From: Nitrospirota bacterium
Lineage (GTDB): Bacteria > Nitrospirota > Thermodesulfovibrionia > Thermodesulfovibrionales > Dissulfurispiraceae
Direction: 5' to 3'
NCBI GenBank assembly: GCA_021792185.1
Contig: JAJYVD010000008.1
Location: 1-64,000 of the forward strand
Length of the DNA: 64,000 nucleotides
Position 1 is the first letter of the stretch, and every line of letters begins with the position of its first letter. Positions 1-64,000 of the stretch are shown here, piece by piece. The position numbers were made by a program, and so were the translations under genes. Below the pieces are notes generated by a model. That model worked only from the letters and a program-made list of their open reading frames with translations. It did not search any database and was not told where the DNA came from.

Positions 1-10
1 TCTCTCAGAG

Positions 11-63
11 CCGTCGGCGTCCACCACTTCTGACTTCTTAACCGCCCTCTCTTACGCCGACGG
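11..63. repeat. Inverted repeat at window edge
   Basis: The 10-bp arms ccgtcggcgt (11-20) and acgccgacgg (54-63) are perfect reverse complements, separated by 33 bp. They could be the terminator-proximal hairpin of a gene lying before the window, or half of a dispersed repeat. No T-run follows directly, so a terminator role is only a guess. No convincing gene was seen in 1-257. Confidence 0.35.
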
Positions 64-114
64 AATCCTATCACATTCTGTTTTCATAAATCCGTCTCTT
101 TTTTCATGAAACTT

Positions 115-143
115 TTGACATTACCATTTAAGATTTAAAGAAT
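115..143 (+). promoter_or_regulatory. Candidate sigma-70 promoter for hicBA
   Basis: A perfect TTGACA (115-120) is followed after 17 bp by AAGAAT (138-143), a weak -10. It lies about 115 bp upstream of the hicB start and just upstream of an AT-rich stretch with a palindrome. The -35 is good and the -10 is poor, so this is tentative. Confidence 0.35.
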
Positions 144-199
144 TATCACCATTTTCGGTTACAGGATTATTAAAGTCGGATTAAAATCAGGTTAAAATA

Positions 200-213
200 T
201 ATCCATTTGGATA
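200..213 (+). promoter_or_regulatory. Candidate HicB operator palindrome
   Basis: TATCC-ATTT-GGATA is a perfect 5-bp-arm palindrome 45 bp upstream of hicB, between the candidate promoter and a strong Shine-Dalgarno sequence (gaggaggtg, about 244-252). Antitoxin-led operons are usually self-repressed at such palindromes. The operator role is inferred from position only. Confidence 0.35.
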
Positions 214-257
214 AAAAGGTGGTAGAATAAAACAAATGTCAAAGAGGAGGTGCAGCA

Positions 258-491
258 ATGGATTCAAAACTCTCTTTCAGGATTGTTTTAAGACCTGAAC
301 CGGAAGGTGGATATACTGTTTTAGTGCCGTCTTTGCCGGGATGTATAACTTATGGCGATACTGTAGAAGACGCTGTCAAAATGGCTGAGGATGCAATTGC
401 GGCATATTTAGAAAGCATGAAAAAACATGGTGAGGAAATCGTGGATGATTCCAGAACATTGGAAAGTGTATTAAATGTAGACTATGCCTAA
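258..491 (+). CDS. hicB: HicB-family antitoxin
   Basis: A 77-residue protein of the HicB/UPF0150 fold. The N-terminal strand-helix segment contains the family's 'GGYTVLVPSLPGC' and 'GDTVEDAVKMAEDAI' blocks at residues 17-45. It is expected to bind and neutralise the HicA nuclease encoded next, with which it overlaps by 8 bp. No separate C-terminal HTH or ribbon-helix-helix domain is visible in so short a protein. The order antitoxin-then-toxin is the reverse of the classical hicAB arrangement but is common for this short HicB type. The start is supported by the strong gaggaggtg ribosome site. Confidence 0.9.
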   Translation: MDSKLSFRIVLRPEPEGGYTVLVPSLPGCITYGDTVEDAVKMAEDAIAAYLESMKKHGEEIVDDSRTLESVLNVDYA

Positions 492-699
492 ACTGCCTGC
501 ACTAACACCAGATAATCTCATCAGAATACTGCTGCAGAATGGCTTTGAGTTTGACCACCAGAGAGGCAGCCATAGAGTCTATTACAATTGTCAAACAAAA
601 AGACGCGTTACTGTCCCTTATCATAAAAGAGACCTGCCTAAAGGGACGTTATTATCAATTCTTAAACAAGCAGGCCTGAGAGATTTATTCCAAGGTTAA
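484..699 (+). CDS. hicA: HicA-family mRNA interferase toxin
   Basis: A 71-residue HicA/YcfA-like toxin, a small double-stranded-RNA-binding-fold ribonuclease. The diagnostic 'QRGSHRVYY' segment (about residues 27-35) holds the catalytic His, followed by 'VTVPYHKRDLPKGTLLSILKQAGL'-type sequence typical of the family. The start ATG lies inside the last codons of hicB, so translation is probably coupled. Its stop codon overlaps the stop of the convergent GH1 gene (696-698), leaving no room for a terminator between them. It appears intact. Confidence 0.9.
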   Translation: MPKLPALTPDNLIRILLQNGFEFDHQRGSHRVYYNCQTKRRVTVPYHKRDLPKGTLLSILKQAGLRDLFQG

Positions 700-1964
700 A
701 AACTTCTGCTTCTTATGAGGTATGAATAATACGCCGCTGCATTGGTGGGCTTGCGTTTCAGGGTATCGAAATCGACTTTGTAAAGCCCGAACCTTGCGTC
801 GAGTCCCTGAAGCCATTCGTAATTGTCGATAAGCGACCAGTAGAAATATCCCCTGACATCGAGACCATCCTTGATGCACTTTTCAAGCACATCCACATGC
901 CTTTTCATGTATTTTATTTTTTTCTGGCAGTCATGCGTGGCGATGCCGTTCTCTGTTATTATCATAGGAACGTTTAGCTTTGATGCGTATCGCAGCACCT
1001 TTTCAAGACCGCGGGGATGCACCTCCCATCCCATATCCGTAAGTCCGTAGCCGTCAATATCCCTGTGTCTCATTTCAATCCCCATCTTTTTAAAAGGATT
1101 GAATCTCATATGTATTCTCGTGTAATAATTTACGCCGAAGAAATCCAGCTTGCCCTTTATGGGAACAGGAATTTCCACTGCTTTCTTAAATGGAAATTTT
1201 ACACTGAGAGTGCCGGTGATAAATGCATCGAGAAGGGAGTGATTATAAAAGTACTTTGCAATCTTGGAGAGCAGCCTGTCCATCGGGTTCCATCTTTTCC
1301 ACGGCGCAAGGGCGGCCATATTATGGGCAATGCTTACCATGGCATCGGGTATTTTCGAGTGAATAATGTCATATGCCTTCCCATGGCAGGCCAGAATATT
1401 TTTTAATGCCTTCACACCTAGCGGGACATTCCTGATCCCCGGCGGCGTACACCCTTCAAAATAACCGGCGAGAATAAGCACATAGGGTTCGTTAAAGGTT
1501 ATCCAGTACCGTACTCCCTTTAACCTTGAGACTATCTTTTCTGCGAAGATCAGAAACTTCTCAATGGATGCATCCTCATGCCACGGATATTTCTTTATGA
1601 ACCAGAGCGGATGGGTGAAGTGATGAATTGTGACCATCGGTTCAATATTGTTTTCAATAAGAATATTTATGACCTCCTGATAATGCGCGACAGCCTCATC
1701 ATCCCAGACATTTTCCATGGGCTGTATCCTGCTCCATTCAACAGAAAACCTGTAGGCATTAACTCCAAGCTCTTTAAGCAAATGCAAATCTTCCCTGTAG
1801 AGTGTATAGTGATTGGTGACATTGGGTCTCTCGCTCAAAATCAAATCCCATGAGGTCCAGTCCGCATATGGCGAGCCCTCAAGCTGGAATGCCGACGTAG
1901 CAACTCCCCATAGGAATTCCCCCTTCTGCAACCTCTCAGAGCCTGCTTCTGTTGTTTCCCGCAT
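696..1964 (-). CDS. Glycoside hydrolase family 1 (beta-glucosidase-like)
   Basis: A 422-residue cytosolic GH1 enzyme expected to hydrolyse beta-glucosides or beta-galactosides by a retaining mechanism. Visible GH1 signatures are the 'QLEG' sugar-binding motif near the N-terminus, 'TFNEP' with the acid/base Glu, 'ITENG' with the nucleophile Glu, and 'YWSLIDNYEW' near the C-terminus. There is no signal peptide. The start has a good aggagg ribosome site. It lies 24 bp downstream of a histidine kinase gene on the same strand, so it may be co-transcribed with the chemotaxis cluster, although no functional link is evident. The substrate cannot be told from sequence. Confidence 0.92.
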   Translation of the reverse strand: MRETTEAGSERLQKGEFLWGVATSAFQLEGSPYADWTSWDLILSERPNVTNHYTLYREDLHLLKELGVNAYRFSVEWSRIQPMENVWDDEAVAHYQEVINILIENNIEPMVTIHHFTHPLWFIKKYPWHEDASIEKFLIFAEKIVSRLKGVRYWITFNEPYVLILAGYFEGCTPPGIRNVPLGVKALKNILACHGKAYDIIHSKIPDAMVSIAHNMAALAPWKRWNPMDRLLSKIAKYFYNHSLLDAFITGTLSVKFPFKKAVEIPVPIKGKLDFFGVNYYTRIHMRFNPFKKMGIEMRHRDIDGYGLTDMGWEVHPRGLEKVLRYASKLNVPMIITENGIATHDCQKKIKYMKRHVDVLEKCIKDGLDVRGYFYWSLIDNYEWLQGLDARFGLYKVDFDTLKRKPTNAAAYYSYLIRSRSF

Positions 1965-1988
1965 GCATTAACCTCCTACAGCTCGCTT

Positions 1989-3116
1989 TCAACAGTTAAC
2001 CTTATTTTTGTCTGTCTCGACATGGCTGGAATTATTATTAGTTTTGTTCTCCTCTATTGTCTTCTCTGTCACTGCAGGGAAATAGATATCGAAAGTTGTC
2101 CCCATGTCTATTTTAGTGTCAACTTTAATATAACCTCCGCTTTGTTGAACGATTCCGTGAACTGTAGAAAGTCCGATGCCTGAACCGCTCTCCTTTGTTG
2201 TGAAAAACGGCTCAAAGATGTGAGCCTTTACATCTTTTGACATGCCTATTCCTGTATCCCTGAAAGAGAGAACTACATAGTGACAGGGCATCATATCAAA
2301 ACTTTCAGCAAGTATGCTCTCTGCATGTTCTGATGTCTCTATAATAAGAGTGCCGCCCTTTGGCATGGCATCCCTCGCATTGACAACCATGTTGATAATC
2401 ACCTGCTCGATCAGACATGGGTCAGCCTTTATATTTTTAAGGCCGCTCGAAAGTTTTACGATAAGCTCCATATCCTTTCCGGCAAGCTGCTTAAGTATTG
2501 GCTCCATCTCGATGATAATATTATGGAGATTGATAATCTTTGGTTCCATCGGTTGCTTTCGGCTGAATATAAGCAACTGTTTGGCGATATTTGAAGCCCT
2601 GCAGGCTGTATCAAGTATTTTGTCGAGGTTTTTATAGGCAGGGTGTTCTACACCTATATCCTGCATTGCCAGTTCGGAAAAACCCATTATAGCGCCCAGG
2701 TAATTATTAAAGTCATGCGCTATCCGCCCTGCCAATCTGCCTATTGCCTCCATCTTTTGCGCCTGATAGAACTGTTTTTCGATCTTTTTCCTTTCATCTA
2801 TCTCGAGCATCATTATAGAGGCCGTTTCTTTTATTTTATGGTACAGTTCTTGTTGAATGAGTCTGTGGTTTTTCAGAAATAATACAGGGATATTTTTTAA
2901 TCTGTCGTCATTTTTTATTCTGAGGTAGAATTCATAATTTTCATCAGGCGAGCTGATATTATCATTGCAGACAACGCAGATAATAAGGTCGGGGTTATCT
3001 CTGTCTGCTGCTGTCAGCACGTCTGTCCAGTCTTTAACAATCTCAACGGCACATCCTCGAGAGATAAAAATATCTTCCGACAAATTGCCGCTTCCGAGTA
3101 TAACTATCTTTTTCAT
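1989..3116 (-). CDS. Sensor histidine kinase with degenerate receiver-like N-terminus
   Basis: A 375-residue soluble NtrB-type kinase. Residues 1-85 resemble a receiver fold ([10 protein letters not shown] start, 'PDLIICVV') but lack the acidic pair and phospho-Asp, so this looks like a pseudo-receiver. A helix leads to the H-box 'AHDFNN' with His134, then a HATPase_c domain with N-box 'NARDAMPKGG', 'DTGIGM' and 'GSGIGLSTVHGIV'. The C-terminus is a polar tail. It overlaps the upstream cheD by 4 bp, so it belongs to the che operon. No DNA-binding partner lies next to it; its phosphoryl acceptor is unknown. Confidence 0.85.
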   Translation of the reverse strand: MKKIVILGSGNLSEDIFISRGCAVEIVKDWTDVLTAADRDNPDLIICVVCNDNISSPDENYEFYLRIKNDDRLKNIPVLFLKNHRLIQQELYHKIKETASIMMLEIDERKKIEKQFYQAQKMEAIGRLAGRIAHDFNNYLGAIMGFSELAMQDIGVEHPAYKNLDKILDTACRASNIAKQLLIFSRKQPMEPKIINLHNIIIEMEPILKQLAGKDMELIVKLSSGLKNIKADPCLIEQVIINMVVNARDAMPKGGTLIIETSEHAESILAESFDMMPCHYVVLSFRDTGIGMSKDVKAHIFEPFFTTKESGSGIGLSTVHGIVQQSGGYIKVDTKIDMGTTFDIYFPAVTEKTIEENKTNNNSSHVETDKNKVNC

Positions 3117-3664
3117 AATAAACCTCCATGGTCAGATCCATTTAGAAGTTTCGCCTTGATTTTTTTTACAAACACATCTCCGGTGTCCGTATGAAACATT
3201 ATCTCCCGTCCCACGTTTCCACCCACATCCGACCTTATTATCGGTATTCCCTTGTCTTTTAATATCTTTTTTGCAATCTCGATGTTTTTGTTGCCTATTT
3301 CCAAAGAACCGTTTGACTGCTCTACTCCCAAAAGTCTTCGACCTTTTGGGGACCCCTGCTGAAACACTCCGGCTCCGCCGAATACCTTTGCCATCAGGTT
3401 TCTTTTACTCCCTTTTTTGAACATTCTTTCGATCAATTCTCCTATGGCGATGTCTCCATATTTAAACGACGGCGATCCGTCACCGTTCCATGAGGGAAGC
3501 ATATAGTGATTGATTCCTCCTGTCTTTGTAACAGGATCCCACAGACATACGGATACGCATGAGCCTAAAACCGTCGTAACGATATGAGGCGCTTCTTCAA
3601 CTAAAAGAGAACCCGCATAAAGATAATGTTCTTTCCTTTCTGGTTGCTCTTTTAATGTAAACAT
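3113..3664 (-). CDS. cheD: Chemoreceptor glutamine deamidase CheD
   Basis: A 183-residue CheD. The catalytic Cys36 lies in '[12 protein letters not shown]' and His53 in 'GGINHYMLP', the conserved deamidase dyad. It deamidates specific Gln residues of MCPs and in many bacteria interacts with CheC or CheY-P; no cheC is seen in this window. It overlaps the cheB end by 13 bp and the following kinase start by 4 bp, pointing to translational coupling cheR-cheB-cheD-kinase. Confidence 0.93.
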
Positions 3665-4716
3665 ACCTTTATCGCTTCCCCGGCAATCCTTTCTAATGGG
3701 ACGACAACATCGACCGCATTTTTTTTAATTGCCTCTTTCGGCATTCCGAATACCACGCATGAGTCTTCATCCTGTGCGATATTGAACGCCCCTGCCTGTT
3801 TCATTTCGCTCATCCCCCTCGCTCCATCGTCTCCCATGCCGGTCATTATCACGCCTACTGCATTTTTACCTGCATGTTGAGCTGCAGAGCGGAAAAGCAC
3901 ATCAACGGACGGCCTGTGTCTGCTCACAAGAGGGCCGTCTTTTATCTCCACATAATATCTTGCGCCGCTCCTTTTCAAGAGCATATGTCTGTTGCCCGGC
4001 GCAATAAGCGCACGTCCTCTTATCACTGTATCATTGTCCTGGGCCTCTTTCACATCTATCCTGCAAAGGCCGTCGAGGCGCTTTGCAAAGGCGGAGGTAA
4101 AGCCTTCAGGCATGTGCTGCACAATAACAATACCAGGACAGTCCACAGGCATGGACTCAAGGACGACCCTTAATGCCTCGGTTCCACCTGTGGATGAGCC
4201 TATTGCCAACACCTTTTCTGTGGTCTGTATCATTGCCTTTGATGAAGGCTTTGGCAGCATAGCATCTGCAGAGAGCTTTGGCTCTGCCTTCACATGCTTT
4301 GCCATGCGGTCCAATCTGGCGGACGCTGCTGCCTTCACAGCATCGCATATGAGCGTCTTTGATTCCTCGATGAATTGTTTTGTGCCCATTCGGGGTTTCC
4401 GGATAACATCGACAGCTCCGTATTCCAGAGCCTTAAGGGCAGTTTCAGAACCTTTCTCTGCAAGGCTCGAGACTATAACCACAGGCATGGGATGTTGGGT
4501 CATAATTTTTTGCAGAAATGTAAGTCCATCCATCTTCGGCATCTCTATGTCGAGGGTTATGACATCAGGCGCCTCTTTTTTCATCTTCTCTGCAGCCTGA
4601 AAGGGGTCAGCCGCTGCTCCCATAACCTCTATCTGCGGATCTGAAGAAAGGATGCTGCTTAAGGTCTGTCTGACCACTGCGGAGTCGTCAACTATAAGAA
4701 CCTTTATGCCTTTCAT
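3652..4716 (-). CDS. cheB: Chemotaxis methylesterase CheB (copy 1)
   Basis: A 354-residue CheB: a receiver domain ('[12 protein letters not shown]', phospho-Asp in '[11 protein letters not shown]') followed by the C-terminal methylesterase with Ser in '[11 protein letters not shown]', His in 'VQHMPEGFT' and Asp in '[10 protein letters not shown]'. The ATG at 4716 is chosen because it directly follows the cheR stop and begins the receiver domain; an upstream in-frame start at 4818 would add 34 residues deep inside cheR. A second, separate cheB lies at 52.6 kb. Confidence 0.93.
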
Positions 4717-4717
4717 T

Positions 4718-5584
4718 TTATAATCTCCTGTAAACAGCAGGCGCAACCTGCTGAAGCGGAACATCCATTCCGTAAAGGCTCTCTGAATGCCCGATGAAAA
4801 GATACCCATCCCGTGCAAGATGACGGCAAAACTTCTTTACCACAGCTTCTTGCGTATCCCTTTCAAAGTAAATAAGCACATTTCTGCAAAAGATTATGTC
4901 TATCGGCTCTCGAAAACCGAAGTCTCCTTCCATGAAATTAAGCCTGCGAAATCTGACAAGAGACCTTATCTCGGGAGCGATCTTAACGAGCCCTTCATTT
5001 CTGTCGATGCCTTTTAAAAGATACTTCTTCCTCAATTCAATAGGTACAGGCTCTATTCTTTCTTCCCTGTAAACGCCATTCTCTGCTACAGCAAGCATCT
5101 CTGTGGAGATGTCAGTGGCGAGTATGAGAAAGCTGAAATCAGGATGATTGTCACCGAATGCCTTTATTGCCATTGCTATTGTGTAAGGCTCCTCCCCCGA
5201 AGAGCATCCGGCAGACCAGATTATAATCCTGCCGCATCTCGATTTCATTAGCTCCGGGAGGGCTGTATGCATCAGATAATCGAAGTGCTGCGCCTCTCTG
5301 AAGAATTCGGTCTTGTTTGTGGTCACGGCATTGAGCATGTACACGAGCTCCCTGTCCCTGCCTTCCGGACTGAAAATATATTCGCAGTATTTTTCAAAGG
5401 ACTTTATCCCCAGGCGATGAAGCCTCCTTTGCAGCCTTGTCTGAAGAATGACCTTTTTCGACGGAGGCAACTTTATTCCGAGTGTCGATTGAATAAAATC
5501 GCTCAATCGCCTGAAGTCCTTCTCTGTCATTGCTGCCGAATGGCCTATCTCTTCAAATATAGTCGGCATGGATAAACGGTTCAT
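4718..5584 (-). CDS. cheR: Chemotaxis methyltransferase CheR
   Basis: A 288-residue SAM-dependent MCP glutamate methyltransferase. The N-terminal all-alpha CheR_N domain (about residues 19-75) is followed by the Rossmann-like domain with '[16 protein letters not shown]' (SAM-binding), 'ILATDIS' and '[11 protein letters not shown]'. The exact start is uncertain: the longest form begins at 5584, inside the last 30 bases of the upstream MCP gene, and other in-frame ATGs are at 5569 and 5530; none has a strong ribosome site. There is no C-terminal TPR extension. Confidence 0.92.
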
Positions 5585-8012
5585 GAGCTGTATGCACTGC
5601 CTTTGCCCTGTGTGCCCCCTTAATGGCGATGGTCTCTCTGACCTCTGTTTGATTCATTCCTGCTCCATCCATCTTAAAGAAGGCTATTGCATTCTGCATC
5701 TGCTCTGCCATTTTCGCCAGTTCCTCTGATGTTGACGCTATCTCCTCCGATGCAGAGGCATTCTGCTGTGTCACATTGTTTAGCTGCTGTATCGCCTGAT
5801 TTATCTGGTTTACCCCTGTCTTCTGCTCCCTGCTCCCTGCTGCTATCTCCTGAACGAGTTCCGCTGTCCTCTGAATGTCAGGGACTAATTTCTTGAGCAT
5901 CTCACCTGCCTGTTCAGATATCCTGAGGCTGTTTGTTGAAAGCTGGGTTATCTCCCCTGCCGCTATCTGGCTCCTTTCAGCAAGCTTTCTTACCTCGGAG
6001 GCTACTACTGCAAAGCCCTTGCCGTGTTCTCCTGCCCTTGCAGCCTCTATTGCTGCATTCAATGCAAGCAGGTTTGTCTGTCTTGCTATCTCCTCTATGA
6101 TGGATATCTTCGTGGCAATATCCTTCATTGCCTCTACAGCGTCTGATACTGCCTTGCCTGATTCCCTTGCATCATCTGCTGACTTGAGGGCTATCTTTTC
6201 TGTCTGCTGTGCATTGTCCGCATTCTGCTCTATGGTGGAGGTCATCTGCTCCATAGATGACGATGTTTCTTCAATGGATGCCGCTTGTTCTGCTGCGCCC
6301 TGTGAGAGCTGCTGTGTGGTGGCGCTCAACTGCTCGCTGCCTGAGGCTACATTGGATGATGCGCCTGCAACATTGGAAACGACTTCGGTTAATTTCATTG
6401 CCATTCTTTCCATACCACCATATACACCTTCATTCTTGTTGGCATTTTTGCCAGTTGTCCCAAATTTTATGGTTAAATCGCCGCCGGCAATACACCCGGC
6501 GATACGGGCAATCTCTGCTGGTTCGCCTCCCAGTTGTTTTTTAATTGACCGGTAAATCCATGTGCCGATAACTATTCCGGATACTATTGCTCCAATCCCT
6601 ATGCCTGTAACTACCATTGTGCTCAGGCGAACCGTCCTGTTTACAGTGACAATGGCCTGTTCCTGTTCGCCCTGTGCGGTTATAACGGTCTTTTTGCCCC
6701 TTTCGGCCTGCTTCAAAACTATCTCCCTTAATCTTTCGGTGGCCTGCAGCGCCTTTTCCTTCATGGTAAGCTGATGTCTTATCTTTGCAATTATGCCGTC
6801 CCTTGCAAGCAGCAATCCTTTAATGGAATGCAATGCCCCTTTAACGTCATCGAGTGTCTTACCCTCCTCCCCGGCCCTTAATCTTGTAAGCGCCGTCTTA
6901 ATGGGTTTAATTGCATTATCTATTTTTTCAAAGGTCTTTTTGATCACGGACTCTATAAGGTCAACTTCCTTTGTGCTCGATATACCGGCGAAAAGCTGTG
7001 TCATCAAGCCCTCTACATTAGAACTTAGTACAGCGAGCTTCGAATTTCTCAAGAGGGCGTTATTAGCTGTGTTTACATCTTCCACCAGACTTCTCTGTTT
7101 TGCTGCAGCAGCCGCAGATTTCTCATTGACAGATGCTATCTCCTGCTCTGTGTTCAGTAAAATAACTAAGAGTTTCTCTGTTATTCCCTTCAATATCTCT
7201 TCGAATTTTGTTTTATCAGCGCCGGTCTTTTCGAGTATTTCCATCTGGCGCTCTACAAGATTACTTATCCTTTCAGCGATGAGCTTTATATCATCATGAA
7301 GATGCTTGGATTCTTTCACATGCTCATTCTGCAATGCCTTATTTATTGCTGAATTGGCCTTGCCGCGGGCTATGATAAGGGATTTCTTGTCGGGCGCTCG
7401 TTGGATCTCAAAAATAGAGACCTGTAAATCCTTTAATACCACTTTTAGATTCTCGATGTTTCTCATTTTCGATGTAATCACCTTTGCATCTTCCATCGAT
7501 GCATTAAAGGCTGCAGAACTGCTAAACTGGAGAGACATCATTTTTGTATCCATATCATCCAGTTTCACAAAGGCATCCTTTAGCTTCTGTGTAATGGTTT
7601 TGTTTGCTGTAACTGCATCTTCTTCGGCCTTTAATCTGCCTTCTGTTATTTCAAAAAGCTCCTTTGATATTTTGTTCAATTCATCATAGGTTTCCATTTT
7701 GGCGCTGCCGGAGAGGGATTGCAGCGCATCCTGTATTTTTTTAACCTCCGACAGTGACTTTTCAGAATCAGCGCGATTGGCTCTGTATTCTTCCATATTT
7801 CTTGAAGCGCTCACCTCGATTAGGTCGGCGGTGGCGCCCTGTATTGCCCTCTGAAATTCGAGCGTCCTTACCTGAAAAGGGGTGCTTCGTTCAGTGAGAT
7901 GGAAGAGTTTGGACTTAACAGAGCCCATCCCCGTGATGCTTGTGGCAACAACTGCGCCGGCTATCAGGACAATTACAACAACATTCAATGTAAGCTTTGT
8001 CTTTACTGTCAT
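5553..8012 (-). CDS. Methyl-accepting chemotaxis protein with long coiled-coil sensor (MCP1)
   Basis: An 819-residue transmembrane receptor. TM1 is about residues 8-28 and TM2 about 466-488, leaving an unusually long (about 435-residue) periplasmic segment that is strongly helical, with regular Lys/Glu and hydrophobic spacing. It resembles stacked helical bundles rather than Cache or 4HB. A HAMP-like region (about 489-545) leads to the MA signalling domain with the invariant hairpin tip '[20 protein letters not shown]'. Residues about 544-804 are identical to MCP2 downstream of cheW. No C-terminal CheR-binding pentapeptide is seen. The ligand is unknown. Confidence 0.9.
5600..6383 (-). repeat. 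784-bp direct repeat, copy 1 (MCP signalling domain)
   Basis: This stretch of MCP1 matches 8656-9439 of MCP2 at a constant offset of 3056 bp, with no gap and no mismatch found by eye. It covers the whole MA domain and the start of the tail. Identity stops abruptly at both ends: the HAMP side and C-terminal tail differ. This is expected for recent gene conversion or for a recent duplication followed by sensor replacement. Confidence 0.9.
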
Positions 8013-8515
8013 AGTTCCCCAGATAGCCTCTGTCCTGCTGCCTTCTCCACAATGGCAAGTTCTTCCTCTGAAAATACACTGTCTATGTCGAGGATGATTA
8101 CGAACCGGTCATTCCTTTTGCCCATGCCTTTAATAAATTCTGTTTTCAATGTTGCGCCTATCTTCGGCGCAGGCTCTATATTTTCAGGGTCGAGATCCAC
8201 AACCTCCTGCACAGAATCGGATAGCGCTCCTATCACTGTCTTTTCGCCTTCTACATTTACCTCTGTTATTATGATGCAGGTGTTAACCGTCTTTTCTGTT
8301 TTCGGCATGTCGAATTTCAGTTTCAAATCCACCACAGGCACCACATTGCCCCTGAGGTTTATCACGCCCCTCATAAAGTCAGGCGTCCTCGGCACCTTTG
8401 TTACCGTGGTAAAGTCCAGGACCTCCCTCACCTGCGATATGTCTACTGCAAACACCTCATCATCGAGTTTAAAGGTAAGGTACTGTGTTGTCTCTATTAT
8501 GTTTGCCACTGTCAT
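8009..8515 (-). CDS. cheW: Chemotaxis coupling protein CheW
   Basis: A 168-residue CheW domain protein linking MCPs to CheA. Conserved blocks include '[22 protein letters not shown]', '[19 protein letters not shown]' and a C-terminal region typical of the double beta-barrel. It lies between the two MCP genes, overlapping MCP1 by 4 bp and 15 bp from MCP2, so the trio is probably one transcript. The start has the purine-rich ribosome site ggaggagga. Confidence 0.94.
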
Positions 8516-8530
8516 GTCTTCCTCCTCCTT

Positions 8531-10225
8531 TTAGTATTTCTCAAAACCATCATCACTGTTGCCGTTTCCTATAGCAAGGGCCACACCTGCCGGCGCTGTC
8601 AGGGCCGGCTCTTTATGCGCCTCTGGCCTTCTGATTCCATGTGGTATATGAGCCACCTTTGCCCTGTGTGCCCCCTTAATGGCGATGGTCTCTCTGACCT
8701 CTGTTTGATTCATTCCTGCTCCATCCATCTTAAAGAAGGCTATTGCATTCTGCATCTGCTCTGCCATTTTCGCCAGTTCCTCTGATGTTGACGCTATCTC
8801 CTCCGATGCAGAGGCATTCTGCTGTGTCACATTGTTTAGCTGCTGTATCGCCTGATTTATCTGGTTTACCCCTGTCTTCTGCTCCCTGCTCCCTGCTGCT
8901 ATCTCCTGAACGAGTTCCGCTGTCCTCTGAATGTCAGGGACTAATTTCTTGAGCATCTCACCTGCCTGTTCAGATATCCTGAGGCTGTTTGTTGAAAGCT
9001 GGGTTATCTCCCCTGCCGCTATCTGGCTCCTTTCAGCAAGCTTTCTTACCTCGGAGGCTACTACTGCAAAGCCCTTGCCGTGTTCTCCTGCCCTTGCAGC
9101 CTCTATTGCTGCATTCAATGCAAGCAGGTTTGTCTGTCTTGCTATCTCCTCTATGATGGATATCTTCGTGGCAATATCCTTCATTGCCTCTACAGCGTCT
9201 GATACTGCCTTGCCTGATTCCCTTGCATCATCTGCTGACTTGAGGGCTATCTTTTCTGTCTGCTGTGCATTGTCCGCATTCTGCTCTATGGTGGAGGTCA
9301 TCTGCTCCATAGATGACGATGTTTCTTCAATGGATGCCGCTTGTTCTGCTGCGCCCTGTGAGAGCTGCTGTGTGGTGGCGCTCAACTGCTCGCTGCCTGA
9401 GGCTACATTGGATGATGCGCCTGCAACATTGGAAACGACATTTTTCAAGTTATCTACCATAGCCTTCATTGAGGCAAGCAATTGACCTGTCTCGTCCTTG
9501 CTCTTTGCCTCGATGTCAACGGTCAAATCACCCTTGGAGAGGCTGTTCATAACGCCGACACCTTCTCCGAGTGGTTTGGTTATGCTGGTTGCTATGAAGA
9601 ATGCCGTTCCTATAGCGAGGAGAATCGCTATGCCGCCGAGGGTAAACATGAAGGTGCGGGCCCTGTTATATGCCTCTACAGCCTGATTGTATCTCATCTC
9701 ACTGCGTTTTTCCTGCAATTTGATTAATCCATCTATCTCATTTATCCATTTTCTAAGTGAGGGCCTCGCCTCTTTATTCATAAAATCGAGGGTCTCGGCG
9801 CTCTTGTTATCGAGGGCTAACTCAATTACTTTGTTCTGTGACGAACTTGCAGCTTCCTGGGCAGCCTTGACCTTTGCAATTATTTCATGCCCCTCTCTGT
9901 CATCCTTAGGTGTAAGCTCCTCCACCTTTTTAAATAACCCGTCATACACTGCTCTGTTTTCTTCAATCTTTTTCTTATACTCCTGCTTTTTCCCGATGTC
10001 CGGTGTTAGCAACAAATTGCGAAGCTCTATGGCGCCCTCTTTCCCCACACCCTGCATATCACTGGCTGATTGTTGGCGGACACCATTAACTTTTACAATG
10101 CGTTGTAACTTGTCCTCGATGGTTACCATGTTGTTTATGGCTACAATAATTATGGCAACTATCAGAATCGCCACCAGTCCAAAGCCAAGCCCCAGCCTTA
10201 AACCTACCTTCATGTTCTTTAACAT
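8531..10225 (-). CDS. Methyl-accepting chemotaxis protein with 4HB-type sensor (MCP2)
   Basis: A 564-residue receptor. TM1 is about 11-31 and TM2 about 191-213, enclosing a roughly 160-residue helical sensor of 4HB_MCP length, followed by HAMP (about 214-266, 'ITKPLGEGV') and the MA domain. Residues about 263-523 are identical to MCP1. The tail is distinct and ends 'DDGFEKY', not the NWETF-type CheR tether. An aggagg site 7 bp upstream supports the start at 10225. It may be the first gene of the segment of the che operon downstream of the 10.2-10.9 kb gap. Confidence 0.92.
8656..9439 (-). repeat. 784-bp direct repeat, copy 2 (MCP signalling domain)
   Basis: Partner of 5600-6383; see that entry. 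Both copies are in the same orientation with cheW between them, so homologous recombination between them would delete cheW and fuse the two receptors. Confidence 0.9.
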
Positions 10226-10347
10226 CTCTGCCTCCTCTGAATGAAAAAATTTGCAATCCCTTGAAAATCAAGGCTTCACAGGCATATTAATTTTTTTGGG
10301 TCTTCGCGTAATTGAGTGTGTCAATTTCACTACTCTACTCACCTCTT

Positions 10348-10418
10348 TGTAGAACTCTTTCCTCTATTTCCCCTCCCTTGAGGGGAGGGAACTATTTTTA
10401 TCACTTCAAGGTTCTACA
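10348..10418. repeat. Nested palindromic repeat in che gap
   Basis: Outer arms tgtagaac (10348-10355) and gttctaca (10411-10418) enclose an inner hairpin ccctccc-ttgag-gggaggg (10371-10389). A related C-rich/G-rich fragment occurs near 10765-10800, and a similar one sits inside malQ near 22.3 kb. It looks like a dispersed hairpin element. The gap 10226-10867 holds no gene that I would accept. Confidence 0.55.
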
Positions 10419-10476
10419 CAAAACCCGGATGAGCTATTGACTCCTGTAATATTAATCTTCTATGCTTGCTTTGTCT

Positions 10477-10575
10477 GTCATTCCGCACTTGATGCGGAAT
10501 CCAGTCTTTATGCCTCTCTCTGGATTGCCCGATCAAGCATGCCCTCCGACTTGTTCAGATGGGTCGGGCAATGAC
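10477..10575. repeat. Composite palindromic repeat
   Basis: A 99-bp element bounded by gtcatt / aatgac. It contains two hairpins: attccgca-cttga-tgcggaat, and attgcccga pairing with tcgggcaat around a 29-base loop, plus a ccag...ctgg pair. The architecture is that of REP/BIME-like intergenic elements. It is present once in this window. Confidence 0.6.
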
Positions 10576-10832
10576 GAAATAGGACATTACTTATATCTCT
10601 TTCAATAAAATAAGTTGCATGTGTCCTTATTAATGACCGCCTTAGTAATTAAGGATAAACAAATGATGTTACAGCCTTATGACATGGCTATGAAGCTTGT
10701 GTTAAACGGTCTCTTTTCCACTGCCTTCACCCCTAAAACAGAGATAGAAAATTGTTCTCCCAGTAAATCCCCCTCCCCTTGCTGGAGAGGGAACAGTTTT
10801 AGAATTCCTATATATCGGGATTTGGGTTCACC

Positions 10833-10859
10833 TTGACATTATCCTCCCTTTTATATAAA
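10833..10859 (+). promoter_or_regulatory. Candidate promoter for coiled-coil gene
   Basis: TTGACA (10833-10838) and TATAAA (10854-10859) are spaced by 15 bp, slightly short. Transcription would start around 10866, only a few bases before the ATG at 10868, which has no clear ribosome site. The message could be leaderless or nearly so. Confidence 0.4.
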
Positions 10860-10867
10860 CTCAGAGC

Positions 10868-11212
10868 ATGCAGGAAGCTGTAGAGAAAGAATATAAGACA
10901 GACCCGTTCAGCTTTGTATTCAGGGAACTCGATATAATCCACAGGGAGATTACCGAGTTAAAGGCTGAGATACGGGAAATCAACAAGCGACTCGATGATG
11001 TCAACAAGCGATTTGATTCTTTAAACGATAGTGTCAACAAGCGATTTGATGATGTCAACAAGCGATTTGATTCTTTAAACGATAGTGTCAACAAGCGATT
11101 TGATTCTTTAAACGATAGTGTCAACAAAAGGTTTGATAGGCTATATCTCCTTGTCATTGTAACCCTCATCGGCACACTCGGAAGCCTTGTAAAGCTTTTA
11201 TTTTTCTCATGA
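10868..11212 (+). CDS. Small hendecad coiled-coil protein with C-terminal membrane anchor
   Basis: A 114-residue protein of unknown function. After an N-terminal segment ('DPFSFVFRELDIIHREI') come repeated 11-residue units of the form VNKRFDSLNDS / VNKRFDDVNKRF, predicting a continuous right-handed coiled coil, then a single hydrophobic segment 'LLVIVTLIGTLGSLVKLLFF' at the C-terminus (tail anchor). It is the only plus-strand gene within the minus-strand chemotaxis cluster and converges on cheA with a 6-bp overlap. Similar short tail-anchored coiled coils accompany many mobile or TA-type loci, but no role is assigned here. Confidence 0.7.
   Translation: MQEAVEKEYKTDPFSFVFRELDIIHREITELKAEIREINKRLDDVNKRFDSLNDSVNKRFDDVNKRFDSLNDSVNKRFDSLNDSVNKRFDRLYLLVIVTLIGTLGSLVKLLFFS
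10981..11140 (+). repeat. Tandem 33-bp in-frame repeat
   Basis: The unit gtcaacaagcgatttgat followed by tctttaaacgatagt recurs several times in frame, with some units replacing the second half by gat. Near-identity of the units means copy number is likely to vary by slippage, lengthening the coiled coil in 11-residue steps. Confidence 0.85.
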
Positions 11213-13369
11213 TGTCTGCCTTATCCCCTCTGCTGACTGCACCAGATGAGGCACATCTATAATCAAGGCCACTGTGCCGTCTCCTAAAATAGTCGCCCCT
11301 GAAATCCCTTCCACATTCCTGTACATCCTTCCGAGGGACTTAATTACTGCCTGCACTTCTCCGTGGAGTTCATCTACAACAAGCCCTGTCTTCCGACCCG
11401 CATACCGAACCACCACGATGTTTTCATAAGGGGGTCTTACTCCATTTTCATCGAATAGCTCCTTCAGCCTCACATAGGGAAGAACCTCCCCGCGGAGGTT
11501 TATATAATGCCTCCTCTTTGCCTCTACTCGATCTGTCTCGGTCAGTTCTACGCACTCCACAACCATGTCCAGGGGGATTACATAGAAGTGTTTCCCGACC
11601 TTGACCATGAATCCATCGATAATGGCCAGTGTCAGGGGCAGGCGGATTCTGACGGTAGCGCCGATGCCTTCAGAGCTTTCAATCTCAACCATACCGCGGA
11701 GCGCCTCTACATTTCTTTTAACCACATCCATCCCAACGCCCCGGCCCGAGAGTTTTGTGACCTGTTCTGCGGTGGAAAAACCGGGTTCAAAGATGAGGTT
11801 GTATATCTCCCTGTCGGAAAGATTCTGTCCATGGCCGATCAATCCTCTTTCAACCGCCTTTTTCAGCACCTTTTCGCTGTTGATTCCCTTTCCGTTATCC
11901 GATACCTCGATGACTATACTTCCGGCATCCTGATAGGCATTGAGGGTTATGGCGCCTTTAGCGGGTTTTTTAGAGAGCAGCCGTTCATCGGGGAGTTCGA
12001 TGCCGTGGTCTATGGCATTGCGTATGAGATGCATAAGCGGGTCGTTTATCTTTTCTGTAACCGCCTTGTCGAGCTCTGTCTCTGCGCCGCTGATTATGAG
12101 GTCTATTTCCTTGCCTGCTTCCCGTCCTAAATCACGCACCAGCCTGTTAAACCTGCTGAATGTCTCACCTACAGGAACCATACGAACCTTCATTGCAACC
12201 CCTCTTATATCCTCCACAAGACGGGACATCTGCGAGGCGGACTCCTGAAGTCCGCTGTCATTAACACGGCGTGCATGCTGTTCAAGGGTTGCGCCTGAGA
12301 TCACAAGCTCTCCCACCATAGTGATGAGATAATCGAGTTTTTCTGCATCTACCCTGATAGTCTTTGCCTCTTTTGCCTTTGTATCTTTTGCGGATTTCTG
12401 TTTTTCAATGGCAGCGTCAACAACCTTTTTATGCACCATTCCTTCATTGACCAGTATATCTCCGATCCGGGGCTGAGGCTCTGTCCCTGCACTCTGAAGC
12501 CGCAGCGCATCTTCAAGCTCGGTTTCTGTCAAGGCTCCGCCCTTAACCAGCAACTCTCCTATGCGCGCAGGCTCTTCAGGCAGGTTGTTTAGAAGTTTGA
12601 TGAAAGACTCTATTGAACTTTTTGGAGGCAGTATGTGAATCTGTGCATCCTCCCTCACAAATTCGAATACATCCTCTATGGTCTTTTTGTCAAAATCGCT
12701 TTTAAAATTTATCTCGAATCCTAAATAGCACTCCTCAGGATTCATTTCAGAAGCAGGCGGCATGGCGTCTGTTATGGTTGTGATGCTTACTATCTCGCCC
12801 AATCTCGTAAGATAGTTTATAAAGGAGATGGGATCCATCCCGTCCCTTAATACATTGGGAGCTAATCTCAGGGATATATGATAGTTGTCTGATTTGACTG
12901 CCGAACATGATTTTTCATGCGTGTCGGTCTTTTCAGCGTCTCCTTCAGGTTTGAGCCATGCAGGTTTAAGATATGCGTTTAGTTTATTTGTGAGGGATTT
13001 CTCTGTATCTAAGGCATCCTGCTCAGGTGTTATTCCTGTTTTTTGGCCTTCAGAAGCTGACTGAAGGAGTCCTGCTATATGGTCCCTGCATTTAAGCAGC
13101 AGCTCTATTAGCTCACTATTTATCGGAATCTCTCCGAGCCTTGCCTTCTCCAGCAGGTTTTCCACCTTATGGGTGAACTGCTCGATATTTTCAAATCCTA
13201 CAATCCCTGCCGAGCCCTTGATTGTATGTGCGGCGCGGAAAATGGCATTGATTGTATCCTCATCATCAGGCGATTCTTCAATCGCAAGCAGCGCCTGCTC
13301 CATGTCTTGAAGGAGTTCCGATGCCTCGATTATAAATGTCTGTTTTGCTGCATCGAGATCTATCTGCAT
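11207..13369 (-). CDS. cheA: Chemotaxis histidine kinase CheA with two MshEN-like motifs
   Basis: A 720-residue CheA. The P1/Hpt domain carries phospho-His48 in 'AAHTIKGSAG'. A middle domain (about 163-250) is in the P2 position. Residues 269-292 and 301-324 are two 24-residue segments, RIGELLV...ALRLQ and RIGDILV...AIEKQ, matching the tandem c-di-GMP-binding motif known from MshEN domains. Then come the P3 dimerisation helices (about 335-400), HATPase ('LIRNAIDHGIE', 'GRGVGMDVVK') and a C-terminal CheW-like P5 domain. It overlaps the STAS gene stop by 10 bp. The c-di-GMP role is inferred from motif similarity. Confidence 0.93.
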   Translation of the reverse strand: MQIDLDAAKQTFIIEASELLQDMEQALLAIEESPDDEDTINAIFRAAHTIKGSAGIVGFENIEQFTHKVENLLEKARLGEIPINSELIELLLKCRDHIAGLLQSASEGQKTGITPEQDALDTEKSLTNKLNAYLKPAWLKPEGDAEKTDTHEKSCSAVKSDNYHISLRLAPNVLRDGMDPISFINYLTRLGEIVSITTITDAMPPASEMNPEECYLGFEINFKSDFDKKTIEDVFEFVREDAQIHILPPKSSIESFIKLLNNLPEEPARIGELLVKGGALTETELEDALRLQSAGTEPQPRIGDILVNEGMVHKKVVDAAIEKQKSAKDTKAKEAKTIRVDAEKLDYLITMVGELVISGATLEQHARRVNDSGLQESASQMSRLVEDIRGVAMKVRMVPVGETFSRFNRLVRDLGREAGKEIDLIISGAETELDKAVTEKINDPLMHLIRNAIDHGIELPDERLLSKKPAKGAITLNAYQDAGSIVIEVSDNGKGINSEKVLKKAVERGLIGHGQNLSDREIYNLIFEPGFSTAEQVTKLSGRGVGMDVVKRNVEALRGMVEIESSEGIGATVRIRLPLTLAIIDGFMVKVGKHFYVIPLDMVVECVELTETDRVEAKRRHYINLRGEVLPYVRLKELFDENGVRPPYENIVVVRYAGRKTGLVVDELHGEVQAVIKSLGRMYRNVEGISGATILGDGTVALIIDVPHLVQSAEGIRQTS

Positions 13370-13668
13370 AATCCCTGCGCCATTTCCCCAATTTCTATAT
13401 TTAATAGTTTCATTACATTTCTGACTGCATTGTTCATTGTAATGTTCAACTCTCGATGGCGGCGTTGTGCCTCATTGTTCAGCATAATAAGGAGCTGAAT
13501 CCCTGATGTGTCTATTTCATTTACATTGAAGAGGTCAAGTTCTATTCTGGGGCACTCTGAAATCGCATTTAATAAATGATCTTTAATTGCAGAGGCGTTA
13601 TAGATATTCATTTCCCCTTCTATCATTACCCTGCAAACTCCGTTTGTCATTGCAACGCTTACAGGCAT
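13360..13668 (-). CDS. STAS-domain protein (anti-sigma-factor-antagonist-like)
   Basis: A 102-residue stand-alone STAS domain. The family's phosphorylatable motif is present as 'NEIDTSGIQLLI' (about residues 50-61). It sits between cheY and cheA, overlapping cheA by 10 bp. Such STAS proteins are frequent in che clusters of this type, but their partner there is not established. A second, divergent STAS-like protein lies at 17.9 kb. No anti-sigma kinase of the SpoIIAB type is seen nearby. Confidence 0.85.
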   Translation of the reverse strand: MPVSVAMTNGVCRVMIEGEMNIYNASAIKDHLLNAISECPRIELDLFNVNEIDTSGIQLLIMLNNEAQRRHRELNITMNNAVRNVMKLLNIEIGEMAQGLCR

Positions 13669-13681
13669 GGTCTTCTCCTTT

Positions 13682-14050
13682 TCATGGCAGTATCAGTTTT
13701 TCAATTGCTGTGAGCATGGTCTCGGGCTTGAACGGCTTAACAACCCATGCCTTTGCCCCTGCAGCCTTTCCTTCCTGCATTTTGGCTTCTTGAGATTCTG
13801 TTGTAAGCATTATCACAGGAGTGAATTTGTAGCCTGCATTTTGCTTTAATTCCTTGAGAAATGTAATGCCGTCCATGTTCGGCATGTTCACATCACATAT
13901 GATGAGATGTATCTTCTGCCCGTTGAGTTTATTTATTGCGTCTTTTCCGTCAACTGCCTCTATGACAACATAACCGCTTTTGCCGAGCGTAATATTTACC
14001 ACCTGCCTAATGGATGCCGAATCATCGATTATCATTATTGTCTTTGCCAT
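13682..14050 (-). CDS. cheY: CheY-like response regulator
   Basis: A 122-residue single receiver domain. The acidic pair is in 'MIIDDSASIRQ', the phospho-Asp in 'LIICDVNMPNMDG', the conserved Thr in 'IMLTTES' and the Lys in 'WVVKPFKPE'. It stands immediately upstream of the STAS gene and cheA, making it the best candidate for the CheA target that acts on the flagellar motor or another output. Confidence 0.9.
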   Translation of the reverse strand: MAKTIMIIDDSASIRQVVNITLGKSGYVVIEAVDGKDAINKLNGQKIHLIICDVNMPNMDGITFLKELKQNAGYKFTPVIMLTTESQEAKMQEGKAAGAKAWVVKPFKPETMLTAIEKLILP

Positions 14051-14062
14051 CGTTCTTCCCCG

Positions 14063-15397
14063 TTAAAAAAATGTGACCTCTCCATTTTCTTTCCTTTTCC
14101 CATCGCCTGATAAAGCAGGCTCAAGATTATCGCCGTGACCTGCAGCCGCAGCCGAATGAATGTCCCTCTGCTTTTCCATAACATATGACCTGTGCAGATA
14201 GATGTCATTAATGTCCGTTTTTTCCACGCAGCTCTCATCAACAGGCCTGTCCATTGCGAGACAGCTTTCCTCCACCTTTTTAAGATAGTTTCCGGCGTGA
14301 AGGACAGCCTTTATAATGTGATCTATCTGCTGCCTCGTAATGTCCTGAAATTGTATGTTGCTTAACGCCTCGAGCACCTTTTGAGAAACTGACGTATTGC
14401 CTGCGTATATCTGCTCGAGCATCTGCATGTTGAGCGCCTGCATTGCGGTATATTCCTCTTCCATTGCGAGCAATTGGGCATTAAGCCTTTTAAGCCTTTC
14501 CGCCTCCTCGCTCTGGGTCTGCTTGTCGAGTTTTTCGGCAAACTGTGTTTCTATGTCTTTTGCCATCTGAATGATAGCCTTGCCTATCTGTGATGCTGCT
14601 GACTCTGACTGCATGGAGAGCTTTCTTACCTCATCAGCTACAACCGCAAACCCCCTGCCCTGCTCGCCGGCTCTCGCTGCCTCTATTGCCGCATTGAGCG
14701 CTAACAGGTTTGTCTGGTCGGCTATATCTTTAAGGAGTTGAACAAGTTTCGTCATTGCCTTTGCGCTCTCTGTAAGCTCTTTAATGGTCTTGTAGTCCTT
14801 CACTATCTCGCTCAGTCTCCTGTTTACATATATATGAAGGTCATCCATAATTATCTTGTTTTCCTTCAGCTTTTCCTGCGCCGACTGCTTCAGGTATTCG
14901 CTTTCCTTCGTCCTGGACAGGATGGTGTTCAGGAGGTCCCCCATAAGCCTATCTATCTCCTGAAGTCTGTCCATAATTTGAAAGGCCGCCGCGTCGGTCT
15001 CTCTGACTATGCTTTCGAGCTGAGCCTTTGTGATATTGTTCGCCTCGTGCTGAAGCCTCAGCGACGCGGATATTTTCGAGAATCTTTTTCTGATCTCCGC
15101 GACCTGTTCATAATACTCATCCAGTATCTCCCGTTCATTTTCCGCTATCTTCGACAACGGCTTCCCGGATAATTTTATTGTTATGAAGAGAAAAACCCCT
15201 GCTGCCGTGAGCGCATAAAAGGCGACATGAAAGGCGCGGCTGAAAGGAATCCCGAGAGCGGCAACAGCATCGTTGATAATGCCGCCGAAGGCGATGTCAA
15301 AAAGACAAAGGACAAATATCAGAATAAAGGCATAGATGCGGAAGGTGCGCCTGTATTCAGGCAAATATAAAAAGATCAGATTCTTTTCGTGACTCAT
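14063..15397 (-). CDS. MCP-like receptor lacking a periplasmic sensor
   Basis: A 444-residue protein with two closely spaced N-terminal membrane helices (about 20-42 and 58-75) and almost no periplasmic loop, then a long cytoplasmic helical region carrying the MCP tip '[20 protein letters not shown]'. The C-terminal part contains '[15 protein letters not shown]', a motif seen in MCPs and CheZ-like proteins that bind partners. There is no clear HAMP. It probably senses a cytoplasmic or membrane state rather than a periplasmic ligand. It is 12 bp from cheY and 5 bp from the next regulator gene. Confidence 0.85.
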
Positions 15398-15402
15398 GAT
15401 AT

Positions 15403-15801
15403 TTACCTATCAGTCAGTTTTAGGTTTTTGAGCTTTTCTTCCACAATCTCTTTATTGAAGGGCTTTAAAAGATAGTCATCGCAGCCTGTCTTCAGACAGC
15501 CCTGTATGTTTCCCCTGTCCGCATGGGCGGTGAGCATAAGAACCTTCACGCGGTCTTCATGTCTGATGCCGTTAGCCTTTTCCGCATCCCTTATCTGCCT
15601 CAACACATCCTTTCCGTCCATATCCGGCATGGAGATGTCGAGGGTTACAACATGAAAAGGAGAATTGTTCCGAAGGGCATTTTTAAAAGATATAACCGCA
15701 GCCCTCCCGCCCTCGACAACCGTGCAGTCGCCGTAGTTCTTCATTATGGAATGAATCTTTTCCCTGCTTACAAATTCATCCTCGACTATCAGTATCCTCA
15801 T
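15403..15801 (-). CDS. Single-domain response regulator (second CheY-like)
   Basis: A 132-residue receiver. The acidic residues are in '[13 protein letters not shown]', the phospho-Asp in '[17 protein letters not shown]', the Thr/Ser in 'VLMLTAHAD' and the Lys in '[10 protein letters not shown]'. Its start overlaps the end of the hybrid kinase gene by 26 bp and has a ggaggg ribosome site. It is a plausible acceptor for the hybrid kinase Hpt domain encoded just upstream. Confidence 0.9.
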
Positions 15802-17896
15802 TGTTCCCTCCTTCTGATTTAAGCTCCGGACCAGAACTTAAAATTGTCCGGCATTGCTCCTTAAACATCTTTAGTTCCTCTTTCAGCTTATTGAGCCTGT
15901 TAAGCCTTTTCCTCTGCGTGAATGATTCATCTATCATCTCGATTTCTTTTGCAGCCTCTGCGAGGGCATTTGCATTCAAGTTCAGCGCTCCTCCCTTGAT
16001 GCTGTGCACCTGCTTTTTTAATGTCTCGAAATCCGACCCATTCATCGCCTTTTCGATAAGAGGCATCTGTTTTTCGACTATCTCTATAAATCCGTTTATA
16101 ATCTTCAAAAGCACGTTCCTGTTGCCGCCAAAGTCCTGAAGGAGTTCATCGAAATTTATAGGCTCATCTGCGTTGCGTGCTTCTTTATATTCCAACTGAA
16201 ATGCCTGTTTGTGGTGATGATGCTCCTGTCCTGTCCATTTCGCTGCCATTGCCAGAAGACCGCTTTTTCTGACAGGCTTTGAGATGTAATCATCCATCCC
16301 TCCTTCAATGCATCTGTCTGCATAGCCTGCTATTGCATGGGCGGTCATGGCTATTATGGGCGTTCTCTGTTTACCTTCTGTGTTTTCGCTCTCTCTTATC
16401 TTTTTTGTGGCTTCAAATCCGTCCATAATGGGCATCTGTATATCCATGAGTATAAGGTCGTAGTCATGCTCCCTGAATTTTTCCACCGCCTCCTGTCCGT
16501 TTTCAGCGAGGTCAACCTCATAGCCCGCCCTGATGAGGTGCCGCAAAACAACCTGTTGATTCGTAGGATAATCCTCAACAAGGAGTATTCTCGAGTTCCT
16601 GTCTGTTATGCATACTCTGCTCTCTATTTTTGCATCTTTAACTACATCACACACGCTCACGGAATCCATGCCTTTTTTAAAGAGAGCGGAGAAATAAAAG
16701 GTGCTGCCCTTGCCCGGCTCGCTCTCAACACCTATCTCGCCGTTCATGATCTCTGCGATCTGCCTGCATATCGCCAGTCCGAGACCCGATCCTCCATAAA
16801 ACCTCGTTGTTGAGGCATCCACCTGTGTGAAGACATCAAATATATGAGCCTGCTTTTCTTTGGGTATGCCTATGCCTGTGTCGCACACCTCGAAACAGAG
16901 CTTTATTGACTCATCAGACTCATCTATGATGTCAACCTTGAGCGAAACCTTTCCCCTTTGCGTAAATTTAACCGCATTATCGAGGAGATTTATCAATATC
17001 TGCCTGAGCCTTATGGGGTCTCCTATTAGATGATCCGGCATATCGTGAGTCTTAAATACATTAAAATGCAGTCCGGCCTGTTTTGCCTTAAGAGCAGCGG
17101 TCATTGTTATGGAATCTATGAGCTTGTGGATATTGAAGGTTATCTCCTCAAGCTCTAACTTTCCTGTTTCTATTTTTGAGAAGTCGAGAATGTCGGTTAT
17201 CAATCCCAGCAGTGTGTTCGCCTCTGTATTTATGCTTTCTATCATCTCGGCCTCTTCTTCTCCGAGTTCTGCAAGGAGTTCAGCCATGCCTATAATTCCC
17301 GTAAGGGGCGTTCTCAGCTCATGTGATATATTGGCAAGGAAGGTGGATTTTGCAAGGTTTGCAGCCTCTGCCTCCTCCTTTGCGCTCATAAGCTCTCTTG
17401 TCCGCTCTTTTACGAGGTCTTCGAGATGTTCGTGGTACTGCCTTAATTTTCCTTCCGCCTGTTTCCGCTCCGTGATGTCCGAGATAAGACCGTAGTAGGC
17501 GATAACATTGCCCTGTTTGTTAAAACGCGGGATAGTGGTGTTTTTCACACAGTGGACAGAGCCGTCTTTATGTATTAAACGATGCTCCAGAGGCGGCGGC
17601 ATCTCGCCGTTAATAGCTTTCTTTGCCTGATTGATAACAGCCTCTTTGTCTTCTTCACAAATCATACTGTGCCATAAAAGCGGGTCGGCTGCATATTCTT
17701 CGGATGTATATCCTGTTATGCTCATGCAGCCGGGGCCATGCTCTGTTGCAGCAGGCACTCCGCTGTCCATATGAACTACATATATATAGTCCGTCATTGC
17801 CTGCACGATCCTCTTGTAGTGATCCTTGCTGTCCTGAAGTGCCTCAAGGGAGTCTTTCATTGCATAGTGCAGTTTGTTGTCTATTTCTTCAAGCAT
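15776..17896 (-). CDS. Hybrid histidine kinase, PAS-HisKA-HATPase-REC-Hpt
   Basis: A 706-residue cytoplasmic BarA/ArcB-like kinase without membrane segments. A PAS domain with PAC tail ('GLISDITERKQAE') covers about 22-150. HisKA carries His192 in 'FLANISHELRTPL'. HATPase carries 'LLDNAVKFT' and 'GSGLGLAICRQI'. The receiver (about 425-545) has its phospho-Asp in 'LILMDIQMPIMDG'. The C-terminal Hpt has its His in 'QVHSIKGGALNL'. This gives an internal four-step phosphorelay, likely ending on the adjacent receiver protein. The start has a ggagggg site. Confidence 0.92.
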   Translation of the reverse strand: MLEEIDNKLHYAMKDSLEALQDSKDHYKRIVQAMTDYIYVVHMDSGVPAATEHGPGCMSITGYTSEEYAADPLLWHSMICEEDKEAVINQAKKAINGEMPPPLEHRLIHKDGSVHCVKNTTIPRFNKQGNVIAYYGLISDITERKQAEGKLRQYHEHLEDLVKERTRELMSAKEEAEAANLAKSTFLANISHELRTPLTGIIGMAELLAELGEEEAEMIESINTEANTLLGLITDILDFSKIETGKLELEEITFNIHKLIDSITMTAALKAKQAGLHFNVFKTHDMPDHLIGDPIRLRQILINLLDNAVKFTQRGKVSLKVDIIDESDESIKLCFEVCDTGIGIPKEKQAHIFDVFTQVDASTTRFYGGSGLGLAICRQIAEIMNGEIGVESEPGKGSTFYFSALFKKGMDSVSVCDVVKDAKIESRVCITDRNSRILLVEDYPTNQQVVLRHLIRAGYEVDLAENGQEAVEKFREHDYDLILMDIQMPIMDGFEATKKIRESENTEGKQRTPIIAMTAHAIAGYADRCIEGGMDDYISKPVRKSGLLAMAAKWTGQEHHHHKQAFQLEYKEARNADEPINFDELLQDFGGNRNVLLKIINGFIEIVEKQMPLIEKAMNGSDFETLKKQVHSIKGGALNLNANALAEAAKEIEMIDESFTQRKRLNRLNKLKEELKMFKEQCRTILSSGPELKSEGGNNEDTDSRG

Positions 17897-17908
17897 TTCC
17901 CCTCCGAA

Positions 17909-18208
17909 TTATGAACTGACGGCATCCCCCGATAATCCATATGTTATTGCCTGCTTAAGCCCTGTAAATATAATGCGTTTTTTTAGTTTTTCCGCTTTTT
18001 CCTGTGCGATATCAAAGATACACGCGCATATGTCGTCTATCAGCGAGACCTTTTCGAGGCTGACCACTAAATGATCGGTATTGCTCAGAGAGACCATAAT
18101 CGCCACTTTAAGCTCGCATGCCCGTTCTTTTGTGAGTTCGCCGTCAAAGATTAGCTGTCCTATGTTGCCATATCTTTTAAATTCAAAATCCAGCATTGCT
18201 GATAACAC
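17909..18208 (-). CDS. Divergent STAS-like protein
   Basis: A 99-residue protein (95 if translation starts at the internal ATG, 18196; the 18208 start is GTG). The strand-helix pattern 'LDFEFKRYGNIGQLIFDGELT...' and 'HLVVSLEKVSLIDDICACIFDIA' resembles a STAS domain, but the usual D-S/T-S/G phospho-site is replaced by 'DDIC', so phosphorylation on Ser/Thr is unlikely. It directly precedes the hybrid kinase, suggesting a shared transcript. Assignment to STAS is moderate. Confidence 0.6.
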   Translation of the reverse strand: MLSAMLDFEFKRYGNIGQLIFDGELTKERACELKVAIMVSLSNTDHLVVSLEKVSLIDDICACIFDIAQEKAEKLKKRIIFTGLKQAITYGLSGDAVSS

Positions 18209-18325
18209 TTCCGTTTCATTAATTACGAGCCTGAATTGCCTCTGTATCTGACGATTGCAGATTTTCCCTGATCGAGGATAATTTTTATCATAATGCCCTG
18301 ATGTTACAGAATTATGACAGCATAA

Positions 18326-18616
18326 TTAAGTTTTTATAAATATGAGAACAAGCACTGCTGTCAGACAGGCAACAGCAGATATAAATGACCCGGTAGAAGC
18401 TGCCCGTGCAGCAGAGACAATGGGGAGAAGCCTGCCCCATTGTTGATTGTTCTCGACCATGAACTGCTGGAATTGCTGTTCGAGGCCGGTTGTGCGTTTT
18501 TCAAGGATGCTGTTATGTTCGCTCAGGCGGATAACCATTTCCTTTATTCCTTCCCATATCCTCGCATGATCCTCCACTGTATTTTCGAGCAAGGATAGCC
18601 TCTTTTCAATTCTCAT
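18326..18616 (-). CDS. Small coiled-coil protein with C-terminal membrane anchor
   Basis: A 96-residue protein of unknown function. Residues 1-65 form a predicted helix or coiled coil ('LLENTVEDHARIWEGIKEM'), and residues about 72-94 form a hydrophobic segment ending 'VLIFIKT'. The architecture parallels the coiled-coil protein at 10.9 kb: a cytoplasmic helix on a tail anchor. It lies 16 bp downstream of the EAL-GGDEF gene. About 117 bp without a gene separate it from the STAS-like gene. Confidence 0.6.
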   Translation of the reverse strand: MRIEKRLSLLENTVEDHARIWEGIKEMVIRLSEHNSILEKRTTGLEQQFQQFMVENNQQWGRLLPIVSAARAASTGSFISAVACLTAVLVLIFIKT

Positions 18617-18632
18617 GAGAATTTTGTAAACC

Positions 18633-20501
18633 TCAATGTCCGTTCACCCGCCTATCCATCAGGATGGATGATCTCCCAAAAGAGCATGACTGCATCTTTG
18701 CGCCCTTTTTCACCTCTGTGGCTATGGATGCCAGTTCCGCGTAAGATGCAAATTTGTGAGTCTCCATGTTGACAATTCCGATGGATATGCTGAGGAGATT
18801 GCATCGCTCCTCCTCACCCCTCCTGTTTTTTGATATATAGTGTCCCCTTTCATAATCATCCCTTTCATGGAACTCTAAGAGTCTCGATTCAAAGTCCGCA
18901 ATCACCTTCTCGCATACGGGCATGGAAATCCGAGGGCGGAGTAACATTATAAAGTCATCGCCGCCGATATGTCCCACAAAATTGAACTCGTCATTATATG
19001 GGGCAATGTTGTCCACCAGTATTTCTGCAAGTGTTTTTATCACAACATCTCCCCTGCTAAAGCCGTAATAGTCGTTATAGGGTTTGAAATTATCCAGGTC
19101 AATATAGCAGACATCAAAGTGCATGGTCATGGAAAGCTTTTTTTCTATTTCCCTCTGTATGAATTCGTTCCCGGGCAGTCCTGTAAGGGGATTAGCCCCC
19201 TTTGCGAGGATAAGGCTTTTTTCGGTTATTGCTTCCAGGAGTGTGTTAACCGGCACCATGCCGTAAAATTTGCCTGTTTTTGTGACACAGATGTCATCGT
19301 ATATGAATTCGAACTGGCGCATCTGAAGCCTTTGTGCTGCATCTTCTATTGTAGTGTTTGACTCGGCTATCATAGATGGCTGTTCCATAAGGTCTTTTAT
19401 GCGTTTTGCTGCGTTGAGATACATGCCATAGCCGTATTTGCCGAGTACATTGTTTTCTAAGAATCTGTTTCTTTGCAGAATCCCAACAATCCTGTCGTCA
19501 GCGACAACAGGCAAGTTTCGGATTTTATAGTTGTTTATAAATCTATTAAATGCATCTGTAATATGGGCATCCGGCGATATTGGTTCGATTCTATCTACAA
19601 TATCGCCTATAAGAGATGGCTCTTTGTTATATTGGTAGATGTTTACTTTTTTGTAATTCAACGCTGAAATCTCGATGGGAGTGGTTCTTAAAAGTAGCTG
19701 GGGTCTGCAGAGATAACAACCCTGCAGCAGGTCAATTCCCATGTTGATCACGACTTTAAGTTCTTCTTCCCGCTCTATGCCGTCTGTAATAACCTTTATT
19801 CCGAGCCTGTGGCATGCGGAGGCTATGGAATCAACGAGGTTGAATTTTATGGTCGCCTTGTCTATGCTGGATACGAAATGCCGGTCTATTTTTACGAAGT
19901 CCGGCTCTATTACCGAGAGCATTTTCAATCCTCCGTAGCCTGCCCCGAAGTCGTCTATGGCTATTTTATAGCCACTTTGTTTGGAGTGCGAAACGGCCTT
20001 CTCAAAGAGGTCATAATTTATAATTGATGCCCCTTCTGTTATTTTCAGGACAATCCTCTCCTTTGGCATTCCAAAACTTTCGGCAATGTCGTCCGTTATG
20101 CCGCATCGGCATGAGGGGTCTGTTAGAGTTTCTGGGCAGATATTTATGAACAAAAGGCTTCCGTTCTCTTTTATGCCGAGGGCTGCAGCCTCTCTCACGG
20201 CGGTCTTACGGGCTGCATAGTCCAGGGGAAATATGGTGTCTGTATTAATCGCCTTTTTAAAAAGCTCTCCACTATTTACATTTATTTTGTTGTTATGCTT
20301 ATCTTTTAACCTTGTCAGCGCCTCGTAACCGTAAACCGAGCCGTCCTTTGCGGAGAAGACGGGCTGAAAATGGGTTGTGAACGAATCGTTGTCGAGAAGT
20401 TCGAGTATCGTCTGCCTGTCTATCCCGCTTTGATTGATTTTTTTTTCAAAGACGCGGTCATCATCGTCTAAGGTTATATCCCATTTTGATCTTACAGTCA
20501 T
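18633..20501 (-). CDS. EAL-CBS-GGDEF c-di-GMP turnover protein
   Basis: A 622-residue cytoplasmic protein with the domains in the order EAL (about 35-270), two CBS repeats (about 300-425) and GGDEF (about 435-600). The EAL motif is at 60-62 and catalytic-type residues appear intact ('FINICPETL', 'KITEGA', 'DDFGAGYGG', 'VKIDR'). The cyclase site is 'GGDDF' (513-517), the active variant class. CBS pairs usually bind adenine nucleotides and could gate either activity. It sits at the head of the signalling cluster that encodes the MshEN-bearing CheA. Confidence 0.92.
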   Translation of the reverse strand: MTVRSKWDITLDDDDRVFEKKINQSGIDRQTILELLDNDSFTTHFQPVFSAKDGSVYGYEALTRLKDKHNNKINVNSGELFKKAINTDTIFPLDYAARKTAVREAAALGIKENGSLLFINICPETLTDPSCRCGITDDIAESFGMPKERIVLKITEGASIINYDLFEKAVSHSKQSGYKIAIDDFGAGYGGLKMLSVIEPDFVKIDRHFVSSIDKATIKFNLVDSIASACHRLGIKVITDGIEREEELKVVINMGIDLLQGCYLCRPQLLLRTTPIEISALNYKKVNIYQYNKEPSLIGDIVDRIEPISPDAHITDAFNRFINNYKIRNLPVVADDRIVGILQRNRFLENNVLGKYGYGMYLNAAKRIKDLMEQPSMIAESNTTIEDAAQRLQMRQFEFIYDDICVTKTGKFYGMVPVNTLLEAITEKSLILAKGANPLTGLPGNEFIQREIEKKLSMTMHFDVCYIDLDNFKPYNDYYGFSRGDVVIKTLAEILVDNIAPYNDEFNFVGHIGGDDFIMLLRPRISMPVCEKVIADFESRLLEFHERDDYERGHYISKNRRGEEERCNLLSISIGIVNMETHKFASYAELASIATEVKKGAKMQSCSFGRSSILMDRRVNGH

Positions 20502-20519
20502 AATAAACCTCCGGTAAGG

Positions 20520-20732
20520 CTATGCCGCTGTAAAGCTCTCCGATAAACGGATACTGCCTTTAAATGCCGATTGTTTACTTAAGAGCACGGGACATTTCGT
20601 GATTTCTCCGCCCTTGCAATAATTATGCAGTTCGGAAATGCTGGGGGCATACAGCCTGTCGTTTGCCGTGCATGATTCTACCGTCCACCCGAACTCGGAT
20701 AAGCGGAACTGGTTTAAATATTCGCACTTCAT
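20520..20732 (-). CDS. Small Cys-containing protein of unknown function
   Basis: A 70-residue protein with four Cys (positions 3, 19, 39 and 47), including 'YCKGGEITKCPVL'. Short proteins with such a C-x7-C tail are often found next to signalling genes, but I do not recognise a characterised family. It has a perfect aaggagg ribosome site 8 bp upstream and directly precedes the EAL-CBS-GGDEF gene with an 18-bp gap, so it is likely real and co-transcribed. Confidence 0.6.
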   Translation of the reverse strand: MKCEYLNQFRLSEFGWTVESCTANDRLYAPSISELHNYCKGGEITKCPVLLSKQSAFKGSIRLSESFTAA

Positions 20733-20831
20733 AAAAATCCTCCTTGTGAGATTTTCATTTAATTTTTAGATATATCTTAACGAATGAATGTTACACGGCT
20801 ATGACAGGGTGGTTAAGATTACCTTACATCT

Positions 20832-20993
20832 GGTTGGCAAACATGCCTCAAAGCCTTTAGTAATGCGATAACATTTATTAAATGGCTGTTTATTTTGTTG
20901 AATGTATTGGTGATACTGAAATTGCCTTTAAATGGCGCGAGGGATCGCCTTTAAGGTATCGCTACTAAAAGCTTTTCAGCATATTTGCCAACC
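20832..20993. mobile_element. MITE-like element with imperfect terminal inverted repeats
   Basis: The left end ggttggcaaacatgc and the reverse complement of the right end (ggttggcaaatatgc) match almost perfectly, and the similarity continues with gaps for about 35 bp (aaagc.tttagta..gcgata). Total length is about 162 bp with no coding capacity. No target-site duplication is obvious. It fills most of the gap between malQ and the small Cys protein (20733-21043). The nature, MITE versus structured RNA, is open. Confidence 0.55.
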
Positions 20994-21039
20994 TTAAATT
21001 GTATTTTTATGCAACGATAAGTTTATGTGAAGACGGTTG

Positions 21040-21061
21040 GCGGCTATCTGCCGCTTTTTTT
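21040..21061 (+). terminator. Hairpin with T-run across the malQ stop codon
   Basis: gcggc-tatct-gccgc followed by seven T. It reads as an intrinsic terminator on the plus strand, i.e. antisense to the 3' end of malQ, whose stop codon lies in it. It might stop plus-strand transcription from the MITE-like element before it enters malQ. Confidence 0.4.
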
Positions 21062-23281
21062 GAACATTTCGGAAAGATTCAAAAACCGGATATCCTGAGT
21101 TATTTGTTCGAGCGACACAGGAGTTTTTTGCATCCAGCTCGGATACGAGTTTGTTATGCCCGGCATGTTCTGCTGATCCGGCGTTCCGATGATATCATCG
21201 AGGCTTACTGCCGTAAGTTTGCACGGAGTGCGGGCGAGGAATTCGTATATTGCGAGACATAGCTCCGGAGACATTGGTTTTGACGTGAAAAGTTCGGAAC
21301 CGTGAGGAAGAATGCCTTCCGATCTCAGGGCATTTATGAGAAGCTCCTTGTCCCTTTCCCTGTCGCATGCATTACGCAACCATGCCTCTTCGTCTGGATA
21401 CATTCCAAGCCTCTTTTTTTCTTCTATATCGCGTCCGCTCCACCAGCCATATATAGTGGGAAGGTCATGGGTTGTAACGGAGCACAATGCGGTATCAGGG
21501 TATTTTTCAGGAGTTATGAAAGACGGCTCGGGATAGTTCCTTTCGAAATAGAGGAGGCGGTAAGAAAGCATTCCGAATCGCAACAGATTTTCACGGGCGT
21601 TTTCTCCTACCGTCCCGAGGTCTTCTGCGATGACCATTGTTTTATTTCTCACGCTTTCGAGGGCTATGATCCTCAAAAGATCTTCAGCATGGAGTCTTAC
21701 ATATGCGCCTTGAGAGGCAGGCATGTCCTTGGGTATCCAGAACTGCCTGAACATTCCGAGCGCGTGGTCTATTCGCAATGCCCCGCAGTGTTTCATGTTT
21801 TTCCTTATTGTCTGAATGAAATACTCGTATCCGGACTCTTTAAGCTTCTCAGGAATAAGCGGAGGAAACCCCCAGTTCTGGCCGCTGGGATTAAAGTCGT
21901 CGGGAGGGGCTCCAAGGCTTATTCCGTCTGCGATGACATCCTGCGCCATCCATGCGTCGCTTCCTCCGCCGATGGAGCCTATGGCGAGGTCGTGATATAT
22001 GCCTATGGACATGCCGAGGTTTTTCGCGTGTTCGGAGATTTCCCTGAATTGGCCGTCAATGAGCCATTGTATATAGGCATGAAATATTATTTCTTTTTTA
22101 TACGTTTTTCTGAATTCCTGAACTTCATTTGAAGATGGATTGCGGTATTCTTCAGGCCATTCCTGCCACCCCTCTCCGAACTCTTTAGAGAGCGCCATAT
22201 ACGTTGAAAAGTGTTCGAGATTTTCACCTTCTTCTGTTATGTATCGTTTGAACTCCTCAATCCTGTTTTTTGAATTAAAATAAAATCCTCCCTTGCCCCC
22301 CTTTTCTAAAGGGGGGACGGGGGGATTACTAAAGGTTTCATAAAAGACCTCAAAGGCGTGTCTGAGGAGCTTTTCTTTTATTGCCGCTACTTTTTCATAA
22401 TCAATCAGGTCTTCCGCCCTCAGTCGTTTAAACGTCTCTTCCCATTGCCTATTGTCTATCGCCGATTGCCCTTTTAATTCTTTGACTTCATGAATATTTT
22501 CCATGTCAAGGTAAATTAAATTTTTGTAAAGTCTGCTGATCGGAGAATAAGGGCTTATGCCGAAAGGTTTTTTATTCGGGATGGCATGAAGCGGGTTGAT
22601 TCCTACAAAACCGCCTTTCAGCCCGGCGGTCCATTCAACAGTTCTTTTTAAATCCGCAAAATCTCCTACGCCCCAATTTCTATTTGAGCGTATGGAATAG
22701 AGGTTGGTTGAGAGTCCCCATGTCTTTCTATTTTCCAGTTCCGGAGGCATGTAGCATGCATCCGGTGTTATGATGATTCTCGATGTTCCGGATATTTCCA
22801 TCTCCGGCGTCTTGCATAAAACCGACACTGTATAGTAACCGATATCCCTGCCGCCCCTGTCTTTCAAGTCTATCCTGATATATCTCCTGCCGTTTATCCA
22901 TTTTTGATCCGAAACCGTTATGGAACTTCCTTCACTGATAAATTCATCCTTTTGTCCGCTTTCATTCCAGACAGACCATGAAATTGATAATTCATTTTCT
23001 CTGCCTTCTTCGACCGGAATATAAATAGGAATCGTCAGCGATTGGTCATTTGCGGATACAACCTTTACGGGTTCGATTAATCCGTTCCAAGGGCGAACTT
23101 TGAGTTCGGCTATCTCTTCTTGTATATTCTCCTCAGAATCGATATTCAGCCTCATAACCCTGAGGATTGCCTTTTGAGTTTCAATGGAAACAGTATGTTT
23201 GTTGCCGAAGATGTCCCAGTATTCGGGGATTATCCCACACAATTCCGACAATTCATTGATCAGTTCTTCGTAAGAGGACAT
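21044..23281 (-). CDS. malQ: 4-alpha-glucanotransferase MalQ (GH77)
   Basis: A 745-residue amylomaltase transferring alpha-1,4-glucan segments, used in maltodextrin and glycogen turnover. The N-terminal extension domain (about 1-170) precedes the GH77 barrel with 'WGVGDFADLK', 'RIDHALGMFRQFWIP' (nucleophile Asp in the RIDH motif), 'IAEDLGTV' (acid/base Glu) and 'CSVTTHDLPTI'. Residues about 318-334 carry a PPVPPLEKGGKGG insertion encoded by a dispersed repeat; it falls in a loop region and the frame is kept. A distant partner in glucan metabolism in this window is pgi. Confidence 0.93.
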   Translation of the reverse strand: MSSYEELINELSELCGIIPEYWDIFGNKHTVSIETQKAILRVMRLNIDSEENIQEEIAELKVRPWNGLIEPVKVVSANDQSLTIPIYIPVEEGRENELSISWSVWNESGQKDEFISEGSSITVSDQKWINGRRYIRIDLKDRGGRDIGYYTVSVLCKTPEMEISGTSRIIITPDACYMPPELENRKTWGLSTNLYSIRSNRNWGVGDFADLKRTVEWTAGLKGGFVGINPLHAIPNKKPFGISPYSPISRLYKNLIYLDMENIHEVKELKGQSAIDNRQWEETFKRLRAEDLIDYEKVAAIKEKLLRHAFEVFYETFSNPPVPPLEKGGKGGFYFNSKNRIEEFKRYITEEGENLEHFSTYMALSKEFGEGWQEWPEEYRNPSSNEVQEFRKTYKKEIIFHAYIQWLIDGQFREISEHAKNLGMSIGIYHDLAIGSIGGGSDAWMAQDVIADGISLGAPPDDFNPSGQNWGFPPLIPEKLKESGYEYFIQTIRKNMKHCGALRIDHALGMFRQFWIPKDMPASQGAYVRLHAEDLLRIIALESVRNKTMVIAEDLGTVGENARENLLRFGMLSYRLLYFERNYPEPSFITPEKYPDTALCSVTTHDLPTIYGWWSGRDIEEKKRLGMYPDEEAWLRNACDRERDKELLINALRSEGILPHGSELFTSKPMSPELCLAIYEFLARTPCKLTAVSLDDIIGTPDQQNMPGITNSYPSWMQKTPVSLEQITQDIRFLNLSEMFKKSGR
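22284..22327. repeat. In-frame hairpin repeat in malQ (PPLEKGG type)
   Basis: A C-run/G-run palindrome (cccccctttt-ctaa-aggggg core) sits inside malQ and is translated as PPVPPLEKGGKGG. Repeats giving this peptide are widespread dispersed elements in many bacterial genomes. Related C-rich hairpins are present in the gap near 10371 and 10770. Confidence 0.8.
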
Positions 23282-23418
23282 ACCTTATAAGTTTAGCAGA
23301 TTACGGGGCAGGAGACAAAAACAATAATAAAGTAAAAGTAATAATGTATCTATAAATAGGCGCCGGGAACAGATGGGAGACGAAGTATTGGAGCGACTTC
23401 GACAGCCCAAGCGTAACG

Positions 23419-23487
23419 CAGGTTAAGGTTGAGGTTAAGGTTAAGGTTAAGAAAGAAAAACTCAGCCTCAACCTTAGCCTTAACCTG
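23419..23487. repeat. ggttaagg hairpin repeat, intergenic copy
   Basis: The left half repeats ggttaaggttgaggttaagg and the right half is its near complement (ctcaaccttagccttaacctg-like). It lies in the 427-bp gap between the Met-rich gene and malQ. The same motif occurs in frame in the second cheB at 53000. Predicted peptides from the gap are compositional artefacts of the repeat. Confidence 0.75.
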
Positions 23488-23550
23488 TCGTTGAAAGGCC
23501 GGATGCCTTCCGAGAATGAAGCGGAAATGCTTCGTCTCCCATCTTTGATA

Positions 23551-23683
23551 GGCTGACAGGGTACAGTATTTTCGCTCATTCTCGCCGGACATCCATGTCC
23601 GCCTCCGAGGTACCAGCTCGGTTTCGCCATCACGGCAAAACCTTGAGCTGCTAAAGCCGCTACAATACAGCACCCTGCCAGCC
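23551..23683. repeat. 133-bp structured palindromic repeat R1, copy A
   Basis: The ends ggctgacaggg and ccctgccagcc pair. Inside, the minus strand can fold two further hairpins: cagctc..ggttttgcc / ggcgaaacc..gagctg, and ctcg..cggacat / atgtccg..cgag. A second copy at 36981-37113 keeps the same three stems. Both copies lie downstream of one minus-strand gene and upstream of another. The element may be a mobile REP-like unit or a structured RNA. Confidence 0.8.
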
Positions 23684-23708
23684 TTGAGGGTTATTTTGCT
23701 ATAGGTTC

Positions 23709-24161
23709 TTAGTGTTTATGCTCCTGCGGCTTTTTTGGAGCTTCCCCTTTCGGTGGTTCCGGTTGCTGTTGCTGCTGCATCATCATGCATTTCATCATCA
23801 TGCCCTGCATGTCGGACATCATCTTGTCCATTTTCTCGGTCATGCGGGCGAGTTCCTGTTTCATCGCCTTTTTGTCTTCCTCGGTCATGCCCGTAACCAT
23901 GCGCTCCTGCATCTTCATCATGTCCTTCATGCTGTGCATCATCTCCTGCATCATCATGCCGTGACCCATCATCTGATTTGCCATCATAGGGCAGTTCTGC
24001 ATCATCTGCCCCATCATGCCGGGCATTTGCCCCGGTTTCTGTCCCGGCGGCATTTTCTGCATCTGTCCGGGCATAGGGCCTTTTTTCTGTGGCGGCGTTT
24101 CTGCGAATGCCGAGATTGAAAACGCCAATAAAATTACTGCTGCTAACAATATCTTTTTCAT
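23709..24161 (-). CDS. Secreted Met/His-rich metal-binding protein
   Basis: 150 residues from the ATG at 24161, chosen for its aaaggaggtgaa ribosome site; an upstream ATG at 24191 would overlap the copA stop. A signal peptide 'MKKILLAAVILLAFSISAFA' is followed by an extremely Met-rich region with 'MMxxM' clusters (e.g. GMMGQMMQNCPMM), a central helix, a Gln run and a Pro/Lys/His tail 'PQEHKH'. Methionine clusters bind Cu(I). Directly downstream of copA, it is probably a periplasmic copper buffer or chaperone receiving exported copper. Confidence 0.8.
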   Translation of the reverse strand: MKKILLAAVILLAFSISAFAETPPQKKGPMPGQMQKMPPGQKPGQMPGMMGQMMQNCPMMANQMMGHGMMMQEMMHSMKDMMKMQERMVTGMTEEDKKAMKQELARMTEKMDKMMSDMQGMMMKCMMMQQQQQPEPPKGEAPKKPQEHKH

Positions 24162-24187
24162 GCTCTTCACCTCCTTTCCGATTGTCT

Positions 24188-26488
24188 TCATATCTTCACT
24201 CCTTTGAGCAGCGCGGAATTGGTGACAACTGACAATGAACTCAAGGCCATTGCCGCAGCCGCTATTATTGGATTGAGAAGCCCGAAGGCAGCGATAGGGA
24301 TGCCGACCGAGTTATAAATAAACGCCCAGAAGAGGTTCTGCTTTATTTTACGCATGGTCGCCCTGCTGAGTTTAATTCCCTTTATAACGTCTCTCAGATC
24401 ATCTCTTACAAGTATAATGCCTCCTGTCTCTTTTGCGACATCAGAGCCGCTTCCTATGGCTATGCCTATATCTGCCTGCGCGAGGGCAGGGGAGTCGTTT
24501 ATTCCGTCTCCGACCATTGCCACGACCTTGCCCTCACTTTGCAGTCCCTTAATTACTTTTGCCTTATCGCCCGGAAGCACGTTGGATATGATCCTTTCTA
24601 TTCCGACCTTGGCGCCTATGGCTTTTGCCGTCCTTTCGTTGTCGCCCGTAAGCATGACTACCTGAACTCCCTCGTCCTTAAGTCCTTTTATAACCTCTGA
24701 TGCGTTTTCCTTCAATGTGTCCGCGACTGCGATAAACCCATGGAGCCTGCCTTCAGCCGCGACGATCATGACCGTATTGCCTTTTTCTTCAAGCGCTGAG
24801 ATCACTGTCTCTTTATCCTTTATATCGATGCCCGTATTCTGCATCAGCCTTCTGTTGCCGATAACGATTTCCTTGCCGATAGCCGTTACCTTAACGCCGT
24901 GCCCCGGAACAGCCTCGAATGTTTCTGCATCGGGAATATTTAATCCCATCATGCCAGCCCTTTTTATTATCGCCTCTGCTAAGGGATGTTCCGAGCCTTT
25001 CTCGGCGATTGCAGCAAGCTGAATTATTTCGCTTTCATCAGAACCGTTCACCGGCACTATTTCCGTAACTTCAGGCTCTCCCTTTGTTAGCGTGCCTGTT
25101 TTGTCGAATACTACCGCTTTTAACTTCTCCGCCCTTTCAAGGTATTCAGCCCCTCTTATCAGTATTCCGAGTTCCGCGCCTTTGCCTACTCCCACCATCA
25201 ATGCCGCCGGTGTCGCGATGCCGAGGGCGCAGGGGCAGGCTATTATTAATACCGCAACAAAAGACAGAAGCGCGAAAGTCGGATTACCGATGATTATCCA
25301 GACTGCGGCGGATAAAAACGCAACGCCTATCACCGCAGGAACGAAATACGAAGCAACCTTATCGGCAAGCCGCTGTATTTGAGAGGACGATGCCTGCGCC
25401 TCTTCCACCATCTTTATTATCTGGCTCAATGTCGTGTCTGCGCCGACCCTCGTGGCTCTGAACTTAAAGGAGCCGACCTTGTTTAATGTCCCTCCTATAA
25501 CCTGATCGCCGGTTTTCTTTTCAACCGGAACGCTCTCGCCTGTCAGCATTTTTTCATCAACTGATGAATGCCCATCTACGACAATGCCGTCTGTGGGAAT
25601 TTTTTCGCCCGGCCTTACAATCACTATCTCATCGACCATAACCGACTCGGCAGGGATTTCGATCTCTGCGCCGTCTCTTATAACCTTCGCAGTTTGAGGT
25701 CTAAGGTCAAGCAGCTTCCTTATGGCAGCGGAACTACGCTTTTTTATTATTTCTTCCATATATTTTCCGAGGAGGACAAAGGCGATTATTATTGCCGAGA
25801 CTTCGAAATAAACATTTTTCTCTTCGACTGGAAGGACTCCCGGAAAGAAAACTACAAATGCGCTGTAAAGATAGGCGGTTGATGTGCCGAGGGCGATAAG
25901 TAAGTCCATATTCGCAACACGGTTTTTAACGGCATGCCATGCGCCTATGAAAAATCCCTTTCCGCCGAATATCATAATCGGCGTCGTTATGATAAAAAGC
26001 CATACTCCCCAGGTGAACCACGGAAGCCACGGAACAGGAACCCATGTTAGGACTGTCGCTCCTGCCGCAAGACCGAGAAATACCGCCGCCCTGAAAATGG
26101 CGAGGGCAAGGACGCCTGTGAGGGCAATAGCAACCCGCCTCTTCATGATCTTTAATTCCGCTTCCGGAGCCTCGAATGTCCTTACGCAGTTTTCGCTGCA
26201 GAAATAATATGCCCTGCCTCCGACCTCCCTTTTAATGGAACGGTCTTTCGGTATTACCATGCCGCATATCGGGTCTTTCGCCATCTCGCCGATTGCCTTG
26301 GATGTTGCGGCGACCATTTCCCGCATTTGTATTGCGGGCTTTTCCGAGATGAACGATTCCGGGTCTTTATCGAAATCTTCCTTGCACGGCTTCGAGCAGA
26401 AATGATAGGTTACGCTTTTATAAACGGATGTCGCTGCGGCATCCTTATCTTCTATAGTCATCTTGCAGACAGGGTCAGTAACCTTCAT
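24188..26488 (-). CDS. copA: Cu(I)-translocating P1B-type ATPase with twin YHS domains
   Basis: A 766-residue heavy-metal ATPase. Instead of N-terminal HMA domains it has two YHS/TRASH-like Cys domains, residues about 3-47 ('DPVCKM...YHFCSKPC') and 70-115 ('DPICGM...YYFCSENC'). Eight membrane segments follow, with the ion-binding 'CPCALG', phosphorylation site 'DKTGTLTKG', '[10 protein letters not shown]' (HP motif), 'MLTGDN' and '[11 protein letters not shown]'. It exports Cu(I) to the periplasm. It sits between a methyltransferase and the Met-rich protein, with good ribosome sites and short gaps. Confidence 0.94.
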
Positions 26489-26530
26489 GGAATCTCCTTT
26501 CCGGATAAATTTAACATTATAAATGTGAAG

Positions 26531-27139
26531 TTAATGTGAAGCCTTCAGCTTTTTGCCGGTTCCGAATATTGCGATATTGCCGAGGCGTTTTACTCCCGTT
26601 ATCCTGATATTGTTTTTCAAAAGCTCGCCCTCTAACTCCTCATAATCAAATCTACCACCTTTCGGATGCCTTGTAAACGCCCGGACGAGAAGATTGTCCA
26701 TAAATACCCTGAGAGGCTCTTCAAAAAAGAGCTCTCCTCCGTGTTTCAATACGCGGGAGATTTCTTTCACAGCCTTTCGCCAATCCTCTGTGTGGTGGAT
26801 GACGCCGAACGAAAAAACCGCGTCGAATTTTTCATCCGGTTCGTCCAATGACATTACATCTGCCGCTTTAAATTCAATTTTTTCTCTATATTCCGGTTTT
26901 AATACTATCTTTGCCCGTTCTATCTGGTCGGGGTCTACATCTGTTGCGATAACTTTCTCCGCGCCGAATTGCCTGACTATCACTTCCGCGCCTATGCCTC
27001 GTCCGCAGCCGATTTCAAGACATAGCGGATACTCCTTACGACTTCCCATTTTCCTGAGCATAGGCCCTTCAACATGCCTCTGGATTAATGCCCGTATAGG
27101 GTTGTTAGTTATAAGCCTCTCTATGATGTTGAGTTTCAC
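26531..27139 (-). CDS. Class I SAM-dependent methyltransferase
   Basis: A 202-residue soluble methyltransferase of the Methyltransf_11/UbiE-like fold. Motif I is 'CLEIGCGRGIGAEVI' (about 38-52), with the acidic post-I residue in 'VIATDVDPDQIERA' and motif IV 'DAVFSFGVIHHTEDW'. The substrate is not identifiable. Its start is 6 bp after the end of the upstream kinase gene, so it may be the last gene of the sensory operon or a bridge to copA. Confidence 0.85.
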   Translation of the reverse strand: MKLNIIERLITNNPIRALIQRHVEGPMLRKMGSRKEYPLCLEIGCGRGIGAEVIVRQFGAEKVIATDVDPDQIERAKIVLKPEYREKIEFKAADVMSLDEPDEKFDAVFSFGVIHHTEDWRKAVKEISRVLKHGGELFFEEPLRVFMDNLLVRAFTRHPKGGRFDYEELEGELLKNNIRITGVKRLGNIAIFGTGKKLKASH

Positions 27140-27145
27140 TGCAGA

Positions 27146-28288
27146 TTAACTTGCGAGCGCGTCGTGTTCTGCCGAAGGTTTTTCGGTCCATCTAAGGGGG
27201 AATGTAAGCCTGAAGGCAGTTCCTCTGTCTATTTCGCTTTCCACGTCTATCTCTCCCATATGCGCGGATACTATCTGTTTTACGAGAGACAACCCCATGC
27301 CGAACCTGTGTTTCTTTGTGCTGAAAAACGGATCGAATATGCGTTCGATATCCTCTTTGGGAATGCCGTGGCCGGTATCGGATATCTCGAATACGGCGCC
27401 GCCCGGCTGCTGAGACGTTCTGATAGTTATCGAGCCCCCTGACGGCGTTGCCTCCACGGCGTTTCGCATCAGGTGAAGAAACGCCGTCTTTAAAAGGTTT
27501 TTCTCCATGTTTATTCTAAGCGGCTGCTCCGGTATTTCTGCGGCTATTGCCACGCTTTTGCCGGAAGCCTCCTTTTCAATCAAGGGTATGAGGTCTTTCA
27601 GCATGCCGTTTATGTCTTCATATCTAAACATGGATTCCTTGTCTTTCAGAAAGGAGTGGAAGTCTTTTACGATAGCCTCCAATTTCTCAGCTTCGCCCAG
27701 AATAATGCCGAGACCTTCCTTTAATCTTTCGGGCACATCCTCTTTTTCGAGCATGCGCCTGCATATCCATCCGATGGTTGTTGCCGGATTTCTCACCCTG
27801 TCGGCTACGGCCAGTGCCATTACGTTCATCGCCCGTTCGGATATCAGGGTCTCAAGTTCCTGATTCAGTTCCTCGAGGGTGCGCTTGTAATCCCTTTCCA
27901 TTTTTATGAGCCGATGATAATTGACGGCTTTTAGTGCGGAATGGACGAGATAGTCAACATTGTAAGGCTTTGTTATAAAATCGAAGGCTCCTTTTTTTAC
28001 GGCATCGAGGGCTTTGTCCATATCCGCGTATCCGGTCATCAGTATTACGGGTATCTCCGGATCTTCCGCATGCACCTTTTCGAGCAGTTCGATGCCGGAC
28101 ATCCCCGGCATTACAATATCGGTCAATACCGCGTCGATCTTTTCTTCCCTCATCGCGTTCATTGCGTCTTCGGATGTGCCGCACGGCACGGGAGAAAAGC
28201 CGTGTTTTTTCAGGAGCAGGGCGGTAAAATCGAGCACATCGGGATCGTCATCGACCACGAGAATAGAACCGTAATATTTATCACTCAT
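27146..28288 (-). CDS. Receiver plus kinase-like protein lacking the phospho-His
   Basis: A 380-residue soluble protein. The receiver (1-120) is intact: 'VVDDDPDV', phospho-Asp57 in 'VLTDIVMPGMSG', 'FITKPY'. A coiled coil leads to an H-box-like helix where 'VADRVRNPATTIGW' stands in place of the usual AHE.RNP; the phosphoacceptor position is Asp163, not His. The HATPase domain is well preserved ('LMRNAVEATPSGG', 'DTGHGIP', 'GMGLSLVKQIV'). It overlaps the upstream hybrid kinase gene by 4 bp. It might bind ATP and act on another protein, or be a regulatory pseudokinase. Confidence 0.85.
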   Translation of the reverse strand: MSDKYYGSILVVDDDPDVLDFTALLLKKHGFSPVPCGTSEDAMNAMREEKIDAVLTDIVMPGMSGIELLEKVHAEDPEIPVILMTGYADMDKALDAVKKGAFDFITKPYNVDYLVHSALKAVNYHRLIKMERDYKRTLEELNQELETLISERAMNVMALAVADRVRNPATTIGWICRRMLEKEDVPERLKEGLGIILGEAEKLEAIVKDFHSFLKDKESMFRYEDINGMLKDLIPLIEKEASGKSVAIAAEIPEQPLRINMEKNLLKTAFLHLMRNAVEATPSGGSITIRTSQQPGGAVFEISDTGHGIPKEDIERIFDPFFSTKKHRFGMGLSLVKQIVSAHMGEIDVESEIDRGTAFRLTFPLRWTEKPSAEHDALAS

Positions 28289-30471
28289 CTGTCCAGCACC
28301 TCGCGTATCTTCCTCAAAAGCCCGTTCGGGCTTATGGGTTTGGAGACAAGCTCCGCGCCCGCTTCCATCATTCCCTTCCTGTCGATTATCTCGGCGGTAT
28401 AGCCGCTCATAAAGACGGTCTTGATGCCCGGTCTCATCGATTTTATTTCGTCGTATGCCTCTTTTCCGTTTTTCTTCGGCATTATCACATCGAGAAGAAG
28501 CAGTTGAACCCTGTCTTTGTTTTCGATGAACTTCTTAACCGCGTCTTCTCCGTCGAACGCCTCTATTACCGTATAGCCCCCGCCTTCGAGTACCGCCTTT
28601 ACGATGTACCTTACCTCATGGTTGTCTTCGGCGACAAGCACCGTCTCTGTCCCGCCTTTGGGAGGGGGTATCGCAATATCGCCGCCTTTTTTTTCCGCAG
28701 ATGCAGCCATGATAAGAGGGAAATATATCTTGAATGTGGTGCCCTTGCCCGGCTCGCTGTATACGTTAATATCGCCGTCATGTTGTTTTACTATCCCGTA
28801 TATGATGGAAAGACCGAGTCCGGTCCCCTTTCCTAATTCCTTGGTCGTGAAAAAAGGCTCGAATATATTCTTCCTTGTCTTTTCATCCATGCCGACGCCG
28901 GTATCTGTTACCGAGATGCAGGCGTATATTCCGGGTTTAGCAAAGAGATGGGTTCCGGCGTATTCGCTGTCTATGATAACGGGTTTTGTCTCTATGGTCA
29001 GGAGTCCTCCCTTCGGCATGGCGTCCCGCGCGTTAGTGGCAAGGTTCATTAAGACCTGTTCCACCTGCACGGTGTCGGCCATTACCGTCATAGCGCCGTC
29101 CGAGAGCGAGGTTTTCAGTTCTATATCTTCGCCTATGAGCCGCAGCAGGAGTTTTTCGAGCCTCCTGATAATGTCGTTTATATCCGCCGGGGCCGGGTTG
29201 ATTATCTGCTTACGGCTGAACGCTAAGAGGCTTTGAGTCAGGTTCGCCGCTTTTTCGGACGCTGAAAGTATATGCCCGGCATACTGTTTCAACAGGTCGT
29301 CGGCCTTGATCTCATTGCTCATGAGATTTGCGAAGCCTATTATAGTGGTAAGGAGATTGTTGAAGTCGTGGGCTATGCCGCCTGCCAGTCTCCCTACGAC
29401 TTCCATTTTTTGAGACTGCCTCAACTGCTCTTCGAGGGATTTTTCTTTAGTAACGTCCCTGCTGATCGAAACGAATTTTATCGTTTCTCCTTTGGCGTTT
29501 TTTACGGGAATGATCGATACATGCTCCAGATACTCTTTTCCGTCCTTCTTTTTGGTGAGTATCGTGTCCGACCACACATTGCCGAGGTTGATATTTTTCA
29601 GGATATTGTCCTTGAATTCTTCCTGCCCGATCCGTGATATGAGGTTTTTGCCTATGAATTCCGTTTCGGCATATCCGGTGATCCGCTCAAAGGCCGGGTT
29701 TACGTATTCTATAACGCCCCTTTTGTTCGCGATGACGACGCCGTCTCCGGACTCCTCAACTGCCTGCGTTATGAGATGTTCGCTTTCGTGGCTTTTGCGG
29801 AGATCGTCGAGAGTCCGGTATGTGAAATCCGAGAGCCTTCCGATCTCGTCTTTCCCTTTATAAACGCTTATGTTAGAGATTGTTCCGTCCTTTACCGCCT
29901 GCACCTGCGATGTGAGATATGTGATCGGCTTCAGGAAGGAACGGTAAAATCCCATGAATATCACGATCATGCCTATCCCCACGAGCGGAAGGAGGGCGGT
30001 CTGGATTTTGACCTTCGATGCGACTTCTTTTTCCCTCCTATGCCTGAATGATTCCATAAATTTTTCCGTAAAATTCTCTATCTTCAATAGCTCGTTGTTT
30101 ATCTGCCTGATGGACGGTTCATCCGTCTTTCTGTCTCCTGACATGCCTTTCAAGAGACGCTCGATCCTTATAAACGACATTTTGACGTTGATCATGTCCG
30201 ACATTTCGTCCTGCGTCAGTTTTTTAATATCTATGTTGCCGGCGGCTTTTGGTATGCCTTCTATGGTCTTCATGGCAGTCTCGATATCGGGTTTGCTCTC
30301 CGTCAGGGCTTTATATATGAGGTCTTCAGCCCTGAGTATTTTCTGGGTCGCCGAATGATTAGCCAATATTGAATTGTTCAGGGCATTGTATTCTGTGAAC
30401 AGTCCGAAAGAGAAAAGGACTATGGCGAGCACCAAAATGGCGACTATGATGGATTTTGACTTCAGGGTCAT
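28285..30471 (-). CDS. Membrane hybrid histidine kinase, HAMP-PAS-HisKA-HATPase-REC
   Basis: A 728-residue protein. TM1 is about 7-28 and TM2 about 160-180, enclosing a roughly 130-residue helical periplasmic sensor, followed by HAMP and a PAS/PAC domain ('GDGVVIANKRGVIEYVN', 'SISRDVTKEKSLE'). The NtrB-type H-box is 'GGIAHDFNNLLTTIIGF', then HATPase ('GTGLGLSIIYGIV') and a C-terminal receiver with its Asp in 'LLLLDVIMPKKNG'. The next gene upstream encodes a ModA-like binding protein overlapping by 4 bp, suggesting that protein presents the ligand. Confidence 0.9.
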   Translation of the reverse strand: MTLKSKSIIVAILVLAIVLFSFGLFTEYNALNNSILANHSATQKILRAEDLIYKALTESKPDIETAMKTIEGIPKAAGNIDIKKLTQDEMSDMINVKMSFIRIERLLKGMSGDRKTDEPSIRQINNELLKIENFTEKFMESFRHRREKEVASKVKIQTALLPLVGIGMIVIFMGFYRSFLKPITYLTSQVQAVKDGTISNISVYKGKDEIGRLSDFTYRTLDDLRKSHESEHLITQAVEESGDGVVIANKRGVIEYVNPAFERITGYAETEFIGKNLISRIGQEEFKDNILKNINLGNVWSDTILTKKKDGKEYLEHVSIIPVKNAKGETIKFVSISRDVTKEKSLEEQLRQSQKMEVVGRLAGGIAHDFNNLLTTIIGFANLMSNEIKADDLLKQYAGHILSASEKAANLTQSLLAFSRKQIINPAPADINDIIRRLEKLLLRLIGEDIELKTSLSDGAMTVMADTVQVEQVLMNLATNARDAMPKGGLLTIETKPVIIDSEYAGTHLFAKPGIYACISVTDTGVGMDEKTRKNIFEPFFTTKELGKGTGLGLSIIYGIVKQHDGDINVYSEPGKGTTFKIYFPLIMAASAEKKGGDIAIPPPKGGTETVLVAEDNHEVRYIVKAVLEGGGYTVIEAFDGEDAVKKFIENKDRVQLLLLDVIMPKKNGKEAYDEIKSMRPGIKTVFMSGYTAEIIDRKGMMEAGAELVSKPISPNGLLRKIREVLDR

Positions 30472-31259
30472 TGTTTCGCCTTTGTATTATAGCCGTGTTT
30501 TTCGAATGCCTTGACGCCTTCAGTCCTGAAATAGTCGTAAAATCTCTGCGCATCTTCGGTGACGTGCGAGTTTTTCAGCATGGCCTGCATCAGAGGGTCT
30601 TTTATCTCGTATTTCTTATCGAAAGGGATCACCGTAAGTCCTCTGCCTTCCGGCACATGGACCATTATATCCCACTCCAGCACCGCGTCTGCCGCGCCTT
30701 TTTTATACAGTTCTTTGAACACGCGCAAGGTGTCGTTGGTTGAGGAGCCGTAAACTACCACGTTGCTTAGAATCTCCTTGCCCTTGGGATGACGCCGGAG
30801 CATTTCAGAGATCAGCTTGCCGCTTGCCGCCTGTTTCGGGTTTGCAATAACGATTCTCATTCCTTTTTCCGCGAGGTCGTCCAGACCGGTTATATTTTTC
30901 CTGTTCCCTTCCGGCACTAAAATCGAAGGGATATGCCAGGCGATAAAAGCGCTCTTTTTTACCAGCCCTTTTTTATCGAGGATGTCTATATTTTCCTTGT
31001 CGCCGGAAAGGAAGAGTTCTGCCTCCCCGTATGTCTCTATATACTGCCTCAGAATGGATGACCCCTCCAGATGGACATCCACCGCTATTCCGGTCGATGC
31101 GGTGAAATCTCTTGCTATCTCCGCTACCGGGATTTTCATGCCAGAGCCGCTGAAAAAGACGACGACCCGTTTATCCTTTTTGGGCGGCAAAAAAATGAAG
31201 GCTGCAATAAGGGCTACCAGCAGGATGACGGCTGCCGCGTATTTATCCCTTTTGTTCAT
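30468..31259 (-). CDS. ModA-like periplasmic binding protein without a transporter
   Basis: A 263-residue extracellular solute-binding protein. An N-terminal hydrophobic helix (about 8-24) acts as signal or anchor, then a type II binding-protein fold begins 'VVFFSGSGMKIPVAEIARDF', typical of ModA/WtpA-like oxyanion binders, with 'GEAELFLSGD', 'IANPKQAASGKLI' and 'GAADAVLEW' following. No permease or ATPase gene is near. It overlaps the genes on both sides (two hybrid kinases), so it is more likely a sensory co-receptor than a transport component. The oxyanion specificity is unproven. Confidence 0.8.
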   Translation of the reverse strand: MNKRDKYAAAVILLVALIAAFIFLPPKKDKRVVVFFSGSGMKIPVAEIARDFTASTGIAVDVHLEGSSILRQYIETYGEAELFLSGDKENIDILDKKGLVKKSAFIAWHIPSILVPEGNRKNITGLDDLAEKGMRIVIANPKQAASGKLISEMLRRHPKGKEILSNVVVYGSSTNDTLRVFKELYKKGAADAVLEWDIMVHVPEGRGLTVIPFDKKYEIKDPLMQAMLKNSHVTEDAQRFYDYFRTEGVKAFEKHGYNTKAKQ

Positions 31260-33693
31260 CGAGAACCTCGCGCACCTTTTTCAGGAGTTCCTTTGGAGAG
31301 ACCGGTTTTGTTATGAAGTTTATCCCCTCTTCAAAGACTCCCTTCTCGTGAATGATGTCGGCGGTGTAACCGCTCATAAATATTGTCTTGACGCCGGGTT
31401 TAATATTGTCTATTTCCTTGAATGCCTCCCTGCCGTTTTTTTTCGGCATTATTACATCGAAGAGGAGCAGGTGGATATTGTCTTTGTTTTGCGCGAATTT
31501 CCGTACCGCTTCATCCCCGTCAACGGCCTCTATAACATTATAGCCGAATTTAACGAGGACTTCTTTTGTCAATTTTCTGGTGCCGGCGTCGTCTTCGGCT
31601 AAAAGTATAGTCTCTGTGCCTCCTATAATAGAGGGTTCGGATGACCGTTTTTCTTCCTTCTCCCCTATGGCGGTCTCGGGGAGGTATATTTTGAATGTTG
31701 TTCCCATTCCCGGCTCGCTGTAGCAATTGATATAGCCTTCATGCTGCTTGATTATTCCATAGGCTATCGAGAGCCCGAGTCCTGTGCCTTTGCCGACTTC
31801 CTTGGTCGTGAAAAAGGGCTCGAATATCCTTTCCCTTATTTTTTCATCCATCCCTGCGCCAGTATCGGACACGGCTATAAGCACATACTCCCCTTCCCGG
31901 CCGTAACCGTGTGTTTTTATAAATTCATCGTCTATCGTCACCTGCTCCGTGCTTATCGTTAATGTTCCATGCTCCGGCATCGCGTCGCGCGCGTTTGTGG
32001 CAAGGTTCATAAGCACCTGCTCTATCTGTCCCTCATCGGCCATTGCGTTAAGATCCCTATCCGCGAGGATGGTCTTCAGTTCTATGTCTTCCCTAAGAAT
32101 CCGTTTCAGGAGTTTTTCCATGCCCCTTATGATCTCATTGATATTCACGGGTTGCGGGTTGATTATCTGCTTCCTGCTGAACGCCAGCAGTCCGTGCGTG
32201 AGGTGCGTTGCCCGCTCCGCGGCATGGAGCAGTTCTTTCAGATAGGGATGGTTAGGGTCGTCTTCTTTAATATTCATCTGAATGAGGCCGCCGAATCCTA
32301 TGATTGCGGTAAGTATATTGTTGAAGTCGTGGGCTACGCCTCCTGCAAGCTGGCCTATGGCCTCCATTTTTTGCGCATGCATGAGCATCTCTTCAAGCTT
32401 GCACCTCTCTTCGGCTGTTTTTTCTACGTCTTCAAGCGCATGCATTAGAGCGATATTGGAGTCCGACAACTCCCTTGTCCTCTCCTGCACCTTTCTGTCG
32501 AGCAGGAAGTTAGTCTGTTCGAGTTCAAGTTGTTTTTGGGCTACCTCTTTCCGCGAGCAGTCGAGGACCGATACCATCTCATCAAAGTCCCTTTCGAGTT
32601 CTCCGATCTCATCCTTTCTTTTTGAATTTATGCGGATAGAGTAGTTTTCGGAGATTATCTCCCTCGTCCTCTGCGTAAGCCGGATAATGGGACCGGTGAA
32701 TTTATTCAGGACAATGTATGAGGCCGCAAGAGTTATTCCGAGCAGCAGCGCGGCAAGTATGATAATCTCTTTCCTCAATGCGGCAATCTCTTTGAACGCC
32801 TCATCGGCGTCGATCTTGGCTACAATGCCCCATCCGAGAGCCGGTATATACCTGTATGCGCCGATGACTTTTTTGCCTCTATAGTCGATCCCTTCATCCA
32901 TTCCCTCTTTGCCCGATGCAGCAGATATTCCTAATTTGAAGTGTTCCTTGGAGGGGACGTGAGTCTCCATCTTCAGAATATTTGAATGCCTTGTGGGATT
33001 GATATGCATAAGGCCGTGGTCGAACAGCCTTACAAGCAGTGTCTCTCCTGTGTATCCGAGACCGGCGTAATCGCTGAATATGGCGAAAATGGTGTCCTTC
33101 AGAACTATACTGCTTACAATTATAGCCCTGAGATTTCCATCGTCGCCTCTTATCCCTACGGCAAAGTCCAGATGCCTTGTTTCAGAATTCAGATAGTCCT
33201 GCATTATGACAGTGCTGCCCCTTTTTATACTTTCCATATATTTGCCGATTCCTTCTCTGTGGTCATGTTTATGGCTGTGAGTAGAGTCGGAACGGTTGTT
33301 GTTTGTGGAGACTATAATATTGCCTTTAAGGTCGGCAATCTCTATGCTCAGGTAATCGCGGTAGATGTTTTTTAATGATCGGAGGCGCTGACTGATATAT
33401 CTGTACTCCCCTGTCTTTTGTATGTCTGTTTTTTTATCCAATAATGAGAAGATGCTGTTGCGGAGATACTCTGATGTGGCTATTGTTCTCAGGTCATTTA
33501 TCCTTTCATCGACATAATTGACCACAAGTTCCTTTTTTAAGTCTGCGGTTGCATTCAACTGGGCGTATATGCGGTTTTGGATTGCCTTTCTCTCATACTC
33601 ATAGCTCAGCACGCTTAATAGAACCGTGATTGCTATTATAAGGAGGGATACTCCTAATGTAAGCTTGAACTTTATGCTGTTGAAGATATTCAT
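31243..33693 (-). CDS. Membrane hybrid histidine kinase, Cache-HAMP-HisKA-HATPase-REC
   Basis: An 816-residue protein. TM1 is about 10-28. A roughly 270-residue periplasmic double-Cache-like sensor contains 'IDADEAFKEIAALR' near its end. TM2 is about 310-330, followed by HAMP, a coiled coil, the H-box 'GGVAHDFNNILTAIIGF', HATPase ('GTGLGLSIAYGII') and a C-terminal receiver with its Asp in 'LLLFDVIMPKKNG'. It overlaps the ModA-like gene by 17 bp and the lipoprotein gene by 4 bp. The kinase core and receiver are close paralogues of the neighbouring hybrid kinase, pointing to tandem duplication with different sensors. Confidence 0.9.
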   Translation of the reverse strand: MNIFNSIKFKLTLGVSLLIIAITVLLSVLSYEYERKAIQNRIYAQLNATADLKKELVVNYVDERINDLRTIATSEYLRNSIFSLLDKKTDIQKTGEYRYISQRLRSLKNIYRDYLSIEIADLKGNIIVSTNNNRSDSTHSHKHDHREGIGKYMESIKRGSTVIMQDYLNSETRHLDFAVGIRGDDGNLRAIIVSSIVLKDTIFAIFSDYAGLGYTGETLLVRLFDHGLMHINPTRHSNILKMETHVPSKEHFKLGISAASGKEGMDEGIDYRGKKVIGAYRYIPALGWGIVAKIDADEAFKEIAALRKEIIILAALLLGITLAASYIVLNKFTGPIIRLTQRTREIISENYSIRINSKRKDEIGELERDFDEMVSVLDCSRKEVAQKQLELEQTNFLLDRKVQERTRELSDSNIALMHALEDVEKTAEERCKLEEMLMHAQKMEAIGQLAGGVAHDFNNILTAIIGFGGLIQMNIKEDDPNHPYLKELLHAAERATHLTHGLLAFSRKQIINPQPVNINEIIRGMEKLLKRILREDIELKTILADRDLNAMADEGQIEQVLMNLATNARDAMPEHGTLTISTEQVTIDDEFIKTHGYGREGEYVLIAVSDTGAGMDEKIRERIFEPFFTTKEVGKGTGLGLSIAYGIIKQHEGYINCYSEPGMGTTFKIYLPETAIGEKEEKRSSEPSIIGGTETILLAEDDAGTRKLTKEVLVKFGYNVIEAVDGDEAVRKFAQNKDNIHLLLFDVIMPKKNGREAFKEIDNIKPGVKTIFMSGYTADIIHEKGVFEEGINFITKPVSPKELLKKVREVLDEQKG

Positions 33694-34823
33694 TGAACTA
33701 CCTTTGCAGGCTCTGCCGTCTTGATGTTTTTTATTACATCGAGGGCAGTGCGTGCATCAAAATGCCTTATAATATCTTCCCACTTTCTGTCTTTCGGAAT
33801 AAACCCTATTGTTTTGAGAAATTCGAATTCCTTGCTTATGTCTCCGCCCTGTAAGAGCAGTTCCGGTCCCGGAGCTATAGACCGGATATCCGTGTTGCCT
33901 GAAATGTCCTCGGCAGAAATGGAGTTCAATTCCTTTATATATTTACCGAGGGGAATCTGCACGATTTTAGCCGATTCGTCGGCCATCCAGTTGCTTGCCG
34001 TGTTAAGATTTTTATCCGACTCCTTGAGCCATATTATTGCCCTTATCTGTGCCGAGATAAGAGCCTTTACCGCCTCTCTGTTTTTTTCGCCGTAGTCTTT
34101 CCGCATGTTGAAGAACGCGTAGCTTGAAAACGAGCGGTGGATTGCGTGAAGGGTAGGGTCTATTTTTGTGTATATGGTCGCGGTGGGTTCAAATGTGTTA
34201 AAGGCGTCGATCTTTTTGTCTCTTATGGCATTCAGGATGTCGCCTGTGTCCATGGGCACATGCCTTATGTCATTTTCGGACATTCCGTTTTCACTTAGAA
34301 TTTTCAACAGGTAATAATGGGCTATCGAGCCGTAGGGATACGCCACCTTTTTGCCTTTTAAGTCCTTTATCCTGTAAATATCCCTCGATACGAGAGATAC
34401 GCTGCCTTTGTTGAATACGGACATGATGTTTATGCGCCCCTCGGATGCTATTTCCAATGTAGGCATATCTCCTATGATTGAGCCCTCAAGCAGCCCTTTT
34501 TTCATAAAATAATTTATATCGGGGCCCTTCATAAAAGGATAAAACCTGACCGCATATCCAATCTTCTTGAGTTCTCTCTTAAACGCCTCATCCCTTTTCA
34601 TAACTTCGACTATATGGTTGACGGTAGACCACGGCGTAGGAACGCCTATCTCTATGACTTTTTCATCATTTGAGAACTTATAGTTTTTGTAAATAGGGTG
34701 TTTTTCAAAGTCTGTAATCTGGACGCTTTTTGTCTTTTTACAGGCCGCCGAAAGCATGAATGACAGGGATGCGATTACGACAACGATTGTGGCTAAGGGA
34801 GCAATTCTCAGCAATGGTTTCAT
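33690..34823 (-). CDS. NMT1/TauA-like substrate-binding lipoprotein
   Basis: 377 residues from the ATG at 34823; a TTG at 34838 is the alternative start. The signal ends in the lipobox 'LSAAC', so the protein is lipid-anchored. The body resembles NitT/TauT or NMT1 binding proteins ('VPTPWSTVNHIVEVM', 'LKGKKVAYPYGSIAHYYLLKIL', 'RDKKIDAFNTFEPTA'). No ABC permease or ATPase is present. As the first gene of the sensory operon, overlapping the Cache kinase by 4 bp, it may deliver a small organic ligand to that kinase. Confidence 0.82.
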   Translation of the reverse strand: MKPLLRIAPLATIVVVIASLSFMLSAACKKTKSVQITDFEKHPIYKNYKFSNDEKVIEIGVPTPWSTVNHIVEVMKRDEAFKRELKKIGYAVRFYPFMKGPDINYFMKKGLLEGSIIGDMPTLEIASEGRINIMSVFNKGSVSLVSRDIYRIKDLKGKKVAYPYGSIAHYYLLKILSENGMSENDIRHVPMDTGDILNAIRDKKIDAFNTFEPTATIYTKIDPTLHAIHRSFSSYAFFNMRKDYGEKNREAVKALISAQIRAIIWLKESDKNLNTASNWMADESAKIVQIPLGKYIKELNSISAEDISGNTDIRSIAPGPELLLQGGDISKEFEFLKTIGFIPKDRKWEDIIRHFDARTALDVIKNIKTAEPAKVVQ

Positions 34824-34920
34824 ACTTAAGGATAACAAAAAGCAGACGGATTTAAAACAAAAAATTTAGGACAGGGGAGGCGCCATATTTTCATCCACTC
34901 CTTTTTTAGTTGAACAAAAA

Positions 34921-34943
34921 GGGTCAGGCTTGGGTCAGGCTTG
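34921..34943 (+). repeat. RAYT element left end
   Basis: gggtcaggcttg occurs twice in direct orientation, overlapping by one base (34921-34932 and 34932-34943). The reverse complement caagcctgaccc is at 35901-35912, just after the transposase stop. These are likely the recognition ends of the RAYT unit. Confidence 0.75.
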
Positions 34944-34970
34944 AAAACATGAATAAAGAAATGATATAGT

Positions 34971-35897
34971 TTGTATGTGGCAAGACCTCCGCGCATAGAA
35001 TTTCAAAATGCCTTTTACCATGTAATCGTACGGGGTAATCGAAGACAGGAAATTTTTTCCGATGACAGCGACAGGATGGCTTATCTTGATCTCTTGAATC
35101 GCTATAAAAAGAGGTGCGGTTTTATTCTCTACGCTTATGTTTTGATGTCCAATCACGTTCACCTGCTTATTGAAACCCCTGAAGCCCCGATATCAAAAAT
35201 CATGCAAATGCTCAATTTTACCTATACACAATATTTCAACAGAAAATACGATAAAGTTGGCCACCTTTTTCAGGGGCGATACAAGTCGTATCTCTGCGAC
35301 AGAGACGAATATCTGTTGGGGCTTGTCAGGTACATTCACCTTAACCCGGTTAGGGCAAGTCTTGCAGCCGGTCCGGATGGCTACCGATGGAGCGGACACG
35401 TCGATTACATTGGCAAAGGAGACGGACTTGCAGATGCCGACAGGGTATTACGTCTTTTTTCTGAAAATAAATCTCAGGCAAGACGGCTCTACATTCGCTT
35501 TGTAAATGAGGCTATCGGCACCCGCAAGGATGAGTCATTTTACAAAGCCATAGAGCAGCAAATATTAGGAGATGAGAAATTTGTGGAAAAAGTGGAAAAG
35601 ACAACAGATCGCATAGGAAAGCCGCTGAGAAAGCCGTCTACAGAGGCAATCTTCGATGCAGTGGAACGGCTAACCGGCGTAAGGCGGGATAAGATGATTT
35701 CAAGAGGCAGAATGGCCGAAGCTGTTTTTGCGCGTGGATTGCTGGCGGGCATGTGGAGAGAGGCTGGCTTGAAAATGAAGGATTTGCAGCCGATTCTCAA
35801 ACGTGATCTTTCTACGCTGTCAAAATCGGCAAGAGTAGCTGAAAGCAAGGAGGGACAAAGGGCAATGAAAGAATTGATGAAAAACTTATATTCATAA
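34971..35897 (+). CDS. REP-associated tyrosine transposase (RAYT, TnpA_REP)
   Basis: A 308-residue Y1/HUH single-strand transposase related to IS200/IS605 TnpA. Near the N-terminus is 'NAFYHVIVRGNRRQEIF'; the HUH motif is 'MSNHVHLLIETP'; and 'GRYKSYLCDRDEYLLGLVRYIHLNPVRA' holds candidate catalytic Tyr residues. A C-terminal extension (about 200-308) contains a DnaA/HTH-like segment ('RRDKMISRGRMAEAVFARGLLAGMWRE'-type). It appears intact and is flanked by gggtcaggcttg inverted repeats. RAYTs are thought to spread REP palindromes, relevant to the many palindromes in this window. Confidence 0.92.
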   Translation: MYVARPPRIEFQNAFYHVIVRGNRRQEIFSDDSDRMAYLDLLNRYKKRCGFILYAYVLMSNHVHLLIETPEAPISKIMQMLNFTYTQYFNRKYDKVGHLFQGRYKSYLCDRDEYLLGLVRYIHLNPVRASLAAGPDGYRWSGHVDYIGKGDGLADADRVLRLFSENKSQARRLYIRFVNEAIGTRKDESFYKAIEQQILGDEKFVEKVEKTTDRIGKPLRKPSTEAIFDAVERLTGVRRDKMISRGRMAEAVFARGLLAGMWREAGLKMKDLQPILKRDLSTLSKSARVAESKEGQRAMKELMKNLYS

Positions 35898-35900
35898 ATT

Positions 35901-35912
35901 CAAGCCTGACCC
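35901..35912 (-). repeat. RAYT element right end
   Basis: caagcctgaccc, the exact inverted copy of the two left-end repeats, four bases after the transposase stop codon. Confidence 0.75.
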
Positions 35913-35997
35913 TACAAAACTACACTACAAAACTACAAAAGCTGTAAAAGTCCAAGTGGTAACATATTCTCCCCTTTTAAAATTTCGTTATTATCCT

Positions 35998-36804
35998 TCA
36001 GAACAAAGGATGTTCAAAAGAAAGATATAAAAATACACCGCGTTCTCCTTTTGAAGGCCCTACGCCAATAGGGAACGCAATTCCAGGCACAACCTGTAGT
36101 CCCGATTTAAAGTTTATTGCGAAGCGGGCGCCCGGGTTAATGAACAGGGTGTTATCTACCTTCTTCGTGCCATTCGCCTCTACAGACTGGCTGGAATTCC
36201 ACGCAGTCTCAAACATCAGGTTGAAGTTTTCTGTCACCAGCCAGATGATGCTCGCTCCGGAATTGAAATCAAGGGTGTGTGCCTTTGCACCGCCTGGCTC
36301 CTTGGCATTCGGGGTGAATGTCGCCCCAACATTCCAGTGGGTCACAAATTTATCAGAAAGCTCCACACTAAGCGGGATATTTATCTGCAGCCCAGGGACA
36401 CCTTTTCCAAGGCCTTTCTTGTAATCTCCTGTGGGAAGGACTAAAGAGAGTCGTGGTGCAAGGGCTATAGGCCCTTTGGGAGGAATAAGCTGGTAGCGGT
36501 AGTTCAGCAGCACATCGCCGATACCCGTCTCATTCCCGTCCTCGTTCAAATGATAAACAGGGATGGTATATGAAAGCTGATGCGTCTGTTTTGGAACCGG
36601 CCATTCCTGGATAAAGGTATACGCCCATGTTTTATTTTTCATGTACTGGAATGCCTGGATGTGCTGGACCACGCCGTCTTCCTGGTTATATGCCTCCTCC
36701 AGCAAGAAAGAATTGTCCTGAATCTTTTTTGCTTCCTCGGCAAATCCTGTTGTTCCTGTTATAATTAATGTCATAAATACAGCAAACAAAATCCTTTTAA
36801 GCAT
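35998..36804 (-). CDS. Outer-membrane beta-barrel protein (MetA-pathway transporter-like)
   Basis: 268 residues with a signal peptide ending 'GTTGFAEE'. The mature part alternates polar and hydrophobic residues in strand-length runs, and the last residue is Phe ('FEHPLF'), the outer-membrane insertion signature. 'GIGDVLLNYRYQL' and 'PRLSLVLPTGDYKKGLGKGVPGLQINIPLS' resemble the phenol-degradation MetA-type transporter family. Its start overlaps the tiny DUF2325-like remnant by 8 bp, with the aaaggaggagc ribosome site inside that ORF. The substrate is unknown. Confidence 0.75.
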   Translation of the reverse strand: MLKRILFAVFMTLIITGTTGFAEEAKKIQDNSFLLEEAYNQEDGVVQHIQAFQYMKNKTWAYTFIQEWPVPKQTHQLSYTIPVYHLNEDGNETGIGDVLLNYRYQLIPPKGPIALAPRLSLVLPTGDYKKGLGKGVPGLQINIPLSVELSDKFVTHWNVGATFTPNAKEPGGAKAHTLDFNSGASIIWLVTENFNLMFETAWNSSQSVEANGTKKVDNTLFINPGARFAINFKSGLQVVPGIAFPIGVGPSKGERGVFLYLSFEHPLF

Positions 36805-36913
36805 TCTTAGCTCCTCCTTTCATATTTTTCAGACAACTCAGACAATCCCTCACCGTGCAAACACCGCACCCCTTCTCAAGCCTGTCCATTCCGCCTATCA
36901 ATGCTACGTACAT
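36797..36913 (-). pseudogene. 38-residue internally deleted DUF2325-like remnant
   Basis: The ATG at 36913 has a ggagg site 5 bp upstream. The peptide starts 'MYVALIGGMDRLEK' and ends 'GCGVCTVRDCLSCLKNM'. These resemble the first and last segments of DUF2325 proteins (an 'ALIGGMDRL' start and an 'HSCGVCTLRDCLNCL'-type end), joined with the roughly 70-residue middle missing and the frame kept. The CxxC-x4-CxxC cluster could still bind a metal. It is translationally coupled to the barrel protein. The family match is from memory. Confidence 0.6.
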
Positions 36914-36980
36914 AAAAACCTCCAAATAAAGAGACTTAATCACAACTAAAGGTTAAAAAAATTAAAACTCAGGCAATCCT

Positions 36981-37113
36981 AAAAGGCAGGGCATAGTATT
37001 TCCGCTCATTCTCGTCCCACATCCTTGCGGGACTCCGAGGTACCAGCTCGGTTTCGCCATCACGGCAAAACCTTGAGCTGCTAAAGCCGCTACAATACAA
37101 TACCCTGCCTTTT
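36981..37113. repeat. 133-bp structured palindromic repeat R1, copy B
   Basis: The ends aaaaggcaggg and ccctgcctttt pair perfectly. The central block around gaggtaccagctcggtttcg is nearly identical to copy A at 23551-23683, while the third hairpin (gtcccgc / gtgggac on the minus strand) has a different sequence but the same pairing as copy A. It occupies most of the gap between the barrel-protein operon and the cytochrome c gene. Confidence 0.8.
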
Positions 37114-37133
37114 TAAACATAGTTTTTATTCTG

Positions 37134-37580
37134 TTAATATTTAACCTTTACTCCGTCCATCTCTTCTTTTGTCACATCCTTCCACCTCTTCAATGTCCAG
37201 TTGCCGATCCAACCCTTGAATAGATTGAGGTTGCTCTGCCTTTCCTCTTCTGTTGAGCCAAGATACTGATACATATTGCCCTGCTTGCCCGTTGCCTTTC
37301 CGTCATCGAGCCTTCTCATAAGCGCTCCGGTATCGGGCCACGCGGTGTAAAACACAAGATGGCTGTAAGTATCCATTCTCATGCCCTGACCATTGGAAAC
37401 CCATTTGTTTTTATCTTCCTTGAACGCGTGGTATTCGGGTGCCGCGTTTTCTCCGTGGCAGCTTACGCATTTAGCCTCAAACAAGGGTTTGATATGCTTT
37501 CTGTAGGTTGTATCTTCCGAATAGGCAGCGGAAGAGAAGGCAAGCACAACAGCCGCGGCGCATAAACCTATCCTTTTCAT
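37134..37580 (-). CDS. Periplasmic monoheme cytochrome c
   Basis: 148 residues. The signal peptide 'MKRIGLCAAAVVLAFSSAAYS' is followed by 'HIKPLFEAKCVSCHG', a single CXXCH at about residues 38-42. The remaining part has conserved Trp and Met residues ('GQGMRMDTYSHLVFY', 'WIGNWTLKRWKDV') but no second heme site; a Met such as those in 'GMRM' may be the distal ligand. It has its own strong promoter and an aaggaggtgat ribosome site. It is probably a soluble electron carrier for the modules that follow. Confidence 0.85.
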   Translation of the reverse strand: MKRIGLCAAAVVLAFSSAAYSEDTTYRKHIKPLFEAKCVSCHGENAAPEYHAFKEDKNKWVSNGQGMRMDTYSHLVFYTAWPDTGALMRRLDDGKATGKQGNMYQYLGSTEEERQSNLNLFKGWIGNWTLKRWKDVTKEEMDGVKVKY

Positions 37581-37602
37581 TTAATTACATCACCTCCTTA
37601 AT

Positions 37603-37617
37603 TGAGAATAAGTCTCA
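37603..37617 (-). promoter_or_regulatory. Operator-like palindrome at the cytochrome promoter
   Basis: TGAGA-N5-TCTCA (tgagaataagtctca) is a perfect inverted repeat that begins at the last base of the -10 box and covers the transcription start region. The position suits a repressor. It does not match a Fur box or the FNR/CRP consensus exactly, so the regulator is unknown. Confidence 0.5.
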
Positions 37618-37645
37618 TTATAAATATCTTGCAGCAGTTTGTCAA
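37617..37645 (-). promoter_or_regulatory. Consensus sigma-70 promoter of the cytochrome c gene
   Basis: On the minus strand, a perfect TTGACA (37640-37645), a 17-bp spacer and a perfect TATAAT (37617-37622), about 40 bp upstream of the ATG. Confidence 0.8.
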
Positions 37646-37771
37646 GACAAAAATTTGAGACCGTAATCCATACATTATTAAAGGCTTTGAAGAATACCTG
37701 CCATCTATGATTACGGATTATAGTTGAGATTTTTGGTAAAAAATTGGAATAAATTAGTGGATGGTTATAGC

Positions 37772-38881
37772 TTAATAACGGGTCTTTAAAAGCAACTCAA
37801 GGGCACGTTTATAGTCAGATGCGGCTTCTTTCGGCATTTTATTATTCTCGTAAGCCTCAGCCCTGAGCATGTATATCATAGAGTCATACGGATTTAATGA
37901 AATCGCGGAGTCAAAGGCATTGAGCGCATCTCTCATCTGTCCGTTCTTTGCAAGCACATATGCCAGATAATAATAAGCCGGCGTATATGAATCCACCTTT
38001 ACTGCCCTGTTGAGGATTTCTATCGCTTCTTTTGTCATTCCACTCTTTGCAAGAAGATAGCCGAGTTCGCTCATTGCTGTTATATTTTCAGCATCTATAG
38101 CGATTGCCTTTCTCAATATTTCTTCTGCCTCTTTATTCTTGTTTTCCCGTTCATGGATTTTGGCCAACTCTATGTATGGCGGTATATATTTCGGGTCCTT
38201 GTTGATTGCCTTCTGGAGAAATGTATGGGCCATCTTATACATGCCCCTTTTTATGAACTGGCGGGCGATGTTCGTATCTGCCACTACATTATAAGGCGGC
38301 ATGTATTTGGGTTCAAACTTTTTCGGAAGCTGCTCGCCAGCTAAAACGAGGAGATAATCGAACATTTCCTCCGTCCCCACAAGTGGAAGTCCCGGAAGCG
38401 TATAGGAGATCTTGCCCTTTGTTATAACAATAGTGGACGGCAAGGCTATGACATTGTAACTGTGAAATGTTTTCAGTCCTGCATCAACCAAAATTGGGAA
38501 AGAAATATTAAGTTCTTTAACGAGTTTATTTATGGACCCTAAATCTTCAGCAGATATGGTCTGATTATCCACATTTATACCGATGACCTGAATGCCCCTG
38601 TCTTGATATTTTTTATGATACCCTTCGAACCTTTTGAGCGCCTTCGGAGAGTTGACGCTCCATGTGGACCAGAAAAGGACTATGACCGCTTCTTTTTGTG
38701 AGAATTGTGATAATTTTATTTCCTTGCCCTCGATGTCCTTAAGAGAGAAATCAGGGGCATAATCTCCTGTCGGCAGCAGGGCTTCTGCTTTTGCGATGCC
38801 TGTAAAAGGCGCTGCAAATATTACAATAAGAATTGCCGCCCTTATAGTTAAGATGATTCTTCTCACATTGCCCGCTCTCAT
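37772..38881 (-). CDS. TlpA-like thioredoxin-fold protein with SxxS site fused to TPRs
   Basis: 369 residues from the ATG at 38881, which begins a signal/anchor helix; a longer frame to 39139 lacks support and overlaps the divergent cytochrome. The AhpC/TlpA fold (about 38-180) contains 'APDFSLKDIEGKEIKLSQF', but the redox site reads 'FWSTWSVNSPKAL': both Cys of WCxxC are Ser (75 and 78). It is followed by about four TPR repeats (230-365). It cannot be a disulfide reductase and is more likely a periplasmic scaffold or chaperone for the multiheme cytochromes it flanks. Confidence 0.85.
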   Translation of the reverse strand: MRAGNVRRIILTIRAAILIVIFAAPFTGIAKAEALLPTGDYAPDFSLKDIEGKEIKLSQFSQKEAVIVLFWSTWSVNSPKALKRFEGYHKKYQDRGIQVIGINVDNQTISAEDLGSINKLVKELNISFPILVDAGLKTFHSYNVIALPSTIVITKGKISYTLPGLPLVGTEEMFDYLLVLAGEQLPKKFEPKYMPPYNVVADTNIARQFIKRGMYKMAHTFLQKAINKDPKYIPPYIELAKIHERENKNKEAEEILRKAIAIDAENITAMSELGYLLAKSGMTKEAIEILNRAVKVDSYTPAYYYLAYVLAKNGQMRDALNAFDSAISLNPYDSMIYMLRAEAYENNKMPKEAASDYKRALELLLKTRY

Positions 38882-38899
38882 TTGTAATAAAATTTTCGC

Positions 38900-38928
38900 T
38901 TGAAAACAATTAACAAATATTCTAAAAT
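38900..38928 (+). promoter_or_regulatory. Promoter of cytochrome module A
   Basis: TTGAAA (38900-38905), a 17-bp spacer and TAAAAT (38923-38928), 60 bp upstream of the tetraheme cytochrome. The same promoter with the same spacing and similar flanks is found at 49534-49562 in front of the TorD-like gene, next to the paralogous TlpA-TPR gene. Confidence 0.65.
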
Positions 38929-38988
38929 GAACGATTGTAAAATATAAGATAAAAAAATGTAAATGAAATTTTAGGGAGGCGAGGAGAG

Positions 38989-39501
38989 ATGGGTAGTAAA
39001 AAAAAGAGCTTTTTACTGTCTTTTGGGCTGTTTTTATTCCTTCTTTTATTTTCCAATGCTGAAGCTGTTGAACAGGATATACCGAAAAAATTCTTTGTTC
39101 CGCCGCCTCCGTTTTCTCCAGGCATATACCCATGCTCACAATGTCATGCCGGAATGCCTGCTAACGCAAAGCCGAGGAAACTGGAGATGATGCACCAGGA
39201 TATCGTCCTGAAGCACATGCCCGGGGGATGGTGTTTTAACTGTCACAATCCCGATAACAGGGATAAGTTAAGACTGGCCAACGGCCAGTTAATAAGCTTT
39301 GAAGAGTCATATCTTCTTTGCGGCCAGTGCCACGGCACGGTCTTCCGTGACTGGAAGACAGGGCTGCACGGCAAGAGGACAGGCATGTGGAATGGTGAAA
39401 AACAGTATCTCCTTTGTGTCCACTGCCACTGGCCGCATGAGCCGACATTTAGGCAGTTGCAGCCTATGCCGCCTCCTGCAAGGCCGTCGAATATTAAATG
39501 A
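38989..39501 (+). CDS. Tetraheme cytochrome c, module A
   Basis: 170 residues with an N-terminal hydrophobic signal or anchor (about 8-25). Four CXXCH sites are 'CSQCH', 'CFNCH', 'CGQCH' and 'CVHCH', with extra His residues as likely distal ligands. It is the first gene of a three-gene unit with a ferredoxin and NrfD, as in periplasmic quinone-linked complexes (Qrc, Dsr and Nrf relatives). It would accept or donate electrons on the periplasmic side. The ribosome site gggaggcgaggag precedes the ATG. Confidence 0.9.
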   Translation: MGSKKKSFLLSFGLFLFLLLFSNAEAVEQDIPKKFFVPPPPFSPGIYPCSQCHAGMPANAKPRKLEMMHQDIVLKHMPGGWCFNCHNPDNRDKLRLANGQLISFEESYLLCGQCHGTVFRDWKTGLHGKRTGMWNGEKQYLLCVHCHWPHEPTFRQLQPMPPPARPSNIK

Positions 39502-39551
39502 AAATGCAATGATTAGAAATAAAAATTCAAACTCAGGGTAGAGGTAACGAT

Positions 39552-40478
39552 ATGTCTAAGATACGCAGTAATCCATCGGGAGTGAAGCTTGACAGAAGGA
39601 CTTTCTTAAAAGGCGCTGCCCTCGGCCTCGCAGGCACAGCGCTGCCCCTCGACAAAACCGATGCATCTTTCTGGGAGGCTTTTTTCCAGAAGCATTTCAG
39701 GGAAATGAATGACGATGAAAAGAAAAAGGTCATACAGCGCCTTGAAAAAGAATACGAGCAGAAATACAAAAAGGCGATACATATAGGCAGCGAAAAGCCT
39801 ATGCCAGGTGTATTATTCGGCTACGGACTCGACCTTTCGAGATGTATCGGCTGCAGAAGGTGTGTTTATGCATGTGTAAAGGAGAACAACCAGTCCATCG
39901 ACCCGCAGGTGCACTGGATAACAGTGCTCAGATTCAAAAAGGGAGAAAAATGGATCGACCTCGAAGAGTCCGAGAAATATTACAATCCGCAGAATGTCCC
40001 CGAACCCGGGTATTTCTACATGCCTGTTCAATGCCAGCAGTGCGAAAATCCCCCTTGTGTGAGGGCATGCCCGACACAGGCAACATGGAAGGAGCCCGAC
40101 GGCATCATAGTTATAGACTACAACTGGTGCATAGGCTGTAGATACTGTATGGCCGCATGTCCTTATGGAGCAAGGAGATTCAACTGGGGAGAGCCGAAGA
40201 GACCCGCAGAGGAGATAAATCCGAATACACACTACCTTGGAAATCGCCCTCGTTATAAAGGAGTGGTTGAAAAATGCACCTTCTGTGTACAGAGGACAAG
40301 GAATGGCAGATACCCTGCATGTGTTGAAATATGTCCTGTTGGAGCAAGGAAGTTCGGCAATCTCCTTGACCCCCAAAGCGAGATCAGATACGCAATTGAA
40401 CACAAAAGGGTTTTCAGGCTCAAAGAGGATTTGAATACAAACCCCAAATTTTATTACTTCTTTGCTTACGGAAGATAG
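39552..40478 (+). CDS. Periplasmic four-cluster ferredoxin with Tat signal, module A
   Basis: 308 residues of the DmsB/NrfC/PsrB family. The Tat signal 'DRRTFLKGAALGLAGTALPL' indicates export in folded form. Four Cys sets are visible: 'CIGCRRCVYACVKEN', 'CQQCENPPCVRACP', 'CIGCRYCMAACPYGA' and 'CTFCVQRTRNGRYPACVEICP', each compatible with a [4Fe-4S] cluster. It bridges the tetraheme cytochrome and the NrfD membrane subunit. No molybdopterin subunit is encoded in this unit. Confidence 0.93.
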   Translation: MSKIRSNPSGVKLDRRTFLKGAALGLAGTALPLDKTDASFWEAFFQKHFREMNDDEKKKVIQRLEKEYEQKYKKAIHIGSEKPMPGVLFGYGLDLSRCIGCRRCVYACVKENNQSIDPQVHWITVLRFKKGEKWIDLEESEKYYNPQNVPEPGYFYMPVQCQQCENPPCVRACPTQATWKEPDGIIVIDYNWCIGCRYCMAACPYGARRFNWGEPKRPAEEINPNTHYLGNRPRYKGVVEKCTFCVQRTRNGRYPACVEICPVGARKFGNLLDPQSEIRYAIEHKRVFRLKEDLNTNPKFYYFFAYGR

Positions 40479-40487
40479 GAGGAATAG

Positions 40488-41693
40488 ATGGTTCAAGCAG
40501 TGGCGGTAAAAAAATTTTTTATTGTATTTAGAGAAACTCTAAGGGGAAGCAATAAATATTATGCATGGCTTGCATTCCTGTCATTTTTAATTCTTCTGGG
40601 ACTGAGCGCATATATTGACCAGTTAAACAGGGGCCTTATAAGTACCGCCATGAGGGATCAGGTCTCATGGGGTATGTATATTTCAAACTTTACATTCCTT
40701 GTGGGAGTGGCTGCTGCTGCCGTGTATCTTATTATCCCCGCATATGTCTACAAATTTAAACCCATTAAGGAGGTGGCATTATTCGGCGAACTCCTCGCCA
40801 TAACCGCCATCACCATGTGCATACTCTTTATAATGGTTGACATGGGGCAGCCGTTCAGGGTATGGCATATCCTGCCTGTTATGGGTGCGATGAATTTTCC
40901 ATCATCCCTTCTGGCATGGGATGTGCTCGTATTGAACGGTTACCTTACTCTCAATATCATAATCGTCTTTTATGTCCTGTACAGGATATCCCACGGCAAG
41001 GACTATTTGCCGAGCATATGGCCTTTAATAATACTTTCCATTCCCATGGCGGTCAGCATTCATACCGTAACCGCATTCCTTTACAATGGCCTGCCGGCAA
41101 GGCCGTTCTGGAACGCCTCTATCGTAGCCCCCAGATTTATTGCCTCTGCGTTCTGCTCCGGACCTGCTTTAATGCTCATCATCTTCCAGATTATCAGGAA
41201 GATATGGAAACTTGATATTGAAAACCGCGCTATTTTTAAGATTGCAGAGCTCGTAGCCTATGCCATGGCCATAAATCTCTTTCTTTTAGGCGCCGAGGTG
41301 TTCAAGGAGTTTTATTCAGGCACCATTCACGTGTATCCCATTAAGTATCTTTATTTCGGCCTTCATGGACATGCAAACCTCGTCCCATGGATATGGGCGG
41401 CTACGGTACTGAATATTATTGCCTTTATCCTGTTGCTCCTGCCAAAGACCCGCGAGAACTTCCTGACCCTCAATATGGGGTGTGCCTTTCTCATCATAGG
41501 CGTGTATATAGAAAAGGGCATGGGACTTGTAATACCGGGGTTTGTTCCCGACACCCTCGGGGAGATATATGAATATATCCCGACTATGCAAGAAATGGTG
41601 GTAACAGTCGGGATATGGGCTGCGGGCGCGCTTATGTATACCCTTTTGCTTAAAGCTACCATTCCTATTTATACGGGAAAGGTGAAATTCTAA
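40488..41693 (+). CDS. NrfD/PsrC-like quinone-interacting membrane subunit, module A
   Basis: A 401-residue integral membrane protein with about ten hydrophobic helices; motifs such as '[20 protein letters not shown]' and '[12 protein letters not shown]' are typical of NrfD. It exchanges electrons, and possibly protons, with the menaquinone pool and the adjacent ferredoxin. The gap to the ferredoxin gene is 9 bp with an ataggagg ribosome site. Direction (quinol oxidation or quinone reduction) cannot be told from sequence. Confidence 0.92.
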
Positions 41694-41724
41694 AGAAAAA
41701 CGTGTTTTTTTGAGGGCTATCGCG

Positions 41725-43008
41725 ATGGAAACGAGAAAATCAAAGATATTTTACAAGAAAGCCGTTGCATTGATGCCCGGCGGCGTGAACAGTCCGGTTC
41801 GGGCGTTCAAAGCAGTGGGCGGCTCTCCTTTATTTATAAGGAATGCAAAAGGCTCCAAAATCTATGACGTTGACGGCAACGAATACATAGACTATGTGCT
41901 CTCATGGGGGCCTATGATAGCCGGACATTCCCATCCATCCGTCGTCAAGGCGCTGAAAAAAGCGGTTGATAACGGAACGAGCTTCGGCGCTCCCACCCCG
42001 TTGGAGATAGAACTTGCTCAAATGGTAATGAACATCTATCCATCTATCGAAAAGATACGCATGGTAAATTCCGGCACAGAGGCTGCGATGAGCGCCATAA
42101 GGGCGGCGAGGGGATTTACGAAGAGGGATAAAATAATAAAATTCGAGGGATGTTATCACGGCCATGCCGACGGCCTTCTTGTAAGGGCAGGCTCCGGCGC
42201 AACGACATTCGGAGTGCCTGACAGCCCCGGAGTGCCGAAATCCTACGCAAAAAATACCATGACACTTCCTTTAAACGATATAAAGGCATTTAAGGATTTA
42301 ATTCAGAAAGAATGGAAGACGATAGCCTGCGTGATAATCGAGCCTGTGGTGGGCAATATCGGATGCGTTCTGCCGGGAGAAGGTTTTCTGGAGACATTAA
42401 GGAAAGAGACAAAGAAATACGGAATCGTTCTTATATTCGACGAGGTGATGACAGGCTTTAGGGTATCTTACGGAGGCGCTCAGGCATATTACGGCATAAA
42501 GCCCGACATGACATGCCTCGGCAAGGTGATAGGCGGCGGGCTGCCTGTGGGCGCATACGGCGGCAAAAAAGAAATCATGTCCATGATCGCTCCCGAAGGC
42601 CCTGTGTATCAGGCAGGTACATTGTCCGGAAATCCTCTCGCGATGACGGCCGGCATAGAAACATTGAAGATACTTTCTAAGAAGGATGCATATAAGAAAC
42701 TCGAAAATACAATGCGGCATCTCGAAAAAGGCATGAAAGACGCCGCAAAACGCGCGGGCGTAAAGACGAGGTTTTACAGGGCGGGAACTATGTTCTGCAC
42801 GTATATTACGGATACCGATGTGGTCGATTATAAAACCGCTAAGACAGCCGACGTGGAGAAGTTTTCGAGATTTTTCAGGGGCATGTTGAATCGCGGGATA
42901 AACCTTGCGCCGTCGCAGTTCGAGGCGGGTTTTATATCCATTGCGCATACAAAGGCCGATATCGAAAACACAGTCCGGGCAGCATACGAAGCCTTAAAGC
43001 AGATATAA
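41725..43008 (+). CDS. hemL: Glutamate-1-semialdehyde 2,1-aminomutase
   Basis: 427 residues from the ATG at 41725 (a TTG at 41710 is also in frame; gaggg lies suitably before the ATG). A PLP enzyme of the C5 heme pathway converting glutamate-1-semialdehyde to 5-aminolevulinate. '[11 protein letters not shown]', '[16 protein letters not shown]', '[11 protein letters not shown]' and the PLP-Lys in '[17 protein letters not shown]' are visible. Its place between two multiheme cytochrome modules fits a local demand for heme. Confidence 0.96.
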
Positions 43009-43047
43009 TCACAAAGACTTCTTTGTTTAAATATTAGAGGGGAAGCT

Positions 43048-43617
43048 GTGGAAAGTTATCGGTATCAGCAGCTTGTATACCTGATTGTGCCTATACTGCT
43101 CGGCATAGAGTTTTTCCTCTGCGCAAAAGACGAGAGGAAAGGCAAAGAGACGGCCCCTGTCGGTTCTTATCTTTTGGACATTTTCGGGTTTATATTTGTC
43201 GCGCTGATCCCTGCAATGTTCTTCTTCACGATATGGGCTGTGGAATATAAGGCATTTCCTCTGCAGGTCAACACATTAGCGAGGATCGACAGATACGGAG
43301 TGCTGTTTTTCTTTTTTGGCGCATGGTGGCAGGTCTATATCTTTGCCGCACTAAGGTCAAGGCGTATCAGGCTGAAAAACGGCTCAAAATGGATGCTCTG
43401 GATACCATACTTGCTTTTGGGCATATTTATTTCATTGCTTATACTCATGGTTTCGCCATGGAACATGAAATGGATTTCTGTTATATGGTTTCTCATGCTC
43501 TTTGCATGCATGATAAAGGCATCTATGAAAACCGTCGAGAAGGTCTTCTGGATTCTTGCCGGCATTACGTTTTTTGTTGAAAATGTTCTTTTTATCTGGC
43601 TTGAATCGGTTGTATAG
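43048..43617 (+). CDS. Six-helix membrane protein, start of module B
   Basis: A 189-residue protein with about six hydrophobic helices and few motifs; the start is GTG with a gagggga site. There is no heme-binding CXXCH. It lies 81 bp upstream of the first 11-heme cytochrome. A candidate role is a membrane partner for the cytochromes or a transporter, but I do not recognise the family. About 80 bp with a weak promoter-like TTGACA (43630) separate it from the next gene, so it may be a separate unit. Confidence 0.65.
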   Translation: MESYRYQQLVYLIVPILLGIEFFLCAKDERKGKETAPVGSYLLDIFGFIFVALIPAMFFFTIWAVEYKAFPLQVNTLARIDRYGVLFFFFGAWWQVYIFAALRSRRIRLKNGSKWMLWIPYLLLGIFISLLILMVSPWNMKWISVIWFLMLFACMIKASMKTVEKVFWILAGITFFVENVLFIWLESVV

Positions 43618-43698
43618 ATTGCTGAAAAATTGACAAACATGTGCTGATTCGATTATTTTATTTGGTCTATCGCTCTCTTTTTAAATAAATATTGAGGA

Positions 43699-44730
43699 AT
43701 GCAGATGTCTGAGGCGCCGGAACGGAAACCTAACCTTTTTAAAAGATGGTTTAAGCCGTTTTTTTGGCTGAGAGAAGGAATGCCGCTTAAAGGCAAGATA
43801 ATTATAGCAATCCTTCTTTTAGCCATTATAATCGGCGGCGGCATGGTAGCCTTCAGATTTTATGATTTTACCCAGCACAACCCGAAGTTTTGCGTAAGCT
43901 GTCATTTGATGAAGCCTGCCTTTACGGCATGGGAACAAAGCGAACACAAAGGAATTAATTGTCATGATTGTCACCGCCTTTCTATTCCCGAACAGAACAG
44001 GCTGCTTATTAATTTTGTTCTTTACAGGCCGGAGTCTGTCCCGACCCGACACGGCAAGATAATCGTGCCCTGGAAATACTGTATGAAATGCCATTGGGAG
44101 AAAGATGAGAGATATCCGGATGCGCCTATGGTAAACAAATCAAGATACCATGCAATACATGTGTTTATGGAACAGGTAGAGTGCTCCAAGTGTCACGGAT
44201 ATAGGGTTCATAGATTTACCGTCGAAGAGAGATATTGCATTACCTGCCATGAAAACAGAGAAGTTCATGGAATAGGCATGGAAAAACTCGCATGTCTCAA
44301 CTGTCATACTGACCGTACTGTTGATCTGAAGCCCGGAAGAAAAAAATGCCTGTATTGTCATGGGGATGAAGCAGTAAGAAAAGAACTGCTTGCTGCCAAA
44401 ACCATCGATGTAAAACATTTCAAGCCTTCACGGGAAGTTATCGATAAGGCAACAAAGATAAATGTGCCTGACAATGCGCCGATGCAGTTTCATTGCTATG
44501 AGTGCCATAGGCCGCACACAAAGGTGAAACCTGACTGGGGCGACTGCCTTGCAAAATGCCATACTACGGTTCCGTCCGTAGGCAAACACGAAATGCATAT
44601 AAAAACCGTGGGCATGAAATGTGTCGACTGCCATAAGCCTCACAAATGGACCGTAACCGAAGAGCAGGCAAAGAAGGATTGTATAAAGTGTCATGAATAC
44701 AGAGAGCCTAAGACGTTTATAAAATATTAA
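43699..44730 (+). CDS. NapC/NirT-like cytochrome with 10 CXXCH and one CX3CH site
   Basis: 343 residues. One N-terminal membrane anchor (about 32-52) precedes a periplasmic domain. Heme sites in order: CVSCH, CHDCH, CMKCH, CSKCH, CITCH, CLNCH, CLYCH, CYECH, then the atypical 'CLAKCH' (CX3CH), CVDCH and CIKCH. The N-terminal part matches the NapC/NirT/NrfH quinol dehydrogenase type, extended by a second multiheme half. Its neighbour at 44742 is a close paralogue with a normal ninth site. It likely passes electrons between quinol and the periplasm or outer surface. Confidence 0.92.
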   Translation: MQMSEAPERKPNLFKRWFKPFFWLREGMPLKGKIIIAILLLAIIIGGGMVAFRFYDFTQHNPKFCVSCHLMKPAFTAWEQSEHKGINCHDCHRLSIPEQNRLLINFVLYRPESVPTRHGKIIVPWKYCMKCHWEKDERYPDAPMVNKSRYHAIHVFMEQVECSKCHGYRVHRFTVEERYCITCHENREVHGIGMEKLACLNCHTDRTVDLKPGRKKCLYCHGDEAVRKELLAAKTIDVKHFKPSREVIDKATKINVPDNAPMQFHCYECHRPHTKVKPDWGDCLAKCHTTVPSVGKHEMHIKTVGMKCVDCHKPHKWTVTEEQAKKDCIKCHEYREPKTFIKY

Positions 44731-44741
44731 GGAGGTTTGCC

Positions 44742-45746
44742 TTGAGTTTAAATCCGATTAAACTGTTTAAAAATCTGACAGCCTGGTATTCGGAAAAAGT
44801 TTCCAGCAAGGCTAAAATCATCATTGCAGTATCCGTTTTATTCATTCTTGTCGGGGTAGGTATTATCGGCTACAAAATCAACGATTATTTCGAGAACGAC
44901 CCGAATGCCTGTCAGTTGTGTCATGTTCACGATTATGCCCATCAAAGGTGGGCGCAGAGCAAGCATAATGTAGTTACCTGCCATGAATGCCACCATTCCA
45001 CAAAGAAAGAGCAGGTGGTGCAGTTATACAGATTTGTCTTCCTCGGACAGAAGCAGGTCGAGCCGAGACATGGCAAGATTATAGTTCCCTCAAAATTGTG
45101 CATGGAATGCCATTGGGAGGGAAAAGAGAAATATCCGGCAGCAGCAAAGGTGAACAAGTCGAGATACCATGCAAAACATGTATTTATGGAGAAGATAGAA
45201 TGCACCAAGTGCCACGGGTATGTTGCACATAAGTTCCTGCCTGAAGAGAGATTCTGTACGCAGTGCCATAAAAATAAAGAGGTGCATGGCACAGGGATGG
45301 AAAAATTAGCCTGCATTAATTGTCATACAGATCGTACAGAGGATCTGAAACCAGGAAGGAATAAGTGTCTCTTCTGTCACGGCGATGAGTCTGTAAGAAA
45401 GAAATTGATTGCTGATGGAACAATAGATGTGAAATACTTCCAGCCGTCGCAGCAGATTATAAAGAAGGCAACAAAGATAAATGTGCCTGCTGATGCTCCT
45501 ATGCAGTTTAAGTGTTACGAATGCCATAAGCCGCATAAGAAGGTGAGACCGGACTACGGTACATGCATGGGCTGCCACAGCGACCAGTTAAGAGTAGGCA
45601 AACACGAGCTTCATATAAAGGGTATGAATATGAAGTGCGTGGATTGCCATAAACCTCATTCATGGATAGTTACAGAGGCACAGGCAAAGAAGGATTGCGT
45701 GAAGTGCCATGAGTATAGGAACCCTAAGAATTTTATAAGCGGATAA
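44742..45746 (+). CDS. NapC/NirT-like undecaheme cytochrome c
   Basis: 334 residues, TTG start with ggagg 6 bp upstream. A membrane anchor at about 25-45 is followed by eleven CXXCH sites (CQLCH, CHECH, CMECH, CTKCH, CTQCH, CINCH, CLFCH, CYECH, CMGCH, CVDCH, CVKCH). It is collinear with the preceding cytochrome across the whole length, so the pair arose by tandem duplication. The conserved 'RHGKIIVP' segment after heme 2 is shared. The two could form a heterodimeric heme wire. Confidence 0.93.
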   Translation: MSLNPIKLFKNLTAWYSEKVSSKAKIIIAVSVLFILVGVGIIGYKINDYFENDPNACQLCHVHDYAHQRWAQSKHNVVTCHECHHSTKKEQVVQLYRFVFLGQKQVEPRHGKIIVPSKLCMECHWEGKEKYPAAAKVNKSRYHAKHVFMEKIECTKCHGYVAHKFLPEERFCTQCHKNKEVHGTGMEKLACINCHTDRTEDLKPGRNKCLFCHGDESVRKKLIADGTIDVKYFQPSQQIIKKATKINVPADAPMQFKCYECHKPHKKVRPDYGTCMGCHSDQLRVGKHELHIKGMNMKCVDCHKPHSWIVTEAQAKKDCVKCHEYRNPKNFISG

Positions 45747-45754
45747 CAGATCCT

Positions 45755-45788
45755 GCCGGGGATAATGCAGGAACGATGTTATCCCGGC
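45755..45788 (+). promoter_or_regulatory. Intercistronic hairpin
   Basis: gccggggataa pairs with ttatcccggc (one bulged G) between the second 11-heme gene and the tetraheme gene. There is no T-run directly after it, so it may be an mRNA-stabilising or processing hairpin rather than a full terminator. A tttttt stretch occurs about 24 bp further on, just before the ggggaggag ribosome site. Confidence 0.45.
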
Positions 45789-45823
45789 GCTACTAAAAAT
45801 AATCGGTTTTTTGGGGAGGAGAT

Positions 45824-46291
45824 ATGAAGAACCATGTGTTCAGGCCGCTTCTTGTTGTAATCGGTCTGGTGGCTATTGTCCTGATCGCACGTCTTTTTAT
45901 TGTTCCAAAGGATTTCGGTGTATGGGAAAGAGGGTACATGTACGGCTGGCACCGAAAGGGCAATGAAGATGAGTGGAAGGCCGTAAAGGTCAAATTTCAG
46001 GGAAGGGAGTACTGCAAGGACTGCCATTCCCAGCAGTATTCACAGATATCCGGCACTCCGCATTTCAGAATACAGTGTGAGAACTGTCACGGACCGGCAA
46101 TAGACCATCCCTCAGACCCCCCAAAACTGAATATTGACAGGAGACGGGATCTATGTATCAGATGCCATTCTTATCTGCCTTATCCAACGACTGTAAGGGG
46201 AAAGATAAAGGGCATAAATCCGGATGAGCATAATCCGGGAATAGAATGCGTCATGTGCCACAACCCGCACAAAGCGTCTAAACCGATATAG
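45824..46291 (+). CDS. Membrane-anchored tetraheme cytochrome c, module B
   Basis: 155 residues. An N-terminal anchor (about 8-26) is followed by four heme sites: 'CKDCH', 'CENCH', 'CIRCH' and 'CVMCH', the last in 'GIECVMCHNPH'. It is analogous in position to the tetraheme subunit of module A but not obviously collinear in sequence. It is encoded 8 bp before the ferredoxin of module B and probably docks with it. Confidence 0.9.
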   Translation: MKNHVFRPLLVVIGLVAIVLIARLFIVPKDFGVWERGYMYGWHRKGNEDEWKAVKVKFQGREYCKDCHSQQYSQISGTPHFRIQCENCHGPAIDHPSDPPKLNIDRRRDLCIRCHSYLPYPTTVRGKIKGINPDEHNPGIECVMCHNPHKASKPI

Positions 46292-46299
46292 GAGGATGT

Positions 46300-47073
46300 A
46301 TGAAGAGGCGAGATTTTTTTAAGCTGTCTTTAAAGGGTGTTATAACGGCCGGACTTGCAAAGGGACTTTTTGAACTCGTAAAACCGGAACATATATTGGC
46401 TTCAACAAGCAATATAAGGAGGGTGTTTCTCATCGATGCCCAGGAGTGCTGCGGCTGCGGTCTTTGCATTAAGGCATGTAAGCTTGAAAATGAAATACCC
46501 TATGAGTCCAGCGTATCGAGGACATGGATTGAGAGGTATGTCCTCACAAAGGATGGAAAGGTTCATGCCGACGCCACAAATGCAGGAAAGGACGGCTTTA
46601 CTTCCACAAAAATAGACCTCGGGATGGGGAAGTATAAGGATATTAAAAAAGAGGATATAAAAAAGGCATTCTTCGTCCCCAAGCTCTGCAACCAGTGCGA
46701 AAACCCGTCATGCGTTCAGGTATGCCCTGTGGGAGCTACCTATCAGGCTGCCGACGGTGTTGTTCTCGTGGACAGGAAATGGTGCATAGGCTGCGGATAT
46801 TGCATAATGGCATGCCCTTACGGCGTGAGATTCTTCCATCCAAAATATCGTACGGCTGAAAAATGCAACTTCTGCTACCACAGGATATCAAAGGGATTAA
46901 AGACTGCGTGTGTCCAGGCATGTGTCTTTGGATCGAGGAAGCTGGGGAATCTCAAAGACCCTAATGACCCTGTGACAAAAACAATAATGACCGAAAGGGT
47001 ATGGGTCTTGAAAGAAGAATACGGAACCAAACCACAGGTGTATTATACAAATCTGAGCATGGAGGTGAGATAA
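46300..47073 (+). CDS. Periplasmic four-cluster ferredoxin, module B
   Basis: 257 residues. The Tat-like start 'MKRRDFFKLSLKGVITAG' is followed by four Cys sets: 'CCGCGLCIKACKLEN', 'CNQCENPSCVQVCP', 'CIGCGYCIMACPYGV' and 'CNFCYHRISKGLKTACVQAC'. It is paralogous to the module A ferredoxin. The next gene begins one base after its stop, so it is strongly coupled to NrfD. It acts as electron bridge between the cytochromes and the quinone-reactive subunit. Confidence 0.92.
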   Translation: MKRRDFFKLSLKGVITAGLAKGLFELVKPEHILASTSNIRRVFLIDAQECCGCGLCIKACKLENEIPYESSVSRTWIERYVLTKDGKVHADATNAGKDGFTSTKIDLGMGKYKDIKKEDIKKAFFVPKLCNQCENPSCVQVCPVGATYQAADGVVLVDRKWCIGCGYCIMACPYGVRFFHPKYRTAEKCNFCYHRISKGLKTACVQACVFGSRKLGNLKDPNDPVTKTIMTERVWVLKEEYGTKPQVYYTNLSMEVR

Positions 47074-47074
47074 C

Positions 47075-48328
47075 ATGGTTCACGGAGAAGTCTGGACTAT
47101 AAAAGAGCTGTTTGTTTATCCCAATGAATTCATCTACTGGAGCATACAGATAGTAATGTATCCTTTTATGACGGGACTTGTTGCAGGGGCCTTTGTCCTG
47201 TCATCACTGTATCATGTCTTCGGGGTTAAGCAGTTAAAGGACATGGCACGGTTTGCGCTGGTGTTCTCCTTTGCCCTTTTGTTTGTGGCGCCCATGCCGA
47301 TAGTTCTGCATCTCCAGTTTCCGTTCAGAGGTTTTAATATCTTCATGACCCCTCACTTCACCTCTGCAATAGCTGCCTTTGGCATCGTCTTTTCCGCATA
47401 TGGAGCGATAGTCGCATCGGAGCTGTGGTTCATATACAGGAAACATTTTGTTGAGATTGCCCTGCCTCTCAAGGAAAAGCAGGATAAAACCCTGTTTGAG
47501 TGGTTTAAATACCTGGTTTTTTGTGCGCTGACTCTCGGGGTATATGATATAAGCGAGGAGTCTCTAAAGAGAGACGAGAAGGCTATTAAGATCCTTGCAG
47601 GGGTCGGCATACCGGTGGCTATGTTTCTTCATGGTTATGCAGGGTTTATCTTTGGCTCTGTTAAGGCAAACGCATTATGGATGACGCCCCTTATGCCTGT
47701 CATATTCATAATGTCTGCTATAGTGTCAGGAATTGCTCTTTGCATGCTGACATACATAGTAACTATGGAGATAAGGAAAATACTTGTATCCAGAAAGAAG
47801 AAGCCATCTCATATGCCCCAGACCACGGAAGAAATAAAGGGTGTCGAGATGCATGTAATAAAGATGACAGCCAGATACTTATTGTTTTTCTTGATAGCTG
47901 CCATAAGCCTTGAGCTTTTAGACCTTATCTTCAGGGGATACACTGCGGTTAAGTCGTGGGATGTCCTGAGGAGCGTTATCTATGGAAGGGACTTTGTCGA
48001 TATATTCATCCTGCAATACGGCCTCGGAAACCTTGTGCCGTTCATCCTTTTTTTGATGCCGGGATTGACAATAAGAAGGGCCGTGGTCGGAACAATCCTT
48101 GTTTTATTTGGAGTATTCATGATGCGTTGGAATGTTGTTATCGGCGGGCAGGCATTCTCTCTGACATTTGCAGGGTACATGCACTACCATCTGCCGATAA
48201 TTCCACATGACTGGGAAACCTTCAAGGAGGGACTCGGCGGCGCATTGAGTATTTTCATTATGCCTTTCGTACTGTTCTGGATATTTAATAAGATATTTCC
48301 TGTTTTCAGTTTTGAGAAGTCTCATTAG
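47075..48328 (+). CDS. NrfD-like quinone-interacting membrane subunit, module B
   Basis: A 417-residue protein with about ten membrane helices and charged cytoplasmic loops. 'YWSIQIVMYPFMTGLVAGAF' and 'GYAGFIFGSVKANALWM' correspond to conserved NrfD regions. It ends module B and is followed by a bidirectional hairpin. It is paralogous to the module A subunit but distant. The expected role is electron exchange with menaquinone. Confidence 0.92.
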   Translation: MVHGEVWTIKELFVYPNEFIYWSIQIVMYPFMTGLVAGAFVLSSLYHVFGVKQLKDMARFALVFSFALLFVAPMPIVLHLQFPFRGFNIFMTPHFTSAIAAFGIVFSAYGAIVASELWFIYRKHFVEIALPLKEKQDKTLFEWFKYLVFCALTLGVYDISEESLKRDEKAIKILAGVGIPVAMFLHGYAGFIFGSVKANALWMTPLMPVIFIMSAIVSGIALCMLTYIVTMEIRKILVSRKKKPSHMPQTTEEIKGVEMHVIKMTARYLLFFLIAAISLELLDLIFRGYTAVKSWDVLRSVIYGRDFVDIFILQYGLGNLVPFILFLMPGLTIRRAVVGTILVLFGVFMMRWNVVIGGQAFSLTFAGYMHYHLPIIPHDWETFKEGLGGALSIFIMPFVLFWIFNKIFPVFSFEKSH

Positions 48329-48346
48329 TATATATCTGCACTGGAT

Positions 48347-48375
48347 GGATGTGGCAGGGTTCGCCTGCCACATCC
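48347..48375. terminator. Perfect 12-bp hairpin between convergent genes
   Basis: ggatgtggcagg-gttcg-cctgccacatcc, a perfect stem between the module B NrfD stop and the convergent TlpA-TPR stop. The plus-strand side is followed by an A-rich rather than T-rich tract; read from the minus strand, the approach is T-rich. It is probably a shared transcription stop or mRNA 3'-end barrier. Confidence 0.55.
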
Positions 48376-48401
48376 AAGAATAAAGAAAATAAATCCATAC
48401 C

Positions 48402-49513
48402 TTAATAGCCAACTTTCAGGAGAAGTTCAAGGTAGCGCTTGTAGTCAGATGCAGCCTCTTTTAACATTCTACTGCCCTCATAAACCTCAGCCCTCAGTAA
48501 ATATATTGCTGGATCATATGGATTAAGGGAAATGGCTGAATCAAAGGCACTAAGAGCCTCTTTCATCTGTCCGTTTTTTGCAAGGGCATATGCCATGTAA
48601 TAATAGGCTGGCGTGTATGAATCCATTTTTATCGCCCTGCTGAGGATTTCTATTGCCTCCTTTGGTCTTCCCTTTTTTGCAAGGAGATAGCCCAGTCCGC
48701 TCATTGCGATTATATTTTCAGTATCCGCAGTCAGTGCCTTTCTCAGGATTTCCTCTGCCTCTTTGTCTTTATCCTGGGATTCATAGATTTTGGCCAGTTC
48801 TATATATGGAGGTATATATCTGGGATCCTTGTTGATTGCCTTCTGGAGGAATGCGCGGGCCATCTCGTTCATGCCTTTTTTTATGAACTGACGGGCAATA
48901 TTTGTATCTGCCACCACATTGTAAGGTGGCATGTATTTAGGCTCAACCTTTTTTAGAGGCGTCTCACCTGCTAAAACCAGAAGGTAATCAAACATATCCT
49001 CTGTTCCCACCAGCGGAAGCCCTGGAAGGGTGTAAGAGACTTTGCCTTCCGCTATAACAATGGTGGATGGCAGGGCTATGACATTGTAGCTATGAAATGT
49101 TTTCAGTCCACTGTCAACTAAAACAGGAAAGGAGATATTAAGCTCTTTAACCAGTTTTTTATCGCTTTCATGTCTTCATCGGATATAGTCTGATTATCCG
49201 CATTGATGCCGACAACCAGAATCCCTCTGTCTTTGTACTTCTTGTAATATTCTTCAAATCTCTTGAGCGCAACGGAAGAATTGACGCTCCATGTCGACCA
49301 GAAAAGGATTATGACAGCCTTTTTCTGTGAGAATCGGGATAGCCCTGTCTCCCTGCCTTCGATGTCCTTAAGGGTGAAATCGGGGGCATTATCTCCTGTC
49401 TGGAGCAGGGCCTCTGTTTTAGTAGGATATGTGAGAGATACACCGTATGTGGCAATAAAAATTGCTGCGCTTAGAACAAGGATAATTTTTTTAGCATTAC
49501 GAATCCTCCCCAT
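48402..49513 (-). pseudogene. Frameshifted TlpA-like SxxS/TPR gene (paralogue of 37772-38881)
   Basis: The reading frame opens at the ATG 49513 (ggaggg site), encodes a signal helix and 'APDFTLKDIEGRE' with the site 'FWSTWSVNSSVAL', then breaks after 'SDEDMKAIK'. A six-A tract (minus strand, 49155-49160) lacks one base relative to the intact paralogue. Shifting frame there restores 'KLVKELNISFPVLVDSGLKTFHSYN' and the remaining TPR half to 48402. The C-terminal half could be translated alone from 49010. A sequencing error, slippage or a real inactivation are all possible. Its Cys-to-Ser change matches the intact copy. Confidence 0.85.
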
Positions 49514-49533
49514 TGCTTCCCTCCTGTTTTTGC

Positions 49534-49562
49534 TTGAAAACAATTTTTAAATATCTTAAAAT
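49534..49562 (+). promoter_or_regulatory. Promoter upstream of the TorD-like gene
   Basis: TTGAAA (49534-49539), a 17-bp spacer and TAAAAT (49557-49562). It matches the module A promoter at 38900-38928 in boxes, spacing and flanking gcttgaaaacaatt, consistent with duplication of the divergent tlpA/cytochrome promoter region. Confidence 0.6.
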
Positions 49563-49609
49563 TTTTACAAAATATTTACAAACAATAAGTTCAGGGAGGA
49601 TTCCACAAT

Positions 49610-49660
49610 ATGAAAAGAAGTTATAATAATAAAGAACCTGCGAGGAATACGGGCTCTTGA
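49610..49660 (+). CDS. Possible 16-residue leader peptide
   Basis: An ATG with a gggagga site 9 bp upstream opens MKRSYNNKEPARNTGS and stops 24 bp before the TorD-like start. It occupies the position that the tetraheme cytochrome start has in module A, so it may be a remnant of a lost gene or a leader. Expression is unproven. Confidence 0.3.
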   Translation: MKRSYNNKEPARNTGS

Positions 49661-49684
49661 TATGAGGCAAACAGGAGGTAAGTC

Positions 49685-50239
49685 TTGCCATTTTATTATA
49701 ATGAAGAAGATATCGAACGGGCTGAGCTTTACAGGCTCTTTGCGGGCATTTTCATGAAAGAGCCTTCCGATGAACTGATACTTCAGGTTAAAGAAATGTT
49801 CCGGATGAGTTTTGAAGATTCGCCTGTGAATATAGGTATCGATTTTGCGAATATTTTTCTCAGGCCGGACGGCCGCCTTATGCCGTGCGAGTCGCTTTAC
49901 AACTATCCGCTTGGCGACAGGCCGGGGCTTTGGGGAAGGGCTGCGGAGGAGGTGCAGGAGTTTTACGGAGCAGCCGGTCTTGTGATGGGCGAAGAAATGA
50001 GTTTAATGCCCGACCACATATCTATGGAGATGCTGTTCATGAGCTATCTGATAGAGAACGGCCTTTCGGAGCTCCAGTGGAGATTTCTCGACGAACACCT
50101 TGTCAAATGGATACCCGAATACTGCGATGAGGTCAGGAGGCATGCCGGCACCGTTTTCTATAAAGAGGTTGCAAATATTGTGAAGGAATTTATATTATCC
50201 GAACATGATGCATTAGGCGGTGAGCAGAATGGAACCTGA
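49685..50239 (+). CDS. TorD/DmsD-family redox-enzyme maturation chaperone
   Basis: 184 residues, TTG start with an aggaggt site. An all-helical TorD-like protein: 'RAELYRLFAGIFMKEPSDELI', then 'FANIFLRPDGRLMPCESLY' and 'MPDHISMEMLFMSYLI', the family's E-x-x-Y/P-D-H-x-x-x-E/L pattern. Such chaperones proofread Tat substrates, typically molybdopterin subunits. No molybdoenzyme is in the window, so its client is either distant or one of the Tat-exported ferredoxins. Confidence 0.85.
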   Translation: MPFYYNEEDIERAELYRLFAGIFMKEPSDELILQVKEMFRMSFEDSPVNIGIDFANIFLRPDGRLMPCESLYNYPLGDRPGLWGRAAEEVQEFYGAAGLVMGEEMSLMPDHISMEMLFMSYLIENGLSELQWRFLDEHLVKWIPEYCDEVRRHAGTVFYKEVANIVKEFILSEHDALGGEQNGT

Positions 50240-50441
50240 AAAACCCTTATTCAGACAGCTTATCGAGGCGAGCAGCGTAGGGATAAATCTTGTGGTCTCT
50301 ACTTTTGTGGGGCTCGCCATAGGATACGGGCTTGATAAATTGTTCGGAACTTCGCCGTATCTGACGGTGATATTTTTGATCCTCGGCATTATTGCCGGAT
50401 TCATGGAGTTGGTAAGGGTGGCGAGAAAGCAGGAAAAATGA
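50229..50441 (+). CDS. AtpZ/AtpI-family small membrane protein
   Basis: 70 residues from the ATG at 50229 (GTG at 50220 is an alternative), overlapping the TorD-like gene by 11 bp. Two membrane helices with a Gly-rich 'GLAIGYGLDKLFGTSPYL' segment match the small F0F1-ATPase-associated AtpZ-type family (PF09527-like), thought to help Mg2+ uptake or assembly. It usually precedes atpI and atpB; here it is followed by a dispersed repeat and then an AtpI-like gene. Confidence 0.75.
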   Translation: MEPEKPLFRQLIEASSVGINLVVSTFVGLAIGYGLDKLFGTSPYLTVIFLILGIIAGFMELVRVARKQEK

Positions 50442-50495
50442 ATAATACGTTATCGGTGCGAGAAGACAAAGTATTGGAGCGACATCCGTAATTAC

Positions 50496-50661
50496 ATATA
50501 GCGCAAGTCCGCTTCAACGCCTTTATAAGTGTTGTTTTTATGCAGAACAAAGATAACATATGCTTTGGCATAATATATGCCGCCGATGCTGATGACGGAT
50601 ATAAGAGAATGTGATTAAAAAGTTCTGTTGATAAAGTCATTGAAGCAGACCCGCGCTATAT
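50496..50661. mobile_element. 166-bp MITE-like palindromic repeat R2, copy 1
   Basis: Left arm atatagcgcaagtccgcttc and right arm (reverse complement tatagcgcgggtctgcttc) pair over about 30 bp. The centre contains atgccgccgatgctgatgac. A second copy is at 60539-60708. Where the left arm differs between copies (agcgc/agtgc, cttcaa/ctttaa), the right arm changes to match. It separates atpZ from atpI. Confidence 0.8.
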
Positions 50662-50687
50662 ATTGAAAATATCTCTTTGAGGTTATT

Positions 50688-51059
50688 ATGGAACAGGGAT
50701 CATGGGAGTTGATGGTTAACAGGATATATAAGCAGTCGGCGGTTGTGCTGATTGCGTCGGCGGTTATCTCGATATTTTTAACTGAATGGAGGTTTTCCCT
50801 GAGCATATTGATCGGCGGCCTTGTCGGCATAGGCAATCTAAGGGGTATCGTGTGGAGCGTGACAGCATTGCTCGGAGCGGGACAGGCGCGGGCGAAGATG
50901 ATGATTTTAAGCGCGTTCAGGCTTATGGTGATTTTTTCGGTGCTGATAATACTCGCCGTATTCGGCGTTATAAAGGCGTATGGACTTCTCGCCGGTTTTA
51001 CGATAGTATTTATTATCATGATTAAAGAAAGTCTGATTGCGGCCAAAAGGGAAAATTAA
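50688..51059 (+). CDS. AtpI-like ATP synthase subunit I family protein
   Basis: 123 residues with four membrane helices. 'FSLSILIGGLVGIGNLRGIVWS' and the overall length fit the ATP synthase I (PF03899-like) family, which assists c-ring assembly. There is no atpB downstream; instead a 48-residue membrane protein and pgi follow. The ATP synthase core genes must lie elsewhere, or these genes have become detached from them. Confidence 0.7.
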   Translation: MEQGSWELMVNRIYKQSAVVLIASAVISIFLTEWRFSLSILIGGLVGIGNLRGIVWSVTALLGAGQARAKMMILSAFRLMVIFSVLIILAVFGVIKAYGLLAGFTIVFIIMIKESLIAAKREN

Positions 51060-51206
51060 GTGCTTAACTGGCTTATTATAATAGCCATACTTCTGGTATT
51101 AATGGTGCTTAAGCTCACGAAGTTTTTAGGCATTGCCGTAATAGTGGCGCTGCTTGTGCTGATGACGGTAAAGAGCCAGATAAAAAGGTCGCGCAGAAAA
51201 GATTAG
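51060..51206 (+). CDS. 48-residue two-helix membrane protein
   Basis: A GTG directly after the AtpI-like stop opens a frame encoding 'LNWLIIIAILLVLMVLKLTK' then 'FLGIAVIVALLVLMTVKSQI' and a basic tail 'KRSRRKD'. Two membrane helices with a positive C-terminus. Tight coupling to the preceding gene (no gap) argues that it is real. Its family is unknown. Confidence 0.5.
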   Translation: MLNWLIIIAILLVLMVLKLTKFLGIAVIVALLVLMTVKSQIKRSRRKD

Positions 51207-51237
51207 CTGTGCCGTTGCCGCACATGGAGGTTCGGAT

Positions 51238-52563
51238 ATGATAAAGATAGATTTTTCCAATCTCATGCAAAATTCCATCGGCAAAAACGGGCTTATATCC
51301 GATGATTTCGACCGTATCGATATCAAAAAAATCAACGACGCGATAAGGTCGAGAAAATATCCCGAACTCGAATTCTTCGACCTGCACAAAGCCGATACCT
51401 CGCAGATAAAAGAACTCGGCAGGCATGCGGGAGGGTTCGAAAATTTTATTCTGCTCGGCATCGGCGGTTCGGCGCTCGGACCGAGGTCTATCATGGATTC
51501 CCTAAGACCTTTCCATAATTTCAAGAACAAGCCGAGGGTTTTTATTTATGACAATGTAGACCCCGTGACATTGAAGAACATACTCGACATTGCAGACCTT
51601 AAAAATACGGTCATAAATGTGATAACAAAATCGGGCAGCACGGCAGAGACCATAGCCTCTTTTATGATAATCTGGCAGAAGTTAAAGGAGCAGTCTCTGA
51701 AGGCTGAGGATCATATCATCGTCACAACAGATACTGAAAAGGGCAATCTCAGAAAAATAGTAAATGAGTACGGTCTCAGGTCGTTGCCGGTTCCCCAAGG
51801 CGTAGGCGGGAGATACTCTGTTTTAAGCGCCGTGGGGCTTCTGCTCGCGGAGGCGATAGGTGTCTATTCGGGTGAGATGTTGAAGGGCGCGAAGGATATT
51901 CATGACAGATGCGTGACTCCGGACTTGCGGCAAAATCCCGCATATATGTTTGCTTCGGGACTTTATCTTACGCAGCAGCTTAAAAACAGGAATATCACTG
52001 TTATTATGCCTTACGCAGACCGTTTGAAATCTTTTTCCGAATGGTTCTGCCAGTTGTGGGCGGAAAGCCTCGGCAAAGAAGGCAGGGGGTTCACGCCTTA
52101 TCCCTCGGTAGGCACGACAGACCAGCATTCGCAGTTGCAGTTGTGGATGGAAGGCCCGGAGGACAAGATTGTTGTTTTCCTGTCCGTGGAGGATTACGGA
52201 GCGGATATCGAAATACCCGCGGTTTTTCAGGATATGGAAGGACTGAGTTATCTTTCGGGCCATACCCTCGGCGAATTGATAAAGATAGAGCAGGAGGCAT
52301 CCGAGATAGCTCTTACAAAGAGAGGGAGGCCGAGCATAACCATAAAACTTCCAAAAATAGACGCCTGTCATCTCGGGCAGTTGTTTCATTTCTTTGAGAT
52401 AAGCACCGCCGTAACCGGCCTTTTATACGGCATCAATCCATTCAACCAGCCCGGCGTCGAGGAAGGCAAAAATCTCACATACGGCATGATGGGTAAAAAG
52501 GGATATGAGGACAGGAAAAAAGAATTCGAGTCATACAGGCAGAGAGACATCTTGAGTTTGTAA
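51238..52563 (+). CDS. pgi: Glucose-6-phosphate isomerase
   Basis: A 441-residue cytosolic enzyme interconverting glucose-6-P and fructose-6-P. The SIS-fold motifs are 'LLGIGGSALGPRSIMDSL', 'NVITKSGSTAETIASFMI', 'GGRYSVLSAVGLL' and, near the C-terminus, 'NPFNQPGVEEGKN'. The length is that of the short bacterial and archaeal type. It supports sugar or glycogen flow together with malQ and the GH1 enzyme elsewhere in the window. The start is preceded by tggaggttcgg. Confidence 0.95.
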   Translation: MIKIDFSNLMQNSIGKNGLISDDFDRIDIKKINDAIRSRKYPELEFFDLHKADTSQIKELGRHAGGFENFILLGIGGSALGPRSIMDSLRPFHNFKNKPRVFIYDNVDPVTLKNILDIADLKNTVINVITKSGSTAETIASFMIIWQKLKEQSLKAEDHIIVTTDTEKGNLRKIVNEYGLRSLPVPQGVGGRYSVLSAVGLLLAEAIGVYSGEMLKGAKDIHDRCVTPDLRQNPAYMFASGLYLTQQLKNRNITVIMPYADRLKSFSEWFCQLWAESLGKEGRGFTPYPSVGTTDQHSQLQLWMEGPEDKIVVFLSVEDYGADIEIPAVFQDMEGLSYLSGHTLGELIKIEQEASEIALTKRGRPSITIKLPKIDACHLGQLFHFFEISTAVTGLLYGINPFNQPGVEEGKNLTYGMMGKKGYEDRKKEFESYRQRDILSL

Positions 52564-52585
52564 GGGCGATAACGGTATACGGATT

Positions 52586-53632
52586 ATGGCAGATAATAAG
52601 ATCAAAGTCCTCATTATAGATGACTCCGCGGTTATACGGCATCTCCTTACCGAAATACTCTGCAGCGCCGGGGACATAGATGTCGTGGGAACCGCTCAAG
52701 ACCCGATTTTTGCATTGAATAAAATAAGGAGTCTCAGGCCTGATGTTATTACCCTCGATGTAGAGATGCCGAGGATGGACGGCCTCACCTTCCTCGAAGA
52801 ATTGATGAGAACCGACCCTATACCTGTCTTGATGGTAAGCTCTCTTACCCGGCGCGGCTGCGAAACAACGCTTAATGCCCTCGAACTCGGCGCTGTGGAT
52901 TACGTATCCAAACCCGGCATCGATATGTCGAGCGGGATTGTCGGTCTTGCCGATGAAATTATCAGGAAAGTAAGGATTGCCGCAAAGGCGAAAGCAAGAC
53001 AGGTTAAGGTCGAGGCTAAGGTTAAGGTTCCAATTTCTTCCTCGACATCAGCCTTAACCTCAACCACGGACAGGATAATAGCCATAGGCGCATCCACGGG
53101 AGGGACGCAGGCCATTACCGAAATAGTTACGGCACTGCCGGAATCTACGCAGGGCATCGTTATCGTTCAACACATGCCTCCCATGTTTACCCGTTCTTTT
53201 GCGAACAGGCTGAATACCATGTCCCGGCTCGATGTAAAAGAGGCGCAAACCGGCGACAGGGTTTTGAGGGGTACGGTATTGATCGCGCCGGGAGATAAGC
53301 ATATGACTGTGAAGAGAAACGGCGCCATGTATTACGTGGACATCGCAGACGGCCCGATGGTCAATTTTGTAAGACCGTCTGTGGACGTGCTTTTCAGGTC
53401 CGTTGCGAAATACGCGGGCAAAAACGCCGTAGGGGTTGTCTTGACCGGAATGGGTGAAGACGGAGCGCGCGGCCTGCTGGAAATGAAAAACGCAGGCGCA
53501 TATACCATTGCTCAGGACGAGGCGTCGTCCATAGTGTTCGGAATGCCGAAGAGGGCGATAGAACTGGGAGCGGCGGAGAAGGTGCTGCCGTTGGACGATA
53601 TAGCAGAGACGGTAGTGAAAAGCGCCTCGTGA
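52586..53632 (+). CDS. cheB: Chemotaxis methylesterase CheB (copy 2, orphan)
   Basis: 348 residues. Receiver ('VLIIDDSAVIRHL', phospho-Asp in 'TLDVEMPRMDG') and methylesterase with Ser in 'IGASTGGTQAI', His in 'VQHMPPMFT' and Asp in 'GMGEDGARGL'. It is not next to cheR or other che genes but between pgi and a nuclease. The linker (about residues 139-160) is encoded by a ggttaagg hairpin repeat giving 'VKVEAKVKV' and a Ser/Thr run, so it differs from copy 1. Possibly it serves a separate chemosensory or pilus pathway. Confidence 0.93.
   Translation: MADNKIKVLIIDDSAVIRHLLTEILCSAGDIDVVGTAQDPIFALNKIRSLRPDVITLDVEMPRMDGLTFLEELMRTDPIPVLMVSSLTRRGCETTLNALELGAVDYVSKPGIDMSSGIVGLADEIIRKVRIAAKAKARQVKVEAKVKVPISSSTSALTSTTDRIIAIGASTGGTQAITEIVTALPESTQGIVIVQHMPPMFTRSFANRLNTMSRLDVKEAQTGDRVLRGTVLIAPGDKHMTVKRNGAMYYVDIADGPMVNFVRPSVDVLFRSVAKYAGKNAVGVVLTGMGEDGARGLLEMKNAGAYTIAQDEASSIVFGMPKRAIELGAAEKVLPLDDIAETVVKSAS
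53000..53065. repeat. ggttaagg hairpin repeat inside the cheB linker
   Basis: aggttaaggtcgaggctaag and the downstream agccttaacctcaacc arm match the intergenic element at 23419-23487. The insertion keeps frame and falls exactly between the two CheB domains, where extra residues are tolerated. Confidence 0.75.
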
Positions 53633-53644
53633 ACGCCCTGAAAG

Positions 53645-54190
53645 TTAAAATGCCTGCCTCGGATGCTCCATTCTCCATTGTTCCGGACTTTTTCTTAATC
53701 CGCCTTTGCGCCATATCCCGGCCTTGCGCAACTGTGCCTTCTTCTGAGCCTCTATAAACCTTTCCGTGTATTTTACGTTCGGCGGTATCGTATAAAGAAT
53801 CGCATACCCTGTTTCGAGCATCTTTTCGTTTATCATCCTTCCATTCTTGTCCATGAGATAGGCGAGGAGCCTCCCGTATTTGTCACGCTGTTCCACGTCG
53901 AACTCCAGATCGACTACCCAGTCGCTTTCGCTGATGAGTTTTTTTAGGTATCGCTTGGACAGCCTTCCCCACGGTTCCTGTTTCAATTCCGGCGCGTCGA
54001 TCCCTATAAGCCTTACCTTCTCGGTTTTAACCGGTATCTTTGCGAAGCCGCTTATTCTTATGCTTACGGTGTCCCCGTCATGAACTTTGGTGACCCGGAA
54101 CTTAGCGGCGTGCGCCGCGTCAGGGAGGAATGGAATGAATAAAATGAGGCAAATAATTATCGGAATTCTTGTATAATAAGACTGTTTCAT
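53645..54190 (-). CDS. Secreted SNase-like nuclease
   Basis: 181 residues. An N-terminal hydrophobic signal ('IIICLILFIPFLPDAAHA') is followed by a staphylococcal-nuclease fold: 'VTKVHDGDTVSIRI', 'VRLIGIDAPELKQEPWG', 'DVEQRDKYGRLLAYL' and a helical 'AQKKAQLRKAGIW'. Ca2+-binding Asp and catalytic Arg positions appear present. It would cleave DNA or RNA in the periplasm or outside. It converges on the second cheB and diverges from aroK. Confidence 0.88.
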   Translation of the reverse strand: MKQSYYTRIPIIICLILFIPFLPDAAHAAKFRVTKVHDGDTVSIRISGFAKIPVKTEKVRLIGIDAPELKQEPWGRLSKRYLKKLISESDWVVDLEFDVEQRDKYGRLLAYLMDKNGRMINEKMLETGYAILYTIPPNVKYTERFIEAQKKAQLRKAGIWRKGGLRKSPEQWRMEHPRQAF

Positions 54191-54227
54191 GGAGGTATTT
54201 TAACATAAAGGGTTCAGGAGTAGATGC

Positions 54228-54737
54228 GTGATGAAAAATATAGTTCTTACGGGTTTTATGGGGACCGGAAAGACCGAGGTGGGCAGGATACTCGCCCAAA
54301 AGCTAAGCTATGCTCTTGTTGACGCTGACACCGAAATAGAAAAGGAACAGAAGACGACCATAACCGAGATATTCAAGCAATACGGCGAACCTAAGTTCAG
54401 GGATATAGAATCCGATGTTATAAAGCGGCTATCTGAATTGGGGAAAGCAGTAATATCTACCGGAGGAGGCGCGGTGCTTAGGCAGGAAAATATGGACAAC
54501 CTGAGAAAAAAGGGAGTGATAATCTGTCTCAGCGCGTCTCCGGAAACAATCCTTAAAAGAACGAGCAACAACAACGACAGGCCGCTCCTTCAGGTCGAAG
54601 ACCCGCTGAAAAAGATAAAGGAACTCCTCGAATTCAGGATGCCGTATTATGAAAAGGCGGATATAATGATAGATACCGAAAATAAAACACCACTTGAGGT
54701 TGCGGATGAGATAATAGAGAAGGTGAAGGGGATATAA
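54228..54737 (+). CDS. aroK: Shikimate kinase
   Basis: A 169-residue P-loop kinase phosphorylating shikimate in the aromatic pathway. Walker A 'GFMGTGKTEVG', the shikimate-binding DTE.E stretch 'DADTEIEKEQ', 'FRDIESDVI', 'ISTGGGAVLR' and the lid 'NNDRPLLQ' are visible. The start is GTG 54228 or ATG 54231 with caggag upstream. aroB, its usual neighbour, lies 2.6 kb away after inserted accessory genes. Confidence 0.95.
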   Translation: MMKNIVLTGFMGTGKTEVGRILAQKLSYALVDADTEIEKEQKTTITEIFKQYGEPKFRDIESDVIKRLSELGKAVISTGGGAVLRQENMDNLRKKGVIICLSASPETILKRTSNNNDRPLLQVEDPLKKIKELLEFRMPYYEKADIMIDTENKTPLEVADEIIEKVKGI

Positions 54738-54761
54738 TGAGGCTACCAGCATAGTTAGATT

Positions 54762-56150
54762 ATGAAATTTGTTGAATCCGAAACATTGGAATTTAAAAAA
54801 TCTACGTCCGAGATTAAAGAGGCTATTGTGTCGATAGTTGCAATACTTAATAAGCACCAGCGTGGCGAGTTATACTTCGGAATCAAAAACAGCGGCCTTG
54901 TAACCGGTCAGAGCGTTACTGATAAGACACTGCGTGATATATCGAAATCCATTGCCGATAATATCGAGCCTAAAATCTATCCTCACATAAGCCATATTAA
55001 GCTGGACAGAAAATCATGCATCAAAGTCAGATTCAAAGGAAACGATGTTCCTTATTTTGCCTTTGGCAGGGCATATATCAGGGTTGCTGATGAAGACCGG
55101 CAATTAAGCGCTAAAGAACTCGAAAAACTGATTCTCCGAAAGAATAAAGATAAATTGAGATGGGACATTGAGGTCTGCAAAGAGGCAAAGCTTATTGATA
55201 TAAGCGCTCAAAAAGTAAAAGCGTTCCTTAAAAATTCAGGGCTGAAATATGATGTCCTTCAAAATGCCCTTAAAAAGCTTAAACTCTTTGTTGATGGAAG
55301 GCTTCTCAATGCGGCTGTGATCCTGTTCGCAAAAAAACCGCAGGCATTCTTCCCAAATGCCAGGCTCAGATGCGCGGTCTTCGGCACAACAGACACAACA
55401 TTTACAATTGACATGCAGGATTTTGAAGGCGACCTTTTTTATCTGATAGCAAAGGCCGAAGAATATATCCTGAAAAATATTCATATCGGCATGGAACTTG
55501 AAGGGTTAAGAAGGGTGGATGTGCCTGAGATCGATAAGGCAGCTTTCAGGGAGGCCATAATAAATGCCTTCTGCCATAGGGATTACCGCAAGTACGATTC
55601 CGTCAACATTGCCGTTTTCAAAAACAGGGTTGAGATAAGAAGCCCCGGCTTGCTTTATGGCGGCTTGACCATAGAGACAATCAGGACAAAGATGGTATCG
55701 GAGAGGAGAAACGAATTGATTGCTGATATGTTTCACCGTGTTCATTTCATAGAAAAATGGGGCAGAGGCATTAAGCTTATGCTCTCCAAAGAACCGGATA
55801 CCAAGTTCAGTGAAATAGGGACTAAATTTATTACGACATTCATACGCCATAGCTATTATGAGGGTAAGAAGGCAGGAAAAACTTCTGTGAAAAAGTTGGG
55901 TGAAAGATTGGGTGAAAAGTTGGGTGCAAGGGAGACTGAAGATACTACCCAGAAAACTACCCAGAAAACTACCCAGAAAATCATAAAAGCTATTACTAAA
56001 AAATCTGATATCACTCAAAAAGAGCTTGCAGTATTTATAGGGATAACTGAAGACGGAGTAAAATATCACATAACCAGACTTAGAAAAAAAGGAGTTCTCA
56101 AGCGCATCGGGCCCGATAGGGGCGGTTATTGGGAAGTAGTGAAAAAGTGA
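54762..56150 (+). CDS. AlbA_2/Schlafen-like ATP-binding transcriptional regulator
   Basis: 462 residues. N-terminal AlbA_2 domain ('ESETLEFKKSTSEIKEAIV', 'LYFGIKNSG'), a middle region, then an HATPase_c_4-type domain ('EAIINAFCHRDYRKYDSVNIAV', 'EIRSPGLLYGG', 'SERRNELIADMF', 'EKWGRGIKLM') and a C-terminal winged helix ('DITQKELAVFIGITEDGVKYH'). The linker is repetitive: 'KLGERLGEKLG' then TTQK three times. It is a frequent accessory or defence-associated gene, here first in the insertion between aroK and aroB. It appears intact. Confidence 0.85.
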   Translation: MKFVESETLEFKKSTSEIKEAIVSIVAILNKHQRGELYFGIKNSGLVTGQSVTDKTLRDISKSIADNIEPKIYPHISHIKLDRKSCIKVRFKGNDVPYFAFGRAYIRVADEDRQLSAKELEKLILRKNKDKLRWDIEVCKEAKLIDISAQKVKAFLKNSGLKYDVLQNALKKLKLFVDGRLLNAAVILFAKKPQAFFPNARLRCAVFGTTDTTFTIDMQDFEGDLFYLIAKAEEYILKNIHIGMELEGLRRVDVPEIDKAAFREAIINAFCHRDYRKYDSVNIAVFKNRVEIRSPGLLYGGLTIETIRTKMVSERRNELIADMFHRVHFIEKWGRGIKLMLSKEPDTKFSEIGTKFITTFIRHSYYEGKKAGKTSVKKLGERLGEKLGARETEDTTQKTTQKTTQKIIKAITKKSDITQKELAVFIGITEDGVKYHITRLRKKGVLKRIGPDRGGYWEVVKK

Positions 56151-56254
56151 AAAACAGGGAACTGCATTAAAAAATTATGTTCCGAATTTTGATAATATAG
56201 AGCAAAGACTTCTGCCTGCATTGCAGGAGAGAGTAACATAATTTTTGAAATCCA

Positions 56255-56425
56255 ATGAAACAAGTTTATTTATTAGGGGCAGGGTTTACAAGAGCGGTAA
56301 TAGGACAAAAAGCCCCTCTGACCGACGAAATTATGCCTAAGCTTAACCTTTCGGATTTTCCCGAAATAGCAGAGGATTATGAGAAAATTCCCTTTTATGT
56401 CCATGGCCTAATAAACACAAAATAA
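56255..56425 (+). pseudogene. N-terminal fragment of a SIR2-like protein
   Basis: A 56-residue ORF starting 'MKQVYLLGAGFTRAVIGQKA' and 'APLTDEIMPKLNLSDFPEI', which matches the beginning of SIR2-fold (NAD-binding 'GAGFS/T') proteins found in antiphage systems, then stops at TAA. The rest of the domain is absent before the next gene, so this is a truncated remnant. Confidence 0.6.
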
Positions 56426-56487
56426 AGCAATATAGAAAAGGACTGGAGGAATATCTGTTAGTATGTCAGTAATGGGGAGATGGACAG

Positions 56488-56680
56488 ATGCATTCATTTA
56501 TCTTTAACGGCAAGACATATAAGGCTGTTGTTAAAAAAGACGGATCTATTTTTCATCATGGGCATATCCTCGATTGCGGCAAGGGATCTAAGAGGACATG
56601 CCGTTAATGGATGGGTTTACTGGAGATTTCAGCGCAGGCCGGGGAATTGGGCGCTTCTGGATGAATTAAGGAAAGCATAA
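56488..56680 (+). pseudogene. Frameshifted RAMA-like domain gene
   Basis: From the ATG at 56488 (ggggag site) one frame reads 'MHSFIFNGKTYKAVVKKDGS'-'IFHHGH' and stops early. Another frame continues with 'SSIAARDLRGHAVNGWVYW' and 'RPGNWALLDELRKA' to 56680. Joined, they give a plausible RAMA/DUF4357-like module (small domain seen in methylase-associated and defence proteins; the S..AA...G..vNGW.fW pattern). An indel near 56563-56575 would explain the break. The family call is tentative. Confidence 0.5.
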
Positions 56681-56797
56681 AAATATTATAAAAGCAAAGA
56701 TTGCCGGGGTGTAGGGAGAATGACGGACATCAAATCCCGCATTGGACGGGACAGAAGGGAACGGCAATCTGCTAAAATATAACAAAGGAGGTGCAAG

Positions 56798-57001
56798 ATG
56801 AGCATAGGGGTAACCGTTGAATTAAAAGTTGAAGAGCTTGCCAATTCAATAAAGAAGCTGAATAAAACAGACAAGGAGATGTTGCTGCTTTTATTGTCCG
56901 GCGAGGGCAGGGAGATTGCAAAAAGACTGAAGGATATCAAATCCAAAAAAGTTAAAACCCTGTCAAGAGAGGAGGTTTTTAGGGATGTCTTACAGGGATG
57001 A
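56798..57001 (+). CDS. Antitoxin of a RelE/ParE-type TA pair
   Basis: 67 residues, preceded by a perfect aaaggaggtg site. Helical and charged: 'VELKVEELANSIKKLNKTDKE' then 'GREIAKRLKDIKSKKVKTLS'. It has the size and C-terminal extension of small antitoxins that wrap RelE-fold toxins. It overlaps the toxin gene by 17 bp. Confidence 0.7.
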   Translation: MSIGVTVELKVEELANSIKKLNKTDKEMLLLLLSGEGREIAKRLKDIKSKKVKTLSREEVFRDVLQG

Positions 57002-57275
57002 ATATCACCCTAAAGTTAAATCCGATCTGAAAAAACTCGACAGGGCAGTCGTCAAAGAAATCCATAATTTTCATTTAGACAGAATCCTTAATGAACCGCA
57101 GAGGGGTGAAGAGTTGCATGGCGACCTTCAGGGAGTTCTGTCCTACCATTTCAAGAAAAATAATGTTGATTATAGGATTGCGTATTCCATTGAAGAGACC
57201 AAGAAGATTGTGCATATTCTGATGGCAGGAAAGAGAGAAAATTTCTACGAAATATTAAAAAGACGGTTGCTCTAA
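56985..57275 (+). CDS. RelE/ParE-superfamily toxin
   Basis: 96 residues with the RelE-fold pattern: 'YHPKVKSDLKKLDRAVVKEI', 'LHGDLQGVLSYHFKKNNVDYRIAY', 'KIVHILMAGKRENFYEILKRRL'. It resembles plasmid-stabilisation RelE/StbE proteins that cut mRNA on ribosomes. The start has a gaggaggt site within the antitoxin 3' end. It appears intact, so this is one of three complete TA pairs in the window. Confidence 0.82.
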   Translation: MSYRDEYHPKVKSDLKKLDRAVVKEIHNFHLDRILNEPQRGEELHGDLQGVLSYHFKKNNVDYRIAYSIEETKKIVHILMAGKRENFYEILKRRLL

Positions 57276-57379
57276 AAGATGGATTCTGAGCAGGCATCGG
57301 AGTAATAGGTAAGTAATGAAAAATTCGGTGCGGCTTTAAAAAACGGCATGTGGTAATATATTTATAAATTGGAGACTGA

Positions 57380-58465
57380 ATGCAAAAGGTAAGAGTCGAA
57401 CTCGGCGAGAGAAGCTACGACATTGTAATCGACAGCGGAACGCTCTCAGGCATTGGAGAGCGCATGAAGGAATTCCGCTTCAGCCCTAAGACCGCGGTTA
57501 TAAGCAACCCGACGGTATTCGGCCTTTACGGGGATATTGTAACCGCATCTTTAAAGAATGCGGGTTTCGAGTGCTTTAGCGTCATTATTCCGGACGGAGA
57601 GGGATATAAGAATTACGAGCAGACTTATTACATATTGACCGAACTCCTGAAAAACAGGCTCGATAGGAACTCTTGCGTCATCGCCCTCGGAGGAGGCGTG
57701 ATAGGTGACATAACCGGCTTTGCGGCGTCGATATACATGCGGGGCATTCATTTTATTCAGGTTCCGACAACATTGCTTTCTCAGGTGGACAGTTCGGTAG
57801 GCGGAAAGACAGGAGTAAATCACGAACTCGGCAAAAATATGATAGGCACTTTTTATCAGCCGAAGCTCGTCTGGATAGACATCGATACCATTAAGACTTT
57901 GCCCAAAAGAGAGTTTTTGTGCGGCATCGCCGAGATAATCAAATACGGAGTGATATGGGATGGAGAGCTTTTTGAATTCCTTGCGCATAACAGGGCTTCC
58001 ATTCTAACGCTCGACGCTGAACGCTTGACGCATATCATCAAACGCTCATGCGAGATAAAGGCCTATGTGGTTTCCAAAGACGAAAGGGAATCCGGATTAA
58101 GGGCAATCCTCAATTACGGTCATACCGTTGGGCATGCCGTAGAGACCGAAACGGGCTATTCAAAATTTCTGCACGGCGAGGCGGTTGCGATAGGAATGCA
58201 TATCGAAGCGAGGCTGTCCGAAATAATGGGATTTATAGATAAGAAACAGGTATCGGAGATAAAGGCATTGATAGACGCTTACGGCCTTCCTTCGGAACTT
58301 CCGGCAGGCATGAATGCTGATAATCTTATTTCTCACATGAGACTCGACAAAAAGACCGAGGCCGGGGAGATGAAATTTATCCTTCCTGAAAAAATAGGGA
58401 AGGTAAGAATTCAGAAGGGCATTAATATTGAAGACATAACAAAGGCGCTGAGCAAAGGACAATAG
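57380..58465 (+). CDS. aroB: 3-dehydroquinate synthase
   Basis: 361 residues. An NAD- and metal-dependent enzyme making 3-dehydroquinate from DAHP. 'ALGGGVIGDITGFAASIYMRG', 'VPTTLLSQVDSSVGGKTGVNH' and 'LNYGHTVGHAVE' with 'LHGEAVAIGM' carry the NAD- and Zn-binding residues. It is followed 4 bp later by phoB. The insertion upstream has separated it from aroK. Confidence 0.96.
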   Translation: MQKVRVELGERSYDIVIDSGTLSGIGERMKEFRFSPKTAVISNPTVFGLYGDIVTASLKNAGFECFSVIIPDGEGYKNYEQTYYILTELLKNRLDRNSCVIALGGGVIGDITGFAASIYMRGIHFIQVPTTLLSQVDSSVGGKTGVNHELGKNMIGTFYQPKLVWIDIDTIKTLPKREFLCGIAEIIKYGVIWDGELFEFLAHNRASILTLDAERLTHIIKRSCEIKAYVVSKDERESGLRAILNYGHTVGHAVETETGYSKFLHGEAVAIGMHIEARLSEIMGFIDKKQVSEIKALIDAYGLPSELPAGMNADNLISHMRLDKKTEAGEMKFILPEKIGKVRIQKGINIEDITKALSKGQ

Positions 58466-58469
58466 CGAA

Positions 58470-59183
58470 ATGAAAAAGATACTCGTCATAGACGACGAAG
58501 CGGACATAGTAGAGCTTATATCGTATAACCTCAAAAAGGAAGGCTTTGCCGTTGATGCGTCGCACAACGGAGAGGACGCGTTAAAGAAGATAAAGAAAAA
58601 CAAGTACGCCCTTGTGATATTGGACCTCATGCTTCCGGGCATTCAGGGACTCGAACTCTGCCGGATGATCCGGAACACGCCTAATATGTCGCATCTGCCC
58701 ATTATAATGCTTACCGCAAAGGGTGAGGAATTCGATAAGGTGCTGGGCCTCGAAATGGGGGCGGATGATTATATTACCAAACCGTTCAGCACACGCGAAT
58801 TGACGGCAAGGACAAAGGCGATATTGAGAAGGGCGGAGAAGGCGGAACCTGCTGCTGAATCAGCGGCAACGGGAATTTTAAAGGTAAAAGATATGGTTAT
58901 AGATAAAGAGAAATATACTGTTATTGTGGGTACACGGCAGATAAAACTGAGCGCTACGGAGTTTAAGCTGCTTCTATACCTCGCCGAAAGGTCCGATAAG
59001 ATTTACAATAGGGATCAACTGCTCGATGCGGTATGGGGCAGCGATGTGTATGTGGAGCCGAGGACAGTGGACGTCCACATAAGAAGGCTCAGGGCAAAGA
59101 TAGAAAAAGACCCCAACAACCCGAAGTATATAAAGACCATGCGCGGCATCGGCTACCTTATTGAATCAGGCAATGGGCAATAG
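58470..59183 (+). CDS. phoB: PhoB-like OmpR-family response regulator
   Basis: 237 residues. Receiver ('VIDDEADIVELI', phospho-Asp in 'VILDLMLPGIQG', 'DYITKPFS') plus winged-helix DNA-binding domain ('LSATEFKLLLYLAE', 'VDVHIRRLRAKIEKDPNNPKYI', 'TMRGIGYL'). It pairs with the kinase that follows and is probably a phosphate-starvation regulator; no pst or phosphatase gene is in the window, so the name rests on similarity. The last codons and stop lie in a short repeat. Confidence 0.88.
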   Translation: MKKILVIDDEADIVELISYNLKKEGFAVDASHNGEDALKKIKKNKYALVILDLMLPGIQGLELCRMIRNTPNMSHLPIIMLTAKGEEFDKVLGLEMGADDYITKPFSTRELTARTKAILRRAEKAEPAAESAATGILKVKDMVIDKEKYTVIVGTRQIKLSATEFKLLLYLAERSDKIYNRDQLLDAVWGSDVYVEPRTVDVHIRRLRAKIEKDPNNPKYIKTMRGIGYLIESGNGQ

Positions 59184-59255
59184 GCAAGAGGCTATGGGTA
59201 AAAACAATGATAAGCAACTTCTGAAACTATTGCCTATAGCCTATAGCCTATGACC
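59169..59255. repeat. Short repeat tract between phoB and phoR
   Basis: gcaatgggcaataggcaaga and the inverted attgcctatagcctatagcc stretch form an imperfect palindrome. The tract supplies the last phoB residues (GNGQ) and its stop, and the proposed phoR ATG (59250). Such ggcaatagg/cctattgcc tracts are typical dispersed low-complexity repeats. Confidence 0.55.
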
Positions 59256-60506
59256 TATTTGTTAATCATAATCCTTTCCATTGCGATAATATTTTTAGCC
59301 GCCCGCTTAACCCGCATCTCAATGTCGATAAAGGAGATTTCATATTTTTTGAAGGAATTGTCTGCTGGGAATTTCAACGCGAGATTATTCCCTACAGGTA
59401 AGGGCGATCTCGCGGGGGTGGTGCGGGATATAGCCTCTATAATGGAAGAGACAAAGACGCGCCTCGATTTTGCCGAGGCCGAAATGCGGAGGATGGAGGC
59501 TATATTGAGGGGGATGTCCGACGGAGTGCTTATCGCGGATGAGCGAGGCACGATAATCCTCGTCAATCAGGCGTTCAGGGACCTTATGTCCTCGGCAAAG
59601 GACATAGAGGGAAAACAGATGGTGGAAGTCCTGCGGAACATGCAGCTTGTGGAGGTTTTCAGGAAGGCTATGGATTCTGGAGATATTATCTCCGAGGAGA
59701 TTATCGTATCGAAACCCCACAGGGACATGTATCTTATTGCCACCGCGGTGCCTGTATATTCCAGAAACATGATAAGCGGAGCAGTGCTTACCCTGCACGA
59801 CATCACGAGGCTGAGGCAGCTCGAAGAAATGAGAAAAGATTTTGTGGCTAACGTGTCTCATGAGATAAAGACGCCTATAACCGCGATTAAAGGTTTCGCC
59901 GAGACCCTTCTTGACGGGGCGCTTGAAGACAAAGAAAACGCCACGAGATTTCTAAGAACAATAAAAGGCCACAGTGAAAGGCTCAACAGCCTTGTGGACG
60001 ACCTGCTGACTCTTTCGAGAATAGAACTCGGAGATATTACGATAAAAAAAGCCTCTGTAAATCCAGAGCAGATAGTAGATACGGTATTTATGACTCTCAG
60101 GGAAAAGGCGGACAAAAAAGGGCTTTACCTGAAAAAGTCCATAGCCGCGGGAATACAGGAGATACACGCGGACAAGGACAGGCTTATTCAGATAATCCTC
60201 AATCTCGTTGACAACGGCATTAAGTTCACAGAAAAAGGCGGCGTAACGGTAGGCATGGACTACTCCGGGGGCAGGCTTGTTCTTTATGTTCAGGATACGG
60301 GCGTCGGCATCCCCAAGAGCCATCTTCACAGGCTCGGAGAAAGGTTTTACAGGGTTGACAGGACGAGGTCACGGGAACTGGGCGGGACAGGGCTCGGTCT
60401 TGCGATAGTCAAGCATCTCGTGAACGCTCATGAGTGGAACATGTGGATAGAGAGCGAACCGGGCAGGGGAACAAAGGTTAATATAACAATCGACAGGTAT
60501 TTGTAA
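59250..60506 (+). CDS. phoR: PhoR-like sensor histidine kinase
   Basis: 418 residues. One membrane helix (about 2-20), a HAMP-like segment, PAS (about 85-190, 'MSDGVLIADERGTIILVNQAF'), HisKA with His in 'FVANVSHEIKTPITAI', and HATPase ('LVDNGIKFTEKGG', 'DTGVGIP', 'GTGLGLAIVKHLV'). The ATG lies in a repeat and has no ribosome site, so the true start may be a nearby codon. No second N-terminal helix is seen, as in some short PhoR proteins. Confidence 0.88.
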   Translation: MTYLLIIILSIAIIFLAARLTRISMSIKEISYFLKELSAGNFNARLFPTGKGDLAGVVRDIASIMEETKTRLDFAEAEMRRMEAILRGMSDGVLIADERGTIILVNQAFRDLMSSAKDIEGKQMVEVLRNMQLVEVFRKAMDSGDIISEEIIVSKPHRDMYLIATAVPVYSRNMISGAVLTLHDITRLRQLEEMRKDFVANVSHEIKTPITAIKGFAETLLDGALEDKENATRFLRTIKGHSERLNSLVDDLLTLSRIELGDITIKKASVNPEQIVDTVFMTLREKADKKGLYLKKSIAAGIQEIHADKDRLIQIILNLVDNGIKFTEKGGVTVGMDYSGGRLVLYVQDTGVGIPKSHLHRLGERFYRVDRTRSRELGGTGLGLAIVKHLVNAHEWNMWIESEPGRGTKVNITIDRYL

Positions 60507-60538
60507 TAACCGTTATCGTGCAGGCACAAATGGCAATG

Positions 60539-60708
60539 ACACATAGTGCAAATCTGCTTTAACGCCTTTATAAGTGTTGTTCTTTATGCAAAGCAAAGAT
60601 GTTATATGTTTTATCAAACAGATGCCGCCGATGCGGATGACGGGTATAAGAGTATGTAGTTAAAGAGTTCTGCCGATAAAGTCATTAAAGCAGACCCGCA
60701 CTATGTGT
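60539..60708. mobile_element. 170-bp MITE-like palindromic repeat R2, copy 2
   Basis: Arms acacatagtgc (60539-60549) and gcactatgtgt (60698-60708) pair and extend inward. The centre matches copy 1 (atgccgccgatgcggatgac). Its right end overlaps the polyferredoxin gene: the stop codon and last residues of that protein are encoded by the repeat. It fills the gap between phoR and that gene. Confidence 0.8.
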
Positions 60709-61699
60709 TTAGACGTTTTAAGGGCATGTTAACTGCTGGCTTTTCAAATAATATGCGCTTTCTATCTTCAGCGGTATCTTTAGTGATATCGTCTCCAAAG
60801 CCGTAGCTGAAGAGGCATGCGTCGCCGAGTTCTTTTTTACACGCGGTTATGCATTCCCCGCAGTTCACGCAGTTGATGTCTTTTTTCGGCAGCCTCGGTT
60901 TTACGTTCATAAAGCATACCCTCTCGCATCCTTTGCAGTCCGTGCACTTCGAGAGGTTTTCCCTGTCGAATTTTATCCTGAGAGATACGGGGCTTATCCA
61001 CCCGAACAGCATCTGCATCAGACCGGCAGCGCATACGTATTTGCAGAACGTGTGGCGCACGAGTATCGATGTGACGAACATGTATATGGATACTCCTATT
61101 ATCCCCGCCTTTACCCCGAATGTAAGATCGCCTGTTGTTATCTGCTGCCATATTGTTTTCGGCGCTATAAAATAACCTGTAAGGGCTATTCCTGTAAGCG
61201 GCGGCACGATGAGCAGAAACATCGCTGATAGTAGGCCGTAAAGCATCATCTTCCGTGAGGGAAGAAGGTCGCGGGGGAGATCGTCTCTCCCCCGCGCAGC
61301 ATCGGGGGTTGGGAGGTGTTTTCCGAATATATCTCTGCGGCCTAAAGTTTTAAGAGTCAAAAAATCCGCCAGTTCGAATAGCGCTCCTTCAGGGCACATC
61401 CACCCGCAAAAGAACCTTCCGAGCAGGAGACCGAGTACTGGAAATATCGACAGCAATATAATCCACGGCAGGATTGCCTTAAGGAAAAACTGAACCGCGA
61501 CGTGCGCTGCGCCGCCGATTGATTGGTCGAGCAGAATGCCGTCCTTTAATCCGAGAGACCAGACCTCTCCGAATAAATATAGTTCTTTCGTGGCCGTGTC
61601 ATACCTCAGTATGTCGAAGACAGGCATTAGGAAGATAAAGAGCAGAAACCCTATCTGAGTTAAGCGCCTTGCGATATGTAATGATTTTGTCCCTCTCAT
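60701..61699 (-). CDS. NapH/CcoG-like membrane polyferredoxin
   Basis: 332 residues with about five membrane helices. Two 'CGWMCPEGA' / 'CKYVCAAG' loop motifs and a C-terminal pair of [4Fe-4S] sites, 'CTDCKGCERVC' and 'CVNCGECITAC', mark the NapH/YccM family, which passes quinol electrons to periplasmic or cytoplasmic acceptors. Residues about 132-146 come from a GC-rich palindrome ('TPDAARGRDDLPRDLL'). The last residues and stop lie in the R2 repeat. It has no nap genes beside it. Confidence 0.87.
   Translation of the reverse strand: MRGTKSLHIARRLTQIGFLLFIFLMPVFDILRYDTATKELYLFGEVWSLGLKDGILLDQSIGGAAHVAVQFFLKAILPWIILLSIFPVLGLLLGRFFCGWMCPEGALFELADFLTLKTLGRRDIFGKHLPTPDAARGRDDLPRDLLPSRKMMLYGLLSAMFLLIVPPLTGIALTGYFIAPKTIWQQITTGDLTFGVKAGIIGVSIYMFVTSILVRHTFCKYVCAAGLMQMLFGWISPVSLRIKFDRENLSKCTDCKGCERVCFMNVKPRLPKKDINCVNCGECITACKKELGDACLFSYGFGDDITKDTAEDRKRILFEKPAVNMPLKRLNT
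61270..61296. repeat. In-frame GC-rich palindrome in the polyferredoxin gene
   Basis: cgcgggggaga-tcgtc-tctcccccgcg, perfect 11-bp arms, encodes part of the inserted loop peptide ARGRDDLPR. It is placed in a hydrophilic loop between membrane helices. Confidence 0.75.
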
Positions 61700-61763
61700 G
61701 ATTTATTTATAACATGAGGGGAAAGGAAGAGTGTATGAGTTAAATCATACGACGAAGAAACTT

Positions 61764-61792
61764 TTGACATAAACAAAGGCATATGCTAATAT
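61764..61792 (+). promoter_or_regulatory. vapBC promoter
   Basis: TTGACA (61764-61769), a 17-bp spacer and TAATAT (61787-61792). The following gcatatgc / tatatgcata elements form overlapping palindromes suitable for VapB autorepression. The ribosome site aaggagg lies before the ATG at 61823. Confidence 0.65.
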
Positions 61793-61822
61793 GCTTATTA
61801 TATATGCATAAAGGAGGCATAA

Positions 61823-62038
61823 ATGAGGACAACGTTGGTAATAGATGAGGAGTTATTGAAAGAGGCAAAAGTTCTTTCCGGCGCTAAGACGAAGAAAGAG
61901 GCTGTAGAAAAAGCCCTCGGTGAGTTTATAAAGAGAAGAAAGGCAAGAAAGCTCCTTGACCTCGAAGGCAAGGTTGAGCTTTCATATTCTCTCAAAGAGC
62001 TTCTCGAAAGGAGAAAGAAAGATGTTCCTAATAGATAG
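61823..62038 (+). CDS. vapB: VapB-family antitoxin
   Basis: 71 residues. The N-terminal ribbon-helix-helix 'MRTTLVIDEELLKEAKVLSG' and 'KTKKEAVEKALGEFI' are typical of the short VapB/DUF2191 type. The C-terminal arm, basic and Leu-rich, would block the PIN toxin. It overlaps vapC by 17 bp. Confidence 0.9.
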   Translation: MRTTLVIDEELLKEAKVLSGAKTKKEAVEKALGEFIKRRKARKLLDLEGKVELSYSLKELLERRKKDVPNR

Positions 62039-62423
62039 CTCCGCGTGGATCGAATATTTAAGGCCGAACGGTTCAAAGAAGGTTAAGGAAAGGGTCAGAG
62101 AAATTCTCGAAAAGGATAATGCTGTTTCTTGCGGCATTGTGATTGTGGAGATATTGAGAGGAGCAAAGGACGAAAAGACATTTAACCTGCTCAAAGAAAC
62201 GCTTTCTTCGCTGTCTCAGATTCCGATAGACGAAACTGTTATTCAAAGGACATCGGAATGGGGATTTAAGCTCGATAGGAAAGGAAAGAATGTTTCCACA
62301 ACAGATTTGTTAATAGCAGCGGCGGCACAGGAAAAGGCCGCTGCAGTGCTGCACCTCGACAGCGATTTTGAAACCATAGCATCGGTTTGCGGAGTGAAAC
62401 AGGAAAGGATAGCGGCAGGATAA
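62022..62423 (+). CDS. vapC: VapC-family PIN-domain ribonuclease toxin
   Basis: 133 residues from the ATG at 62022, chosen because 'MFLIDSSAWIEYLR' is the canonical VapC start; a longer frame from 61956 would overlap vapB. PIN acidic residues are in 'LIDSSAW', 'VIVEILRG', 'STTDLLIAAAA' and 'HLDSDFETIA'. Predicted Mg2+-dependent endoribonuclease, intact. Confidence 0.92.
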   Translation: MFLIDSSAWIEYLRPNGSKKVKERVREILEKDNAVSCGIVIVEILRGAKDEKTFNLLKETLSSLSQIPIDETVIQRTSEWGFKLDRKGKNVSTTDLLIAAAAQEKAAAVLHLDSDFETIASVCGVKQERIAAG

Positions 62424-62433
62424 AAGTGCAAAG

Positions 62434-63666
62434 ATGAATTTATTGGACAAAAAATTGATGATGCGATCGTTTTACATCTTATCCGTGATTGTCGCGGTAA
62501 GTCTTACTATCACCGTCTGCTATGCGGCAAACAGTAAGCCTGCGATTAAGGTCGGCAGCGAGGTTGAATTTCCGCCCTTTGCTATTGTTGATGAAAAGGG
62601 GCAGGCCGACGGCTTTTCCGTTGAGCTCATTAAAGCCGTTGCAAAAGCCATGGACCTGCCGATTGTCATTACGACCGGGCCATGGGACACAATGTGGAAC
62701 GGCCTTGTTTCAGGCCAATTGGATGTATTGCCGATTGTGGCAAAATCGCCCGAGAGGCAGCGTTTGGTGGATTTCAGCCTTTCCCATACAGAGACGTTTG
62801 ATGCCTTTTTTGTACGTGACGGCAGTCCTAAAATTCAGGACATCAAGGCAGCGCAGGGAAAGAAGATTGTTGTTATGCGTTCGGATGCTGCTCATCACGC
62901 GCTTCTGGAGCACAAATTCCAGGGGGAAGTTGTGCTTGTAGACACTATACCCGAAGGGCTGAAGATGGTTGCATCAGGGAAAAATGACGCATTTCTCTGC
63001 TCCAAACTGATCGGCATTTTGGCAGTAAAGAAGCACTCAATAAAAGGCCTGACAGCCGGGCCTCTCGTTCCTGACTATAAGCGCGTTTTTTCCTTCGGCG
63101 TGAGAAAAGGCGCTGATGAACTGCGCGAAAAGCTTAATCAGGGGCTTTTGATCGTTAAATCGAGCGGAGAATATGACAGGATTTATGAAAAGTGGCTTGG
63201 CTTTGATGATCCATGGCGTAAGTACAAAAGGTATTTGCTTATTATCGTTGTTGTTCTGAGCGTTATTGCAGTAGTAGCAATTTTCTGGTCTGCCATGCTC
63301 AGAATTATGGTCAAGAGACGCACCGAGGAACTCGCCATTAAAAATGAGGCATTGGAACAGGAAATTTTAACCCGCAAGCGAATCGAGGAAGAACTGCGCA
63401 AACACAGGGAAGAACTGGAACTGCTTATAGAAGAACGCGCGAAAAAGCTTCAGAAGACCATTGCAGAGGTCAGGACATTGCGGGGCATTCTCCCCATATG
63501 CTCCTATTGCAAAAAAATACGCAATGACAAAGGTTACTGGGAGCAGATGGAGATGTATATAAGGGAACATTCAGAGGCTGAGTTCAGCCACGGAATGTGC
63601 GATGACTGTGCAAAGAAGGCGTTTAATGAACTGGAGGATTTTAAGAGGAAGGAAGATGCGGAATGA
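62434..63666 (+). CDS. SBP_bac_3 sensor with membrane helix, coiled coil and zinc-motif tail
   Basis: 410 residues. Signal peptide (to about residue 31), a periplasmic amino-acid-type binding domain (about 35-260, 'VGSEVEFPPFAIVDEKGQAD', 'VLPIVAKSPERQRLVDFS'), a membrane helix (about 268-290), a coiled coil (about 300-345) and a Cys-rich tail 'LPICSYCKKIRNDKGYWEQM' ... 'SHGMCDDCAKKAF' likely to bind zinc. That tail is known from the ends of PAS and receiver proteins. No kinase, cyclase or methyl-accepting domain follows, so signalling must use the tail or a partner. Confidence 0.85.
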   Translation: MNLLDKKLMMRSFYILSVIVAVSLTITVCYAANSKPAIKVGSEVEFPPFAIVDEKGQADGFSVELIKAVAKAMDLPIVITTGPWDTMWNGLVSGQLDVLPIVAKSPERQRLVDFSLSHTETFDAFFVRDGSPKIQDIKAAQGKKIVVMRSDAAHHALLEHKFQGEVVLVDTIPEGLKMVASGKNDAFLCSKLIGILAVKKHSIKGLTAGPLVPDYKRVFSFGVRKGADELREKLNQGLLIVKSSGEYDRIYEKWLGFDDPWRKYKRYLLIIVVVLSVIAVVAIFWSAMLRIMVKRRTEELAIKNEALEQEILTRKRIEEELRKHREELELLIEERAKKLQKTIAEVRTLRGILPICSYCKKIRNDKGYWEQMEMYIREHSEAEFSHGMCDDCAKKAFNELEDFKRKEDAE

Positions 63667-63739
63667 AAAGATAAACAAGGAAAAGAAGATAATGCCAAAG
63701 ACAAAGAAAACTCCCGCAGTTGAGGGCAGGATAATGAAC

Positions 63740-64000
63740 CTACCACCATCTCCATAATGCTATGATGAACGTTATCAGGAAAACAAAGGCGAGGTTGGTA
63801 TAAGCCATTATGTAGAATATTTTTACAGGCATCGGTTTGGTTTTTTTCTGTCCTGTCTCCACCAATATCCCGGCCTCCGGCATGGATAATATTTTTTCCT
63901 CCCCGTGCGGAGCGGTCTTCAGCGCATCCGTAAGGTCATGTCCCGCGAGGTGCTTTTTGACATGCGAGCCGTCTTTCCAGAGTTTACTGCCGGTTACATT
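63740..64000 (-). CDS. Cytochrome b5-like domain protein, C-terminal part
   Basis: Partial; the gene runs out of the window. The visible 86 residues read 'NVTGSKLWKDGSHVKKHLAG' then 'HDLTDALKTAPHGEEKILSM', matching the cytochrome b5-like heme or steroid-binding segment of small bacterial proteins (His residues as heme ligands), followed by a linker and a C-terminal membrane helix ending 'IALWRWW'. Stop TAG at 63740. Probably a membrane-tethered heme protein. The 73 bp between it and the preceding gene hold nothing recognisable. Confidence 0.7.
   Translation of the reverse strand, partial: NVTGSKLWKDGSHVKKHLAGHDLTDALKTAPHGEEKILSMPEAGILVETGQKKTKPMPVKIFYIMAYTNLAFVFLITFIIALWRWW

Follow-up and report, generated by a model that had tools for sequence, protein, structure and literature searches.

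A predicted MshEN_N-type c-di-GMP module between the P2-like and P3 domains of a chemotaxis kinase CheA from a Nitrospirota bacterium

The CheA protein encoded in a 64,000-nucleotide stretch of a Nitrospirota genome (assembly GCA_021792185.1, contig JAJYVD010000008.1, positions 1 to 64,000; hereafter the window) contains, ahead of its P3 dimerisation domain, a module assigned to the MshEN_N type by a profile HMM and by its predicted fold. This module probably binds c-di-GMP and may thereby alter P1 access or phosphotransfer. The c-di-GMP and chemotaxis systems are the two main systems deciding bacterial movement, and the known links between them lie at the receptors, the methyltransferase and the motor. 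If CheA itself does hold a c-di-GMP pocket, the two systems would be coupled at their central node, in a range of organisms that includes methanotrophs as well as Nitrospirota.

Domain order of CheA

The cheA gene lies inside a che cluster with genes for CheY, STAS, MCPs, CheR, CheB and CheD, and Pfam matches to Hpt, H-kinase_dim, HATPase_c and CheW were found in this order in its product. The features of the gene and its surroundings are as follows.

11207-13369, minus strand: cheA, 720 amino acids, domain order P1-P2-MshEN_N-P3-P4-P5
13088-13342, minus strand: P1 (Hpt), residues 10-94, Pfam Hpt E 1.4e-19
12620-12883, minus strand: P2-like region, approximately residues 163-250, alpha/beta ferredoxin-like fold predicted in the AlphaFold2 model of residues 158-400
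12398-12565, minus strand: MshEN_N-type predicted c-di-GMP module, residues 269-324 (NF053729; AlphaFold2 four-helix model; fold matches to 5htl, 8pdk and 9gl5)
12494-12565, minus strand: motif I, residues 269-292, contact positions R269, I270, G271, L285, L289 and Q292
12470-12493, minus strand: 8-residue spacer between the motifs, residues 293-300
12398-12469, minus strand: motif II, residues 301-324, contact positions R301, I302, G303, V317, I321 and Q324
12185-12364, minus strand: P3 dimerisation domain, residues 336-395, Pfam H-kinase_dim E 4e-15
11630-12043, minus strand: P4 (HATPase_c), residues 443-580, Pfam
11231-11614, minus strand: P5 (CheW-like), residues 586-713, Pfam
13360-13668, minus strand: single-domain STAS protein, upstream neighbor of cheA, Pfam STAS E 1.3e-10
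13682-14050, minus strand: CheY-like receiver, Pfam Response_reg E 1.2e-29
3113-5584, minus strand: cheD (3113-3664), cheB (3652-4818) and cheR (4718-5584)
18633-20501, minus strand: EAL-CBS-GGDEF protein, about 5 kb upstream of cheA

The preliminary description had placed the two motifs between P2 and P3. Their position ahead of P3 (residues 336-395) stands, and the identity of P2 is better worded as P2-like: Pfam gave no P2 match in CheA up to E 10, a Foldseek search with the 158-400 model returned only generic ferredoxin-like PDB matches, to this region, and residues 163-250 are taken as P2 from their position and predicted fold. A che gene order with a single-domain STAS gene is known from the literature; the chemosensory F class is left unassigned.

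The tandem motifs match an MshEN_N profile

The two 24-residue MshEN-like segments first noticed in CheA agreed exactly with the translation of the gene (11207-13369, minus strand) in coordinates, residue numbers and 8-residue spacing. Motif I is RIGELLVKGGALTETELEDALRLQ (residues 269-292, nt 12565-12494) and motif II is RIGDILVNEGMVHKKVVDAAIEKQ (residues 301-324, nt 12469-12398). Neither fits the strict consensus of 2016 and both fit the relaxed pattern of the MshEN discoverers (PMC5013675). Among 20,000 shuffles of the CheA sequence, a single relaxed motif occurred in 527 and a tandem pair in none. The NCBIfam model NF053729 (c-di-GMP_motif, 53 positions), which describes the MshE-type c-di-GMP-binding motif pair, matched residues 269-324 of CheA above its cutoff of 38 (39.5 bits, E 3.5e-10; 41.9 bits in a 243-residue fragment), so that the proposed HMM comparison bore out the MshEN-like character of the segments. 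The same model matched every one of the 48 CheA fragments in the alignment (E <= 0.01), and 33-44 of these 48 also matched models of NfrB-type (c-di-GMP-activated) glycosyltransferases. A PDB sequence search retrieved T. thermophilus PilF (4.4e-7), PilB (3.2e-4) and MshE 5htl (0.007).

The second model proposed for comparison, PF05157, gave no match in CheA up to E 10, and only residues 325-335 separate the module from P3. In the PilB-type proteins of the same genome, the PF05157 match starts just after the NF053729 match, which indicates that PF05157 covers the C-terminal MshEN subdomain. This subdomain is absent from CheA, therefore the comparison is uninformative for the motifs; a full MshEN domain was not found, and the profile matches assign to CheA the 53-residue MshEN_N binding half only. 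Residues 1-62 of MshE, its N-terminal subdomain alone, bind c-di-GMP with a KD of 0.35 uM (PMC5013675); thus CheA would carry the half that is sufficient for binding.

Predicted fold of the module

A 75-residue module fragment was modeled by AlphaFold2 with 48 relatives, and a bundle of four helices was predicted (residues 13-20, 25-37, 45-51 and 57-74 of the fragment) with a mean pLDDT of 79 and a pTM of 0.61, by a method whose training included MshE structures and in a ligand-free model. The best Foldseek matches were two c-di-GMP-bound structures, MshE and PilF GSPII-B, with a TM score of about 0.7 on the query; their E-values of 0.3 are weak owing to the short length of the fragment. The fold matches also included PilB N-domain-PilZ complexes of Xanthomonas. 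In VIA-align, the c-di-GMP-bound PilF and MshE structures reached Z 10.2-9.6 over 59-63 of 75 residues (5htl_B of MshE: Z 10.1, rmsd 1.8 A, 59 residues, 32% identity), PilB N-domains about 8 and the nearest non-MshEN chain 5.8, all in the range (Z < 13) in which helical bundles can share a mere common arrangement. This caveat is offset by the fact that the top fold rows all belong to one family, which was named independently by the sequence profile. The expectation that structure prediction would return an MshEN fold was thus borne out at the level of a model, and the profile HMM and the predicted fold, each independent of the other, both support the assignment of the module to the MshEN_N type.

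Short amphipathic repeats are common and neither motif fits the strict consensus, which would favor a flexible linker whose helix-turn-helix repeats arose by chance or by convergence. Such an origin is extremely unlikely, as the profile match, the shuffles, the fold match and the cross-phylum conservation described below are all contrary to it, and it was rejected on these grounds.

Ligand-contact residues in comparison with proven binders

In MshE, c-di-GMP is contacted by motif positions 1, 2, 3, 17, 21 and 24, with the polar contacts provided by Gln24 and by Gly3, the latter jointly with the backbone NH that follows it (PMC5013675). These positions read R/I/G/L/L/Q in motif I and R/I/G/V/I/Q in motif II of CheA; all six per motif are kept with conservative changes only, and Gly3 and Gln24 are present in both motifs (G271, Q292, G303 and Q324). 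Of the conservative variants remarked upon earlier, Ile for Leu is tolerated in PilF of Thermus, in which Gly3 and Gln24 matter and position 1 may be Lys or Leu with even tighter binding (PMC11731258).

The CheA module shares with MshE (5HTL; PMC5013675) the two 24-residue motifs, the four-helix bundle and the contact residues. MshE differs in its spacer of 5 residues, in the presence of MshEN_C and in the location of the domain at the N-terminus of an ATPase rather than between P2 and P3. The best-scoring relatives in both structure and sequence are GSPII-B and GSPII-C of T. thermophilus PilF (PMC11731258), a pilus assembly ATPase which, unlike CheA, has the C-terminal subdomain and a tested function. 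GSPII-C (motif I R304-Q327, motif II from P335) shares with most beta- and gammaproteobacterial CheA relatives a Pro in the first position of motif II; its spacer has 7 residues, and it still binds with a KD of about 0.3-0.5 uM (PMC11731258). GSPII-B has Lys/Leu at position 1, and Leu is common there in deltaproteobacterial CheA relatives. The spacer of 8 residues is indeed a little longer than the classical one; since GSPII-C binds with 7 residues and CheA relatives span 5-24, it is probably no obstacle.

Conservation of the contacts among CheA relatives

For comparison, 63 CheA relatives were fetched, with a small bias to module-bearing proteins from one of the six search peptides, which lay in motif II. 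An early count of 47 relatives out of 63 with Gly3/Gln24 was discarded as conservation evidence, since these residues had served to pick the sequences and the count was circular. It was replaced by a selection on hydrophobic-core positions alone, with the contacts Gly3/Gln24 excluded, which 44 of 64 sequences passed in both motifs. Gly3 and Gln24 of both motifs were invariant in 44/44 of these core-selected proteins, and the four columns ranked 10th to 16th among the most conserved of 720. The module as a whole is more variable (mean column entropy 1.66 bits) than P2 (1.31 bits) and P3-P5 (1.15 bits), and its exposed positions mostly vary freely. That the four polar contacts are invariant while the domain around them varies more than the kinase core speaks for ligand binding having been kept. 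Position 1 was R, K or L in motif I and P, L, R or K in motif II, with Pro in many relatives, and Gly10 of motif II was often lost, mostly in beta/gammaproteobacteria. In a separate draw on 143 gammaproteobacterial genomes with a P2-MshEN-P3 profile, the module was present in 11 fetched CheA proteins, 9 of which keep all four Gly3/Gln24 residues according to an alignment read by eye.

The conservation data also bear on a different reading, in which MshEN_N would be kept as a docking or spacer element for STAS, CheW, PilZ or another partner. XpsE has the MshEN fold without c-di-GMP binding (PMC5013675), and PilF GSPII-A does not bind even after its consensus was restored (PMC11731258), so that retention of the fold without binding, as in some pilus and secretion ATPase N-domains, has precedent. 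The Xanthomonas PilB N-domain-PilZ complexes among the fold matches, the STAS gene adjoining cheA and the variability of motif II positions 1 and 10 in many CheA proteins point in the same direction. However, a docking element has no obvious need for Gly3 and Gln24 in both motifs, and the polar contacts were invariant in a set selected without them while most exposed positions were free to vary. We consider docking a minority possibility, clearly less probable than ligand binding.

Proposed role in kinase control

The MshEN_N module, in which a single pocket of four helices is predicted to arise from the two helix-turn-helix motifs, follows the mobile P1-P2 arm and precedes the P3 hairpin, and most likely one c-di-GMP is bound per CheA chain. 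In the 158-400 model, the last MshEN helix (model residues 157-178) runs straight to the P3 hairpin. Binding of c-di-GMP would close the bundle and make it stiffer, and since its last helix is predicted to continue into the P3 connector, the stiffening may alter the reach of P1 to the P4 domain of the partner, or the transfer of phosphate to CheY. CheA would in this way integrate receptor signals with the cellular c-di-GMP level. As for the direction, our guess is a lower kinase output at high c-di-GMP.

Alternatively, c-di-GMP could be bound with localisation or sequestration of CheA as the outcome, for example in array assembly or clustering, in place of kinase allostery. The location of the module, which is not part of the catalytic core and is linked to it by a connector, would allow this. 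Its position next to P3, with the last helix running into the P3 connector, suits conformational coupling, and one CheA relative (L118) that is missing the module still retains this last helix, HPELVETAVKKQ, before P3. This retention suggests a structural function for the helix itself. Localisation as the sole outcome is accordingly judged improbable, and allosteric control of the kinase is the preferred reading.

Distribution, losses and a short-spacer variant

In a P3-P5 tree of 96 rows, a quick tree with many weak forks, the CheA proteins with a module and a spacer of 5-24 residues fell into one large grouping with scattered losses. The record labels of its members are Nitrospirae, Deferribacteres, Deltaproteobacteria, beta/gammaproteobacteria and Spirochaetes; the groups covered are Nitrospirota, Deferribacterota, 'Deltaproteobacteria', Pseudomonadota and Spirochaetota. 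The module is lost or degraded in CheA proteins of Photobacterium, Leptospiraceae and Thiomargarita.

The same genome encodes a second module-bearing CheA (contig C62) with a spacer of 1 residue, a form that recurs in 15 CheA proteins from a single family within this phylum. A 25-residue tandem, with Gly3 and Gln24 throughout, was observed in the following CheA proteins of the phylum: L074 (the C62 protein, G000), L077, L079-L088, L091-L094, L096 and L100. In the 1-residue form the motifs may be joined by a tight turn, the two chains of the CheA dimer may build the pocket together, or binding may have been lost. The third CheA of the genome (contig C78) is without the module. An ancient, cross-phylum CheA lineage gated directly by c-di-GMP, perhaps with a pocket formed across the dimer in the 1-residue-spacer proteins, is a possibility that we rate at somewhat below even odds, with less confidence than binding by the window CheA itself. 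In such a lineage, CheA would act as a coincidence detector, reading receptor signals together with the motile/sessile messenger.

Relation to described systems

The preliminary description knew of no described mechanism of direct c-di-GMP control of the chemotaxis kinase. The CheA-MshEN association as such is not new: Wang et al. (2016; PMC5013675) name MshEN-CheA and MshEN-CheX associations, in one phrase, as suggesting c-di-GMP involvement. The MshEN-CheA of that phrase is the same domain combination as here, and is only named there; the listing of the fusion in 2016 reduces the claim to novelty. The main text of a 2023 survey of CheA architectures (PMC10782961) is silent on MshEN and c-di-GMP, and no experimental follow-up or direct c-di-GMP binding by CheA was found in the open-access literature. 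Three described systems bring c-di-GMP into chemotaxis elsewhere: MapZ through an adaptor on the CheR1 methyltransferase and not a kinase domain (PMC6370697), the PilZ chemoreceptor Cbp1 at the receptor and not inside the kinase (PMC6454048), and the Cle proteins, CheY-like motor-binding regulators, outside the kinase (PMC5677366). The CheA of the window is a well-supported and under-described case of a known domain fusion rather than a new kind of system. The suggestion of 2016 is now directly testable with four residues, a 75-residue fragment and many natural variants including losses.

c-di-GMP genes and other features of the neighborhood

Besides 12 GGDEF matches, the genome contains PilZ proteins, the flagellar switch protein FliM and further MshEN proteins. 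GGDEF proteins are encoded in 44/44 searched genomes of module-bearing relatives and in 49/49 overall; as the genomes of module-free relatives have GGDEF too, its presence does not discriminate and was set aside as support. The EAL-CBS-GGDEF gene, which had been cited as pointing to c-di-GMP control, is present near cheA; as functional support it is weak, since in a regular-expression screen c-di-GMP enzyme genes flanked only 5/50 module-bearing CheA relatives (1/13 module-free ones) and the linkage to cheA is not conserved. Its product keeps the EALTR and DDFGAG motifs and has GGDDF for GGDEF; where an EAL domain usually shows AEGVE, it reads TDGIE.

Two chemoreceptor genes (5553-8012 and 8531-10225) flank cheW and share 261 consecutive identical residues (784 identical bases) in the signaling domain, which suggests a recent duplication or gene conversion. 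Finally, a small ORF (10868-11212, plus strand), which runs towards the 3' end of cheA from the opposite side, contains near-identical tandem repeats that translate into NKRFDxxN-type coiled-coil units.
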